Under the pieces are notes generated by a model. It had not been told where the DNA came from. It did no database searches and saw only the letters and a program-made list of their open reading frames with translations. From assembly GCA_029339505.1 (NCBI GenBank), contig JAQISU010000003.1:19723001-19787000 (forward strand): a DNA stretch of 64,000 bases, in the 5' to 3' direction. Origin of the DNA: Unio delphinus. Taxonomy: Eukaryota > Mollusca > Bivalvia > Unionida > Unionidae. A program made the translations under genes and the position numbers. Of the stretch, positions 1 through 64,000 are shown one piece after another; position 1 is the first letter of the stretch; each line of letters opens with the position of its first letter.

Positions 1-975
1 CTTTTAAACTTTAACGATAATCAAATGCTTGATTTAAGCCCGTGAAAATCGAAAATCATTACATGTTTCTACTTAGTTGTATATCCATTTGTTTATGCGT
101 TTGTTTATTGATCGATCTATTTGTTTAGGAAAGAATAACAAATAAAGTTGAAATATAAATATTTTATTTGAAGAAACACGTAAAAAGAGTCACGCGATTC
201 GATTTCGCGAGGTTAACATGCACAACAGAATGTGATGTATTCTTATATACTTACTCACAAAATTTAACATGCCGGTTATGTGGGATAGGGACTTAAAATG
301 GCGGATATGGAAGTACACACGTTTTGTGACGTCACCTGAAAACAACGGATAAATCAACAATCACTTGAGGCATTCATACAAAATTTAATGGAAAAATTCA
401 AACACAGTATTCCCAGGACAAGAAAATAGATTTGTAAATGTTTTAAGTAGATTCTTTGGGAATTGTTTCAACTGAATTCCTTCGAATAGTGTTTTAAGTG
501 AGTTATTTGCAAAGTTGTTAAACATTATAGAGTAAAACTTATGGAAACTTATGGAAAATAACTCCATGATAATGCAGTCTTCTTTGCATTAAGGTCATTC
601 TAATGTTATTCAGTCATTTTGTACACTTCCATAATATGTCCAAAATGTTGATTCCATCAGCATGCAGTTTAAGGACATTTTACTACAGCATGGCAATCCA
701 ATGCAGATTTATGCATGATTTATCACATTTGGATTGACCCACCCTATTGGTTGTTTAATTTTGAAACTATTTTTCCACTAGTTGTTTCAATTACAAATTA
801 TTTTCCTATTAATTGTTTATTTTTGCAGATTATTTCCTCATTGGTAGTTAAATTAAAAATTATTTTCATTTGTGTATATATATATATATATATATATAGT
901 TTTGCAGTCACTTTGGTCATTAGAACACAAGACAAATAAAAACTGGGTTGATATGCTTATCTTTTCTCCTAACAG
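1..975. other. Non-coding sequence, probably an intron
   Basis: AT-rich DNA with no ORF that resembles a known protein. It holds a (TA)n microsatellite at about 874-897. The stretch before 976 is the pyrimidine-rich end of an intron whose 5' exon is outside the window or not recognisable. Confidence 0.5.
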
Positions 976-1088
976 GTGTAAAAGACCTCTTGACAGACAT
1001 ACACAGATATTACAACATCAGCTCTGAGATATGGAGAGGCAAGGAACTGCACAGTTTTTCTTGGAAGGATTTAGAACTCTATTTAATG
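976..1088 (+). CDS. LETMD1: LETMD1-like exon 1 of window
   Basis: The acceptor is ...CTAACAG before 976 and the donor is GTAGTA at 1089. The exon starts with two bases of a split codon (previous intron phase 1) and reads KDLLTDIHRYYNISSEIW and then WKDLELYLM. It matches the soluble stretch of LETMD1 just before the membrane segment. No upstream coding exon could be identified in 1-975. Confidence 0.78.
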
Positions 1089-4000
1089 GTAGTATATGTG
1101 ACTTTTTATTGTTAATTCATTTAAGTTCAGATTATGAAAGCTGCCATTCTGTTTTTTCCCTCCAGGAAATTAATGTTGTTACTGTAATATCATTTACATC
1201 AATTGATCAATCCGAAACTCCAGCCATGTGCAAAGAGCAGTCAGTTACTATTTATTCCAGATTCTAGTGGGTTGGTGCCTAACGTTAATTTGAGCAACAT
1301 GTGAACCAGTATGTACGATTGGATTATCTAAATCGATGCATGTTGCAATCCTAAGACATCTAGATAGTTACTGCTATACATTGTCTATAAATTTAATGGT
1401 TAAAAAGTATTGTGTATCCAGTTTTTGTGAAATTTTTACTATCAACAAAGAAATGTGTTTTAAATGATTTTACAAAGTTTTACACCAATTGCATCATAAA
1501 TTATTTTCCAAAATTCTATGATAATGAAGGGTTGTGGTTATTTCAGTTCATGTGATTTCCTAAACTACAGCTATGAACTTTTGACTCCCATGTCAACATT
1601 GATTTTATTACAGTGACTTGAAACCTCAAGGACTTGCATACATTTTTGATTTGTTACAGTTACTTGAAGCCTTCCAATCTTGCATACAAATTGATTTTTT
1701 ACTTGAAACCTGAATTTGCATACATTTTGATTTTTTACAGTTACTTGAAACCTCCCTATCTTGCATTCATATTGAGAGACCCTGGGAATGTAACTGATTA
1801 GTTGTTGTGTATATAAATTATTTCTGTGTGAAAAAAATGATACTTGCCTATAATGTTGTTGTTTTAATTTTTTGGGGGCTTTAAAATACTTAGCATCTCT
1901 CACACTTCTTTGTATTTTTTCATTGTTCAAAGTGTATAGTATTGTTTGTATTTTTTCATTGTTCAAAGTGTACAGTATTGTTTGTATTTTTTCATTGTTC
2001 AAAGTGTACAGTATTGTTTGTATTTTTTCATTGTTCAAAGTGTACAGTATTGTTTGTATTATTTCATTGTTCAAAGTGTACAGTATTGTTTGTATTTTTT
2101 CATTGTTCAAAGTGTATAGTATTGTTGTATTTTTTCATTGTTCAAAGTGTACAGTATTGTCTTCAAGATGGATGATTTTGCAATCTCCATTAAATTTAAA
2201 TAATCCCCTCACATCAGAAGTAATGATCATGCAATCTCCATTAAATTTAATTAGTTATTATGCATCCCACTATCTTTAATTAATTCCCTTTATCACAAGA
2301 AATTATTATGCAATCTCCATTCAATTTGACTTTATCAGAAGTGAGTTTGATAATTGTGCACAGTCCATATGCCATTAATATGATGTAATCTGTAATGTTC
2401 ATTTATTTTTTTTAAAGCTCAGTCTAATCATCAGTTCTCGGTCAACCAGCATAATCCAGCTATTATGAAGTGACTTTATAATTGAACATAGAAATGCTTT
2501 CATTGAATATCTAATAATTGAAAGCATTTTACCAACTGCACTTGGCAAGGTTGCACAAAATAACACATTCATTTCTAAGATTCAGTTTTTAATGCTTCCG
2601 CTATTACTTGCAGTTGTAATGCATATAATCAAGTGCCATTGTCATTACATATAATCACTGCCTCTCTGCCAATAATAGAGTTAACTGTATATTGTATCTT
2701 TATTCATTGAAAGTTACGTATCACTTGTTGAAACGTTCTATATTGGGTCTATTCGTAGATATTATTTTTATGTAAAAGTGTAAAATCCGACTCTCTCCTT
2801 GAAAATTACTTCTTACTAATATATGCTAGCTAGAGCATTTTCCCAGTTTGAAAATCCTGGAGAAATAACTGATAAAGAGAATATCTATAAATCTTATCAA
2901 ATTCTGTCCCATCTCTTTATCAAGTCAAATCCTATATCATCCTGTCCCAGCTCTTTATTCATTCATCTACTTGAACTAGAATATTTATGGGTAAATATTT
3001 GAATAGAAAATTGGTATTCAAGTATTCATTTATTTACAAATTGAGGTTACAGCATTTTTGCAACAGAAACAAGAAACAAACTATTCAAAACATAAAACCT
3101 GCTAAATCACCTGAAATGTTACCAATGACTCAAAAAGTAATTTTCATGTCAAACATTTTCAAAATATCTTCATTTCTATTCATTATAGTTTTGAAAAGAT
3201 AGCATCTGATTCAACAAGTTGATGAAGAACATGGTATGGAATGGGATCATGTCAGTAGACAAAACTACATACTGCATTTTGTTCCAAACAAATGGAAAGA
3301 ACAAGTTTGATTTGGCACAGAAATATCAAGGCTGTTAGGCCAAGACTATGATCCTTTGCTGTATCAAATGATTTCTTTCCCCCAACTGTGAACAAAACAC
3401 TTATGTGGTTTTGTATTTATTACATATCCCCTTTCTTATTCACTTACTTAACCATGAATTTAGCCTATTTAAACTGCAGTTTCATCAATGACCTGTTGAC
3501 ATTTTAAATATGAATTTGCTCATTAGCTTGGAAGTTTAAAAGGTGCTGCATGGAACAGGTGAATGGATTTAATATGCAGTCACAGGCAAGTGAATATTTT
3601 CCTTACTACTCAGAACATAGCTTTTGGACCTGACACTTGCTGAATACACTCAAAGTTCAGGGTAAAATTTTGCAAACTAGCAGTAATAAAATTCAAGTTT
3701 ATACAGAAAGTTCATTCATTTACAGTACAGTCAAACTATCTGTTTTCAGTGGATACAATAAATTAATTGATGCATTGAAGTGATAATTTAAGCATAAAGT
3801 TAAGAAATCAAAGATTCAGAATCTTTTTAACTTGTGGACTAGATGTTTAATATTCATTTTGGATATATTTCAACAAGAAGCTGTTAAACACTATTACAGT
3901 GTTTGTTCTCTCATGTTCTCATAACCGGAACAGTTACAACAATTTAAAGTGTAAAAATAAATTAATTTGGATTACAATCAAAACAGCAGCAGCTATCTGT

Positions 4001-7000
4001 GATACATTTATGTGGCAAACATAATTCAGTTTTATCCTCAGATTTACTAAACAAATTTAATTTGCTTTTAATTTCAATAGATGAATTGTAAACCCCTCCA
4101 CTTAAACGATTTAAAACAATAATTGCACAGGCCTTATTTTTAAACTCTGACACTTAAATGGATGTTAGCTATGTTATAATTTTAGATGATTTACATTGTG
4201 TAATTTCTATTGGGAATTAAAGTTGGGGTAATGTTTTCTCCAACATGAGGTATTTCTAACTATTTCTTGAATCTTAGCAGGACCTTTTTAATCTTTTTTC
4301 TTTTGTATGGATTTTTAAACATTTCTCTTACAAAATTTCAGTGGGAAAGTACTTTTTCTTTCTCAATCTCTCTCTGATGTTTTATATCACTTTGTACACA
4401 AGTTTCATCTGAGAACTCATTGTAAAGCATTCCGTACAATATATTGTTGTCCAGCTCAACTAAATCTAATATCTCAGCCTAGATATCATTAAATGCACTT
4501 GTTGCTATTTACAGTAATCTCCCATTATCCCCAGCAGCAAAAGTGGCCATTTTTATCAAATAAAACTATTTCTTACAAACGTGGCCATTTTTATCAAATA
4601 AAACTATTTCTTACAAACATGTATTGGCACTTTAATTAATCAATTTAAATTTTTAGCCATAAATCATTCCTGATATTTTTTAAGTGGAATAATATTTAAT
4701 GTTTTAAGTTATAAAAGTAGTGTGTATGATGCGGAGTGTGTAATACAGATTGAATATCTGCATTGAGTGTCAAATCAGCTTTATAAGAATAAATGGGTAT
4801 GTAATACAAGTCAACATTGTTAGAATAGATATCATATCAAAATCAACATGGTATAGAATAGGCGTCGTACCAAAGACAACATGGCATTGAATAGGGGTCA
4901 TATCAAAATCAACATGGTATAGAATAGGCATCATGCCAAAGACGACATGGTATTGAATAGGGGTCATATCAAAATCAACATTGTTAGAATAGATGTCAGA
5001 TCAAAATCAACATTGGTCATTGTATAGAATAGGTGTCATACCAAAGACAACATGGTATTGAATAGGGGTCATATCAAAATCAACATGCTATGGAATAGGG
5101 GTCATACCAAAGACAACATGGTATTGAATAGGGGTCATATCAAAATCAACATTGTATAGAATAGGCATTATACCAAAGACAACATGGTATAGAATAGGGG
5201 TCATATCAAAATCAACATGGTATAGAATAGGGGTCATATCAAAATTAACATGGTATAGAATATGTGTCATACCAAAGACAACATGGTATTGAATAGGGGT
5301 CATATCAAAATTAACATGGTATAGAATATGTGTCATACCAAAGACAACATGGTATTGAATAGGGGTCATATCAAAATCAACATGGTATAGAATAGGGGTC
5401 ATACCAAAGACAACATGGTATTAAATAGGGGAAATATCAAAATCAACATTGTTAGAATAGATGTCATATCAAAATCAACATTCTGTTGAATAGGGGTCAT
5501 ACCAAAGACAACATGTATTGTATAGGGGGTCATATCAAAATCAACATTGTTAGAATAGATGTCATATCAAAATTAACATTGTATAGAATATGTGTCATAC
5601 CAATGACAACATGGTATTGAATAGAGGTCCTATCTATGGCAACAGAGCATTTTCATTGCTCTAACTGGTGCTCAAAAAATTTATGACGGTCATTGTTGTC
5701 ATACGTTTATTCTGTTTGGAGCAAAGCTATTCAATCATATAGATCATTACCCATGATCATCCTACATCAGAAAGTGAACTCTACCTAGTCCACATTTGGT
5801 CTTGTGTTGAACTCATTACCTCCCTGCCAATTTCAGTAACGAAAGGCATAAACAAAATAAAAAATTCATAAATCTGCGCATCTGCGGAAGTTTTCATTAC
5901 AACCATGGCGGTCCTCGACATTAGTTTCCAGCTTCTGGTGTTATGGCTATTGGATTTAATTTATTTATTTTTTATTGTTGAATCCAAATTTGTCATTTAG
6001 GGTTTAATATTCATTAATTGGGAGATTTTTTCTAGAAAATTCAGATTGACCTAGACTCTAGCTGTAAACAGGCTGACCTTGGCTTGGTTACCTCTTTATC
6101 TGACCTTGCTTCAGATTGATAAACAGGTCTTTAAAACTATTGGTTAATTTCAAGGATAACTTTTATTTTTAGTTCTTGGGGTGTAGGAAATATCTAGTAT
6201 ACATGACTTGCTGAAGGTAGTGACCTTCCATGAATTTCTAGAAAATCACGTGATCACTTGTTTACTGAAGAAAAACATTTATATAGACTTGTTTGGGATA
6301 GAACAATTCAGTAGAATTTTGGGCTTTAAAATTAACAGTTGTGTAATTCATGTTTGAGTGTTAATATTAATTATTTTGTTCTGGACTTTGTGTCAATTCA
6401 TTGTAGAAAGAGGATTTATTATTTATTTGGAGGAGAAAACATGTGCTCATAATTCATTTGGATGATAATTAAGCAAGAACTGCATCATGTGACATTGTCA
6501 GCCATTTTGGATTACATCATCAAGATTCGAACCTGGAACTATTAGAACATTTATTTATCAGGACTCTCGCAATTCCATTAGTGGATTTTTTTATGTGAAT
6601 TCTATATTGGATTAATGTTGGATTTGATTCTCTAAAACTGTAAGTTTATTTATTTTTATGAAAATAATTGTACTTAATAAATTCATTGTTCAATTTATAC
6701 AAGCTTGTTAGTTTTCACTCTTTCTGTGTTGCTGCTTATTCGAGCCTAAGCACGTAACACTGGACAAGTCCATTTTCAGCAAAGTTGCGGATGCGTAATC
6801 GAGGGAAGTATCCGGGAGTAACCAAATAGGAGCAATAACGTCACTCTGGAAAATAGATTTGCCCAAATTGTGTGCAATATGGTGTCGTGTTAGTATGAAA
6901 ACTTCCACTTAGCATGAGACGCGCATACGATGAAGGTGTTATGGACACCCTGGTCACAATCGGGTTAGAAATTATAAATCAATGAATGAACTGAGTAAGA

Positions 7001-10000
7001 TTTATGGATTTTTTATTTTGTTTATGCTTTTTGTTACTGAAATCGGCAGGGGGTTACAAACAAACGGGGATGTGTTCACAGACTATAGCAGCAGTTAAAG
7101 GTCAGGGTCATATCACAAGTTGGAAAACTCACTAAATTGGACATGAGTTTACTTTTGAAAAGAGTGAAATGTGCAGAATGCAAGAACAATGGATGCTATA
7201 ACAACACTGGCCATATACAAGAACAATGGATGCTATAACAACACTGGCCATATACAAGAACAATGGATGCTATAACAACACTGGCCATATACAAGAACAA
7301 TGGATGCTATAACAACACTGGCCATATACAATAACATTGGATGCTATAACAACACTGGCCATATACAATAACAATGGATGCTATAACAACACTGGCCATA
7401 TACAAGAACAATGGATGCTAAACAACACTGGCCATATACAATAACAATGGATGCTATAACAACACTGGCCATATACAATAACAATGGATGCTATAACAAC
7501 ACTGGCCATATACAAGAACAATGGATACTATAACAACACTGGCCATATACAATAACAATGGATGCTATAACAACACTGGCCATATACAATAACAATGGAT
7601 GCTATAACAACACTGGCCATATACAAGAACAATGGATGCTATAACAACACTGGCCATATACAATAACAATGGATGCTATAACAACACTGGCCATATACAA
7701 TAACAATGGATGCTATAACAACACTGGTCATATACAATAACAATGGATGCTATAACAACACTGGCCATATACAAGCATATTATTCAAAACAGGAATAGTC
7801 TGGTTTAAACAGTATCAGCCATATTTTATTTAAATTAAAAAGCATGATCATAGCAAGAGCCTTACTTAAATGCCATGACCTGCTCTGACACTACCATATA
7901 TTATTACATTATTACCATATATTATTACATTATTACTACATATTATTACTACATACATATCTTCTACTCATGGCTAATGTGGATGGGGCTCTGTATTCAG
8001 TGTAGAGGCCAATGAAAGAAAACTTTGAGCTACCTAAAACTGAATGTTTTATTAACAAAATCTGCTGGTATGAAGACAGAAAGAAAATAAATTGGAATTG
8101 GATTAAATGATCATGGTGGGTATCTGTTGATTTGTAAATTGTTACCTAATCCCTTACAAAGTTAAGATAATGTCATTCGAGCTTTATTTACTTTGTGTGT
8201 GATTTGGTAAAATTTACACATCAATAAATACACAACCATGACCATTTAATCATATAATGGTCTACAGAATCCACAAGGACATTGCACTCATATTACTATG
8301 TACATATTTTTTAGATGGTGTGCTTGGCCTTTTACAAGTTGATGTCAGTACAAGTGTTTGGGTTTATATGAGAATTTATATGAGATGATGTCAGTACAAG
8401 TGTTTGGGCTTATATGAGATTTTATATGAGATGATGTCAGTACAAGTGTTTGGGTTTATATGAGATTTTATATGAGATGATGTCAGTACAAGTGTTTGGG
8501 TTTATATGAGATTTTATATGAGATGATGTCAGTACAAGTGTTTGGGTTTATATGAGATTTTATATGAGATGATGTCAGTACAAGTGTTTGGGTTTATATG
8601 AGATTTTATATGAGATGATGTCAGTACAAGTGTTTGGGTTTATATGAGATTTTATATGAGATGATGTCAGTACAAGGGTTTGGGTTTATATGAGATTTTA
8701 TATGAGATGATGTCAGTACAAGTGTATGGGTTTATATGAGATTTTATATGAGATGATGTCAGTACAAGTGTTTGGGTTTATATGAGATTTTATATGAGAT
8801 GATGTCAGTACAAGTGTTTGGGTTTATATGAGATTTTATATGAGATGATGTCAGTACCTGTGTTCCAGTTTGAGTTTTTAAAAAAGTTGTTGACCAAGCT
8901 TGGACATAAGAACCTTTCTATAGCTATTTGGACATTTCTATAGCTATTTGGACATTTCTATAGCTATTTGGACATTTCTATAGCTATTTGGACATTTCTA
9001 TAGCTATTTGGACATTTATATAGCTATTTGGACATTTATATAGCTATTTGGACATTTCTATAGCTATTTGGCCATTTCTATAGCTTTTTGGACATTTCTA
9101 TGGCTATTTGGACTTTTATATAGCTATTTGGACATTTATATAGCTATTTGGACATTTATATAGCTATTTGGACATTTCTATAGCTATTTGGACATTTCAG
9201 GCATTTATTAGTATAACAAATTCCAGAGAACATTAACCAAAGGCTCAGAATTTAAAGCCTGTGTGATTTTGATTCAAGAAACCACTTCCCAGAGCAGTTT
9301 TGGGATCTTGCTGAAGGATCAGTTGCCAGAAATCACAATCTGGATAGAAGCCAGCACAGCTTTCTGTGGTGTCCACCACTTGCTCTCTTCTTATTTTGTG
9401 TTTGGCACCTTTAGCAGTGTAATATATTTAAGAAACCCCAGAAGAAGGCTGTTATAAATTCTTTGTGATCATGGCATCAGATGCTTTCAGGAAAGAGTTC
9501 TATCATTTTTTACTGTCACCTTGTCTGTCATCATTTACATAAAAAGGCAAGTGAGAACTAAGTCTCCAGTCCTGTGTCTTCCTCGTTGGGATTTTTTTAA
9601 AATGCTCCTCTTGTCAATGAATCAATTAGCAAGTCTGCCAGACTTTATGCATACTCAGTTCCTTGTGAGCTGATCAGCTTATCTGCATGGTGCTTTCACA
9701 CCTCATCAGTTAAATCTGTATCCACTATGGTTGACTCAATGCAGACTGTCTTGTAGTGAGTTTTAACACCAAACTCTTCAACATTTTCTTCCCAGCTAAA
9801 ACTCCAAAATTTAGACAGCTTGCACCCTTTCCCCAAATTCAATTCCTAGAATTAAATGTTTCTTAATATAATACTGAACTAATCATAATATGCCTATACC
9901 CTCATGCAGTCACATCCATGGTAGCATTTACACAACCACTCCAGTGGTAATGGATTTTTAGATGATTTGGTGTCAGTTCCACTACTGAAAGGTCGACCAC

Positions 10001-13000
10001 ACTTGCAGACAGACAACTTATGGCACATTTGTTGCTAAAACAAGCTGAAAGTCATGGTGAACATCAAGTTTAATTTGTGTTGGGTAGATTTGCATGAATA
10101 TGGATATATTTGAATATAGTATGGTTTGAGAAAGGTTATCAAAGAATATCTATTTATTCCAAAATACCAGGTTACACACATGCTAAGATGATAATTTCTT
10201 CAGTATAATGAGAATCTCTTTGTTGGGAATAATGTTGTATACAAATGGGTACAGTGTCTATACATAAGTTGCAAAACATTTGCATGTAGGAAGTTTGTTA
10301 TTCACATGCCACTTTAAATTTTGCCATTTTGCAATGAATGTCAATTTTTGTAGATGTGGTTTAGCAAAGAATAATCTTGGTAAGGACAGATTTGTTTCAT
10401 CTGAAGTGTCTTTATTAGCTGAATATTTGTTGCTTAGCCCAATATGCAGTCAAGCAGTAACAGAACATATGACAAGTATCATTGACAATTTACTGTAGTA
10501 TCACAGGATTAAAATGACTGATCCATATACTAATAGATAGTATTATTGAATTATAAACATTTCACTAGCCTGACTTGTTTCAAAATTGGATCATAGCACT
10601 TGTCTGGGGCTATCACATTGGAAAATGCTACTTGTCAAACTTTGAAAATTAATAGTCCAGGCTTTTAGCTTATATAAATTGATTAGCCCTGCTATATTTT
10701 ACATGGAAATTGTTTTCTTCAGCAGATGATACATCATTGCTTGTTATGTGGAGGGGTGATCTCCATATGTCTTGAGACAATTTTCTTTACTGCTGTTGAA
10801 ACAAAAATGTAAACTTAGATGTATTAAACATCAACTTCATAACAAAATTTAACTCTCTGCTGTTGGGCTGTAAGTGACGTAAATCTTCCAAACTCTCTTG
10901 TATCGTTTGTCTGTATGTTATCCATGTGAAACATAAACTAATCCCTGTTGTTAAGCTGGTATAATTAAACTAATCCCTGCTGTTAAGATGGCATACTTAA
11001 AATAATCCCTGTTGTTAAGCTGGTATAATTAAACTAATCCTGGTTGTTAAGCTGGTATAATTAAAATAATCCCTGCTGTTAAGCTGGTATAATTTAAATA
11101 ATCCATGTTGTTATACTGGTATAATTAAAATAATCCTGGTTGTTAAGCTGGTATAATTAAAATAATCCCTGTTATTAAGCTGGTATAATTCAAATAATCC
11201 CTGTTGTTAAGCTGGTATAATTCCAATAATCCCTGTTGTTAAGCTGGTATAATTAAAATAATCTCTGTTAAGATGGCATACTTAAAATAATCCCTTTTGT
11301 TAAGCTGGCATACTTAAAATAATCCATGTTGTTAAGCTGGTCTAATTCAAATAATCCTGGTTGTTAAGCTGGTATAATTAAACTAATCCTGTTGTTAAGC
11401 TGGTATAATTCAAATAATCCCTGTTGTTAAGCTGGTATAATTTAAATAATCCCTGTTGTTAAGCTGGTATAATTAAACTAATCCTGGTTGTTAAGCTGGT
11501 ATAATTAAACTAATCCTGGTTGTTAAGCTGGTATAATTAAACTAATCCTGGTTGTTAAGCTGGTATAATTAAACTAATCCTGGTTGTTAAGCTGGTGTAA
11601 TTTAAATAATCTCTCTTGTTAAGCTGGTATAATTTAAATAATCTCTCTTGTTAAGCTGGTATAATTTTAAAAATCTCTTGTTAAGCTGGTATACTAAAAT
11701 AATCTCCTGTTGAGCTGGTATAATTTGTCATTTCAGATGCCACAACAGATACTGAAAATTCCATTTCTGTTGGTACTGTCTGCTATGCCTGGAGGAGTTT
11801 TTGTCTTTCCATTAGTGTAAGTGTAGCAACGTTTTTGTTTAATCCTTTTCTGTTATATTAGTTGACCATGTCACTGTTAATTTATGCATGATACATTTTT
11901 TTTCTCACCTATTCAACAGTTAAATCTTGCTTTTATGCTAATCTTACTTTTCGTATCTTGGTCCAGTTGTCTCAGTCATGGTGTCTGTTCACTAGGAAAT
12001 ACTTTAAGTGATACAACCATTGTTGTCTTCTACTTGGTGCGATAGAGTTGTTTCCTTGTACAAAGGCAGATGTTGGAATGAGTGTTGACTGGTGGGGTAA
12101 ATTTCTCCTTGATCTGCATACAAAGGACATTTGTAACTGGTGACCAGCCAAATTGAGTAGGAGAAGATAAATAATGAAAAGTTTGATGAAGACCAGATCA
12201 ATGTGAAATACATTTGTATATTGACAGCTTACATATTTGTTATCTTTGTGTAATGTAATCCTTAATGCATGAAGTACATGTATGTGAAAAATCTATTATT
12301 TGAGTATAGATCACATGTATAAAATTTTTTGTATTGGTCATAACCTGTTACAAAACGTGTATTAACAAATGGTAGTTTTGTTTTATCTGTATCACAGTGC
12401 CACCCAGCATGCATGACTAAACAATTCACTTCAGTACTCATCACCAGAAGCATGCTTAGTTGTTATTTTCATGCTAAATAAATTGACCTAGATTTTTGTC
12501 TAACTGAGTCAAGAGACATAGTCAATTTACTGGGGCTACAAGGGGATGAGGCTATTCATATGGAAGTGAAAAGATGTTGACAAGTTATGTATTTTCTCCA
12601 GATAGCAGTAAAAATGTCAATTACAAGTGATCACAAAACATTTAATGATATTCTGTTTTTAAAAAATTCTTAATTAAGTACAGACAGGATCTGTAATTAA
12701 GATTATTATCTTTAGCATAATTAGTTACTTTTATTCAAGTTTGCTGATGACTTTCTTTGAGGGGTCCTGAGTAGTCTAAAGCACTCACCATTATGGATCA
12801 TTGCCATCTTATCTCAGTCTGTATGGGTTTAAGTCTTGGTTTGGCCAGTGTGGGTATGTGAGAAAGCATGCCAGTGGCATCACGTTGGTGGTTCTTTCTG
12901 GGGTTTTCCGGGTTCTTCCTGTACCATTTATACTGGCTGCCATGAATAGCCTATCTTGTGCTGATAAATGGTATTAAACCCTTCAACAACAACAACTTCC

Positions 13001-16000
13001 TATGATGATTGGTGCATTGTCTTATTGAAGATTATAGTGAGATTCTGTTGATGAAGGGTGCATGCATTATCACTACAAAAGGATAACTTTGGAGGACCAA
13101 ACAAAACATGACTGTTTGTTAATGCAGTGGCAACATTAAAGCCTGGTGGCAACATTAAATAATTCCAGAAGTTAGTAGAAACTAGCAGCTTGTCAAACTT
13201 AATTCACTAGAAAACAAAGCTTTTGTTGAGGTTGTGACCTAAGGTTTCAATAGATATATTCAATTTTTTTTAATTATCTTGACATCAACATAAATATGAC
13301 AGGTTTGGTAATGGCAAAAAATTATGAGCCCCTTACTTTGTTATTTTTTTCCTTTTTTGTTTTGCTGACAGGCAGTTTTTCGATATAAGTGATATTGATG
13401 TAAGTGGGTAGAACTTTACTACAGCCATAGTTTTATACTGTATGTATTGCTGCCTCACTATGTGGTGCCAAAATTACACAAACATACCTGTATTGTATAT
13501 ATTGCTGTAAAATTTGTGCCACCTTATTGTCTAATATACTTTTGCCCATTGTTATGTATGTTTAATTTGTATTTGTTTTTTTTTTCTTTTTTCCATAATT
13601 AAATGTTATGTATAATTTTTTTTTGTAATTGACCTTTGTCCCAAATCAAGTTCACTGTGTACTTGACTAAGGACATTGATTTTGTAAGCAACATAATACA
13701 AAGCAAATATTTTTCTATTAGTACAGCTTTAATATTAGGATCATTATCAATGGAGGTAAACATGCTGATCATAATCTAAGTCTTGGACAGTGGTATGCCC
13801 CCATAGAAAACTGGCTATACCTGATGTTTGCCATGTTCTTTATTATTAATTTAGTAATAGACCTTAACTTGTTGACAACTTAGAATGTTCTAGAAATGAA
13901 CTTTAGCCCCTGTCCTGGTTTTAATTTTGTATCTTAGCTTGTTAGATAATCCTGCTTAATTGATAAATTACTCATTCTTACCTTACGATCTTGAAGCAGA
14001 ATCAGTCTTATTGTCTAGTGAAAGAGTTTCATTGCTTGAAATTGTTTATTCAAATTATTATTCTCTGGAAATATAGTAATCATCAGTAATATTCTTGGAT
14101 TAATTTAGAATTTGAGTGAATTCAGACAAGAAAGTTTTTGGATTATGCCATTGTGATACATCAAAAGATTGTTAGCACATCATCACAATTCAGGCATCAG
14201 TATATTACCACATTCAAGACTGCAGGCCCATCAACACATTCAGTATTGGATCTTATTTGTAATACCATTGGAATTCATTGGAACTTTATACAGTTGGACT
14301 TGTGATAAAACTTAGGACTGTTTGGAATTTGGAATTAAATACCATTAGTTCTTTTCAAATTTTCATTGTTGGGAAAGAAATTATTTGTTGAATTTTACAA
14401 AACTTCAAAATGTAACACCATGCACATTAGATTTTATCTTTTGTTTTATTATTTTGATGTATATATCAGATGTTATTAGATACTCATCTATTTTCTCACA
14501 ATTATTTTATAACAGTAATAGCACTGGCATTTTGTCACCCCAAAATGTCTTCTTTATGGAAAAGTTACAGCACTCATAATTTGTTATTAAATCATTCCTT
14601 CTTTATAGAAAAGAATCAACTTTATTTTGCAGATACTTTTTCCCCAGGCACATGCTAACCTCTCACTTTTGGACTGATTCTCAGAAACAAGAATTTAATC
14701 AGTATTACCAGCGTCAACGAGTATCTCACTTCTCACATGTGCTAGATCATATGCACAGACAGCTGAGGTACATAGACTCTCCAACAGATCATCAAACAGT
14801 GGACAGGATCCTGAACAAGGTGAGAGAGGGAGAAGTATCATAAGTAAGAGTGTCTTCCAATTATTTGGCCATCTGAACATGGAAGAAAATGTCTTAATTT
14901 TAAGATCTATCATATATATACATACATACACACACAGTAAAACCCTGATTTACTTATATATTGTGTTCTTTTGAAAACTTGTGTATGTTGAAGTCACATG
15001 CCTCAATGAGGAAATTAATCTTCATCCGGGTTGAGACCGCACCGGTGGCCTAGTGGTTAGAGCATATGCCTCAGATGCAGGAGGTCATGGGTTTGAGCCT
15101 AGGCCATATGATACCAAAGACTTCAAAAAAGGGTACTAACAGCTGCCTTGCTTGGCGCTCAGCATAGCATTAAGAGGTTAGTGTTAGGACTGGTCGGCCT
15201 GGTGTCAGGATATTGTGACTGGGCGGGACATAATGCTACATGTTTGCGGCATGATGCCCCAGTACTAGACATCACTGTTACACTGCAGACATCATAGCGA
15301 TTTAACTGGAGTTGTTTTTATAGCTGGTAAAAATCCGAATCTCGCATATATAAATACACATACACACACATGGGGGTAAAACACGTCAAAATATGGGAGA
15401 TCCTGCTTGGGAACCCATGCTGCATGTTTGTGTATATATGCATGCACAAGTACACTTAAATGCAGATGGCATAGACTCTAATCTGCCCTTGCATAAAGTA
15501 AAGGCAGATAATTGAGGTCCAGAATATTTTTTTTTCTACTTGTGATTTCAGATGAATATTGTAATCATTGGTCTTCAAGCTCACTAAGTAATGGTCAGAC
15601 TGGATCAATGTTTTTCACAGTTGAGTATGACTTGGTCTGCAAGCTCATTATGTAATAGTCAATCTAGATCTGTGCTTTTTGCAGTTGAATATGCATTGGT
15701 CTGCAAACTCATTATGTAATAATCTAGATCTGTGCTTTTCACAGTTGAGTATGCATTGGTCTGCAAACTCATTATGTAATAATCAGTCTGGATCTGTGCT
15801 TTTCACAGATGAATATGCATTTCCTGTAAGTATGATATAACAAGTTCTTCAAAGTAAAACATTGGCCATGATCAAGGAAAAGACCAATGATCTAATGGCA
15901 TCTGCTTGATTCTATATGTATGTCTGTCTGTCTGTCCATTGATATTTTAGGTCAGAGCTTCCATGATACCATTGTAATGATCATTCCATGCCACTGGAGG

Positions 16001-19000
16001 TTGGCTAATCATGTATATGACATTCTTTAATTTAAGCTTGGCTGCAAGAATGTCAACATTGTATCAATAAACCAACATCATATTTCATTATCACCAATCC
16101 ACCTGCAAAGTCAGAATAGACTATGATATTAGTATTACTTCAAGTATCAATAATTTATTTTTGGTTTTTATCCAGTAATTTTGCATTTTTTGGTTTGTTA
16201 AGGGCTTTGCCTCTGACCTTGTCATCACATGCCTTATCATCAATACACATATTTGTAGCAGACACAAAATTATCATCAGTACACATTTTGGTAGCAGACT
16301 CTAAATAATTTTTGCATTTTTTATACATTATAGCTTTACTTGATGTAGCTTGCACTTCTTGTTTCATATTAATTAGTCATTGTTTCATTATCATTTAAGA
16401 TACATAATGGTCATTGAATGTATTAATGTGAAAGAATAAAATTGCACGTATGTTATATTGTACCAACTTTTGTGTCATCAAATCCATGCTGTGTCTGTTA
16501 TTGATGTTCAGAAGGGATTTGGTTCACAGTTTCACACAAACAACTGGAAGGTAAACATAAACTTTTGAAATTATGATCATCAGACATTGAGATTTTGAGT
16601 TTCTCCTTTGAATACGTTCCCCAATCACATTACTTTAGGGATATTAGCCTGCTACCTCGCGAATCCAGCCCTACTAAAAGACGAAAATTCGTCTTTCCTG
16701 TCTATGTCATATAGACAATGGGCAATAACTCTTGCCCATTACCTCCCCTTGCCGCCCGTTAGGTGTCGCTTCTTTAGTTTTTTTAGCTTCGCTTACGCGA
16801 AAACACGTACAATTAGACCTCCAATGAATCCAAGCCATCTTAGTGTAAATTCTGACCATCCGAAGTTAAATTTGGAATTACTGTGTTGGATAATCATTCC
16901 TCTACAGGTCGTATACATTATTTTACAATATTTTCCAATTTGAGTGACTTTGTCACCTTTTCTAGACTTCGGACCAGGTTGCAACGTGGTCAAAGCATGT
17001 AATACATGTAGCACTCAATAATTTCGCTTATTCCGTATGTAACGTTTACGATATTAGCGACTAATAACGTGCTGCATTGATAATGTGTGCTGTATTTATC
17101 TTCTTTGACGTTTCAGTAGACTTCAAAAAAGTCTTTGAACGACCAATTGCGACTATTTAATGGCGGACTTCGTGTTGTAGTCACGAATTCACGCGACACT
17201 TAATCATTTCGCTTCCTCCGTTAGTTACGGTTATGGAATAGCGACTTAATAGCGTACTGAATTGTTAATTTGTGCTTTGTTTATCTTCTTTCCGTTTCAG
17301 TAGACTTCGTCTCTGAACGACCAGTTGCGACTATTTAATGGCGGAATTTCGTGTTGTAGGATCGAATTCACATGACACTTAATCATTTCGCTTCCTCCGT
17401 TAGTTACGGTTATGGAATAGCGACTTAATAGCGTACTGATTGTTAATTTGTGCTTTGTTTATCTTCTTTCCGTTTCAGTAGACTTCGTCTCTGAACGACC
17501 AGTTGCGACTATTTAATGGCGGAATTTCGTTTTGTAGTCACGAATTCACGCGACACTTAATCATTTCGCTTCCTTCGTTAGTTACGGTTATGGAATAGCG
17601 ACTTAATAGCGTACTGAATTGTTAATTTGTGCTTTGTTTATCATCTTTTCGTTTCAGTAGACTTCGTCTTGAACGACCTATTGCAACATGCTCACGGTGA
17701 TAACTAGTGTGGTCATTAAGAGTTAACATGGCACGGAATAATTTGACTACTCCGTTAATAACGGTTATAGTATTATCGAATTAATAATATGCTGAATTTT
17801 TTTAATCTGTGCTTTGTTCTCTTCTTTTGTCGTTTCAGTAGCAAAGTCGACAACGAAGGCATGAATGGCAAAATGGGTGTTGGCAATGTGGAAATGGAGG
17901 AAATTATGTTGACATGGTTTAGGCTGCCCAGTGGATGTAAATTTCACCGCAGGTCCTTGCATGGCTTTCGGGCCTGTAAGTCCGGACGCATGGAGTCTAG
18001 GCTGGATCAATTGGATCCATTTTATTATGCACTTTCGCCGGCCGTCCAGCCGTCCGTCCAGCCGACACCGTCAGTTCAGCCGGCACTTCAGCAGGCACCA
18101 ACCGGCACTAGCCATACATCCGGCACCGTCCGTTCAGCCCAAATGGCACCGGACGGCCAGCCGACCTTCCAGCTGGCATCAACAGGCACCAGCCGTTCAG
18201 CCCAAATGGCACCGGCCGGCCAGCCGACCTTCCAGCCTGCACAACAGGCACCGGCCGTCCACCCGGCAACGACCGTTCAGCCCAAATGGCACCGGTCGTC
18301 CAGCCGACCTTCCAGCCGGCATCAACCGGCACCGGCTGTCCATCCGACAACGACCGTTCAGCCCAAATGGCACCGGTCGTCCAGCCGACCTTCCAGCCTG
18401 CATCAACAGGCACCGGCCGTCCACCCGGCAACGACCGTTCAGACCAATTGGTACCGGTCGTCCAGTCGACCTTCCAGCCGGCATCAACCGGCACCGGCCG
18501 TCCATCCGGCAACGACCGTTCAGCCCAAATGGCACCGGTCGTCCAGCCGACCTTCCAGCCGGCATCAACCTATGCAGGCTGTCCATCCGGCAACGACCGT
18601 TCAGCCCAAATGGCACCGGTCGTCCAGCCGACCTTCCAGCCGGCATCAACCTGCACCGGCCGTCCATCCGGCAACGACCGTTCAGCCCAAATGGTACCGG
18701 TCGTGCAACCGACCTTCCAGCCGGCATCAACCTGCACCGGCCGTCCATCCGGCAACGACCGTTCAGCCCAAATGGCACCGGTCTTCCAGCCGACATCAAC
18801 CTGCACCGGCTGTACATTTGATTTACGGAGATTATAGTGATGTACCCGTCAGTCAATCTGTACTACTGGTTACATATCACTACCATGAGAGAGATGTTAT
18901 AGATGTATCTCCGTCCAATCAGACCATTCGAGAGGCAGGTGCCGGTCATAGCTGGACCTTCGCCGACATTCCGGCCGACCATATACCAGACAAATCAGTC

Positions 19001-22000
19001 GGTATCGCTGGTGTACACCTCCCGTCACGTTAAATACGTGTCGGTGTGATTTTAAAACAAGGGAGAATTAGTGACATTATCAGAGATGACGGAATTGAGT
19101 TATCTATGCCACTTGGTATGCGCTACCCAGATATGGCAGCTTTACCAGAACAGGACTTTCAGGCCGACCATTCGTCAGTTCAATCAGCCGTTAGTGCCGG
19201 CCGTCCATATGTTCACAGCTTCTCCACAAGGGAGATTTAGTGAAAGTGTCAATTATGACAGAATTGCGTCATCTAGGTCACCTGGTATGCTGTACAGATA
19301 TGCAAGCTATACCAGAACCAACATTCCCTCTGAGCGAATGGTAGATGGGTGCACAGTGCTGGCCGCACTACATAAGCATTATGTAATTATTATTACCTTC
19401 TAGCCGGCACCAACCGGCACCGGGCGTCCATCCGGCAATGACAGTTCAGCCATATGGCACCGGTCATCCAGCCGGCACTAACCGGCACCGGGCGTCGATC
19501 CGGCAATGACCGTTCAACCCAAATGGCACCGGTTGTCCAGCCAAGCTTCCAGCCGACACTTGCCGGCACTGACAGTCCATCCGGCTCCGGCCGTCCAGCC
19601 CAACAGGCACCGGTCGTCCAACCGTATGGAGATTTTAGTCATATACCAGTCCGTCCGACTGTACCGCTGTACCAGCACGGGGACTTTTATCATACCGCAA
19701 TCCGCACAAATCGGATTGACGAAGATTCTAGTGATGTTTCCGTCTGTCAATCCGTACTACCGGTTACATATCACTACCATGACTCTGATGTTGGCGATGA
19801 ATCTCTCGATCCAACCCGACCATTCGAGCGGTCGGTGCCGGTCATAGCCGGCCCGTCGCAGGCGTTCAGGCCAAACATATACCAATCAATTCATTCGGCA
19901 TTGCCGGCCGTCCATAGGCTATCAACTCATCCACAAGGGAGAGTGAATACCTTTTTTAGAGATGACGGAATCGAGTCATCTATGCCACCTGGTATGCATT
20001 ACCCCGATATGGATGCTTTACCAGAGCAAGATTATGCACATAGTGAGTGCGATGAATCACAGGCAAATCAGCTGTATGCAGATCCAACTATGGAACGGAC
20101 TGAGTTCAGCTTCAAAGCCGCAGTGGAGGAAATTTTTAGGGTGTTAAGGCCCCTTCAGAATGCCCTCCACCTCCTGCTGCAATTACCGACTATAGGGTTA
20201 GTGCGTCGGTCGATCTGGATGAAGGGGAAGAGATTCTATCCTTCCGCCTCCTTCCCCAGTCGACAAAATTAAGGAAATTAATGACCGTCTGTCGACACGT
20301 ATAGGGGATCCAGGAAATGCTAAGGCGTTCTTTTCTGAAAGCCAAGTACCAGCGTCGTTTTCAGGTCGATGGTACAAAACTCACTCCGATGCATTCAATA
20401 CTGAGGTCCTGGCTCGGGATAAAATAGGGCAGCAGTCCATATGTCTGCGGCATTGTCTTATAAAGTGGACAAAACTGTGTTCAATGCCACGTCCAAGCTG
20501 GTTCGAATGTAGTCGCTACGTCTTCACTGTTAGACCTAGCCTCCCTAGCCATTTTCAGGATCGCTGAAAAATCTGGCAATGAACATGCTTGGGATTCGAC
20601 GGCCCGGTTAGCTAGGGTTCTTAACAGGGCAGCTCACCATTCCATGGCCAATGCGCTGACTGCTTCTGCCAACCTAGACCTGATACGTCGTGACGCATGT
20701 CTGAAGGGCACGTCGCTTAAACCCCATCATAAGCTGGCTAGATATGACCGACGCACATTTCACGTCCCTATCCCACGAGTAGCGGACATTCTCCGTTGTG
20801 CTTGTCGGGACTAGGCTTATCAGTTCCATGTCATACCTTTTGGCCTAAATTTAAGCACTTGGGCTAGTACCAAGGTTATGGGCTACGTCGTCACCCTGTT
20901 CCGCTCGACTTCATCTATTGCGTCGGCAGTATATTTGGATGACATCCTCCAGAAACATCTGTCAAGTTCTATTCTGCTCAAAGGCAGAAACGATCTTATA
21001 TCACTTTACGTCATATAGGCTTTCTCGTGAACTGGATAAAGTTTGATCTCTGTCCAATCCGGATTTTGGTCCATCTGGGTGTGGAGTTTCTCCCGATCTG
21101 AATCTGGTAAGGCTTCCTCGAGTTTGCAATTATCCAGATAATTGCACTCGTAGAGTCCGTTTCCGACAGGATGCGCATTTTAGCGAGAGAGTTGCAGATC
21201 CTCGGATTATTCAATGTGGCAGCAGACTTGATCCCGATCAGCCGTCCTTTTATGCGCCCTTTACAAAGGACGTTGCTAGCGTAATTGCGCTCTTTTCAAG
21301 TCCCTTCGATCCCAGAAAACAGTCATGCTCACGCCAGAGATACAATCATTCTTGAGTCAATGGCACAACCCCTGTAGGCTGTCCACAGGGATTACTCTGG
21401 AGATACCCCAAGGGGATAACGGTATGTTCCGCCACTAATACCTACGGTTGGGGTGCCCACTTGTTGCCGAACTTCGATACTGTCAGCGGCACGTGGGTGC
21501 CAGGGGCGAGCCCTTTCCACATCAACCTTTCAGAAATAACGGCTGTCATCAATGCCTTTCATTTCGGGCAGGATCAACTCTTATTACAAACTGCCCTCAT
21601 TATGTCAGACAACATTGTGGTGGTGCCTTGCCCCAAAACAAGGGGACACCAATCACCAGACCTGTGCAATCTGAACTGGCAATTTCTACATTGGTTCGAC
21701 AATCTCCACCTCAATGTACAATTCAGACACATTCTTGGCAGACTCAATGTCTTGGCTGACACTCTATCTAGTCATTCACACAGAATGGTCACTCCATCAA
21801 TCGGACTTTCTTCCAATTGACACACTTTGGAGACGTCCGATGATTGATCTTTTGCAACAAGATGGAATCGCAAGTTCTCCACCTTTCATCTCACAGGTTC
21901 CAGACCCAGAAGCTTGGGTCGTGGATGCTCGATCAATCACCTGGGAAGGGTTGTGGGCATTCTCCTACCCTCCCACGGTCTTGGTACTGGAATTAATCCA

Positions 22001-25000
22001 GAAGTTAAGGGGTCAGAATTGTCAGATGGTTCTGATTACCCCTCTCAGATGGAACAATTCCTGGGTCTCCGATCTACTCAATCTAGGCGATAGATCTACC
22101 CAGGAAGATTACAGTCAGCACAAGTATTCACAAGCAACCGCGGCCAGGGGTGTTCCACCCCTGTCCGGACCGTCTTTATGTTCAAGCTTGGCTCTTGTCC
22201 AGACAGCCTTGCAAGACAAACAATTTAAATCTTTGATTGCGGAGAGAATCTCGAGAGCAAGAAGGCCCTCTACTCTGAAGGTTTACGAGGGCAAGTGGCA
22301 TGTTTTCAGAGACTGGTACCATATCATTCACATTGTTCCTCTGAGTGTCACAATCCCTCAACTGGCCAACTTTTCTCTGGCTTTTCGAGGAGAAACATCT
22401 GGCTCCAGTTATTCTCAAATGTTACCGCTCCATGATATCAGACACATTCCGCCATTCTGGTACATGTGCTATCAGCCATGACAAAGATTTGTCAGATCTT
22501 TAGACATTTAAAAAAAAAAAAAAAAAAAAAAAAATTTAATTGACTTATATCCCTCACCCTGTTTTCAAATGGAATCTGTCCTGGGTTTTAACATGACTCA
22601 ATTCAGACAGTATTGAGTCTTTAACCCACGATTAGTTAAAGCTACTATCATACAAATTGGGTTTCTTGATAGCCTTAGCTTCAGCATGCAGGGTGAGCGA
22701 GTTACATGTCCTTTCTAGTGACCCGAACTCTCTTTCGTTTCGATCAGAGGGTTTGATGGTCCTCTTGACGCAGCCAGGCTTCGTAGTCCAAAATAGATTA
22801 CCATACATTGCGATCAACGAGTCGTCATTAGCTCGCTTTCTTTATAGATAAGTCAGGATCAACAGCCATGTAAGATCCTGTTTGGGCACTCTAGCACCAT
22901 TTCAATGCATAGAGGTGAGTCAGGTCACATACTAGCACCTCTTTCTTCTGGTGATAGCTGGGATATGAGATATCACCATTCAAGCCCTTGCTTCATGGCT
23001 GTAGTGGGTTATACGCTCGGCGTACTCTGAGAATTCGCAAATCAGTCACCTTATAGAAGCTGTTGCAGAGTCAACCTTCTACAGTTTTATCTTCAAGTTT
23101 GTACTCGCAGAGGCAAACATTGATTCTAGTAGGTCCGGTGTTGGGCAGCCCAGACGCCCACCAGACCCATGTGCAACAATCAGCACAGCCTATTAGCTTC
23201 GCTGGATTCGCCAGATAAATTTTCGTAGGTAAGAAGATTTCAATAACTATCTTCTTAACCGCATAAAAGGGTCACATATCACGTGACCCTGGGCTGTGTT
23301 GCTGATTGAAAATTAGGAGACCGGGTTATCATTCACATGGGGAATCCAACCATCATTCCCTAGAGGATACCCGGGGTGGAGGTCGGATGCTCCGCATTCC
23401 CTCCTCCTATTACTTATTCTCCTAAAGTAATGTGATTGGGGAACGTATTCAAAGGAGAAAGCAAATTTTTTAGTAAATTATGTTTCTCCGAGAATACTTA
23501 CCCAATCACATTACTAAGAAACCCTCCCAACCACCCCGCCATGCGAGCATCCTCGTGTTTTATATATCGCTCAGCTTAAAAACTAAAGAAGCGACATCTA
23601 ACGGGCGGCAAGGGGAGGTAATGGGCAAGAGTTATTGCCCTTTGTCTATATGACATAGACAGGAAAGACGAATTTTCGTCTTTTAGTAGGGCTGGATTCG
23701 CGAGGTAGCAGGCTAATATCCCTAAAGTAATGTGATTGGGTAAGTATTCTCGGAGAAACATAATTTACTAAAAAATTTGCTTTGCACCAAAAATGCAGAA
23801 TTGGCAGCCAGTGTAGTGAGAAATGCCTTGATGGCCACTTCTTTGACTAAGATGCCTCAATCTCTGCCATTGCCAATATTTATTTACGGCAGCTAGTACT
23901 TGAATGGAATTCCATGGATGCAAGAGCAATATGTCCTTCTTATTCACTACTCAAAATTCAGATGAGGTGGCTGTTACAGGAGACATTCTCACAGATGGGG
24001 ATTTTCTATGCCAACACTCTTCTTGCCTTTCTGTGATCAATGTTGACACAGCTGGAGAGTTTGTTCCTACAGTTTTTGGCAGCCCAGTTGTCCCCATCCT
24101 GCCTGAGCAGGGCTAGAGACCTCATAAGGCCAGGTGCAGGGGGTTTTGTCCTGACCATGCCTGGTTTAAAGCCTACCACACCATTCATGCTTTCTCCTAC
24201 GAAAAGATGAAATTCATCTTTACATGAGTGTGTGTGTGTATATAAACTGATTTGTGAGCTCAATGGACGTCCCTATACCATCAAAAATGGTCATTAAGAG
24301 GGGCTTCGGGGTTTAGTTCATTAACAATCCCCTATCCCCTCTTCACGAATACAGTCAAGAGATGGATGCCTATGTACAATCACTCATAATACTATTAAAA
24401 AATAGAATCAGGAGTTTGTGCAACAACCACAATACCCATTACATTACTAGAAATCATTGATCTGGTCAAATCCTTTTCCAGCAAGACTTGGATTTCAGTG
24501 GGTGAGTTCTTGCAACTCTTTGGCTTATTATGCACCAGAAACTGGTTACTGTCTGTCAGTAACCAGCGAGCTATCATTCATCCCATCCCACTCTTCCATA
24601 GACAAGTCGAGAGCAGCTGCCATGCAAGATTCTGTCTGTGACCTCAAGTACTAATTCAGACACATAAACAAGTAGAGACACATGCAAAAACCTCCTCCTT
24701 CCAGTGAAGGCACAAAAAAACAGGACATCACCCCTCAAATCCTTGCTTAGTTGATGAAGTGGGTTATATGCTCGGTGTACTTGGAGATCTCACAAGATCA
24801 GAGTCGCCAAATGAAGATTGCAGCTCATGAGATTAGAGTCATCTCTGTGAGTCTCACTTTTAATTGCAATGTTTTGATTCTAGATATTGTAGAAGCTGTT
24901 GGCTGTCATGCAGTGTCAATCTTCTCACGTATTTACATCAGATATTTAGCATCACACAGACAAACTTTAGATATGGAAGGGCTGGTGGCAGCATCACACA

Positions 25001-28000
25001 CGGCTTTTGTCAATGAAAATGTTTGTAGGTGAGAAGATCTCAACTTTAGCTTCTCAACCATATATGAGTCCCAGGTAAAGGGATCCCGAGTTGTATTGCT
25101 TGTGCCATTAGGAGACTGGGTTATCTATCACATTTTGAATCATTCATCTCCAGAAGGAATCCTGATGTAGAGGTCGGATGCTCAGCATCCCTTCCTCCTA
25201 CTTATTCTCCTAATGTAATGTGATAGGGGAACATATTCAAAAGACATAGCTGAATTTTTAAGAAAATTATGTTTTACAGAGAATACTTATTCAATCACAT
25301 TGCTTAAACACCCTCCCAACCTCCCTGTCAAGTGAGTATCCTAAGTATCTCACTCATTTAAAAACTGGCAATACCTGGAGGTGTAAAGGGAAGGTATTGT
25401 GCAAGAGTTATTGTCCTTTGTCTATTAAACTATATTGCAGGACAAATTTTCATCTTTTAGGATGGCTGTATTCGCAAGGTTGAAGGTTAACATTCATAAT
25501 GTAATGTGATTGGGTAAGTATTCTTGCTGAACATTACTTTAAAATTGCTTTATGTTGACATCCTATTTTCTGGCCAGCCAATCCAGTTGGCCATCTGATT
25601 GTCAATCACTGTTAAAGACCAGAAGTCAGTCATTATGCATTGCCTTCCCATCTTAAATGACCTGGGACAGAAACACATACAACTAATTTATCTGCCTACC
25701 CAGCCAGCTATCCCAGTGTCAGATGAGATCATGAATCATATCTGTTCATGCCAGATAGAGGGCCAAGGCAGTGAAAACATTCAGTCTGAGGTGGGATCGT
25801 CTGTTCACTATGCCTTCCAACCATTCAAAATGGTTCTGAAATTGCTGCACATGTCAGAATTTACACTGCTCACCTCATTTTGATAGCCCCTCTGAATTTT
25901 TCATTTTATGCATTTTCTTCGTCCCTAGAGAACTTACACAGATATAACTAAATAATTTTTAAATCTTAGATTCACAGGTAATTGTTTAATATTACTCAAG
26001 TCTTGATACAAAAACATAAATATTTTGGTACTGATTTTGATTCTGCAAGTGTTGCATAAAGATAGCATTTCCACTGTTCAGTTCCATTTGATAGCCCCTC
26101 TGTGGCCTCAACAATTGTGGTTCAGCAGTCTAAACATGTAGATCAGCACAAGGCATTGTTGCAGAGAATGACCCATTGCCAAAACACTTGGAGGTCTCTT
26201 CTGCACACAGATTTTACCACTTCATGCTTGGCTAAACTTGAGATTCAATGGATATGTTTGATCAGTGTTTCAAGCATGGTAGCCTTTTGTATTAAGACTA
26301 GGAGATAGACCACATCTGATGTCTGTAAGGATCTTGTAAGCTTGGTGAAATGCATTAATTCTAGCTCTCACTCTATGAGTGCAGTGGCTGACTCTTATTC
26401 CTGCTTGAAGAGAGACAATGCTGGGTTTCCACTATTGCTGGCTATAGGACAGCCCTTTTCAGCATATTCAGTTTGTTAAAAGGTCAGTCTTGTTAGGTAT
26501 TTTGAGTGGTCTCTCTCACTAATGCTAAGATGGAATCTTTCATGTATGTTCTGGTCATTGTCAAACCACACTTTGAACACTAGCCATGGTTCTGATATGT
26601 TAACCCTATCTACACCTTGACAGTGCTTTGTCCTAGTGACATGTATTAGATTTCATATCCCCCCTTAGTGTGTAATGCCAACTAACCAATAACGTGTAAC
26701 AGCAATGCTTGAAACATTGGCTGAAAATGGTAGAGGCAACTGACATCAAAAAGATACTTTGTATTTTTAACATTGATAGTATTTATCAGAGAGAAGCCAT
26801 TTCAGTTGCATTTGAGAGAAAGAATGTATTTTGTACAAACATGGACCGGCAGTGGTAAATTGCTTATTTATGAATTCGTTCCAGTTGTGTGCTCCCTTTC
26901 TCTTCATCATGTAGGAACAGTGTTCAGATTTTTACAGGTTGATTTTGATTGGATGCTCCAATGAAATCACAGACCCAAAGCACTGAAATATCTGATTGAC
27001 CTGCCAATATATAGGTAGGGTTAATATATTGGAACCTTGGCTAGTGAAGATGCAGTGTGATCTGTTGGATGAAATGTCTTCAAAGAAACTTACCCATTAA
27101 ACTGTTATCCTAAGTATCTGCAAGATAAAGGAGTGTGATTCATGCCCTGTCTATAGTAAAAAGTTGTTTGCAGTTCAACAGCAATTATGAGTTGGTTTCT
27201 CCTTTGCCAACCAGGTTCTTTAGCAGGAAACCTAGCTTCCTTTTGTAACTCCACTCACAGCCGAGATTACCAGTCTCAGTCAGATCTATATGCATGATGA
27301 TCAACTTTTATGCCTAGTTTGGTCTTATGGTTTTATATAACCACTTTGAAAGGGAGAAAAAAGGGTTGAACATTACTTTTCCATCATTTCATGGAATATG
27401 CTGACATTTTAGCATCCATATTTTCTAGGTGGATTGTTCTCACAATTTTTGGGCTTATCATTTCCTTCCCTAAGAGAGAATAATCATTCAGGAAGATTAA
27501 AGAAAATCTGGTCTGAGATATTGCTGATTTACTTGTCCTTACTAAGAGAGACCACTCATTCAGGAAGATTAAAGACAGTGTGGTCTGAGATATTGCTAAT
27601 TCATTTATCCTTACTAAGAGAGACCACTCATTCAGGAAGATTAAAATCAATCTTGTCTGAGATATTGCTGATTCACTATTCCTTACCAAGTGAGACCACT
27701 TATTCAGGAAGATTAAAGACAATGTGGTCTGAGATATTGCTAATTCATTTATCCTTACTAAGAGAGACCACTCATTCAGGAAGATTAAAATCAATCTTGT
27801 CTGAGATATTGCTGATTCACTATTCCTTACCAAGAGAGACCACTCATTCAGGAAGATTAAAGACAATGTGATCGAAGATATTGTTGATTCATTTATTCAT
27901 ACTGTAAGGGACCACTCATTCAGGAAGATTAAAGACAATCTGGTCAGAGATATTGCTGATTCATTCATTATTGGAGGAGTTACAAAAGCCACATTTTGAC

Positions 28001-31000
28001 AGTCACACACTACCCTTTTCCTGCTACTTTTGTTTGTTGGTAGACAAGCGTGAAGGTAAATTTTCTTTTGGGCCCATAGTTGCAACACAAAAGTGGTCCA
28101 AGCTGACACCATCTTTCAGCAGTTTACAGACTTACTGTAAGAATGAGTATTCTTTCTTTATACCAGTTTTCAGGCTATCATCAGTCACAAACAGTAGCAA
28201 CAAATAATGTATTGCTGATATCAAACTGTAGTCGTAGTTGTGTACAACTAATTTCAGTTTTATTGTACCTCATGCTATTTACAGTTTTCCTCCTCCAACC
28301 CCACCCTAATGTACCCCAAGTAGTATTTGTCCCAGAAAAGATGATGACAGCTACTGTGCATGTGCCTCTAAAGTGGGGGACAGACTGTGTCTGCCTTCTG
28401 TGTAGTTATAAATTTCAGGAACTTTCCACTCTAAGGTGGGGGACAGACTGGGTCTGTCATATGTCCAGTTGGGAATTTCAGGAACTTTCCATACTAAGGT
28501 GGGGGACAAACTGGGTCTGTCTTCTGTCCAGTTGGGAATTTATGGAACTTTCCAACCAACAGGAGGAAGGAATTTTATTACATGGTCACGGACAATTTCC
28601 ATCCTGGAAAGTACAGCAATTTGTTAGTGATAGGCAAGTAGCACATTATCAAAATTAGTTTTTTCCATCCCTAAAAAAACACTACCAACCTCAGAGAACT
28701 TCTGCATATGTCACTGAATATTTTGGCAATTTCATATTCATGTGTATATTTTTAAGGTTACTCAAGCATGTCAGTTAGTATGTTCAATCCATGCATTCTT
28801 GTGTTTGCATAAAGTTAGAACAGACCAGCAGCAAATGAAGAACTCAAAGTTCTGCTGTACATGGTATCCTGAGTTCATTTAAGTCACAGAAAGGTGAGAT
28901 AATAGCCATGTGATAAAATGTACAACCTTCCAAATACTTGTCAGGGTTTGGACACAATCTGGGTTCCTATATCTGTATGAACTTTGAAATGGAAGCAGAA
29001 GATAAAACAATTTTCATAGTTTTCTGTTTACAATCAGTTAATTTGATGAGTACTGTTGGATGAAGATGCATGTTGGGTAGGATATACTACTGCACATGAG
29101 TTCTTTTTCATGTTTTGGTGTTGGATGTTTGCTTCCAAGTTGTTATTGTGTATTGGTGTTGCTTGTTTGCTTCCAAGTTGTTATTGTGTTTTGGTGTTGG
29201 TTGTTTGCTTCCAAGTTGTTATTGTGTTTTAATGTTGATTGTTTGCTTCCAAGTTGTTATAGTGTTTTGGTGTTGGTTGTTTGCTTACAAGCTGTTATTG
29301 TGTATTGGTGTTGATTGTTTGCTTCCAAGTTATTGTGTTTTGGTGCTGGTTGTTTGCTTCCAAGTTGTTATTGTGTTTTGGTGTTGATTGTTTGCTTCCA
29401 AGTTGTTATTGAGTTTTGGTGCTGGTAGTTTGCTTCCAAGTTGTTATTGTGTTTTGGTGTTGATTGTTTTCTTCCAAGTTGTTATTGTGTTTTGGTGTTG
29501 TTTGCTTCCAAGTTGTTATTGTGTTTTAATGTTGATTGTTTTCTTCCAAGTTGTTATTGTGTTTTGGTGTTGTTTGCTTCCAAGTTGTTATTGTGTTTTG
29601 GTGTTGATTGTTTGCTTTCAGACAATAATGTTGATAGTACTGGACACCAAAATTTCAAAAGCAGAAACCTTGCTTTGTCAGTTTATCTATAGTTTGAGAT
29701 AACCAAATGGTAATAATTGATCCATCTTTTTCTCTTTCTTGCAGGTGGAACATGCAACACAACCATCTACTGAGGAAATTCTGCAGATAAAGCCACAGTT
29801 TGAATCTTTTCCTTTTCATGTCGACAGACTCTCAATAGCTTATGTTGTAAGTGTCAAAAAGTCAAATTAGTAAAAATGAAAAAATAGAAATTTGAAATGC
29901 AAACAAAAAATAATAAAGCAATAGAAATAATTCATTCACTGGGACAAGTCAATTTCATGAATGTTATTTGTCGCACAGAATGTTTTTATGCTCTATAGCT
30001 GTACTAAATCATTTGTTGAGTCAGTGCACCATAGGAACTATTGTCTACCTTATATATCTTGTGTTTGAAGCTAGCAAATTAAATTTCATGTCAAACTTCA
30101 TTTTGATAAATTGATACTTAGGACTTTAAGGATTTTTGTTTTTCTTGATCTCAGGATTTATTAAAAGCTTGTATTGCACAATCAAGGCCATTTTGAAAGA
30201 GAAAAACCCTTTTCTGTAGTATTGCCTATCCATGTACAAGTTTAAGGTCCCACAGTTGATCTGATAAAGCTTGCTTCAAGTGAGATCATGTCCAAGGAGC
30301 ATATTATCATTTGAAAGAAAGCTTTTTGTTTATTGTGTTGATTGAAATGTTGCAATAGCAAGTCTGTTTGATTTAAGCTAAAACAGAGAACATAAAATGG
30401 GTAATTGTATTATTAAACATTAGTAGATATGCCATGATTAAACTCACTTGTGACTGCATATTTTCAGCGTCATTTGGGACAGTGTTTTGGTTTTTCCCTT
30501 CGACGGTCAAGGTTACATCAAGATGGACTAGTGCAACTTCACATTGATCTGGCACTATTACGATATGGACTGGACAATCTAAGTGACCAGGAACTACAGC
30601 AGGTGCTTTATATGAAGATCTTGATGTTATTTTAATGTGATTATTTCTTATGTGTAGATTATATATCCTGAAACTGATATCTTATTCCTTTTAGCTCAAT
30701 CGGCCATGTGAGCTTATAGTATGGCCTTGCAATCTGTCATCCCTCCATTTGTGTTGTGTGTGATAAGGATTTTGAACAGAGCTATAACAATTTTTCAGTC
30801 GTATCGCTACTATGTCTGCAGCAGTTATAGTGATGTTTAGCATGGTTGCATCATGCCACAGACATGTAGTATGCTGTCCCACCCAGTCACATTATCCTGA
30901 CACCAGACTGACCAGTCCTAACACTATCCTCTTAATGCTGAGCACCTAGCAAAGCAGCAGTTAGTACCATTTTTGTAAGATTTTGGTATGACTTGGCTGG

Positions 31001-34000
31001 GGAAATGATCAGTTTTGTGCTCTCTCCCAGCTTTAACACAAGTCCATTGGTCTTTATGCAACTACTCCACTGTGTTGGGGGCAGCAAGAGCCAAGAGTGG
31101 TCTCAAGCACTTATCATACAGATCATTGCCTTCTCACCTCTGTCTGTGTGTTTTTGAGTCTCAAGTTTGACCAATGTGGGTATGTGAGGTAGCTTATCAG
31201 TGGCTTCTCATGGGTTGGTGGTTCTTTCCAGGGTTTACCAGGGTTATTCTAAAACCGTTTATACTGGCTGCCATGTATAGCCTATCTTGTGCTGAAAAAT
31301 GGCATTTAACCCTACAACAATAACAATCACTATATTCTATCCCTGTTCCATACAACTTCTTTTCCTTCCACAGTGGCGTATTTCAATGAAACAGACACAT
31401 GGTCAATTCCATTCTAGTGAATAGAAAGAATGATCTCATATCCCTTTTATATCCTCTTGGTTTTCTGATTAGTTGGAAAGTCACCCATGTACACCATCAG
31501 TTTGTCCATCTGGGTATAGATCTTCTCACCCACCTTAACCTGGTGTGTCTTCCACACCTTTGAGTGGCCTACATCCTCCTCCTTGCAGAATCCATATCTG
31601 AAATTAATCACAACCAGTAGATCTTATTTTGCAATACACCTCCACATGTTCCCTTTGCATAAAACATCTCGCTAGAGACCCTCTTCCATGCTACTCCATT
31701 ACAGGATCAGTCTAATGAGTGACATTGTACCATTCCTGGACCATTGTTGCAACCAAAGTTGGCTAATGACATTAATACCTCTCAAGCAGCAACAATCAGA
31801 TGTGATCATGTATACATATAACTTCTGTAAAGATGGCCACTATCGCTTAACCGGCTTGAAGCTGCTGTTCTGTTTTGTGCTGTTTTTCATGATACATGTG
31901 CTTGTTGTCTATCTTCATCTACATTATTGTGTTTCATCATGCACTGGCTGTTCATTTCATTTGTGTTTCTTCATCTCCTTGTTTTGGAAACAAGAATAAT
32001 TAGAATTTTTCTCAGCTGTCTTGCTCCACTTCAGCAATGTCCTTTGTTCTTGAATAATCTGCCATCACGTGATCACCAGTCAATCTGTTTATACTATGAT
32101 GGACCCTCATTAACCCATTTTAGTCGTAATGCCTCATTCTATTCTGAATACACCTACAGTCGTAAGATCCCATTTGATCCTGACTATGACCACAACCGTA
32201 CTTTACTATTTATACGTGTAATGTCTCTAGAAAAATGTGTTCTACATCACAAATATTTGTGGACTTCTTCACCAACACAGGAAATGGTTAAAGCATGCAT
32301 GTGCAGTGAAATATTTTTTATTTTAAAAATGTGGTGGGACAAGAAATTGTGGCTTGAAATTCAGTTAATAAAATGATGATGGATGACAACTCTTATGTAA
32401 ACATGGATGTCGACATTGAGGGTAACGACATTGAAGTTGATGATTTGGATGATTCTGGTGATAATATTGACTTAAATGATGGGTTAGATTTGAATCAAGT
32501 TGATGAAAGAGATTATGCATGGCTTCATGCACTTTTCAACAATGATTCAGAGAATGAAGCTGACTTTGAAGGTATTCAAAAGGAGTGGGTTTTGATTATT
32601 TTTCACCTCAATTGCAGCCACAATTTAAATTGATAGAATATTGTTATTACTGGCATAGTGATTATGTGGAGTTCAAAATTTGGACAAAATATTTACTGAT
32701 TAATTACCTTTATCTTACTGAAAGATTTCTAGGATTAATTTGTGACAAGTTTTCGTGAGAAACAGTATACTGAAGTACATGTTCTAGAGTGTGAAGTAAC
32801 AAATTGTTCTGTGTTTGTTGTTCTATTTTACTAAACATCATGGTAAGTTTTTTATTTATTTTTTTTTTTTCCCATTTAAGTCAAAGTTTAAAATAAATTT
32901 GTGAGCATGTACATTGATAAATGATAACAAAATATATATCAGTGTTGCAAATTTTATTACCTTTACAGAGATACTTTATATACTCGCGTATAAGCCCGTT
33001 TGCGTATAAGCCGACCCCCCCCCCCCAACTGAATCGGTAAAACTGTTATAAAGTGCATTACCCGCGTATAAACCAACCCATAATTTCTAGACTACCTGTA
33101 CATCACAAGGTGCACAAAGTGAGTTCTGAATACGTTTATTTAGGCAAATCACATTATTAAAAAAAATGAAAGTAAGAAAGCTAATTTATATGTTGACATA
33201 AAAACCATTCTAAAGTGTTAAGTCTTAATGGAAATTTAATTAATCCTCATTCTAAAATCATGAATTATAAAAGTTCAATCACGTTTAGAATCCTTTAAAA
33301 TCGGGCTCTGTATCAGACTCGCCAAACAGTTTATGAAACTCGGCTTCAGTTACATGCGTACTTTCATCATATACGTCGTCATTGTCATCATGATCATCAG
33401 ATAGTCCGGTTCTTAAACGAGAGCACCAGCCAGCAGATACAACAAATTTTGAATCTGCCAACTTATATTTATTATTTTTCGCCATCTGCATAGCACGTAG
33501 ACAAATTGCTGCCATTCCCTTACTTGCTTCTCTTTCACAAAAGTTCGCGTGCTGCAGCACAGTTATTTGCTTCTGCATATTCAATAACGTTAAGTTTGAA
33601 TGCTTCATCATACGCAAACCGCTTTATTTTACTTTCTGTACTACTCATTGAATTGAATATAAACTTCTAAAGAGATTAAACTGAAATAATTTCTTATAGA
33701 GGTAGGGAAATATTTATATACCTTATCCTGTAATTATTTCCACAGTTGATTATCAATTTGTATTTGATAATTTTTTATCATTCTTGCTTATTTGTGTGTT
33801 TTTTAAACTACGGGTAGTGTGATTTAATTGATCAAAATATGAATGGTTTCAGCGTGGATATGATTCAAGTATTGTGACAGTTGATAACTTTGAGCAGAAA
33901 CCATGTCCACTACCATATCTAATTAAACCATACATCTGAGAGTTGGCATATTTTAGTAAAGTCATTGGCATTGTGCAACGAAAAAAAAAACTATTATCCC

Positions 34001-37000
34001 TGAGGCATTTACCACAGATTAAGCATATGGTAGCTATTGTGCAACACTCTACCGTTGAGAAACCACTTTGCTTTACAAACAACCAATCAACAGTAGTATA
34101 TAAACTGTGGCTGACTATTACGTCTAAAACACCTATCAAAGAAATCCAACAAATTATATTGTTTTACAATTATTCACGCTGACTCGTATATTGCAATGTT
34201 ATTTACCCTTCCTAAGCATGCGCGCAACAAACCCCTATGGAGCCTCTCGCTATTGTTTCTTTAAGACTATCATACATGTATTTCTACTCTCGATCAAAAT
34301 GTTTGTCGTATATACCTTCAGTATTGTAATTCTTTTATTATTTTTACATAGATTCTTTTCATATTTACACAGAAATAGACTAGCGTGCATTTCTACGAAA
34401 CCGTAGAGTTTAATTATTACTGATTAGCTGAGGGTTAAATACTTGACTAGAGATTATTAATATGGTGGTTCATTTTGGAAAATACACATATTTCCGTAGT
34501 TCAAATAACACATATGGCTGTATACCTTCAGTATCTTAATTCTTTTATTTTTTTACGTAGATTCTTTTCATATTCACACTGAAATAAACTAGCGCGCATT
34601 TCTACGAAACCGTAGAGTTTAATGATTACTGATTAGCTGAGGGTTAAATACTTGAATAGAGATTACTAATATGGCGGTTCTTTTGGAAAATACACGTATT
34701 TGCATGGTTCAAATAACACATATGGCTGTATTTTCTGGTGGATGGACATCTGTCAAATAGACGTCAAGTACTTTAAAACATGTTTTTCATTCATTATCCT
34801 ACCACTTATGTTAGAAAAAAAATATTTGTTTTACTTCACGACAGGACAGATCTTATCAGCCATGTGGCATCATTAGGCATGTGATCTCATATTCGCCGAT
34901 TGATGGAAACAATAAATACTGGAAATCGAGCGGAAAAAGCATTATAAATTTCAGATTTGGAACTTGACCCGCAGATAAGCAGACCCCCCCCCCCCTTCTT
35001 CCAGGCCTTATTTTTTTCCTAAATTTCTCGGCTTATACGCGAGTATATATTGTACATAGTTTTATATACTTTACAAGACAAATAACAGTATTGCAACATT
35101 TTTAGTAAATATGGTGAAGGTCATCACAATTTATGCTGTATGATGCCAAATTTTACCACAATATATTAAGGAATCAGTCACTGCAGTTGAAATCAGTAAG
35201 CAGGATAAAACTCCTTGGCTTTCCATACATCATTGTGCTCACGACTAAACGAACTGGGGCTACATTCATCATTACTTAAACAGATGCCAAAAAAATGAAA
35301 TGTTTCAAAACTGCCCACCATAGAACAGGAAGAAGAATTCCAGTTATCTCCTTTTCGCCTTTTCTGTCTACACAATTAAAAATTCAGCCATTAATTTAGA
35401 TAACCTGGTGCGAATCACTATTAAATCATCAACCTTTATGTCAACTGTCCCAGAGATACATACCACTGCGTATTGCATTAGTCAAAGGCCAATCAGAATA
35501 TCCATATCTTCTTCCTGAGATAAACATGGCTAAAAACATTAAGTGATGAGCCCAAGTGCACAGATCTATCACCCACCGGTTACTCCATCAAGTTGTTCCA
35601 CCGCCACTCTTGTGGCGGTGGAATTGCCATCATCACAAAGAATTCCATAAAAAAATGTCTTAAATACAACACAATCCTCAATTTCCGTTACACATAGTTT
35701 GAACTAGTCCAAACAACACTCACAATGAAACAAAGGTCAGTCTATTTTTTCTGCCTCTAACACCCTCCTCCTAGTAGAAAAAACAAGTTGACTGAATATA
35801 TTTTTTTGGAGCAGTTTCAAAATCTCCTGGAGTATGGAAATTTGATAGGTGGCAACCTGATTATTCTTGGAGATTTCAACTTTCACTTTGACTGTCCTGG
35901 AAACCCATACACATTAAAACTCCTAGATTCCATTCATGTTTTCAACCTTTAACACTCTACCATAACGATTTAAAGAACTACCGCCCAGTTCTCCCATTCA
36001 TATAAAATATCTCAGAAAAAGTTGCCATAGTACTGAAACTACTCTTCTGAAAGTAGTTAATGAAATTCTCTCTGCTTTGGATAATGGAAAGATTACAGTC
36101 TTCACCCTCCTTGATTTGTCTGCAGCATTTGACACAATAGACCATGATATATTACTTAACTGGCATTTACAATACAGCAGTACTGTGGTTCAAGTCCTAC
36201 TTAGTCAACAGGACACAGATTGTATCTGCAAATGGAATACACTCTAGTCCAGTTGATCTATGTTGAGGTGTTACACAGGGGTCTGTTATTGGAACTGTTC
36301 TCTTCATTCTATACACTCTCTTCATTCTATACACTCAACTGCTCTCAAGTGTCATAGATCATCACCCAGTGTCTCACCAATTGTACGCTGATGACACCCA
36401 AATATACAAGTCTAGCCAGCTCCATTCGCAAATATCTTTCAGTTGATGCCACTGAAACACTTGTGTGTTCATTAGTACTTTCAAGACTGGACTATTGTAA
36501 CTCAATTCTGTCTGGTTTTTCTCAGTATCTACTCCAGAAACTTCAAAAAGTTCAAAACACAGCTTCTCGGATCATCTTTTGAGTATCACGATCAGAGCAC
36601 ACCTCCCCACTGCTCAGTACCCTACACTGGCTATCCATTCGATCCAGAATCAGATACAAAATTTGTTCTCTGTGCTACATTTCACTGACGGACTCCAGTC
36701 CAACATACCTATCAGATTCCCACTATGAAAACGAAGTCATATGGATAACGTTCTTTTGCATCCCAGGGCCCAGCAATGTGGAATGACTTGACCATTGAAA
36801 TTAGACACAAAGGCACAGTGATCCCTTTCAAGAGTGCTCTTAAAATTCACCATTTTTGTCTGCAAGAACAAACTTAAAGACCGAATAATGTTTCGTACCT
36901 TAAATATTTTCATCATTGTTTATGTTTTCCAATTTCATGGGTTGTGTTTTTCTTTTTGTAGTCATATCATTATAATAGTTGTTCTATAGTGCTTAGAGCT

Positions 37001-37027
37001 TCTAAAGATTAGACGCTATACAAAGTC

Positions 37028-37081
<54 letters not shown>

Positions 37082-40000
37082 CATGGCGGCCAGCATTAAT
37101 GGTGGAGAAAGAACCACTGACCCACGAGAAGCTACTGGCAAGCTTTCTTACATCCATACAATGGGTGAATCTGAGTCTTTTACCCATGCAGACAGAGGAG
37201 AGATGGCAGTGATCTATAGCAGCCATATTGAAAATCATTTTATTAGCAATACTCCTGAATTAAAACAATAGACATGTAGTTTTATGTCCAGTTCGTCCAA
37301 AATTGAAAAGTCAAATCAGCTTAGATTTTTAATAAGAAGTCTTCATATGGTGAATAATTGTTCCTAAATAATCATCTTGAAATTCTTGTTATTGCTGCTA
37401 CTCCTGAATTGATTGTCATATTGACATGGGGTTTTCACTAAAAGACTTTACACTATCTAGGTTGTCTTAATAAAAATAGTGCTAATCTTAATGTAATAAA
37501 AATGGTGCTAATCTTAATGTAATATTGTTACCTTGATGGCCATCTTAAAAATCTTGTTTTTGATAAGGAATATCAGAGATGGTTTCAACACTTTGCAGTT
37601 ATTAAGTGGAAATGGTCTTATCTTGGATTCATGGATATTCTTTTTTAGCGAATAGAGTTTTAATCACTTTGAGGGACTTGTGTTCAAAAGGTTAATGCTT
37701 TTTTTGAGTGTTGGAATACAGCATTTCACAAGCATTCATCCTAAGATAAATGTGTATTTAATACTTGTATGAAAATTGCTTCATTTGGCATATTTCATTG
37801 GTCACTGTTATGGAGTTGCATCTAAATTTTAGCCTTGTCCACTAGGAATACATGTAGTAACTCTAGAAATTAAAGTCATGTTCAGGTTTGGTTGAAGGTA
37901 TTTATTTCCAGTTTCTTGTTCTTTTTCAGGCATGTTTTAGGCGTGGAATGAACCCAGTTGGCCTGGATAGAGCAGAGCAAATCATGTATCTGGACAAATG
38001 GACAAATATTGCACAACACCTGAATGGTAATCATCCTAATTAGTATATAATAATTATTAATAAAAACAACACCTGAATGGTAATCATCCTAATTAGTATA
38101 TAATAATTATTAATAAACACAACACCTGAATACTAATCATTCTAATTAGTATATAATAATTATTAACAAACAACACCTGAATGCTAATCATCCTAACTAA
38201 TATATAATAATTATTAACAAACACAACACCTGAGAGCTAATCATCCTAATTAGTATATAATAATTATTAACAAACACAACACCTGAATTCTAATCATTCT
38301 AACTAATATATAATAATTATTAACAAACACAACACCTGAATTCTAATCATCCTAATTAATATATAATAATTATTAACAAACACAATTCCTGAATGGTAAT
38401 CATCCTAATTAGTATATAATAATTATTAATAACAACAGATGTCAGTCAGTGCCTCCTACAGTAAACTTGTTACAGATAGCACACTCTTAGTAAGAGCGGG
38501 AGGAAAATCAAAAATAAATAAAATTGATTCTCCAGTCCATGTCTTATTCTCCAGTTCAAATCTACATGCATCAAGATGCACAAGCCGGAATTTATGTGCG
38601 TCAAAAATGGGTCATATTCAAATTCGTCAAAACACTGCACATTTTTTTTAAACCTAGCTTTCAATCCTAATAATTGGTTACCCAATGAAATTGAAATTAT
38701 ATTAAATGTGAACCTGAACTGGTTTATTTTAAGTTCATACATCCCAAAAAGGTATAAGCATAACAAGTAAAAAAATAAAATCAGTGTGCCAAATTTACAG
38801 AAAAACATATGAAGAGCACATTTAGTTACAATTCTTGTCACAAATTTGCTAACTCTATCAGGATTAGTATGAGAATACAGTCACAAACCAGAATGATAAT
38901 CACATGTTTACCATTTGCTGAAAGGGTGTAAGGTCAATTCCACTAATTCTGAATGCTGTGTCACTGGAGAATTCCTCTTTCATAATTTGTAAAGCTCTGT
39001 TGATTTGTTCTTTTCCTGATGTAACATGTTCTTCAATCTAACAAAATCCCTCTCTAACATCCACAAGTCACATAAATAAAGCTTATTTCAGTTAATATTG
39101 GCACCTTGTTTTTTTTTTTTTTCAGTATTGACTGGTCTCCTACATAAGTGTGTATCAAACTATAATGAATCTGTGACACTGTTTGAGATCTAAGAAAACT
39201 GTTTTTTTTAGAAACATATGTACAGTTACTATAAATAGAAAATAAGGAAAGTTTTCAACATACATTGCCAAATGGTCACACACATCATAAAAAAAGATCA
39301 GTAGACAGAGGTTTATGATAGATCATTATCACACGACACAAGTCTCAAATTGTACTAGTTATTCTGTGTCTTGCTATCTCCTGAATTTGCCAGATCATTG
39401 AGGGGTCCTCGAGTGGTCTAAAGCGCTCTCCATTACAGATCACTGACATCTCACTTCTGTCTGTGGGTACGAGTCTCAGATTTGGCTAATGTGGGTATGT
39501 AAGAAAGCTTGCCAGTAGCTTCTCGTAGGTCGGTTGTTCTTTCCGGGGTTTTCCCCTGGTTCTTCCTCCACCATTAACACTGGCCGCCATGTATAGCCTA
39601 TCTTCTGCTGAAAAATGGTGTTAAACCCTACAAAAACAAAACAAACCAGATCATTGATTGGAATTTGAAGTGATTTTTTAAATTTTTTTACATGAACTAA
39701 ACAGGTACCCTATAGCTAATTGTATTACCCAGGCAGTTATGAATGAGCAGGTACCTGGATATCCATTGACACCTTTATTCACCATTTGTTGACCAAGAAT
39801 TACTATGAAATCATTTATTTACATTGAATAGCAAATGATCAGGTTTGGGGATTATTTTTATATTTGGTAATTATCTGGATCAAACCCTTATACACAATTG
39901 TAATTTTGGCCCAATTGGCAATTTCGCATATGCTGTCATCTTGCATTGGTGCCTCTTAGTAATTTAATGTATGTACTTGTCTGTGTTACAAGGATACAAT

Positions 40001-43000
40001 CATGGGCGAGTGGGGTTACCCAAAACAAAACATGTTATCATACTACTTGATTATGAAACTATATGAGTGATGGTTATTGTTATGGTTTATAATTCTAAAG
40101 CCATACAAGTGTAGCCCCATAGGGAGGTACACTGGCAAATATTTACTTGAGTTTCACTGCCTATAAATCAGGCACTGTTAATAGACTGGTCCAGTTTTGT
40201 ATTTGAGGTTGGTGTCACTAGTGGTCTATATTTCAGCCAACTAAGTGTTGAACTCAGCCATGCTAATCATTTTATCCTGAATAGCCACTGAAGAGAGTTT
40301 ACCATATTTTCACGCATTTAAGACACACCTAATTATAAGACGCACCCATATATAAGACACGAGTTTTGACGATTTGTGTAAAAAATATTTTAAATAAGAT
40401 GCCCACAAATATAAGACACACATGGCCTAGCCATCTGCCGAACTGAGCAATTTATCTCCAGTGGTAACCTTTCCTTTATCATAATGAAAATTTGTCCAAT
40501 GTTCCATCACCCGTCGAATTTAAACAAGGCTTTATTACCATTTTTAGTTGAGTTCAAAGGCCAACATATGATGGGTTTATTACCTGGTATCTAGATTCTA
40601 GAACAATAAACGCCGGATGTAAAGGCGGCTTCATTGATCCGTTTGGCCAAGTCTTCAGCGGGTGGGATTAGTACATAGACCAATAAACGCCCGATGTATG
40701 CGGTTAGCATATATAAACGTGGGAACAGTCTCTGGTTATATATAAATGAGGGATCAGTTTGCTTAGCATATTTAAAATTTATAAAATTCTCACGATGCCG
40801 AAGTGAAAATCATATACAGCCGACTTTAAATTAGACGTCATCAAGTTTGCCAAGGAGCGTGGCAACAGAGCTGCTGGAAGAGAATTTAGCTGCAGTGAGA
40901 AGAATATACATGATTGGAGGTTGGAGGAAGAGGAGATTAAGAAGATGAATCCAAGGAAACGAGCTCATAGAGGTAGAAAGGCAAGATGGCTGAACTTGGA
41001 AGAAAATCTAGCCAACTGGGTACGTTCGCAACATGACAGTAACTGTGCCGTTTCAACGATAGCGATCAAACCGAAGGCTCGAATTGTTAATAATCATCCT
41101 TCAATATCACACACTGTACCGTTCATTCGTGTTAAAAAATACTTAGATAAGACGCTCATTAATATAAGACGCACCTTGGGTGCGGGGTACATAAAATTTT
41201 GTATAAGACACGTCTTATATATGCGAAAATACGGTAATAATCGTACTGAGACTACTGCCATGAATATTTGTGAATGTAATCATATTGAAATTGTTTTACC
41301 ATCACCACCAACATTACTAACAGTTATAGCCCCAACAACAATTCCAGTAAGTGTTATGATGGTCATTGTGATTCCAGAGATGGCATGCAGTGATTCTACA
41401 AAAAAAATTGGCAAGGTTCTCTGTGCAATTTCATCTTGCTGTTGTTGTTTTGCTTATTTTTCATGTTGAGTATGTTTGAGATTTTATCATAATTCTTCTT
41501 TAATAAGGTGATTGCATTGTATACTGGGGACCCGAGTGGCTGAGTGGTCTAAAGCGCTCTCCATTACGGATCACTGCCATCTCACCTCAGTATGCGTGGG
41601 TTCGAGTCTAAGATTCGGCTAATGTAGTTATGTGAGAAAGCTTGCCAGTAGCTTTTCGTGGGTTGGTGGTTCTTTCCTGGTTTCTTCCTCCACCAGTAAT
41701 ACTGGCTGCCATGTATAGCCTTTCGTAAGCTGAAAAATGGCGTTAAACCCTTTAAAAAAAACTACAAAAAAACAAACTTTTTATTCTTAAAAGTAAAATG
41801 ATTGGTTCTTGTCAGGGTCATGTTAGGAGTACATGATATAAACGATCACATGACTCTTCCTTTTTTCTCCTTTGAATACGTTCCCCGATCACATTACTTT
41901 AGTGATATAAGCCTCCTACCTCGCGAATCCAGCCCTACTAAAAGACGAAATTTCGTATTTTCTGTCTATGTCATATAGACAAAGGGCAATAGCTCTTGCC
42001 CTTTACCTCCCCTTGCCACCTACTAGGTGTCGCCAGTTTTTAAGCTTCGCTGTATGGTGCAAACACGTACAATTAGACCTCCAATGAATCCAAGCCATCT
42101 TAGTGTAAATTCTGACCATCCGAAGTTAAATTTGGAATTACTGTGTTGGATAATCATTCCTCTACAGGTTGTATACATTATTTTACAATATTTTCCAATG
42201 TTGAGTGACTTTGTCACCTTTCTAGACTTCAGACCAGGTTGCAACGTGGTCAGAGCACGCTTATGGTGGTACTAGCATGTAATACACGCGGCACTAAATA
42301 ATTTTGATTATGCCGTATGTAACGGTTATGATATTAGCGAATTAATAACTTGCTGCATTAATATATTGTGCTTTGTTTTATCTTCTTTGTCGTTTCAGTA
42401 GACTTCACGACCAAGTTGCGACTATTTAATGGCAGACTTCGTGTTGTCGTTACGAGTTCACGTGACACTAAATCATTTTGCTTCCTCCGTTAGTAACGGT
42501 TATGGTAATAGCGAATTAATAGCGTGCTGAATTGCTAATTTGTGCTTTGTTTATCTTCTTTTGTCGTTTCAGTAGACTTTGTCTTTGAATGACCCATTGC
42601 AACACGCTCATGGCGGTAACTAGTGTTGTCATTACGAGTTAACATGGCACAGAATAATTTGCCTACTCCGTTAGTAACAGTTATAGTATTATCGATTTAA
42701 TAATATGCTGAATTTTTAATTTGTGCTTTGTTCTCTTCTTTTGTCGTTTCAGCCAAATCTGCCCGTCAAGCTGTACTGCAGGCAACATGCCAATATTATG
42801 ATGGTGATTTTCATGAGAAATCTATCCGTCCAGCCAAGCCATGACAGTGGCTGGTACCGGTGATAGCCGGACCATCACCGACATTCCGGTGGACCACATG
42901 CCAGGCAAACCAGCCGGCCGGCCAGCCAGCACCGGCTATCCAGCCCAGCCGGCACCAGTCGTCCAGCCGTCCCAGCATGGTGACCTTATTGATATAACAG

Positions 43001-46000
43001 GCCAACCTGCTATGATTTACTTGGATTTTAGAGACAAATCCATCCGTCCGGCTGTACCGCTGTACCAGTATGGGGACTTTTTCATACCGCGATCTGACCC
43101 GGTCGGATTTACGGGGATTTTAGTGATGTATCCATCTGTCAATTTGTACTACCGGTTACATATCACTACCATGACAGAGATGTTATAAGCGGCCGGTGCT
43201 GGTCATAGCCGGACCATATGCCAGACAAATCAGTCGGCATTGCCGGCCGTCCATCGGTTCATGGCTTATCCATAAGGGAGAGTTAGGGACATTATCAGAG
43301 ATGACAAATTGAGTTATCTATGCCACCTGGTATGCACTACCCAGATATGGCAGCTTTACCAGAATAGGACTTTCAGGCCGACCATTCGCCAGACAAATCA
43401 GCCGGCTGTCCATATGTTCACGGCTTCTCCACAAGGGAGATTTAGTGAAAGTGTCAATTATGACGGAATTGCGTCATCTGTGTCACCTGGTATGCTATAC
43501 AGATATGCAAGCTGTACCAGAACCAACGTTCCCTCTGAGCGAATGGTAGATGTGCGCGCAGTGCTCGCTGCACTACACAAGCATTATGGAGAAGATTTAT
43601 ATATATATATATATATAAAAAAAAAAATTTGACAATTTAGCTGCGAGTGGAAGCCTGAGTTGACCAGAACACGACTCAGCACACAGTGAGTGTGACGAAA
43701 CACTTTCAGCCGTCCACAGATCCGGTCATGGACCGGACTGAGCTTAGCGCTACTGCCACAGGGGAAAAAATTTATAGGTTGTTGGGAACTTCAGAATGCC
43801 CACCACCTCCTACTGCCATTCAAGACTACACAGTTAGGAATCTGTAGATCTTGAATGGGAGGAAGAGATGATGTCCTTCCTGCTTCTTCCCCAGTCGGTA
43901 AAAATTCAGGAAGCTAACTTCAGCGACGTTCTAGCGTAGCTGGTACGAAAACTTCATCAGACGCCTTCAGTACTGATCTCCAATGCCACGTCAAAGCTAG
44001 TCCGAAACGTAGTCGATACGTCTTCATTGTTAGACTTGGCTTCACTAGCCATTTTTTCCAACTCCCTAGGCAAATCCGGCCATGACCACGCTTGTGAAGT
44101 GACGGCCTGGCTTGCTAGCATAGCAGCTCACCATTCCATGACCTATGCGTTGACTGCTTCTGCCAACTTCGACTGATACGACGTGACGCCTGTAGTGGTC
44201 CACGTCGCTCAGGCCCCATCCTACTCGGATTTTACGGATGTCTCCGTTTGGGTCACCTTTACACTTTGGGGGAAAATTCAAAAGTTTGGAGGCAGGCAGC
44301 TCAGGGACTGCCCCTCCAACTCGTCGCCCAACTTTCGCAGGCGTTTCGAAACAATCATCCCCTGACACAGTGGAGGGATGATGGGCGGACCAGGGAAAAC
44401 GGATCCTTACAGTTAAATGTGTAATATTGATCCCAACCCAATGCTGGGAGCCAACAGATTAATCAAGCTGGGCGACATCCATACAGAGGCGGCAAGAACC
44501 CAAGTTTCTCAGCCTTCACGCCTCCTAACTCTAGACGTTGACATACCCTGTCCACCGCTAGTGGACTGCCTACCTGTGGGCAGCCGCCTCCTGCAATTTC
44601 AGGACCACTGGACCACTTTATTACCTCAGAACATTTGGGTGATTCAGGTCATTTCGGAGGGACTTTGGACTTCATTTATCCATCCCCTCCCCTGTCCTCC
44701 TCTCCCCTCTTCACGGATGTATCGTCAGATCGGGAGAAGGATGCCTTTATATATTTATAGCTGTTCATCAACCTGAGCCACCTCAACCACCCTGAAATTC
44801 AATGTGGCGATGGCGTGATCAAGCCATCCGACGGGTATGCTGTCAGTCTAGATATGACCGACGCACATTTTCACGTCCCTATCCCACGAGTCACGGACAT
44901 TTCTCCATTGTGCTTGTCGGGACTCGGTTTATCAGTTCCAGGTCATACCTTTTGGCCTCAACTTCAGCCCTTGGGCTTGTACCAAGGTTATGGATTACGT
45001 TGTCACCCTGTTCCGCTCGACTTCATCTATAGCGTCGGCAGTATACTTGGACGACATCCTCCAGAAACATATGTTAAGTTCTACTCTGCTCAAAGGCAGA
45101 AACGATCTTATATCACTTTACATCATATAGGCTTTCTCGTGAACTGGATAAATTCCGATCTCTGTCCAGCCCAGAGTTTTGGTCCATCTGGGTGTGGAGT
45201 TTCTCCCCGATCTGAATCTGGTAAGGCTTCCTCAAGTTTGCGATCATTCAGATAATTGCACTCGTAGAGTTCGTTTCCAACAGGATGCGCATTTCAGCGA
45301 GAGAGTTGCAGCTCCTCAGATTATTCAATGCGGCAGCAGACTTGATCCCGCTCAGCCGTCTTTATATGTGCCCTTTACAAAGGACGTTGCTAGCGTAATG
45401 GCGCCCTTTTTAAGTCCCTTCGATCCCACAATCATGCTCACGCCAGAGATACGATCATTCTCGAGTCAGTGGCACAACCCCTGTGGGCTGTCCACAGGGA
45501 TTACTCTGGAGATACCTCAGGCGGAGATAATGGTATGTTCCGCCGCTAGTACCTACGGTTGGGGTGCCCACCTGTTGCTGGACTTCGATACCGTCAGCGG
45601 CTTGTGGGTGCCAGGGGCAAGCCCTCTCCACATCAACCTTTCAGAAATAACAGCTGTCATCAATGCCTTTCATTTCTGGCAGGATCAACTCTTATTGCAA
45701 ACTGTCCTCCTTATGTCAGACAACTTTCTTGGTGGTGCCTTGCCACCTCAAAACAAGGGGGCACCAATCACCAGACCTGTGCAATCTGATCTGGCAGTTT
45801 CTACATTAGTGCGACAATCTCCACCTCAATGTACACCTCAGACACATTCCTGGCAGACTCAATGTCCTGGCTGACACTCTATCCAGTCATTCACACGGAA
45901 AGGTCACTCCATCAATCGGGCTTTCTTCCAATCGGCACACTTTTGGGATGTCCGATGATCGATCTTTTGCAACAAGGTGGAATTGCAAGTTGTCCACCTT

Positions 46001-49000
46001 TGTCTCGCCGGTTCCAGACCCAGAAACTTGGGCCGTGGATGCTCGGTCAATCAGCTGGGAAGGGTTGTGGTCATTCTCCTACCCTCCCACGGTCTTGGTA
46101 CTGAAAATAATCCAGAGGTTAAGGGGTCATAACTGTCAGATGATTCTGATTGCCCCTCTCAGATGGAACAACTCCTGGGTCTCCGATCTACTAGATCTAC
46201 CCAGGAAGATTACAGTCTGCCCAAATCTTAAGCAACTGCGGCCATGGGCGTTCCACCGCTGTCCAGACCATCTTTATCTTCAAGCCTGGCTCTTGTCCAG
46301 ACAGCCTTGCAAGATAATTTAAATCTTCGATTGTGGAGAGAATCTCGAGAGCAAGAAGGCCCTGCACTCTGAAGGCTTACGAGGGACAGTGGCATGTTTT
46401 CAGGGACTGGTACCATTTCATTAGCATCGTTCCTCTGAGTGTCACAATCCCTCAACTGGCCGACTTTTTTCTCTGGCTTTTCGAGGAGAAACAGCTGGCC
46501 CCAATTATTATCAAATGCAACCGCTCCATGATATCAGACACATTCCGCCATTATGGTACATGTGCTATCAGCCATGACAAAGATCTGTCAGATCTTTTAG
46601 CCACTTTAGAGTTCAATCGACTAATATCCCTCACCCTGTTTCCACATGGAATCTGTCCTGGGTTTTAACATGACTCAATTCAGACAGTATTGAGTCTTTA
46701 ACCCACAATTCGTTAAAGCTACTATCATACAAATTGGGTTTCTTGATAGTCTTAGCTTCAGCATGCAGGGTGAGTGAGATACAGGTCCTTTCTAGTGACC
46801 CGAACTATCTTCCGTTCAGATCAGATAGTTCGGTGGTCCTCTTGACGCAGACAGGCTTCGTAGCCCAAAAATTGGTTACCATCCATTGGCAATCAACGAG
46901 TCATTATTAGCTCGCTTTCTTTTATAGATAAGTCAGGAGCAGCAGCCATACAAGATCCTGTTTGTGCACTCGAGCACCATTTAAATGAATAGAGGTGAGT
47001 CAGGTCACATACAAGCACCTTTTTCTTCTGATGATAGCTGGGACATGAGATATCACCATTCAAGCCCTTGCTTCATGGCTGAAGTGGGTTATATGCTCTA
47101 CATACTCTGAGGATTCACAAGATCAGAGTCACCTCATAGAAGCTGTTGGCTGGCAAGCAGAGTCAACCTTCTCCAGTTTTATCTTCAAGATTTGTCCTCG
47201 CAGAGGCAAACCTTGATTCTAGTAGGTCCAGTGTTGGCAGCCCAGATACCCACCAGACCCATGTACAACAATCAGCACAGCCTATTAGCTTTGCTGCATT
47301 CGCCAGATAATTTTTTGTAGGTAAGAAGATTTCAATAACTATCTTCTTAACCGTATAAAGGGGTCAAATATCACGTGACCCTGGGCTGTGTTGCTGATTA
47401 AAATTAGGAGACTGGGTTATCGTTCAAATGGGGAATCCAGCCATCATTCCCTAGAGGATACCCGGGGTAGAGGTCGGATGCTCCGCATTCCCTCCTCCTA
47501 TTACCTATTCTTCTAAAGTAATGTGATCAGGGAACGTATTCAAAGGAGAAAGCCAATTTTTTAGTAAATTGTTTCTTCGAGAATACTTACCCTATCAAAT
47601 TACTAAGAAACCCTCCCAACCACCCTGCCATGCGAGCATCCTCGTATATTATGTACCGCTCAGCTTAAAAACTGGCGACACCTAGTGGGTGGCAAGGGGA
47701 GGTAAGGGGCAAGAGTTATTGCCCTTTGTCTATATGACATAGAAAAGACGAATTTTCGTCTTTTGGTAGGGCTGGATTTGCGAGGTAGCAGGCTTATATC
47801 CCTAAAGTAATGTGATCAGGTAAGTATTCTCGGAGAAACATAATTTGCTAAAAAAAAAATTGCTTTCTTCTCAATTTCACAATTTGGGGATTGTTTCAAA
47901 ATTGTGCATTAGAATATGATATAATCTTTGTTTGAGTGAAATATAGTTGGTTTTTGGCTTTTACATTTGCCAGTTTTTTAATCCATGTTAACTTTTCTTC
48001 AGTATGTTTAGATTTTAAAGGATTAATTCGTATCTCTGGAAATATTAGATGTGGTCATACAGAATTCATGGACAAGGACAGTTTATCAAAATTTGTATTT
48101 ATGCAAGACCCTGTTCATACCCACAAAGCAATATTGGAAGTGCACACATCATGGCACAAGAAAGCAACTCTTTGTTCTGGTGAAAGCTGGGAAGCATGAT
48201 ATCACCCCTGAAACCCTATGTTTCTGGTTTAAGTGGATTATATGCTTGCATTATTCTGAAGTTGCAAAATATCAAAATTGCCTCTGACGACTTCAGCTCC
48301 TGAAATCAAAGCAATCTCTGTGAGCCTTGCTTTCGAACGTCTCGTTTCGATCTTTGATATAAACTGTTCACTGTCGAGTTGGCCTACTCCAGCTTTTATT
48401 CAAGAGATTTAGTCTCACAGAGACAAACTTTAAATCAGGTGGATCAGGTGGTGGCAGCCAAATTTAACAACAGACCCAATTAAAAGTCAACACATCCTAT
48501 TAACTTTGCTGAATTTGCCAAGAAAAATTATGTCTGTAAGAAGATTTCAGCAACAATCTTCATAACCAAATATAGGAGTCACAGGTCACATGACCCTTGG
48601 CAGTATCATCAGATTAGGAGAATTTGTTATTGCTTGGGGAGTCCATCTGTTATTCCTTAGATGGCTTAGGTTGGATACTCAGCATTTCTTCATCCTATTA
48701 CTAATTCTCCTGGTGTTAATGTGATTGGGAAATGTTATTTGAAGGAGAAAGCAAATTTTTAAGTAAATTTTGTTTATTCAGGAATACTTGGCTAATCACA
48801 TGACTTAAAACACTCACAAACTCTCCACCATGTGAGCATACTTGTTTGTATATAACTTAGCTTTAAAAAAAAAAATCAGACACCATGTTGTGGTGGCAAG
48901 GGAAGGTAATGATCAAGAGTTATTGGTCTTTATCTTTATTTTCCTCTTTGGTAGAGATGAATTCAAGAGGTTGTAAACTTAAATCTACAATTAATGTGAT

Positions 49001-49252
49001 GTGGTAAGTATTCACATAAAAACATTAGTTGCTTATAAATTTTATATCCTTTCATAATTTGCAAAATAACTTGTTTTGGAGTGTAAGAAAGCAGCATTTA
49101 CAAGAATGCCATATGTTTATGTTCCAGAGAATAGTATCTCTCTGTTGCTGCACTGTCCAGTGCTGTTAGCCTGCAGCCAGCCCTCCAACAGAGAATTGAT
49201 GGCGAAACACTTGTACATTTGGCGAAGGAGGAGATCACCGCAGCAGGAATAA
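976..49252 (+). CDS. LETMD1: LETMD1-like mitochondrial LETM1-domain protein, 7 exons, 5' partial
   Basis: Seven exons with AG/GT borders join in consistent phases (0, 2, 0, 0, 0, 1) into about 278 codons ending in TAA at 49250-49252. The product follows LETMD1/LETM1-type proteins along its length: a soluble start, a hydrophobic segment (exon 2, KIPFLLVLSAMPGG), then YFFPRHML and SHFW at the start of exon 3, then a helical, charged LETM1-like ribosome-binding region (exons 3-7). LETM1-family proteins sit in the mitochondrial inner membrane with this domain facing the matrix; LETMD1 itself is a mitochondrial protein. Human LETMD1 is about 360 residues, so roughly 80 N-terminal residues including the targeting peptide should lie upstream of the window. 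Introns are about 10.6, 2.8, 14.9, 0.6, 7.3 and 11.1 kb and are filled with repeats. The exons themselves contain no stops or frameshifts. The family call rests on motif recognition without a database search. Confidence 0.85.
1611..1774. repeat. Degenerate tandem repeat, about 45 bp x 4
   Basis: Four diverged units share an ACTTGAAACC...CTTGCATACA...TTTGATTTTTTACAG pattern. The open frame on the minus strand over this array and the next is a by-product of repeat lengths divisible by three. Confidence 0.6.
1903..2160. repeat. 36-bp minisatellite, about 7 copies
   Basis: Units contain CATTGTTCAAAGTGTACAG and are nearly identical. Because 36 is a multiple of three, frames stay open on both strands, which gives spurious peptide repeats (CIFSLFKVYSIV and others). 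Confidence 0.9.
2175..2345. repeat. Short interspersed direct repeat, three copies
   Basis: Three diverged copies of an ATGCAATCTCCATTAAATTT motif lie about 55-75 bp apart, directly after the 36-bp minisatellite. No function is visible. Confidence 0.5.
2346..4800. other. Intron 1 sequence without recognisable genes
   Basis: AT-rich DNA with only short random ORFs. It holds a 38-bp perfect tandem duplication at about 4543-4618 (GTGGCCATTTTTATCAAA...). No mobile element is recognised. Confidence 0.5.
4801..5636. repeat. 33-bp based minisatellite with two alternating variants, about 25 units
   Basis: Two unit types alternate through most of the array: one with ACCAAAGACAACATGG and one with ATCAAAATCAACATGG, each followed by TATTGAATAGGGGTC or TATAGAATAGG-GTC. 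This is a roughly 66-bp dimeric period on a 33-bp base. Minus-strand peptides such as MTPILYHVDF are artefacts of the 11-codon unit. Confidence 0.85.
5637..7180. other. Intron 1 sequence without recognisable genes
   Basis: AT-rich unique sequence. The longest ORF (minus strand, 6708-6908) has no recognisable motif. No transposon ends or RNA genes are seen. Confidence 0.45.
7181..7774. repeat. 37-bp minisatellite, about 16 copies
   Basis: The unit includes AACAATGGATGCTATAACA and ACACTGGCCATATACAA. Units differ mainly by CAAGAACAA versus CAATAACAA. Very little divergence suggests recent expansion. Confidence 0.95.
8341..8856. repeat. 46-bp minisatellite, about 11 copies
   Basis: The unit includes GATGTCAGTACAAGTGTTTG and then GGTTTATATGAGATTTTATA. 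Copies are almost identical, with one or two point changes. Confidence 0.95.
8913..9197. repeat. 20-bp minisatellite, about 14 copies
   Basis: The unit is ACATTTCTATAGCTATTTGG. The main variant has TTATA instead of TTCTA. It starts about 55 bp after the 46-bp array, so three unrelated arrays lie within 2 kb. Confidence 0.95.
9198..10933. other. Intron 1 sequence without recognisable genes
   Basis: AT-rich. Short ORFs at 9263-9457 and 10280-10498 on the + strand have no recognisable motif or codon pattern. Confidence 0.45.
10934..11728. repeat. 32-bp minisatellite ending at the exon 2 acceptor, about 25 copies
   Basis: The unit is roughly TTAAGCTGGTATAATTAAAA followed by TAATCCCTGTTG. Several units read TTAAACTAATCC, which resembles a metazoan branch-point sequence. 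The last degenerate unit (TTGAGCTGGTATAATTTG) runs directly into TCATTTCAG, the acceptor of exon 2. Confidence 0.93.
11737..11816 (+). CDS. LETMD1: LETMD1-like exon 2 (membrane segment)
   Basis: The acceptor is TTTCAG at 11731-11736 and the donor is GTAAGT at 11817. The 80-bp exon reads MPQQILKIPFLLVLSAMPGG followed by VFVFPL, a hydrophobic helix that fits the single membrane span of LETM1-type proteins. A 32-bp minisatellite ends only about 10 bp upstream of the acceptor. Confidence 0.82.
11817..12757. other. Intron 2, 5' part
   Basis: No recognisable gene or repeat. Minus-strand ORFs at 12004-12213 and 12262-12453 are short and without motifs. Confidence 0.4.
12758..12999 (+). mobile_element. 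tRNA-derived SINE, family A, copy 1
   Basis: The head resembles a Ser/Leu-type tRNA (GAGTAGTCTAAAGCACT as box A, GGGTTTAAGTCTT as degenerate box B). A body with GGTTCTTTCTGGGGTTTTCC and CTGGCTGCCATGAATAGCC follows, ending GGTATTAAACCCTTCAACAA with an ACA-rich tail. Three further copies occur in the window, which supports a repeat family. Confidence 0.8.
13000..14632. other. Intron 2, 3' part
   Basis: AT-rich unique sequence with several T-rich runs near 13330-13620. No transposon or RNA gene is recognised. The short ORFs near 14385-14658 overlap the start of exon 3 by chance. Confidence 0.4.
14633..14819 (+). CDS. LETMD1: LETMD1-like exon 3
   Basis: The acceptor is TTTTGCAG before 14633 and the donor is GTGAGAG at 14820. 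The first base completes the codon split with exon 2. The exon reads YFFPRHMLTSHFW and then a charged helical region. The LFPR-x-L / HFW pattern is the clearest LETM-family mark in the gene. Confidence 0.88.
15028..15370 (+). mobile_element. tRNA-derived SINE, family B, full-length copy
   Basis: It begins with a tRNA-like head: GGTGGCCTAGTGGTTAGAGC matches box A and GGGTTTGAGCC matches box B. A body of about 250 bp follows (GCTCAGCATAGCATTAAGAG, then CAGGATATTGTGACTGGGCG). A second, headless copy lies inverted at about 30760-31010. Confidence 0.78.
15601..15822. repeat. About 60-bp tandem repeat, 4 copies
   Basis: Units share GATCTGTGCTTTTCACAG and GCATTGGTCTGCAAACTCAT, with diverged outer units. 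Confidence 0.75.
15823..16599. other. Intron 3 sequence left of DIRS copy 1
   Basis: AT-rich sequence without recognisable genes. The overlapping ORFs at 16123-16367 on both strands have no motif. Confidence 0.4.
16600..16800. repeat. Left inverted terminal repeat of DIRS copy 1
   Basis: It contains AATCACATTACTTTAGGG, a hairpin-like AAGACGAAAATTCGTCTT and TGGGCAATAACTCTTGCCCA, itself a near palindrome. The inverted counterpart lies at 23578-23780. Confidence 0.85.
17015..17840 (+). repeat. About 180-bp tandem repeats in the DIRS copy 1 leader, about 5 units
   Basis: Each unit holds an AATCATTTCGCTTCCTCC / GTTAGTTACGGTTATGG block and ends with a pyrimidine-rich TTTCAGTAG, which looks like a 3' splice site. 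Copy 2 has only three units, with the first and last types shared, so the middle type has multiplied here. Confidence 0.8.
17789..20280 (+). pseudogene. Gag-like region of DIRS copy 1
   Basis: The frame at 17789-19033 and the one at 19454-20272 (same frame, separated by stops) encode a Pro/Gln/Thr/Ser-rich protein. They contain motifs such as QPTFQPAS and PKWHRSSSRP, and a later part with YGDFSHIP, PGMHYPDMDALPEQD and FSFKAAVEE. The region includes an 81-bp (27-codon) minisatellite. Gag proteins of DIRS elements are poorly conserved, so the role is inferred from its position upstream of the reverse transcriptase. Downstream, 20280-20720 continues with fragments such as RAAHHSMANALTAS that recur in other DIRS remnants of this window. 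Confidence 0.65.
18060..18810. repeat. 81-bp GC-rich minisatellite inside the DIRS Gag region
   Basis: About 7-9 units contain GCACCGGTCGTCCAGCCGAC and CATCCGGCAACGACCGTTCA. Because 81 is a multiple of three, forward and reverse frames stay open across the array. Only the frame continuous with flanking Gag sequence is likely to be coding. Confidence 0.9.
20720..22220 (+). pseudogene. Reverse transcriptase/RNase H region of DIRS copy 1
   Basis: The reverse transcriptase is visible in pieces: HVPIPRV, then IPFGLNLSTWASTKVMGYVV and VYLDDILQKH, where YLDD is the catalytic box. An RNase H-like stretch follows (TYGWGAHL in copy 2; here 21440-21480). At 21714-22200 lies the DIRS-typical EWSLH...DARSITWEGLWAFSYPPT stretch. 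The frame changes several times and includes stops, so the gene is broken. Copy 2 carries the same region. Confidence 0.8.
22240..23200 (+). pseudogene. Tyrosine recombinase region of DIRS copy 1
   Basis: A SAM-like N-terminal part (SRARRPSTLKVYEGKWHVF) is followed, after a frameshift and a 25-bp poly(A) run (about 22509-22533), by IALASACRVSELHVL. The Arg in ACRVSEL fits the first catalytic Arg of tyrosine recombinases. The rest of the catalytic domain is frameshifted. In DIRS elements this enzyme replaces the DDE integrase. Confidence 0.72.
23421..23515. repeat. Internal complementary region of DIRS copy 1
   Basis: The first half (TAAAGTAATGTGATTGGGG then AACGTATTCAAAGGAGAAA) is the reverse complement of the left end. 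The second half (GTTTCTCCGAGAATACTTAC then CCAATCACATTAC) is the reverse complement of the right end. In DIRS-1 this region is the template that restores the termini in a circular intermediate. Confidence 0.85.
23578..23780. repeat. Right inverted terminal repeat of DIRS copy 1
   Basis: Reverse complement of 16600-16800 in its inner part; it ends GGAGAAACATAATTTACTA and then AAAAAATTTGC, which also fixes the outer border through its match to the internal complementary region. Confidence 0.82.
23781..24595 (+). other. Diverged sequence, possibly older DIRS debris
   Basis: No clear gene. Around 24270-24370 a stretch with CCCCTATCCCCTCTTCACGA resembles the start of the reverse transcriptase region of copy 2 near 44690. 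The ORFs here have no intact domain. Confidence 0.35.
24596..25545 (+). mobile_element. Old DIRS 3' remnant (recombinase tail, internal complementary region, right end)
   Basis: It aligns with 46925-47863 of copy 2: ATAGACAAGTCGAGAGCAGC, then CCTCCTACTTATTCTCCTAA, GAATACTTATTCAATCACAT, and the right end AATGTGATTGGGTAAGTATT. It is much more diverged than the two fuller copies. Confidence 0.72.
26100..26480 (+). mobile_element. Old DIRS Gag fragment
   Basis: One frame reads LVSLVKCINSSSHSMSAVAD and then SYSCLKRDNAG, which parallels RVLNRAAHHSMANALTASAN in copy 1. The frame is interrupted. The match is by eye to the other copies in the window. Confidence 0.5.
26481..27464. other. Intron 3 sequence without recognisable genes
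   Basis: No supported gene. The ORF at 26773-26964 has no motif. The sequence may include further old DIRS debris that I cannot align. Confidence 0.35.
27465..27968. repeat. 72-bp minisatellite, about 7 copies
   Basis: The unit includes GACCACTCATTCAGGAAGAT, GTCTGAGATATTGCTGATTC and CTTACTAAGAGA. Being 24 codons long, it leaves open frames on both strands (145 and 160 codons) that are not genes. There are two sub-variants that alternate in part. Confidence 0.92.
28374..28555. repeat. 63-bp tandem repeat, 3 copies
   Basis: Units contain GTGGGGGACAGACTGGGTCT and CAGGAACTTTCCA. The 171-codon + strand ORF over this region is a by-product. Confidence 0.8.
29105..29617. repeat. 38-bp minisatellite with 30-bp variants, about 14 copies
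   Basis: The unit includes TTGTTTGCTTCCAAGTTGTT and ATTGTGTTTTGGTG. Some units lack an 8-bp TTGATTGT-type block. It ends about 130 bp before the acceptor of exon 4. Confidence 0.92.
29745..29846 (+). CDS. LETMD1: LETMD1-like exon 4
   Basis: The acceptor is CTTGCAG before 29745 and the donor is GTAAGT at 29847. It contains 34 whole codons, reading VEHATQPSTEEILQIKPQF and then HVDRLSIAYV, and continues the LETM1-like helical domain. It follows the DIRS-bearing 14.9-kb intron 3. Confidence 0.85.
30468..30602 (+). CDS. LETMD1: LETMD1-like exon 5
   Basis: The acceptor is TTTTCAG before 30468 and the donor is GTGCTT at 30603, which is weak. It contains 45 whole codons, including QLHIDLALLRYGLDNLSDQE, and matches the LETMD1 segment that ends in a short helix before the ACFRRGMN motif of the next exon. 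Confidence 0.85.
30760..31010 (-). mobile_element. SINE family B, headless inverted copy
   Basis: The reverse complement of the body of the element at 15028-15370: ACTGACCAGTCCTAACACTA, CTTAATGCTGAGCACCTAGC and ATTTTGGTATGACTTGGCTG all match. The tRNA-like head is missing. Confidence 0.7.
31088..31330 (+). mobile_element. tRNA-derived SINE, family A, copy 2 (diverged)
   Basis: It matches the other family A copies: AGAGTGGTCTCAAGCACTT, TGAGTCTCAAGTTTGACCAA, GGTTCTTTCCAGGGTTTACC, TGGCTGCCATGTATAGCCTA and ATGGCATTTAACCCTACAAC. Box B is degraded. The left edge is uncertain. Confidence 0.72.
31370..31830 (+). mobile_element. Old DIRS reverse transcriptase fragment
   Basis: The nucleotide sequence follows the RT/RNase H region of the two fuller copies: GGTTTTCTGATTAGTTGGAA parallels GGCTTTCTCGTGAACTGGAT, and CAGTTTGTCCATCTGGGTAT parallels TTTTGGTCCATCTGGGTGTG. 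No frame is open throughout. Confidence 0.6.
32373..32633 (+). other. Acidic ORF of 86 codons, unassigned
   Basis: One frame starting ATGATGATGGATGAC is rich in Asp/Asn/Glu (for example DLDDSGDNIDLNDGLDLNQ) with NDSENEADFEG near its end. Such acidic runs ending in DFEG occur near the N-terminus of some transposase families, so a transposon fragment is possible. There is no partner exon and no full domain. Confidence 0.3.
32972..35054 (-). mobile_element. Deleted pogo/Tigger-like DNA transposon, copy 1
   Basis: The ends are inverted: TATATACTCGCGTATAAGCC at the left and GGCTTATACGCGAGTATATA at the right. The interior encodes only a short protein on the minus strand (33285-33617), with a CENP-B/pogo-like helix-turn-helix region joined to an acidic tail (ESDTEPDF); the DDE catalytic core is absent. 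A roughly 230-bp segment with AGAGTTTAAT / AACCGTAG is duplicated at about 34380-34690. A second copy lies in opposite orientation at 49792-51829. Confidence 0.78.
33285..33617 (-). pseudogene. Remnant of a pogo-like transposase (DNA-binding part fused to acidic tail)
   Basis: 110 codons: a degenerate N-terminal helix-turn-helix region (FCEREASKGMAAI), then KFVVSAGWCSRLRT, typical of the second CENP-B-type DNA-binding helix region, then SDDHDDNDDVYDES and the tail GESDTEPDF. In a full transposase about 300 residues of DDE domain would lie between the last two parts. Confidence 0.55.
35055..35539. other. Intron 5 sequence without recognisable genes
   Basis: Nothing recognisable. The minus-strand ORF at 35193-35375 has no motif. 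Confidence 0.35.
35540..37080 (+). mobile_element. Degenerate non-LTR retrotransposon (CR1/L2-like LINE)
   Basis: Pieces of an AP endonuclease (HSCGGGIAIITKNSI, LIILGDFNFHFD) are followed after a deletion by a reverse transcriptase: LLDLSAAFDTIDHDILL, the catalytic box QLYADDTQIYKS and LSRLDYCNSILSGFSQYLL. The 3' part reads WNDLTIEIRH...FKSALK. It ends in an (ATT)n tail. Many stops and deletions show an old, dead copy. Endonuclease and RT signatures place it in the Jockey/CR1-like clades; the exact family is uncertain. Confidence 0.82.
37031..37080. repeat. (ATT)n microsatellite, LINE 3' tail
   Basis: About 16 ATT units directly after the LINE 3' end; simple repeat tails like this are common at CR1/L2-type 3' ends. 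Confidence 0.9.
37081..37929. other. Intron 5, 3' part
   Basis: No supported gene. It includes a 26-bp tandem duplication near 37474-37525 (GTGCTAATCTTAATGTAAT twice). Confidence 0.4.
37930..38026 (+). CDS. LETMD1: LETMD1-like exon 6
   Basis: The acceptor is TTTTTCAG before 37930 and the donor is GTAATC at 38027. It reads ACFRRGMNPVGLDRAEQ and then YLDKWTNIAQHLN, ending in phase 1. The last bases of the exon and its donor form the first unit of a 53-bp tandem array that fills the start of intron 6. Confidence 0.85.
38011..38434 (+). repeat. 53-bp minisatellite carrying the exon 6 splice donor, 8 copies
   Basis: The unit starts with the last bases of exon 6 and its donor (ACACCTGAATGGTAATCATC), then CTAATTAGTATATAATAATT and ATTAA. 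Units start every 53 bp, one of them 51 bp. Copies 1, 2 and 8 keep AATGGTAAT. Copies 3-7 have lost the GT (AATACTAAT, AATGCTAAT, GAGAGCTAAT, AATTCTAAT twice). Confidence 0.93.
38435..39396. other. Intron 6 sequence without recognisable genes
   Basis: AT-rich sequence. The overlapping ORFs at 38439-38841 on both strands have no motif. Confidence 0.4.
39397..39648 (+). mobile_element. tRNA-derived SINE, family A, copy 3
   Basis: GAGTGGTCTAAAGCGCTCTC (box A region), TCTTTCCGGGGTTTTCCCC, TGGCCGCCATGTATAGCCTA, and the tail GTTAAACCCTACAAAAACAA. It is close to copy 4 at 41524. Confidence 0.85.
39649..40300. other. Intron 6 sequence without recognisable genes
   Basis: Nothing recognisable between the SINE and the next transposon end. 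Confidence 0.4.
40301..41236 (+). mobile_element. Non-autonomous pogo/Tigger-like transposon
   Basis: Ends ACCATATTTTCACGCATTTA and, inverted at the right, TATGCGAAAATACGGT, flanked by TA on both sides, as expected for Tc1/mariner-pogo insertions. Further inside, AAGACACACC / AAGACGCACC motifs are repeated at both ends. The interior keeps only the N-terminal DNA-binding part of a transposase. Confidence 0.78.
40808..41090 (+). pseudogene. CENP-B/pogo-type helix-turn-helix fragment of a transposase
   Basis: A frame around 40811-41090 reads SYTADFKLDVIKFAKERGNR, then AAGREFSCSEKNIHDWR, the signature of the N-terminal helix-turn-helix of pogo/Tigger-type transposases, then a Lys/Arg-rich linker. 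A stop sits in the third codon after the ATG and no DDE domain follows, so it cannot make a transposase. Confidence 0.7.
41524..41772 (+). mobile_element. tRNA-derived SINE, family A, copy 4 (best preserved)
   Basis: CGAGTGGCTGAGTGGTCTAA and AAGCGCTC form the tRNA-like head and GGGTTCGAGTCTAAG is a good box B. The body matches the other three copies and the tail is A-rich. It looks Leu/Ser-tRNA derived. Confidence 0.87.
42290..42760 (+). repeat. Leader tandem repeats of DIRS copy 2, 3 units
   Basis: Three units of about 180 bp with TTGTGCTTTGTTTATCTTC and TCGTTTCAG blocks, compared with about five in copy 1. Confidence 0.78.
42760..44170 (+). pseudogene. Gag-like region of DIRS copy 2
   Basis: Fragments include PGKPAGRPASTGYPAQPAP, SIRPAVPLYQYGDFF and a repeat of the PGMLYRYAS segment seen in copy 1. 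The 81-bp array is nearly absent. A short (TA)n with an A-rich run interrupts it at about 43597-43627. Frames are broken. Confidence 0.6.
44800..46320 (+). pseudogene. Reverse transcriptase/RNase H region of DIRS copy 2
   Basis: DMTDAHFHVPIPRV near 44855 is the RT entry motif. A frame change follows and the YLDD-type box lies near 45050 (GTATACTTGGACGACATCC). The RNase H-like stretch is at 45500-45590 (VCSAASTYGWGAHLLLDFD). The DIRS-typical VDARSISWEGLWSFSYPPT is at about 46030-46100. Better preserved than copy 1, but still frameshifted. Confidence 0.8.
46333..47240 (+). pseudogene. Tyrosine recombinase region of DIRS copy 2
   Basis: The N-terminal SAM-like part reads ERISRARRPCTLKAYEGQWH and then FRDWYHFISIVPLSVTIPQL. 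The catalytic half continues in other frames (46720-47240), with the first catalytic Arg region recognisable by comparison with copy 1. Broken by indels and stops. Confidence 0.7.
47512..47605. repeat. Internal complementary region of DIRS copy 2
   Basis: TAAAGTAATGTGATCAGGGA and then ACGTATTCAAAGGAGAAAG complement the left end; GAGAATACTTACCCTATC complements the right end. The GATC variant in this copy is shared by its left end and its right end, while copy 1 has the AATC/GATT variant in all three places. Confidence 0.82.
48060..49015 (+). mobile_element. Old DIRS 3' remnant, second locus
   Basis: It aligns with 46930-47863: CAAGACCCTGTTCATACCC, GAAAGCTGGGAAGCATGATA, the complementary region near 48700-48800 (GTTAATGTGATTGGGAAATG, GGAATACTTGGCTAATCACA) and the right end TAATGTGATGTGGTAAGTAT. 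Strongly diverged. It starts only about 200 bp after DIRS copy 2. Confidence 0.7.
49128..49252 (+). CDS. LETMD1: LETMD1-like terminal coding exon 7
   Basis: The acceptor is GTTCCAG before 49128. Joined in phase to exon 6 it reads ENSISLLLHCPVLLACSQ and then a short basic tail with RRRR near the end, closed by TAA at 49250-49252. It matches the C-terminal helix of LETMD1. The basic tail is short and not obviously conserved. Confidence 0.8.
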
Positions 49253-49372
49253 CAATCAGCCAACATTTCATTTCTCATTGTTAATAATCATATGTTACTG
49301 CTGTGATTTCATTTAAATTTATCTTTGTAATTCATTTAAATATTTAAGGATGGGTACTGAGAAGCAACTCTT

Positions 49373-49378
49373 ATTAAA
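49373..49378 (+). promoter_or_regulatory. Candidate poly(A) signal of the LETMD1-like gene
   Basis: ATTAAA lies 120 bp after the stop codon. No AATAAA occurs between the stop and this point. ATTAAA is the commonest variant signal, but in AT-rich DNA this match is weak evidence. Confidence 0.3.
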
Positions 49379-49791
49379 TTGTCTTAAGAGTTAAAATGGT
49401 TTTTTGTTTACATCAATTTGTATTTCTCACGATTGAAGCATAGACATGGCATAAGTGTCTGTGTTAATTTAGATTTTGTTCAGAATCTCTAACATCGTTG
49501 CAGGGTTGGTGCTGGCTTTTCAAAAGTTATCACCCAAAAAATCACGAAACTCAACATTTTTTTATCAATTATCAAAAAATGTTGCCATTTTCTAATACAG
49601 TGCCATCTGTTTATCTTGACATCCTGGGGACCAAGGTAATATTGTCGACATAAGCCGATGTTTAAATAAGTAAGGGAGGGAGCTCAAAATAAATTGAAAT
49701 TTAGCTTACATGAGAAATTTTTAAGAGATAATCTGTCACACAAACAGAAATGAAAATTTTGATTAAATGAAGACACCTAGTCTGAAACACT

Positions 49792-51829
49792 TACCGTATA
49801 TACTCGTGGAAATTTAGGAAAAAAATAAGGCCTGGAAGAAGGGGGGGTTGGCTTATCTGCGGGTCAAGGTCCAAATCTGAAATTTATTATGCTTTTTTCC
49901 CTCGATTTCCAGTATTTATTGTTTCCATCAATCGGCGAATATGAGATCACATGCCTAATGATGCCACATGGCTGATAAGATTTGTCTTGTCGTGAAGTAA
50001 AACAAATATTCTTTTTCTAACATAAGTGGTAGGATAATGAATGAAAAACATGTTTTAACGTACTTGACGTCTATTTGACAGATGTCCATCCACCAGAAAA
50101 TACAGCCATATGTGTTATTTGAACCACAGAAATATGTGCATTTTCCAAAAGAACTGCCATATTAGTAATCTCTAGTCAAGTATTTAACCCTCACCTAATC
50201 AGTCATCATTAAACTACGGTTTCGTAGAAATGCACGCTAGTTTATTTCAGTGTAAATATGAAAAGAATCTACGCAAAAAAATAAAAGAAATATGATGCTG
50301 AAGGTATACATCCGTACGTGTTATTTGAACTACGGAAATGCATGTATTTTCCAAAAGAACCGCCATATTAATCTCTAGTCAAGTATTTAACCCTCAGCTA
50401 ATCAGTAATAATTAAACTCTACGATTATGCACACTAGCTTATTTCAGTGTAAATATGAAAAGAATCTACGTATAAAAAAATAAAAGAATTATGATACTGA
50501 AGGTATATACGACAAACATTTTGATCGAGAGTAGAAATGCATGTACAATAGTCTTAAAGAAACAATAGCGAGAGGCTCCATAGGGGTTTGTTGCGCGCAC
50601 GCTTTGGAAGGGTAAATAACATTGCAATATACAAGACAGCGTGAATAATTGTAAAACAATATAATTTGTTGGATTTCTTTGATAGGTGTTTTAGACGTAA
50701 TAGTCAGCCACAGTTTATATACTACTGTTGATTGGTTGTCTGTAAAGCAAAGTGGTTTCTCAGCTGTAGAGTGTTGTACAATAGCTACCATGTGCTTAAT
50801 CTCTTGTAAATGCCTCGGGGATAATATTTTTTTTTTTTGTTGCACAATGCCAATGACTTTACTAAAATATGCCGACTCTCAGATGTATCGTTTACTGAGA
50901 TATTGTAGTGGATGGACATGGTTTCTGCTCAAGTTATCAACCGTCACAATACTTGAATCATGTCCACGCTGAAACCATTCATATTTTGATCAATTGAATC
51001 ACACTACCGGTAGTTTAAAAAACACACAAATAAGCAAGAATGATAAATAATTATCAAATACAAATTGATAATCAACTGTGGAAATAATTAGAGGACAAGG
51101 TATAAAAATAGTACACTGCCACTATTAGAAATTATTTAAGTTTATATTCAATTCAATCAGATAAAATGAGTAGTGTAGAAAGTAAAAGAAAGCGTTCTGC
51201 ATATGAGGAAGCATTCAAACTTAACGTTATTGAATTACAGAAGCAAATAACAACTGTGCTGCACGCAAATTTTTGTGAACGAGTAGCAAGTATGGGAATG
51301 GCGGTAATTCGTCTACGTGCTATGCAGATGGCGAAAAAAAATAAATAAAAATTGGCAGATTCAAAATTTGTTGCATCAGCTGGCTGGTGCTCTCGTTTTA
51401 AGAACCGAACTATCGGATGACCATGATGACAATGACGACATATATGATGAAAGCATGCCCATAACAGAAGCCAAGATTCGTGAACTGTTTGGCAAGTCTG
51501 ATACAGAGCCCGATTTTGAAGGATTCTAAACTAAAAGTGATTGAACTTTTATAATTCATGGTTTTAGAATGAGGATTAATTAAATTTCCATTAAGACGTA
51601 ACACTTTAGAATTGTTTTTATTTCAACATATAAATTAGCTTTCTTACTTTCATTTTATTTATCTAAATAAACATATTCAGAACTCACTTTGTGCATCTTG
51701 TGATGTACAGGTAGTCTAGAAATTATGAGTCGGCTTATACACGGATCATGCACTTTATAACAGTTTTACCGATTCAGTTCAGGGGGTTGGCTTATACGTG
51801 AACGGGCTTATACGCGAGTATATACGGTA
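49792..51829 (+). mobile_element. Deleted pogo/Tigger-like DNA transposon, copy 2
   Basis: The inverted ends are TACCGTATATACTCG and GCGAGTATATACGGTA with flanking TA. It is the same family as 32972-35054 but in opposite orientation, and shares the duplicated AACCGTAG-type segment (50150-50450). It lies between the LETMD1-like 3' end and the virus-like element. Confidence 0.8.
51166..51529 (+). pseudogene. Remnant of a pogo-like transposase, copy 2
   Basis: It starts MSSVESKRKRSAYEEAFKL, a typical pogo/CENP-B N-terminus. An early stop at 51346-51348 and a frame change separate this from the second part, 51317-51529, with an acidic region DDHDDNDDIYDES and the tail GKSDTEPDFEGF. The DDE domain is deleted exactly as in copy 1, so both derive from one deleted ancestor. 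Confidence 0.62.
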
Positions 51830-51949
51830 TATATTGATAACTTACATATGTGTAGTACACTCCACAATATGTTAAAAAATGTACATGTAGCAGCAGAGAG
51901 GGTGAATCGGACATGTTTCAAACAAAAGTTTGCATTTCGGATTGGCACT

Positions 51950-52125
51950 TAAAAAATCAAACAAAAATGACTGAAAATCAATGAAAACGGGCAAAAAAAA
52001 TGGCTGCAAATCAATGAAAACAGGCAAAAAATGGCTGCAAATCAATGAAAACAGGCAAAAAATGACTGAAAATCAATGAAACAGGCAAAAATTAATGAAA
52101 AATCAATGAAAACAGGCAAAATATA
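51950..52125. repeat. Tandem repeats at the left edge of the viral element, about 31 bp x 5
   Basis: Units contain AAATCAATGAAAACAGGCAA. Related sequence (AAATCGATGAAAACAGACAA) occurs at about 59840-59865 within the element, so these repeats probably belong to it rather than to the host. Confidence 0.65.
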
Positions 52126-52133
52126 AAAAAAAT

Positions 52134-52158
52134 AGTCTCCGTTTGGCAAATGGAGACT
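52134..52158. promoter_or_regulatory. 25-bp near-perfect palindrome beside the ATPase gene
   Basis: AGTCTCC/GGAGACT arms enclose TTTG/CAAA, with one G-T apposition and a single central base. It lies about 60 bp downstream of the ATPase stop codon, so it could mark a transcript end or form a cruciform. No homologue is seen elsewhere in the window. Confidence 0.5.
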
Positions 52159-52216
52159 TAGTCATTTTTGTCTGAAAACATGATCTTGCAGGGGCTTCAA
52201 AATGGGTAAAAACTCT

Positions 52217-52882
52217 TCAACCGAATATTTTATCAAGTCCGATACGATATCGTGTCCTCGGGTCTGCTAAATTTATCGTCACAAATCTGTGTGGTATTGA
52301 CTGCGCGTGACTAAAGAAATTTCTAAATTGATTATGATTCATATCACCGCTGCACCAGGTCTGATGAATTTTTCGTAGCATATGAGTATCAACTCCGTTA
52401 AATACACACAATAAATTGCAGTTATCTCTGATCACTTTTGGTATTTGTGTGTATCGTTGAGTGACATATATCACGTCAGTGTTTTTATGCCTGCCTCTGA
52501 AAAAAATCCTAGCAGGATTCTTTTGATTATCTAACATGATATCGTCATATACCACTAAATTGTTAATACTTCCATCAATAGCATCAATGCTCGGTGCTTC
52601 CTCTATATCGGTTATAAATTCAATGATATCATCATCGAATTGAAATTCTTTTGCGTTCTCGTTAAAATACTTTAGCACTTCATAGCATCGCTGATCGTCT
52701 ACACTCGGGGCTATTAAATACAATTTGTTCCATTTCATCCATCTCGTTATTAAATTAAGTAGCAGTTGTGTCTTTCTGCTTCCAGATGGTCCGATTATAA
52801 TCATTCTAATTGAATTCGGCAACATTTCATGGTGTTTAATAGGTTCCCATCGTCGGGTAGCTGAATAATCAATTATAGTCAT
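52217..52882 (-). CDS. FtsK/HerA-type (A32-like) DNA-packaging ATPase
   Basis: 221 codons, uninterrupted. After PNSIRMIIIGPSGSRKTQ near residue 30 (Walker A region) come the Walker B stretch NNLVVYDDIML near residue 105 and RHKNTDVIYVTQRYTQIPK near residue 135, the sensor-like strand typical of A32/FtsK-HerA packaging ATPases of Polintons and nucleocytoplasmic large DNA viruses. These enzymes pump genomes into capsids. The Gly before the Walker A Lys is Arg here (codon AGA), which would probably harm ATP binding. The ATG start lies just downstream (in its own sense) of a divergent neighbour beginning at 52900, so the two share a 17-bp gap. Family confidence is high; activity is doubtful. Confidence 0.85.
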   Translation of the reverse strand: MTIIDYSATRRWEPIKHHEMLPNSIRMIIIGPSGSRKTQLLLNLITRWMKWNKLYLIAPSVDDQRCYEVLKYFNENAKEFQFDDDIIEFITDIEEAPSIDAIDGSINNLVVYDDIMLDNQKNPARIFFRGRHKNTDVIYVTQRYTQIPKVIRDNCNLLCVFNGVDTHMLRKIHQTWCSGDMNHNQFRNFFSHAQSIPHRFVTINLADPRTRYRIGLDKIFG

Positions 52883-52899
52883 GCTGTTATATATAAATT

Positions 52900-53387
52900 A
52901 TGGATCTATATTGTGTGAAGTGTAAGGCGCGTACTGGCACAGATGACTTGACGACAATTACAACTAAAAATAACCGATCAGCGCTTTCTGGTAAATGCGT
53001 ACAATGTAGTACAAAGAAATTTAGATTTGTTTCCAAGGATTTAAAAAATAACGAGGGGGTGATATCGCAGCCAAGCTAACTAAACTCCCTGGAACCCCAT
53101 GGGCAAAGTACCCCGGAGAAAAACACCTTCCAGGGTATAGTTATTGTGGACCCGGAACCAGACTTGATATCAGACTCAATAATCATAACCAATCCAAACC
53201 TGGTGAAGAACCAATAAACGCCATTGATAGGACGTGTCACGTTCATGATGTTGCTTATAAAAGCAGCAATTTGCAACACAGGCATGTAGCAGATGTGAAA
53301 TTAATTCATGCGTTAAATGCTATTCCTGATAAATCCTTCAAAGAAAAATTGGCTTCCTTTTTTGATAAAATCGGCTATGAAAAGTAA
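52900..53387 (+). pseudogene. Zinc-ribbon (DUF5679-like) plus parvovirus-type phospholipase A2, frameshifted
   Basis: The first frame (52900-53079) begins MDLYCVKCKARTGT and continues to CVQCSTKKFRF, a four-Cys zinc-ribbon. The second frame, one base back (about 53055-53387), has HLPGYSYCGPGTRLD, the Ca-binding loop of parvovirus-type PLA2, and CHVHDVAYK, its catalytic His-Asp. In parvoviruses and adintoviruses such a domain breaches endosomal membranes. The frame change falls at a run of five G (53053-53057), so a one-base deletion is most likely; programmed -1 slippage is less likely but possible. It sits divergently from the ATPase and just upstream of the integrase. Confidence 0.8.
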
Positions 53388-53419
53388 ATTGATGTTAGGT
53401 GCACGTAATTAATAACAAC

Positions 53420-54357
53420 ATGGAATTTATTTATTATTCTCCAAAAGGATACTGGAGAGGCAAGGCAGCAATCAATAAACTCGCTAGCGCTGCAAAAGTG
53501 AAAAAGGCCACTGCGGCTCATTGGTTATCCAAACAGGCACTATGGCAAATTTATCTACCACCGCCTAAACAAATTCACTACTCGCATTTTGATGTGACCG
53601 TTCCTAATGAAGTTCATCAAGCTGATATACTATTTCTGCCGCACGATGGTGGTTATAAATACGCTCTAACCATAATTGATGTTGCAAGTCGATACAAATA
53701 AGCAGAACCGTTAAAAATAAAATCATCACCTGAAGTGGCTTCTGCATTTGAAAGGATTTATCGAAGGGGTCCTCTGCACTGGCCAAATCTGTTACAAGTT
53801 GATCCTGGTAAGGAATTTCAGGGTGCAGTGTTATCAATAATGAAAAATCATAATGTCACCATCAGACTGCGCTACATCGTGATCAGGCAATTGTAGAACG
53901 ATTTAATAAAACCCTTGCTGAGCGGTTATTTGGATATCAATACGCAAAAGAATTCATCCAAGAAAAAAAATCCAGTGAATGGGTTAAAAGATTACTAGCT
54001 GTGATTACCGCACTGAATAATGAGATTACTAGAACAATCAACATGAAACCTATCAACGCTATTAAAAGGAAGTCTATACCCGTACAACCACAAAAAGATT
54101 TCAAAGAACCAATTCTTGGTAGTAATATCACTGTTAGGTATTTATATGAACCAGGAAAGCTTGAAGGTGGCAGAAAAAGGGCTACTGATCCTGTTTGGAG
54201 TGTTACTGCACACAAGATATCTAGTATAACACGATCTAGCATTTCTAGACCAGCAATCTATAGACTGGATTCAACTGCCCCTCAACGAGGATTTACTCGA
54301 CAACAATTACAAGTGATACCCGAGGATACTCAATTACCACCGCTGGGTCTTAAATAG
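53420..54357 (+). pseudogene. Polinton-type integrase (rve/DDE), broken by a stop and a frameshift
   Basis: The ATG at 53420 opens MEFIYYSPKGYWRGKAAI, the N-terminal signature of Polinton integrases, followed by WLSKQALWQIYLPPPK. The catalytic core is present: Asp in HQADILFLP, Asp in LLQVDPGKEF and Glu in AIVERFNK, in DDE spacing. A TAA at 53699-53701 falls after DVASRYK, and a one-base deletion-type shift lies near 53865. The third frame (about 53880-54357) carries the C-terminal chromodomain-like part. This copy therefore cannot make the enzyme. Its end overlaps tail-to-tail with the helicase gene on the other strand. Confidence 0.88.
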
Positions 54358-55830
54358 GATTTTCAAAGACAATTCTTCGAAGCTGATTTATTTTTCGTAC
54401 TCTGGATACTGCAAGATAGACTAAATTTGACCATTCGATGCGATTATCTGCTATCCAAACAACTGTATCCGATATAGTCAATCCCTGTGAAGAATGTATT
54501 GTTGCTGCGTATCCTAGCATCCATGGGGATTTATTAGAACGCAATGCATCTTCAACGACATTGATATCAACCAGCACAATATCATTTAATACGAGAATTT
54601 GTTTTCTTGACTCTGTCCCTGAGGTACTGAAAGCGTTGCAAATTTTTTTTTATGCGTTTCAAATAACTTCATCTGAAGTATGTCTCTGACTATTTTTCTA
54701 CTTGCAATTATCAAATCATTTGGTCTCCACGCTTCCCAGAAATCATTCATTGGAGTTTCTGAAATTATTTCACGGGCTATTTCACACTGGATTCTATCCG
54801 GTTGTAATCTGATTAGTTTCTTAAATTCTTTTAATTCATTATCAAGTGATCTATAATCGGTGTGAATTTCTTCATAATAGTCTACAAAACCCTTTAGCCA
54901 TTCATGTGGGGATGCACCGACAAATGGTGGGGGTTGGCCATGATCACCGCACATGACGACTTTTGTAGTTTTCAATAACAACCAGTCAAGAAATATTTGT
55001 AATACATCTAATGACACTGTGCATATTTCATCCCAAATGATGATTTCAGGAATAAATTTTTCGCCCATACACTCAGGAGTCCACTTATCTCCTTTCCATC
55101 GAAAGAAACTGTGATAAGTACAGGCATTTACCCCTCGCTGTATCATTTCTCTTGCAAGTCTGTGAGTTGGTGTTAGCACAATCATGTTTGGATTGGAAAT
55201 GCGGAATAATTCAATTGCACGTGTTGTCTTTCCTGACCCGCCACAGCCGTTTAAATAAACTGTTTTATACGGGCATATTGGATCATATACCGGTGGTGCA
55301 TTAGAAAATTCTGATTGAATCTCAAAGAGATTCCGATAATTATTTTCAATTGTAACATCTGCTGATTGAATATAATCATGAAACATTTCCCGCTTAATTC
55401 TCCATGATCCCCAATTATCGTTGCCAGTAGCCTTGCTACCGTTTATGAATTCAGACATATCGCTTTTTATGTAAAATGAATCAGTGACGACTCTAACTGC
55501 GGTGTTAGGAAATTTATTTATCATTGAAAACAGATTAATAGAAGCATAACCGAGCATAGAAGCTCTCAAATGTGTATACTGCGGATTGTACCCATCGTTG
55601 TAGGTAACAATTGTACCCAATTTGGTTCCATCGGACAGAAATGCGTCTTTACGATTGACATATAGGCCTTTATTCGTTAGATCCGCGATTACAAAATCTT
55701 ATTCAGGTTTGTCTATAATTAACCGTGAAGAATCTCTTGTATTGTCATATTTGCCACCCTGGGTGAATTTACCGATTATTCTTCGTCCAAGATCTTTTGC
55801 TTCGTTGTTTCTGATTTCAAACAGCTGTTA
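54350..55830 (-). pseudogene. C-terminal half of DNA polymerase B and fused SF1 helicase
   Basis: On the minus strand the longest open piece is 54586-55620. It starts with a polymerase part: YNPQYTHLRASMLGYASIN and VVTDSFYI (motif C, usually DTDS). It then continues without a break into a helicase: GCGGSGKTTRA (Walker A), IIIWDEI (Walker B) and CGDHGQPP (motif III). The piece at 54350-54577 adds GYAATIHSSQGLTI and LAVSRVR (motifs V/VI), so it is superfamily 1, RecD/Pif1-like. A frameshift at a run of nine A (minus sense, about 54643-54651) separates them. Upstream of 55620 the frame is open but has TAA at about 55698 and 55828, with RIIGKFTQGG (motif B-like) between. Joined polymerase and SF1 helicase is unusual for Polintons. 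Confidence 0.8.
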
Positions 55831-55898
55831 AGACCAATTCATGATTTTGTTGTTCATTAAATTAAAAGCAGTTTTCGCTGTTCGCAAATTATTTTTTT

Positions 55899-56430
55899 CT
55901 ATATTTGTGGTAACCAGACTGATTTCTGTGCTCGATAGGATATAATCGCTTCACTGACAATTAATGATTTTAACATCTCACAATCAATCATATACCGTAA
56001 TAACACTATTGACATCCAGTGTTTTTCAGACATGTGTTTACCAATAAAAACATAACTACACGGATGAAGTCCTGTAGCCAATTCAAATGATACTACACGA
56101 GCGAATCCGGTTAAATCAAAATCAGGCAGTGGTCCATTAATCGCAACACGAGCCATTTCGTGTGTGGGGTGTCCAAATCGTTTGAAATATCTAGCACACT
56201 CTCCATGCCCGAGAAAACTCCCTGGATAACACGCAATCATATCAACGGAAATAACGGTTTCAGGGTCATATTTTGTATTCCATAACCCTCCATGACTGTA
56301 TTCAAGACAGGACAATCTGACATCTGATAGAAACTCACTTCGCGTTGGTTTCCACGCGTTTTTCTTCCTAGCAAAATGTGCTACAACTGATGGAAGTGTA
56401 ACACAGTTTGTTAATAATTGTTCGTTGTCT
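55899..56430 (-). pseudogene. Palm-domain part of family B DNA polymerase
   Basis: The open piece reads YSHGGLWNTKYDPETVISVD followed by MIACYPGSFLG; SVDMIACYP fits motif A (DxxxxYP) of family B polymerases. ATG at 56315 is internal to the original gene. The frame continues upstream to a run of 14 C (56430-56443), where it shifts relative to the next piece, and shifts again near 55900. The polymerase of Polintons copies the element's own DNA. Confidence 0.75.
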
Positions 56431-57091
56431 CCCCCCCCCCCCCAGAACTCTGGGGAGAAAACTCACTAACTAGTTGTTTCATTTGATTATGAAGCTCTTC
56501 AGTACGGTACAATTCTCCGTTGGGTCTTACAAACTGATTGAATCCACATTCATCGTCTGCAGCACTATGAAATAGCCACATCGACACAGGATCTTTTTTA
56601 CTCAAATTGTAAATAGTATCAAATAATTTCTGCTCGGAAAAAAACTCTTCGGTTGGGGGGATATATTTTACGGTTCTATCCCGCGGGAATGTTGTTACTG
56701 CAGATGACCACGCGTGTTCGTTATGATCAATAATCTGTATTGGAGCTCCTTTTGATTTATATTTAGATTCATATAATACTTCTCCGGTTATTGTCGTTAC
56801 TGATATTGGAAAACTCAATGATGTTTCTAATTTGATTATATCCTGAATTGTTGCCCCATGCTGTTTCACTGTTAATCCCCATTCGGTTATTTTTTTTCGT
56901 CTTAGATCAGTCAATTTATTTCCCCGGGATGCATTTGTGAAGTGTTCTATTATTCGTTCTGCTACACAATTAAGTGGCAATGACGAATATTTCATTGGTG
57001 CTAGTTTTGCAATATCAGGTTTTTCATTTAACGGATATATCCCGTAAACAACTGCTGTTACAGGATAAGATCTCGTAGTATGGTTTATCAA
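56411..57091 (-). pseudogene. N-terminal part of family B DNA polymerase
   Basis: 226 codons with PVTAVVYGIYPLNEKPDIAK, ITTITGEVLYES-like beta segments and FHSAADDECGFNQFVRPN; no exonuclease motif could be assigned with certainty. It ends at the poly-C frameshift that leads into the palm part. Two stop codons (about 57090-57120) separate it from the upstream repeat-rich ORF, which may be the true N-terminus. Confidence 0.6.
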
Positions 57092-57194
57092 TTCCGGTCA
57101 AAATTCCTGGTTTTGAATCCTGATTCACAGTGACAGTTTTTTGTCCTTGAGAATGGGTTCGTATTTATCCCTAATGATCCAATTTCCAGTATCA

Positions 57195-57713
57195 TCACGG
57201 ATAAGGAATTTTACTCGAAAAAAATGCCTTTCTCGCCCAAGATTTGAGATTATCACTGCTGCTTTTTTTATCATTCATGGTGGCATCAACAACACCATCA
57301 ATTCGAAATGTTGACCAACAGTGAGATGCCCCATCACGCTTGAATTCATTAAAACAATCTCTGATTTTACTAATCATGGTTCTATCAAGAATTTTATTCT
57401 TTGGTGTATCAGAAACTCTATCAAGATTGAATTGAGCATTTTTCCAGGGCGTTATTTTCGATAATCTCTTGAACTCCTTCATATCAGAAACTCTATCGAG
57501 ATCGAATCCAGGATTAATTTTCGATAATCTCTTGAACTCCTTCATGCTATCATTTATTAGACGTTTTGGTTTATCGAGATTGAATTTAGGATTAATTTTC
57601 GATAATCTCTTGAACTTCTTCATGCTATCATCTATTAGACGTTTTGGTCTATCGAGATTGAATTTAACATTTTTCAATGGCGTTATTTTCGATAATCTCT
57701 TGAACTCCTTCAT
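57195..57713 (-). CDS. Repeat-rich N-terminal domain, probably start of the polymerase gene
   Basis: 172 codons. Residues 1-110 hold four or five copies of a 25-30 residue repeat (MKEFKRLSKI-P ... FNLDRPKRLIDDS), followed by a non-repeat part with FNEFKRDGASHCWSTFRIDG. It lies directly upstream of and collinear with the polymerase, and 57100-57195 continues with polymerase-like sequence, so I infer it is the N-terminal extension of the same gene. The repeats are basic and helical; a DNA or protein contact role is only a guess. It may instead be a separate gene. Confidence 0.55.
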   Translation of the reverse strand: MKEFKRLSKITPLKNVKFNLDRPKRLIDDSMKKFKRLSKINPKFNLDKPKRLINDSMKEFKRLSKINPGFDLDRVSDMKEFKRLSKITPWKNAQFNLDRVSDTPKNKILDRTMISKIRDCFNEFKRDGASHCWSTFRIDGVVDATMNDKKSSSDNLKSWARKAFFSSKIPYP

Positions 57714-57737
57714 ACTATAATTAAAACAAGCATTTAA

Positions 57738-58129
57738 ATGAAAGATTTATGTATAATGAATCGTTGCAAATGGCTCATGATTGGATCAGTGACTCCTTGT
57801 AACAAATCATGCAGAAATGAGTTCTGTGGGTATCATATGCAGAGTTTTCGACGTGGAAGCCTTGGTCCGTTACCCTGTATTCGATGTGGGGTTGGGTGTC
57901 GGGAAAATCACAATTGTGTATCGGTTGTGGTGGAAAGCGATACAGAGAGTTGAAGCGTTATTATGATAAAAGAATAAAAAATGGATTTTCAATCAAAAAT
58001 TCTGACACTGACTGTATCCCTGACACTGACAAAGTCAGCGACAAAATCATAAGAACCGCTCAAGACTACATTGAAAGATTCTCCAGTGATGTTATTATTA
58101 AACCAAACAATGAATTAGACAAACAATAA
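57738..58129 (+). pseudogene. Small Cys-rich zinc-binding protein, frameshifted
   Basis: ATG at 57738 or 57756 opens MNRCKWLMIGSVTPCNKSC and then RNEFCGYHMQSFRRG and PCIRCGVG. A shift near 57893 moves to the frame of 57884-58129, which reads SQLCIGCGGKRYRELKRYYD and then a charged tail. About eight Cys and one His in CxxC-like pairs suggest two zinc sites. I do not recognise the family with certainty; it is probably a small nucleic-acid-binding protein. It diverges from the polymerase gene across a 25-bp gap. Confidence 0.55.
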
Positions 58130-58141
58130 TATAGTATACAA

Positions 58142-58597
58142 ATGAACCAAGAATTCAGACCACACCCAGTGATTAAAAATTATGAAGCATCCAGTGATGG
58201 TACTGTCAGACACTGTAGACTGAAGAAACCAGTTGGTGCTGACAATGGTAGGGGGTATTTGATATTTGGCACTGGAAAGAAGAAAAATTATCTCAATCAT
58301 CGTTTCGTATTTGAATGTTTTTATGGATTGATCGAGGATGATTTTGTTATTGATCACAAGGATTCTAATCCAAAGAATAATTCCTTATGAAAACTGCAAG
58401 CTGTTACCCAGAGTGAGAATTGCAAACGAGGTTGGACTGGGAAATACTCGAAAAAAGCGAGACCAGTAAAATCTTTTAATACAACAACTAATGAAGAAAA
58501 AATATTTCAATCAATGAATGAAGCCGGTAGGCACTTAGATATTTGTTCACCTTCTGTACGAAGAGTTGCAGAGGGGATTTATCGATCTGCCATTTAA
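58142..58597 (+). pseudogene. HNH homing-type endonuclease with NUMOD-like tail, one nonsense codon
   Basis: The first 82 codons read KNYEASSDGTVRH, KKPVGADNGRGYL, then NHRFVFECFYG and VIDHKDSNPKNN, the HNH fold with DH and paired Asn. TGA at 58388-58390 interrupts at the point where such proteins continue with NL; the same frame then stays open to TAA at 58595-58597, with QSMNEAGRHLDICSPSVRR, a NUMOD1-like DNA-binding repeat. One base change explains the break. HNH genes of this type are mobile passengers in viruses. Confidence 0.75.
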
Positions 58598-58679
58598 AAA
58601 AAGACCGAACAAAAAATTCAATTTATTTATGTCTAATGCGTCATATTTTTCAATTAGAAATATGTAATTGTAATAGAAT

Positions 58680-59036
58680 ATGAATTCTGAAAAAATGAAT
58701 AGCATTATAGCTGAAATTTTAAAATTGTAAAGTCAGGATATCAAACTATCAGATGGGTTAAATCCTGATCAAATCATGTCAGATTTTCAGGATATAGAAT
58801 ACGGAGTTAACAATAACAAGTATATGCTGCCAAAGAAATATGCGCTCATCAAAAAAATTCAGAATTCTATTCGGGACTCTCTTGCATTATCCAATGAAGT
58901 AAGTGTGTTCGTCCCGTTATATACTATCGTAGAGGGAATACGAAAAGAATTGGGTAACGAATACAAATTGAAAAAAGAAGTTAATTCTAAAATTAGAAAC
59001 CTACGGGCGTTAATTCAAGAAAATGAACGATTTTGA
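58680..59036 (+). pseudogene. Small hypothetical gene with an early stop
   Basis: ATG at 58680 opens a frame with TAA at 58728-58730, then open again to 59036. An internal ATG at 58776 would give 86 codons (MSDFQDIEYGVNNNKYMLPK and then a helical, charged C-terminus with KLKKEVNSKIRNLRALIQE). The two parts share one frame, so a single base change may separate them. Family unknown. The end is followed at once by a tandem GACCGACCCTCAAAGAGATT motif. Confidence 0.45.
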
Positions 59037-59150
59037 CCGTGACCGACCCTCAAAGAGATTTTGTCATTTTTTGATTGTGACCGACCCTCAAAGAGATTTT
59101 CATTTTTTTAGCCGACCCTCAAGGGAAATGTCAAAAAACCAGTGAAAACA
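59037..59150. repeat. About 38-bp tandem repeat, 3 copies
   Basis: GACCGACCCTCAAAGAGATT twice, then GCCGACCCTCAAGGGAAAT. CTCAAAGAG forms a small inverted repeat in each unit. A related CTCAAAGAGATTTTC occurs near 59970. Confidence 0.75.
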
Positions 59151-59185
59151 GTGAATAAAAAATCGATGGACGATCAAAATAGAAT

Positions 59186-59236
59186 GTGGAAAGTGTCAGT
59201 ATTATTTATTTTTATAACAATTATGACACTTTCCAC
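59186..59236. ncRNA. Stem-loop 1 of array
   Basis: Arms GTGGAAAGTGTCA and TGACACTTTCCAC pair perfectly over 13 bp around a 25-nt loop starting GTATTAT and ending CAATTA. Whether it acts as RNA or DNA is unknown. Confidence 0.75.
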
Positions 59237-59349
59237 AAACAATGATAACACCCTTAAAACATCAAAATAAGACTTCCACGGTGGTGTTAAAAATCATCAA
59301 AATCAGTGAAAACAGTGAATAAAAAATCGATGGACGATCAAAATAGAAT

Positions 59350-59399
59350 GTGGAAAGTGTGGAATTAATTATTTTTTATACAATTTCCACACTTTCCAC
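59350..59399. ncRNA. Stem-loop 2 of array
   Basis: Arms GTGGAAAGTGTGGAA and TTCCACACTTTCCAC pair perfectly over 15 bp. The last stem positions differ from stem-loop 1 on both arms. Confidence 0.75.
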
Positions 59400-59491
59400 A
59401 AACATGATAGAGCCGTTAAAACATCAACAACAAAAAAAGACTTCCACGGTGGTGTTAAAAATCATTCTACATGTCATTGATGAAAAAAAAA

Positions 59492-59542
59492 GTGGGGAAA
59501 GTGTCTATTATATATTTTTATAGCAATTATGACATTTTCCAC
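59492..59542. ncRNA. Stem-loop 3 of array, degraded
   Basis: GTGGGGAAAGTGTC and GACATTTTCCAC pair only with a two-base bulge and one wobble, but the loop (TATTATATATTTTTATAGC) matches the others. It looks like a decayed member. Confidence 0.5.
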
Positions 59543-59602
59543 AAACCTGATAGAAGCTGTTATAGGATGAAATAACACTTCCATGACTGTCTCACGATCG
59601 GT

Positions 59603-59652
59603 GTGGAATCGGCACATTACATTTTATTTATATGAAAAGGTGCCGTTACCAC
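59603..59652. ncRNA. Stem-loop 4 of array, distinct stem
   Basis: GTGGAATCGGCAC and GTGCCGTTACCAC pair with two mismatches in 13 bp. The overall length and position match other members, although the inner stem is quite different (CGGCAC/GTGCCG). Confidence 0.5.
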
Positions 59653-60159
59653 ATCAATGATAGAAGCTGTTTTATAATGAAATAACACTTCCACGGTGGT
59701 GTTAAAAATCATCAAAATCAGTGAAAACAGTTAATAAAATTATCAAAATGAATCCTAACAGCTTTTCTCTACGGAAATCCAATGCAAAAGCGTCTACTTT
59801 ACCCTACGAGGTTTTTTGATAAAAATCAGTCAAAAATGACCAAAAATCGATGAAAACAGACAAAATTTGATGAAAAATGATTAAAAATCATCAAAAATGA
59901 GTTCTAACAGCTTTTCTCTCCGAAAATTTCAATGCAAAATCGACTACTTGACCGTAAAATCTCAAAGAGATTTTCAACTGAAAACCATCAAAATTACACA
60001 AAATGGCACAAAAAACCACCAAAACTGTCAAAAAATCAGTGAAAAACAGGCATGATCAGTGAATAAAAAATATTTCATACTGAATAAAAAATATTTCATA
60101 CTGAATAAAAAATCGATGGACCGTTAATGGATGGTTCTCTCGATTGATCAAAATAGAAT

Positions 60160-60209
60160 GAGGGAAGTCACAGTATTATATATTTTATAGCAGTTTTGTG
60201 ACTTCCCTC
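60160..60209. ncRNA. Stem-loop 5 of array
   Basis: Arms GAGGGAAGTCACA and TGTGACTTCCCTC pair perfectly. Compared with stem-loop 1, four stem positions are changed and all four are compensated. Confidence 0.78.
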
Positions 60210-60286
60210 ATCGATGATAGAAGCTGTTTTATAATGAAATAACACTTCCACGGTGGTGTTAAAAATCATCCGACATGTCAAAAAAT

Positions 60287-60337
60287 GGCGAAAGTGTCAG
60301 TATTATTTATTTTTATAGCAATTATGACACTTTCGCC
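60287..60337. ncRNA. Stem-loop 6 of array
   Basis: Arms GGCGAAAGTGTCA and TGACACTTTCGCC pair perfectly. Two compensated changes relative to stem-loop 1; the loop is nearly identical to it. Confidence 0.78.
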
Positions 60338-60417
60338 ATCAATGATAATGCCCTTAAAATGTCAAAATAACACTTCCACGATGGTATCAAAAATCATCCG
60401 ACATGTCAAAATAGAAT

Positions 60418-60467
60418 GTGGAAAGTGTGGTATTAATTATTTTTTATACAATTTCCACACTTTCCAC
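60418..60467. ncRNA. Stem-loop 7 of array
   Basis: Arms GTGGAAAGTGTGG and CCACACTTTCCAC pair perfectly. Same stem type as stem-loop 2, about 1.07 kb away. Confidence 0.75.
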
Positions 60468-60544
60468 AAACATGATAACGCCGCTAAAACATCAAAATAA
60501 CACTTCCACGATGGTATCAAAAATCATCCGACATGTCAAAAAAT

Positions 60545-60595
60545 GTTGAAAGTGTCAGTATTATATATTTTTATAGCAATTATGACACTTTCAAC
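60545..60595. ncRNA. Stem-loop 8 of array
   Basis: Arms GTTGAAAGTGTCA and TGACACTTTCAAC pair perfectly. One compensated change relative to stem-loop 1. Confidence 0.78.
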
Positions 60596-60651
60596 ATCGA
60601 TGATAACGCCCTTAAAATTTCAAGAAAAACACTTCCACGATGGTGTTAGGT

Positions 60652-60740
60652 TGGATTGAAAAATTGTTTTGCAATTGAAAAATTGTTTTACAATTGAAAA
60701 ATTGTTTTACAATTGAAAAATTGTTTGCGATTTCAAATAT
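60652..60740. promoter_or_regulatory. Tandem inverted-repeat block before the first late gene
   Basis: CAATTGAAAAATTGTTTT is repeated four times and ends GTTTGCGATTTCAAATA. Each unit is a small inverted repeat (CAATT...AATTG). The same block type stands before the next gene at 61650, so it probably marks late promoters or transcript ends. Confidence 0.55.
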
Positions 60741-60742
60741 AG

Positions 60743-61633
60743 GTCAATGAAGCATTAACGACCCGATTGGCTCGTGAACGATTAGATGCAATTAAGAGAT
60801 TTATACCAATTCGAGACTCTGTAAGAAATAAACTGCAAGCTACACAGAGTCTTCAGACTGATTTTGCTGAGGGATCTGAAGAATTGTTTAAACCAATAAC
60901 CACAGCAACGAAGGAGGTAGTGTCAACAATCTCTGAACAAGGAAAAAAACAAGAAGAGACCTTTCTCCCTGTGTTAGAAAAAATAGAAAAAAGAACTAAA
61001 CAAACAAAAGAATCATTAAAAACACTTCCTCAGAATATATCAGAACGACAATTTGAAGAACAACAACGACTAGTTAGTGGACTACCTAAATCAAGGAAAT
61101 TATCGGATCTATTTACCGATAAAGCTAAACAACTAATTCTCAATGAGAAGGAGGGCAATTTAAGTGAATTTGCTGCTAACAGCTATGATTCACAAGAGAA
61201 TTTTTTCACGGACAATTATACGGATTATAGAATGTCACATAATGAATGGGCTGATATAGTGTATGAAATAAATACCGGGAGTATAGATAGAAGGAGGACG
61301 AAATATCGAGAATTTAAGAGAAATTTTGATTATCATTTACAACGCCAAACAAAACAAGAAGAACTTGATGATGATGATAAACTGGATGAAGCAACTGGTT
61401 ATAGCGGAAAGGGATTAGGGACCCCAAGTAGGGTATGTCCTGATAGTGTTATCAATGATATATCACGATTAGATGTTCTAATCGGAGGGTTCCGATCTGG
61501 AAATAATTCACCGGAAATAATTAATGAAGCAGCTGATATATGTAGACGGTTATTTCAAGGTGGTATCATGGATATCAAAACATATCTTGGTTTCATTAGC
61601 GATTTAGTGGAAAATGGGTATCATAGTGACTGA
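60743..61633 (+). CDS. Hypothetical virion-associated protein, start codon lost
   Basis: The open frame begins right after a TAG (60740-60742) with VNEALTTRLARERLDAI and stays open to 61633, about 296 codons. It is rich in charged coiled-coil-like helices (residues 20-110: KEVVSTISEQGKKQEETFLP, KIEKRTKQTKESLK), followed by an acidic patch (EELDDDDKLDEA) and a Gly-rich C-terminal part. No ATG exists before codon 100; the sequence TTTCAAATATAGGTC differs from the next gene's TTTCAAATAATG, so a single inserted or changed base seems to have removed the start. Position between the array and capsid genes suggests a late structural or scaffold role, but I do not recognise the family. Confidence 0.6.
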   Translation, partial: VNEALTTRLARERLDAIKRFIPIRDSVRNKLQATQSLQTDFAEGSEELFKPITTATKEVVSTISEQGKKQEETFLPVLEKIEKRTKQTKESLKTLPQNISERQFEEQQRLVSGLPKSRKLSDLFTDKAKQLILNEKEGNLSEFAANSYDSQENFFTDNYTDYRMSHNEWADIVYEINTGSIDRRRTKYREFKRNFDYHLQRQTKQEELDDDDKLDEATGYSGKGLGTPSRVCPDSVINDISRLDVLIGGFRSGNNSPEIINEAADICRRLFQGGIMDIKTYLGFISDLVENGYHSD

Positions 61634-61695
61634 AATCACTAGTGATTAATTGAAAAATTGTTTTACAATTGAAAAATTGCTAGCAATTTCAAATA
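61634..61695. promoter_or_regulatory. Inverted-repeat block before the second late gene
   Basis: ATTGAAAAATTGTTTTACAA then GAAAAATTGCTAGCAATTTC, a hairpin-forming sequence with a CTAG centre, ends at AAATA next to the ATG at 61696. Confidence 0.55.
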
Positions 61696-62136
61696 ATGAT
61701 CATACACTACAATCATGATAAACCAGCCAGTGTCTATGTAGTTCATTCACGATTTCCAGTTTATAGAGCATATTACGGAGATGGTTTCGGTGATACCATT
61801 GCAGGGTTATTTTCAAGAATGGCCCCAAAAGTGATGCCGTTAGCTAAACAACTAGGAATGAAAGCCATTGATGTTATTCGTGATAAGGGTATTAGTACTG
61901 TTGGAGATCTTGCCGGAAAAGCGTTTTCAGCTGCGAAGAATAAATTAACAGCGCTAGTTAGACGAAAAAAAAAACAGGTACCATTGCCATCTACAGCGGA
62001 AATGCCTGCGAGTGTTAGTAAAATTATAAATAACGCAGTAGATGAAAAACTAGCATTGCTGGTGACTCCAAGTGACCAAGATAACATGATAGCAAACATG
62101 ATAGCGGGAAGTGGCTTTAAAAAAACACGACGATGA
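61696..62136 (+). CDS. Small basic minor virion protein candidate
   Basis: 146 codons, intact. Residues 28-60 read YGDGFGDTIAGLFSRMAPKV and MPLAKQLGMKAI, a Gly-rich start followed by an amphipathic helix, then a Lys/Arg run RRKKK near residue 95 and a helical C-terminus with basic end (KKTRR). This layout resembles minor core/membrane-active proteins encoded beside the capsid gene in adintovirus-like elements (adenovirus pX/pVI-like). That analogy is by eye. It lies 62 bp after the previous gene and 63 bp before the capsid candidate. Confidence 0.6.
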   Translation: MIIHYNHDKPASVYVVHSRFPVYRAYYGDGFGDTIAGLFSRMAPKVMPLAKQLGMKAIDVIRDKGISTVGDLAGKAFSAAKNKLTALVRRKKKQVPLPSTAEMPASVSKIINNAVDEKLALLVTPSDQDNMIANMIAGSGFKKTRR

Positions 62137-62199
62137 AAAATCTTTTACGATGAAAATCGTTTACGATTTCACGATTTAGACTCTGATAAATAGAATAAA
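62137..62199. promoter_or_regulatory. Inverted-repeat block before the capsid gene
   Basis: GATGAAAATCGTTTACGATT and TCACGATTT form overlapping short hairpins (AAATCG/CGATTT). A similar block with different bases stands before the other late genes. Confidence 0.5.
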
Positions 62200-63615
62200 A
62201 TGTTCAAAAGGTCACCTGATCCAGCATTTGATATGGATGCCCCAGTGCTCAAGAATGATTCTGTACGCGATTTTCAATTTTATTCTTCTCACGCAACACA
62301 ACCAGATCTCCGATCGCGAATTGAACTTCAAGTTCATGATACCAGTAAATACTTTTTGCCTTGTGAAGCGTTTATCGAAATCGAAGGTGAACTCGTAACA
62401 AATGTTGTAGCTAATACCCCATACGACAATAACCCGACTCTTAAAGTTGGTTTTGTTAATAATGAGATCATGGCGCTATTTGAAAGTGCAAGATATCTCA
62501 TTGATGGAAAGGAAATTGAATCCATTGACCGTGAAGTTGATGTTGCCACAACAATCATAGGGTTAGCGAGATATTCTGATGATTATACAAGATCAGCTGG
62601 TCCATCTATGATGTTTTCTAAGGATATTACTGATCACCCTGAACACGTCCAGTATTCTAGAGTCAAGGCAACACATGCTTCTTCAGTTAATCCAGCACCA
62701 GCCGGATATGTAAGACCAGCTGGTGATTTTGATGTCATAAATAATATTACTAACTACAACATAGGGTTTGCAACACGCGTAGCAACGTTGCATGGACAGC
62801 GTCGACAATTTTCATGTGCGATTCCACTGCATCATATTTTTGGATTCTGTAGAAATGTCCGAAAAGTTATTTATGGAGCGAAGCATACAGTAGCGCTTGT
62901 ACGAAAGGGTACTGATAATGATGCAATCTGGCGTGATGTTGGTGTTGCTGATGGTAAAGTCATTTTAACAAAACTAGCATTATGGATGCCAGTGTTAACT
63001 CCATCAATCACAGAAGAACAGCGACTACTATCATTTATGGATCAAGGAGGAAAGTCGTTGTTGAGTTGGTTATCAGTGACTACGGATATCAAGCAGGATA
63101 ATGTTGATGGTACATTCACATGGCATCTGGCATCAACACAAGGTGTTTCAGCTCCACGTCATATATTTGTAGCGTTACAGAATAATGTGCGGGTTGGTAA
63201 TCAAGAACGAAGCCATATGATATTTGATCAGTTAGGTGTTAATGAAGTATCGCTGAGAATAAACGGACAGCAGGAACCATCCGAGGATATACAACTTGAT
63301 TACACCACTAACCATATTGCGCGTGTATATCATAACATGTTGTCATATATGTCACGTGATCAAAATGTGGATACTGGTTTGCAAATATCACAACTTGATT
63401 TTAAAAGCCTCTATCCGATTTATTACTTTTCACTGGAACATCTTGATTTAACAAGACAATCTGTCGTTGATATACACTTCAGAGCTCGTGTAACCCGTCC
63501 TGGTGGTATTGCTAATTACAGAGCGGTTGCTGTCATTCTCAGTGATAAATCAATGCTACTTGAAGGTGTTGGTGTTAGAATGAGAATCATTGATTCACCA
63601 GTGGAAAATCTATGA
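62200..63615 (+). CDS. Major capsid protein candidate (double jelly-roll type)
   Basis: 471 codons, uninterrupted, starting MFKRSPDPAFDMDAPVLK and ending DSPVENL. Recurrent beta-strand patterns, a conserved-looking block AIPLHHIFGFC near residue 205, LWMPVLTPSITEEQR near residue 262 and the C-terminal VDIHFRARVTRPG fit a jelly-roll capsid of the Polinton/adintovirus/virophage group. Length (450-650 residues) and the place at the end of the late block also fit. It is the largest intact gene of the element, which suggests either recent loss of function elsewhere or later selection on this gene. Function is inferred; a fold prediction would be decisive. Confidence 0.7.
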   Translation: MFKRSPDPAFDMDAPVLKNDSVRDFQFYSSHATQPDLRSRIELQVHDTSKYFLPCEAFIEIEGELVTNVVANTPYDNNPTLKVGFVNNEIMALFESARYLIDGKEIESIDREVDVATTIIGLARYSDDYTRSAGPSMMFSKDITDHPEHVQYSRVKATHASSVNPAPAGYVRPAGDFDVINNITNYNIGFATRVATLHGQRRQFSCAIPLHHIFGFCRNVRKVIYGAKHTVALVRKGTDNDAIWRDVGVADGKVILTKLALWMPVLTPSITEEQRLLSFMDQGGKSLLSWLSVTTDIKQDNVDGTFTWHLASTQGVSAPRHIFVALQNNVRVGNQERSHMIFDQLGVNEVSLRINGQQEPSEDIQLDYTTNHIARVYHNMLSYMSRDQNVDTGLQISQLDFKSLYPIYYFSLEHLDLTRQSVVDIHFRARVTRPGGIANYRAVAVILSDKSMLLEGVGVRMRIIDSPVENL

Positions 63616-63655
63616 TTGAAATTGTAAACGATTTAGAATCAATATATTATGTATA
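63616..63655. promoter_or_regulatory. Short inverted-repeat block after the capsid gene
   Basis: TTGAAATTGTAAACGATTTA lies between the capsid stop and the next ATG; it repeats the AAATTG/AAACGATTT theme of the other late intergenic blocks. Confidence 0.4.
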
Positions 63656-64000
63656 ATGACATATAGTAATATTAGTGTTGCGTTAACTCCTGGTCAAATC
63701 AAGAAATTGCAGTCGGAATCAGCTAAAAAAATGTGGAACCACTATCACGCTAAAACCCAATCAAATCACTGGCGGGGCGAATAAATTATCACTGACAACT
63801 CGTCAAGTGAAACATTTCAATGATGCACTTGTAGCAAAAAAGGTGTTCAGATTACTATTTCTGCGGCTGCTATCAAAAATATGATTAAAACAGGCGGTAT
63901 ATTCCCGTTATTTGCTGCGTTACCAGGATAAATTACAGCGGCTGCACCAGCAGTTGCAAAAGCAGTCGCATTGGGGGCAGCTGGAGGCTTGGGAGCAAAA
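63656..64000 (+). pseudogene. Virion-associated protein with Gly/Ala-rich hydrophobic tail, broken, cut by window end
   Basis: ATG at 63656 opens MTYSNISVALTPGQIKKLQS. The recognisable sequence then moves between frames, with shifts near 63728 and 63835, and a TAA near 63930 after FAALPG. The last part, AAPAVAKAVALGAAGGLGA, is a Gly/Ala-rich hydrophobic segment. Such a helical start plus a Gly/Ala hydrophobic tail occurs in membrane-active minor capsid proteins. The end is outside the window. Confidence 0.5.

Follow-up and report, generated by a model that had tools for sequence, protein, structure and literature searches.

Hairpins with matched stem changes preceding the virion genes in a Polinton/adintovirus-like provirus in the mussel Unio delphinus

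Results

We analysed a stretch of 64,000 nucleotides of the Unio delphinus genome (contig JAQISU010000003.1, positions 19,723,001 to 19,787,000 of the forward strand), referred to here as the window, and give all positions in its numbering. The window contains an element that we call a partly decayed Polinton/adintovirus-like provirus, the right end of which lies beyond the window. Two features of this group are present by Pfam, namely a double-jelly-roll major capsid protein (62194..63615, + strand; PF21738, 4.6e-18; 18 relatives) and an ATPase of the A32/FtsK-like kind, annotated as an A32-like packaging ATPase (52217..52897, − strand; PF04665, 9.7e-14; 54 relatives at E ≤ 0.001, the weakest of them remote). 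These relatives were recovered as proteins only. Those with a name belong to unionid mussels, Sinanodonta woodiana for both proteins and Potamilus streckersoni for the capsid, and most of the closer ones lie on short contigs. The element also carries a phospholipase A2-like domain (53052..53387, +; PF08398, 7.5e-12), a weakly matching remnant of an rve integrase core that ends at a stop codon (53399..53701, +; PF00665, E 0.002, 18.8 bits vs. a cut-off of 32.6), an SF1-type helicase ORF (54586..55698, −; PF13245, 1.3e-10), an ORF made of several repeat copies around MKEFKRLSKI without a convincing family (57195-57746, −) and, inside the element, an ORF for an HNH endonuclease that weakly matches NUMOD4 and resembles a homing endonuclease (58130-58390, +). 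Where a protein-primed DNA polymerase B is expected, two − strand ORFs match nothing in Pfam, NCBIfam or PHROGs, and one of the two gave two weak, unrelated matches when compared with PDB sequences.

The hairpin array (59135..60650, +) lies in front of the virion genes and fills a noncoding gap of ~1.7 kb that is bounded on the left by a small + strand ORF (58731-59036) and on the right by the + strand virion-side ORFs, the first of which has no convincing family (60743..61633). It comprises eight hairpin units, the last four of them spaced 127–131 nt apart (a unit of ~130 bp). The stretch from the array to the start of the virion-side ORFs holds 19-bp repeats, AATTGAAAAATTGTTTTAC (60655..60736, +), and short palindromes resembling them recur before the next two ORFs. 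By eye, such palindromes sit at the virion-side ORF borders at 60655-60736, 61634-61692, 62130-62170 and 63617-63640; they read AAATCG-TTTA-CGATTT, AATTGC-TA-GCAATT and AATTGTTTTACAATT repeats, their arms differing from one another and being mostly matched, and they are possibly a second family of border signals. Elsewhere in the window, an unrelated tandem repeat at 38012-38429 has 53-bp units that are linked to one another through the palindrome TAATAATTATTA.

We number the hairpins H1–H4 and H6–H9, there being no H5. Six have perfect maximal stems of 14–16 bp closing AT-rich loops of 20–25 nt, and together with two imperfect hairpins they span 59185-60597; the first-pass annotation, made from the letters of the sequence, had likewise counted six perfect stems of eight, with stems (13–15 bp) set slightly too short and loops of about 25 nt. 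The perfect hairpins, all given on the + strand, are H1 (59185..59237; stem 14 bp, core GTGGAAAGTGTCA, loop 25 nt), H2 (59349..59400; 16 bp, GTGGAAAGTGTGG, 20 nt), H6 (60158..60211; 15 bp, GAGGGAAGTCACA, 24 nt), H7 (60285..60339; 15 bp, GGCGAAAGTGTCA, 25 nt), H8, a near-duplicate of H2 with the same core (60417..60468; 14 bp, GTGGAAAGTGTGG, 24 nt) and H9 (60543..60597; 15 bp, GTTGAAAGTGTCA, 25 nt). H3 (59492..59544, +) is imperfect: it has a single mismatch in the core and a single G-T pair, and it lacks 2 nt. H4 (59603..59652, +) is the most diverged, pairing by eye at 11 of 13 positions, with an inner CGGCAC/GTGCCG and arms at 59603 and 59640. The loops of H1, H7 and H9 are nearly the same, and in these three the stem continues inward with a 2x2 mismatch followed by 3 bp.

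Inverted repeats with a stem of at least 12 bp and a loop of 15–35 nt number 6 in the observed sequence, against a mean of 0.01 and a maximum of 1 in 200 first-order Markov shuffles of 59101-60700. Folded as single-stranded DNA, 6/8 hairpins reach z scores of −6.4 to −7.2 (H4, −3.73; H3, −1.46). A covariance model had been proposed on all eight copies; ours was built from the six perfect hairpins, with H3 and H4 left out. It recovered H3 at E 4.3e-11 from outside its training set and did not match H4, which is too diverged for it, and it found no further family member below E 0.1 in the 64-kb window, where its minus-strand matches below this value are the known sites read backwards. In 51801-64000, perfect inverted repeats with arms of at least 10 bp and a spacing of 2–30 nt were found nowhere but in the array.

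Three simple identities for the array were considered and rejected. The 127–131-nt spacing does not keep to multiples of three, and the units are therefore not a coding repeat; the array sits between genes of the element, which speaks against a host satellite; and small foldback transposon insertions are at odds with arms that vary, no target duplications being noticed by eye.

We then compared the stems. In the 13-bp cores of the six perfect hairpins (H4 not included), 78/78 pairs are Watson-Crick and none is G-T, and positions 2, 3, 5, 10, 11, 12 and 13 vary, that is, the seven of 13 initially reported. With three states at two of these positions and two states at the other five, any tree requires nine pair changes or more, all of them matched on the opposite arm. 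The changes at positions 12 and 13 belong to H2/H8 and are accompanied by a 1-nt indel; coming with an indel in one duplicated pair, they leave a cautious minimum of seven. In an alignment of the six hairpins, 6/15 pairs show changes on both sides and none shows a change on one side only, and the covariation score is 0.364 vs. a shuffled mean of 0.103 (0/500 shuffles); sliding the partners by 1–3 columns leaves at most one both-side pair, and the unpaired cells (3/88, two gap cells set aside) all lie at the outermost pair. Base pairing is kept in the array hairpins, as the first reading of the sequence had held. This sample is small, with four lineages carrying all nine changes, and all stem comparisons are between paralogous hairpins within one copy of the element.

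Shared descent from a few duplicated ancestral hairpins could make such compensation merely apparent. H2 and H8 are indeed 99% identical over 70 columns, and the loops of H1, H7 and H9 are alike; however, the nine or more matched changes that any tree requires (seven on the cautious count) make duplication insufficient, and when the same numbers of changes were placed independently on the two arms, on average 0.64 of the nine matched, with a maximum of 5 in 100,000 simulations. This explanation, offered at the outset as one that could overturn the observation, is thus contradicted, and we consider it very improbable.

The other finding named in advance as damaging, stem changes without compensation, does occur within the array, in 2/8 hairpins. 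Compared by eye with H1, H4 has five matched and two unmatched changes, and H3 contributes one unmatched change and one G-T pair. The claim that every change is matched is therefore limited to the six perfect hairpins. Since the integrase of the element has also decayed, the unmatched changes in H3 and H4 may be post-integration decay.

The kind of change is informative about its origin. Seven of the nine pair changes are of a type unable to pass via a G-U intermediate. Among instantaneous compensations in rRNA, 61.0% are transition-type, according to Monttinen and Loytynoja 2022 (PMC8794818); against this 61%, transition-type changes make up 2/9 in the array (P=0.022), 1/7 without the H2/H8 pair (P=0.016) and 3/14 with H4 (P=0.003), a comparison that we treat as a pointer because the molecules are very different. 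Changed pairs are also adjacent somewhat more often than under random placement (P=0.079 for the six hairpins; P=0.015 with H4 added). The same source describes template-switch hairpins in which multi-base compensated changes, attributed to copying of the other arm, keep stems perfect. In the array, the arms would fold together when single-stranded during replication, template switching would copy one arm onto the other, and a one-arm mutation would be either erased or spread to both arms. Non-transition changes and neighbouring changed pairs are what template switching would leave, and the missing wobble pairs together with the transversion-type changes favour DNA-level arm copying over slow RNA compensation. 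Copying of one arm onto the other, one of several possibilities raised in the first-pass annotation, accordingly agrees best with the type of change seen in the six, and we infer, with moderate support, that template switching maintains the stems.

The spacers tell a separate history. Over 28 unit pairs, hairpin and spacer similarity are uncoupled (Spearman −0.13, p 0.52; boundaries set by hand, spacers taken to the right of the hairpins, gap columns not counted): units 4 and 6 have spacers identical over 54 nt and hairpins 70% alike, while the spacers of the near-identical H2 and H8 are 83% alike. Hairpins and spacers have separate histories, and either hairpin cassettes move within the array or spacers are homogenised. 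The spacers, noted as similar in the first reading of the sequence, keep the nearly palindromic motif TTCCACGRTGG without a change in 7/8 units (59442-59452 and six further sites).

A further motif, ATCARTGAAAACAG, is common to the element's left-end repeats (51963-52121) and the array (59138-59859), always on the + strand; it has 9 matches in the window vs. 2.4 expected, of which the left-end repeats and the array hold four each, and this sharing suggests a common cis-acting use. All eight loops contain TATAAAW on the minus strand (59210-59216, 59374-59380, 59516-59522, 59626-59632, 60183-60189, 60311-60317, 60442-60448 and 60569-60575), and 3/8 contain TATATAT on the plus strand. This resembles an array of promoters, but we keep it as an observation only, since single-loop shuffles give the motif 12–35% of the time and the loops are AT-rich and related by descent.

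Transcription offers two other accounts of the hairpins, and T-tracts bear on both. At least five T in the 8 bases after the hairpin were found for 7/8 hairpins on the − strand and 0/8 on the + strand, against a background over gap positions of 31% and 12%, respectively. The − strand tracts (TTCTATTTTG, TTTTTG or nine T) are the left flanks of H1–H3 and H6–H9 (59170-60545); they are of three kinds and partly shared by descent, and hence are not seven independent cases. Even so, they keep terminators and short − strand hairpin RNAs as serious rivals. The built-in terminator scan, which returned 0 sites, allows loops of 3–8 nt only and is therefore uninformative on the array hairpins.

Under the first of these accounts, the hairpins would be terminators or transcript-end hairpins, stacked to block transcription through the gap, and the T-tracts would put the ends on the − strand. 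Pairing that is kept while stem sequence is free would suit this role, as would the − strand tracts at 7/8 hairpins vs. 31% of gap positions, and AATAAA occurs in the gap six times on the + strand and three times on the −. On the + strand, however, which is the strand of the neighbouring genes, no hairpin has a tract, and to the right no − strand gene is known that could have its transcript end here (the element extends beyond the window); the − strand is T-rich, and its tracts are partly inherited together. Eight copies with loops of 20–25 nt stand in one gap instead of one per gene, and the other gene borders inspected by eye hold only short palindromes with arms of 5–7 bp. The suggestion of transcript-end hairpins thus fits the + strand poorly and keeps its tracts on the −; overall, we consider it quite unlikely.

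The second account, which we judge unlikely, holds that selection acts on the hairpins as RNA. They would form a group of short structured RNAs, either precursors of small RNAs or another viral noncoding RNA, whose stems go on pairing while their sequence, and perhaps their targets, diversify; in a − strand version, hairpin RNAs would stop at the T-tract in the manner of polymerase III transcripts. Seven of the eight hairpins form stable RNA folds (−22.0 to −27.1 kcal/mol on the + strand and, for the same seven, −18.8 to −27.1 on the −), the arms come near 22–25 nt once inner pairs are counted, the − strand T-tract follows 7/8 hairpins, and the best Rfam match is mir-583 (E 0.0055, 28.4 bits). 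Yet no Rfam match reaches its gathering score, miRNA-family matches scoring 21–28 bits vs. cut-offs of 53–100, so that no described family of microRNA precursors is matched at that level; G-U pairs are 0/78; and the loops of the array are as conserved as the stems, which is not so in typical miRNA clusters.

Discussion

The observation that drew attention to this locus is confirmed and its interpretation partly supported. Taken together, we read the array as a noncoding, cis-acting, DNA-level repeat region of a Polinton/adintovirus-like provirus, with arms equalised by template switching and a role like that of baculovirus hr regions, and put the probability of this reading at roughly 0.37. 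It is favoured because a single account then covers both the absence of G-T pairs and the freedom of the stem sequence. As to function, we can only guess, by analogy, that the array may act like baculovirus hr palindromes, as an enhancer of virion genes, a replication element or both. Several findings count against this DNA-level reading: the inner mismatches of H1, H7 and H9 remain, though pure copying might perfect them; the variable arms are unlike a sequence-specific binding site; without H4, the excess of neighbouring changed pairs loses significance; unmatched changes occur in two hairpins; and the − strand T-tracts at 7/8 hairpins are unexplained by a purely DNA-level role.

A leaner version would dispense with function altogether, the hairpins being a mutational by-product of arm copying such as any inverted repeat that replicates via single strands would show. 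It shares all the evidence for arm copying, and template switching by itself can create and maintain perfect stems (PMC8794818). Against it, the eight copies keep similar loops and spacer motifs and stand in one place before the virion genes, and 51801-64000 holds no other perfect inverted repeat of the size searched for; we regard it as improbable. More broadly, and still more likely wrong than right, a lineage of animal DNA viruses may carry an array of modular hairpins in which arm-to-arm copying during replication constantly rewrites the arms and holds them identical, so that stems diversify under a preserved structure with preserved loop and spacer signals. If this were true, such hairpins would act as a sequence-free, structural control element.

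Changes that are matched across a stem are usually taken as strong evidence of a selected RNA. In this array, wobble pairs are missing and changes tend to be of the transversion type, which suggests that the replication of a DNA virus can mimic the RNA pattern. If this were confirmed in other copies, the array would provide a natural test bed for selection vs. template switching and a handle on virion-gene control in Polinton-like animal viruses.

Searches for such copies returned none. In viral_contigs, no relative of the array or element was recovered with the capsid sequence, with alignments of the capsid and the ATPase, or with DNA patterns of stem, loop and spacer; 17 stretches matched a DNA pattern, but they have unrelated loops and look like chance, the stem extending past the pattern by 0 bp in 10/17 and by at most 1 bp in 15/17. 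The capsid alignment had no match in genome_contigs, and seven bacterial or archaeal stretches there with the spacer pattern were taken as chance from their record titles. A comparable array was likewise not found in print among open-access papers.

Several known systems nevertheless share parts of the pattern. Baculovirus hr regions resemble the array in their tandem repeats around a palindrome in AT-rich viral noncoding DNA, but hr palindromes are imperfect, about 30 bp long and bound by IE1, whereas the mussel array, from an unrelated virus, has perfect arms in 6/8 hairpins, of variable sequence and 20–25 nt apart. Conserved half-sites of the hr type for a dimeric activator are absent, 7/13 arm positions being variable, and we therefore do not claim hr membership. 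The mimivirus hairpin rule (PMC4402537) likewise involves hairpin-forming palindromes without conserved sequence; mimivirus hairpins, however, end viral transcripts, whereas ours are eight, stacked, with long conserved loops, and a hairpin per transcript end of the mimivirus type was not seen, the eight being in one gap and no family member occurring elsewhere in the window below E 0.1. Of the RNase III-like processing enzyme that goes with this rule, no candidate appeared among the 15 ORF pieces scanned with Pfam, though the element continues past the window. Terminators of the yeast pGKL plasmids (PMC6211774) are stem-loops in a linear virus-like element in which pairing matters over sequence, and their T-enriched ends may be compared with the − strand T-tracts of the array; they differ in having weaker stems (median −7.5 kcal/mol), 1–4 near each ORF end, rather than forming tandem arrays within a single gap. 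Palindromes in nematomorph mitochondria (PMC6649704) are another case of many perfect inverted repeats kept under other constraints, though these lie within protein-coding genes and reach 284 bp. The template-switch hairpins of Monttinen and Loytynoja 2022 (PMC8794818) come from rRNA and other RNA genes compared across species, while ours are paralogous hairpins in one element; the multi-base compensated changes that they display are found in the mussel array too.
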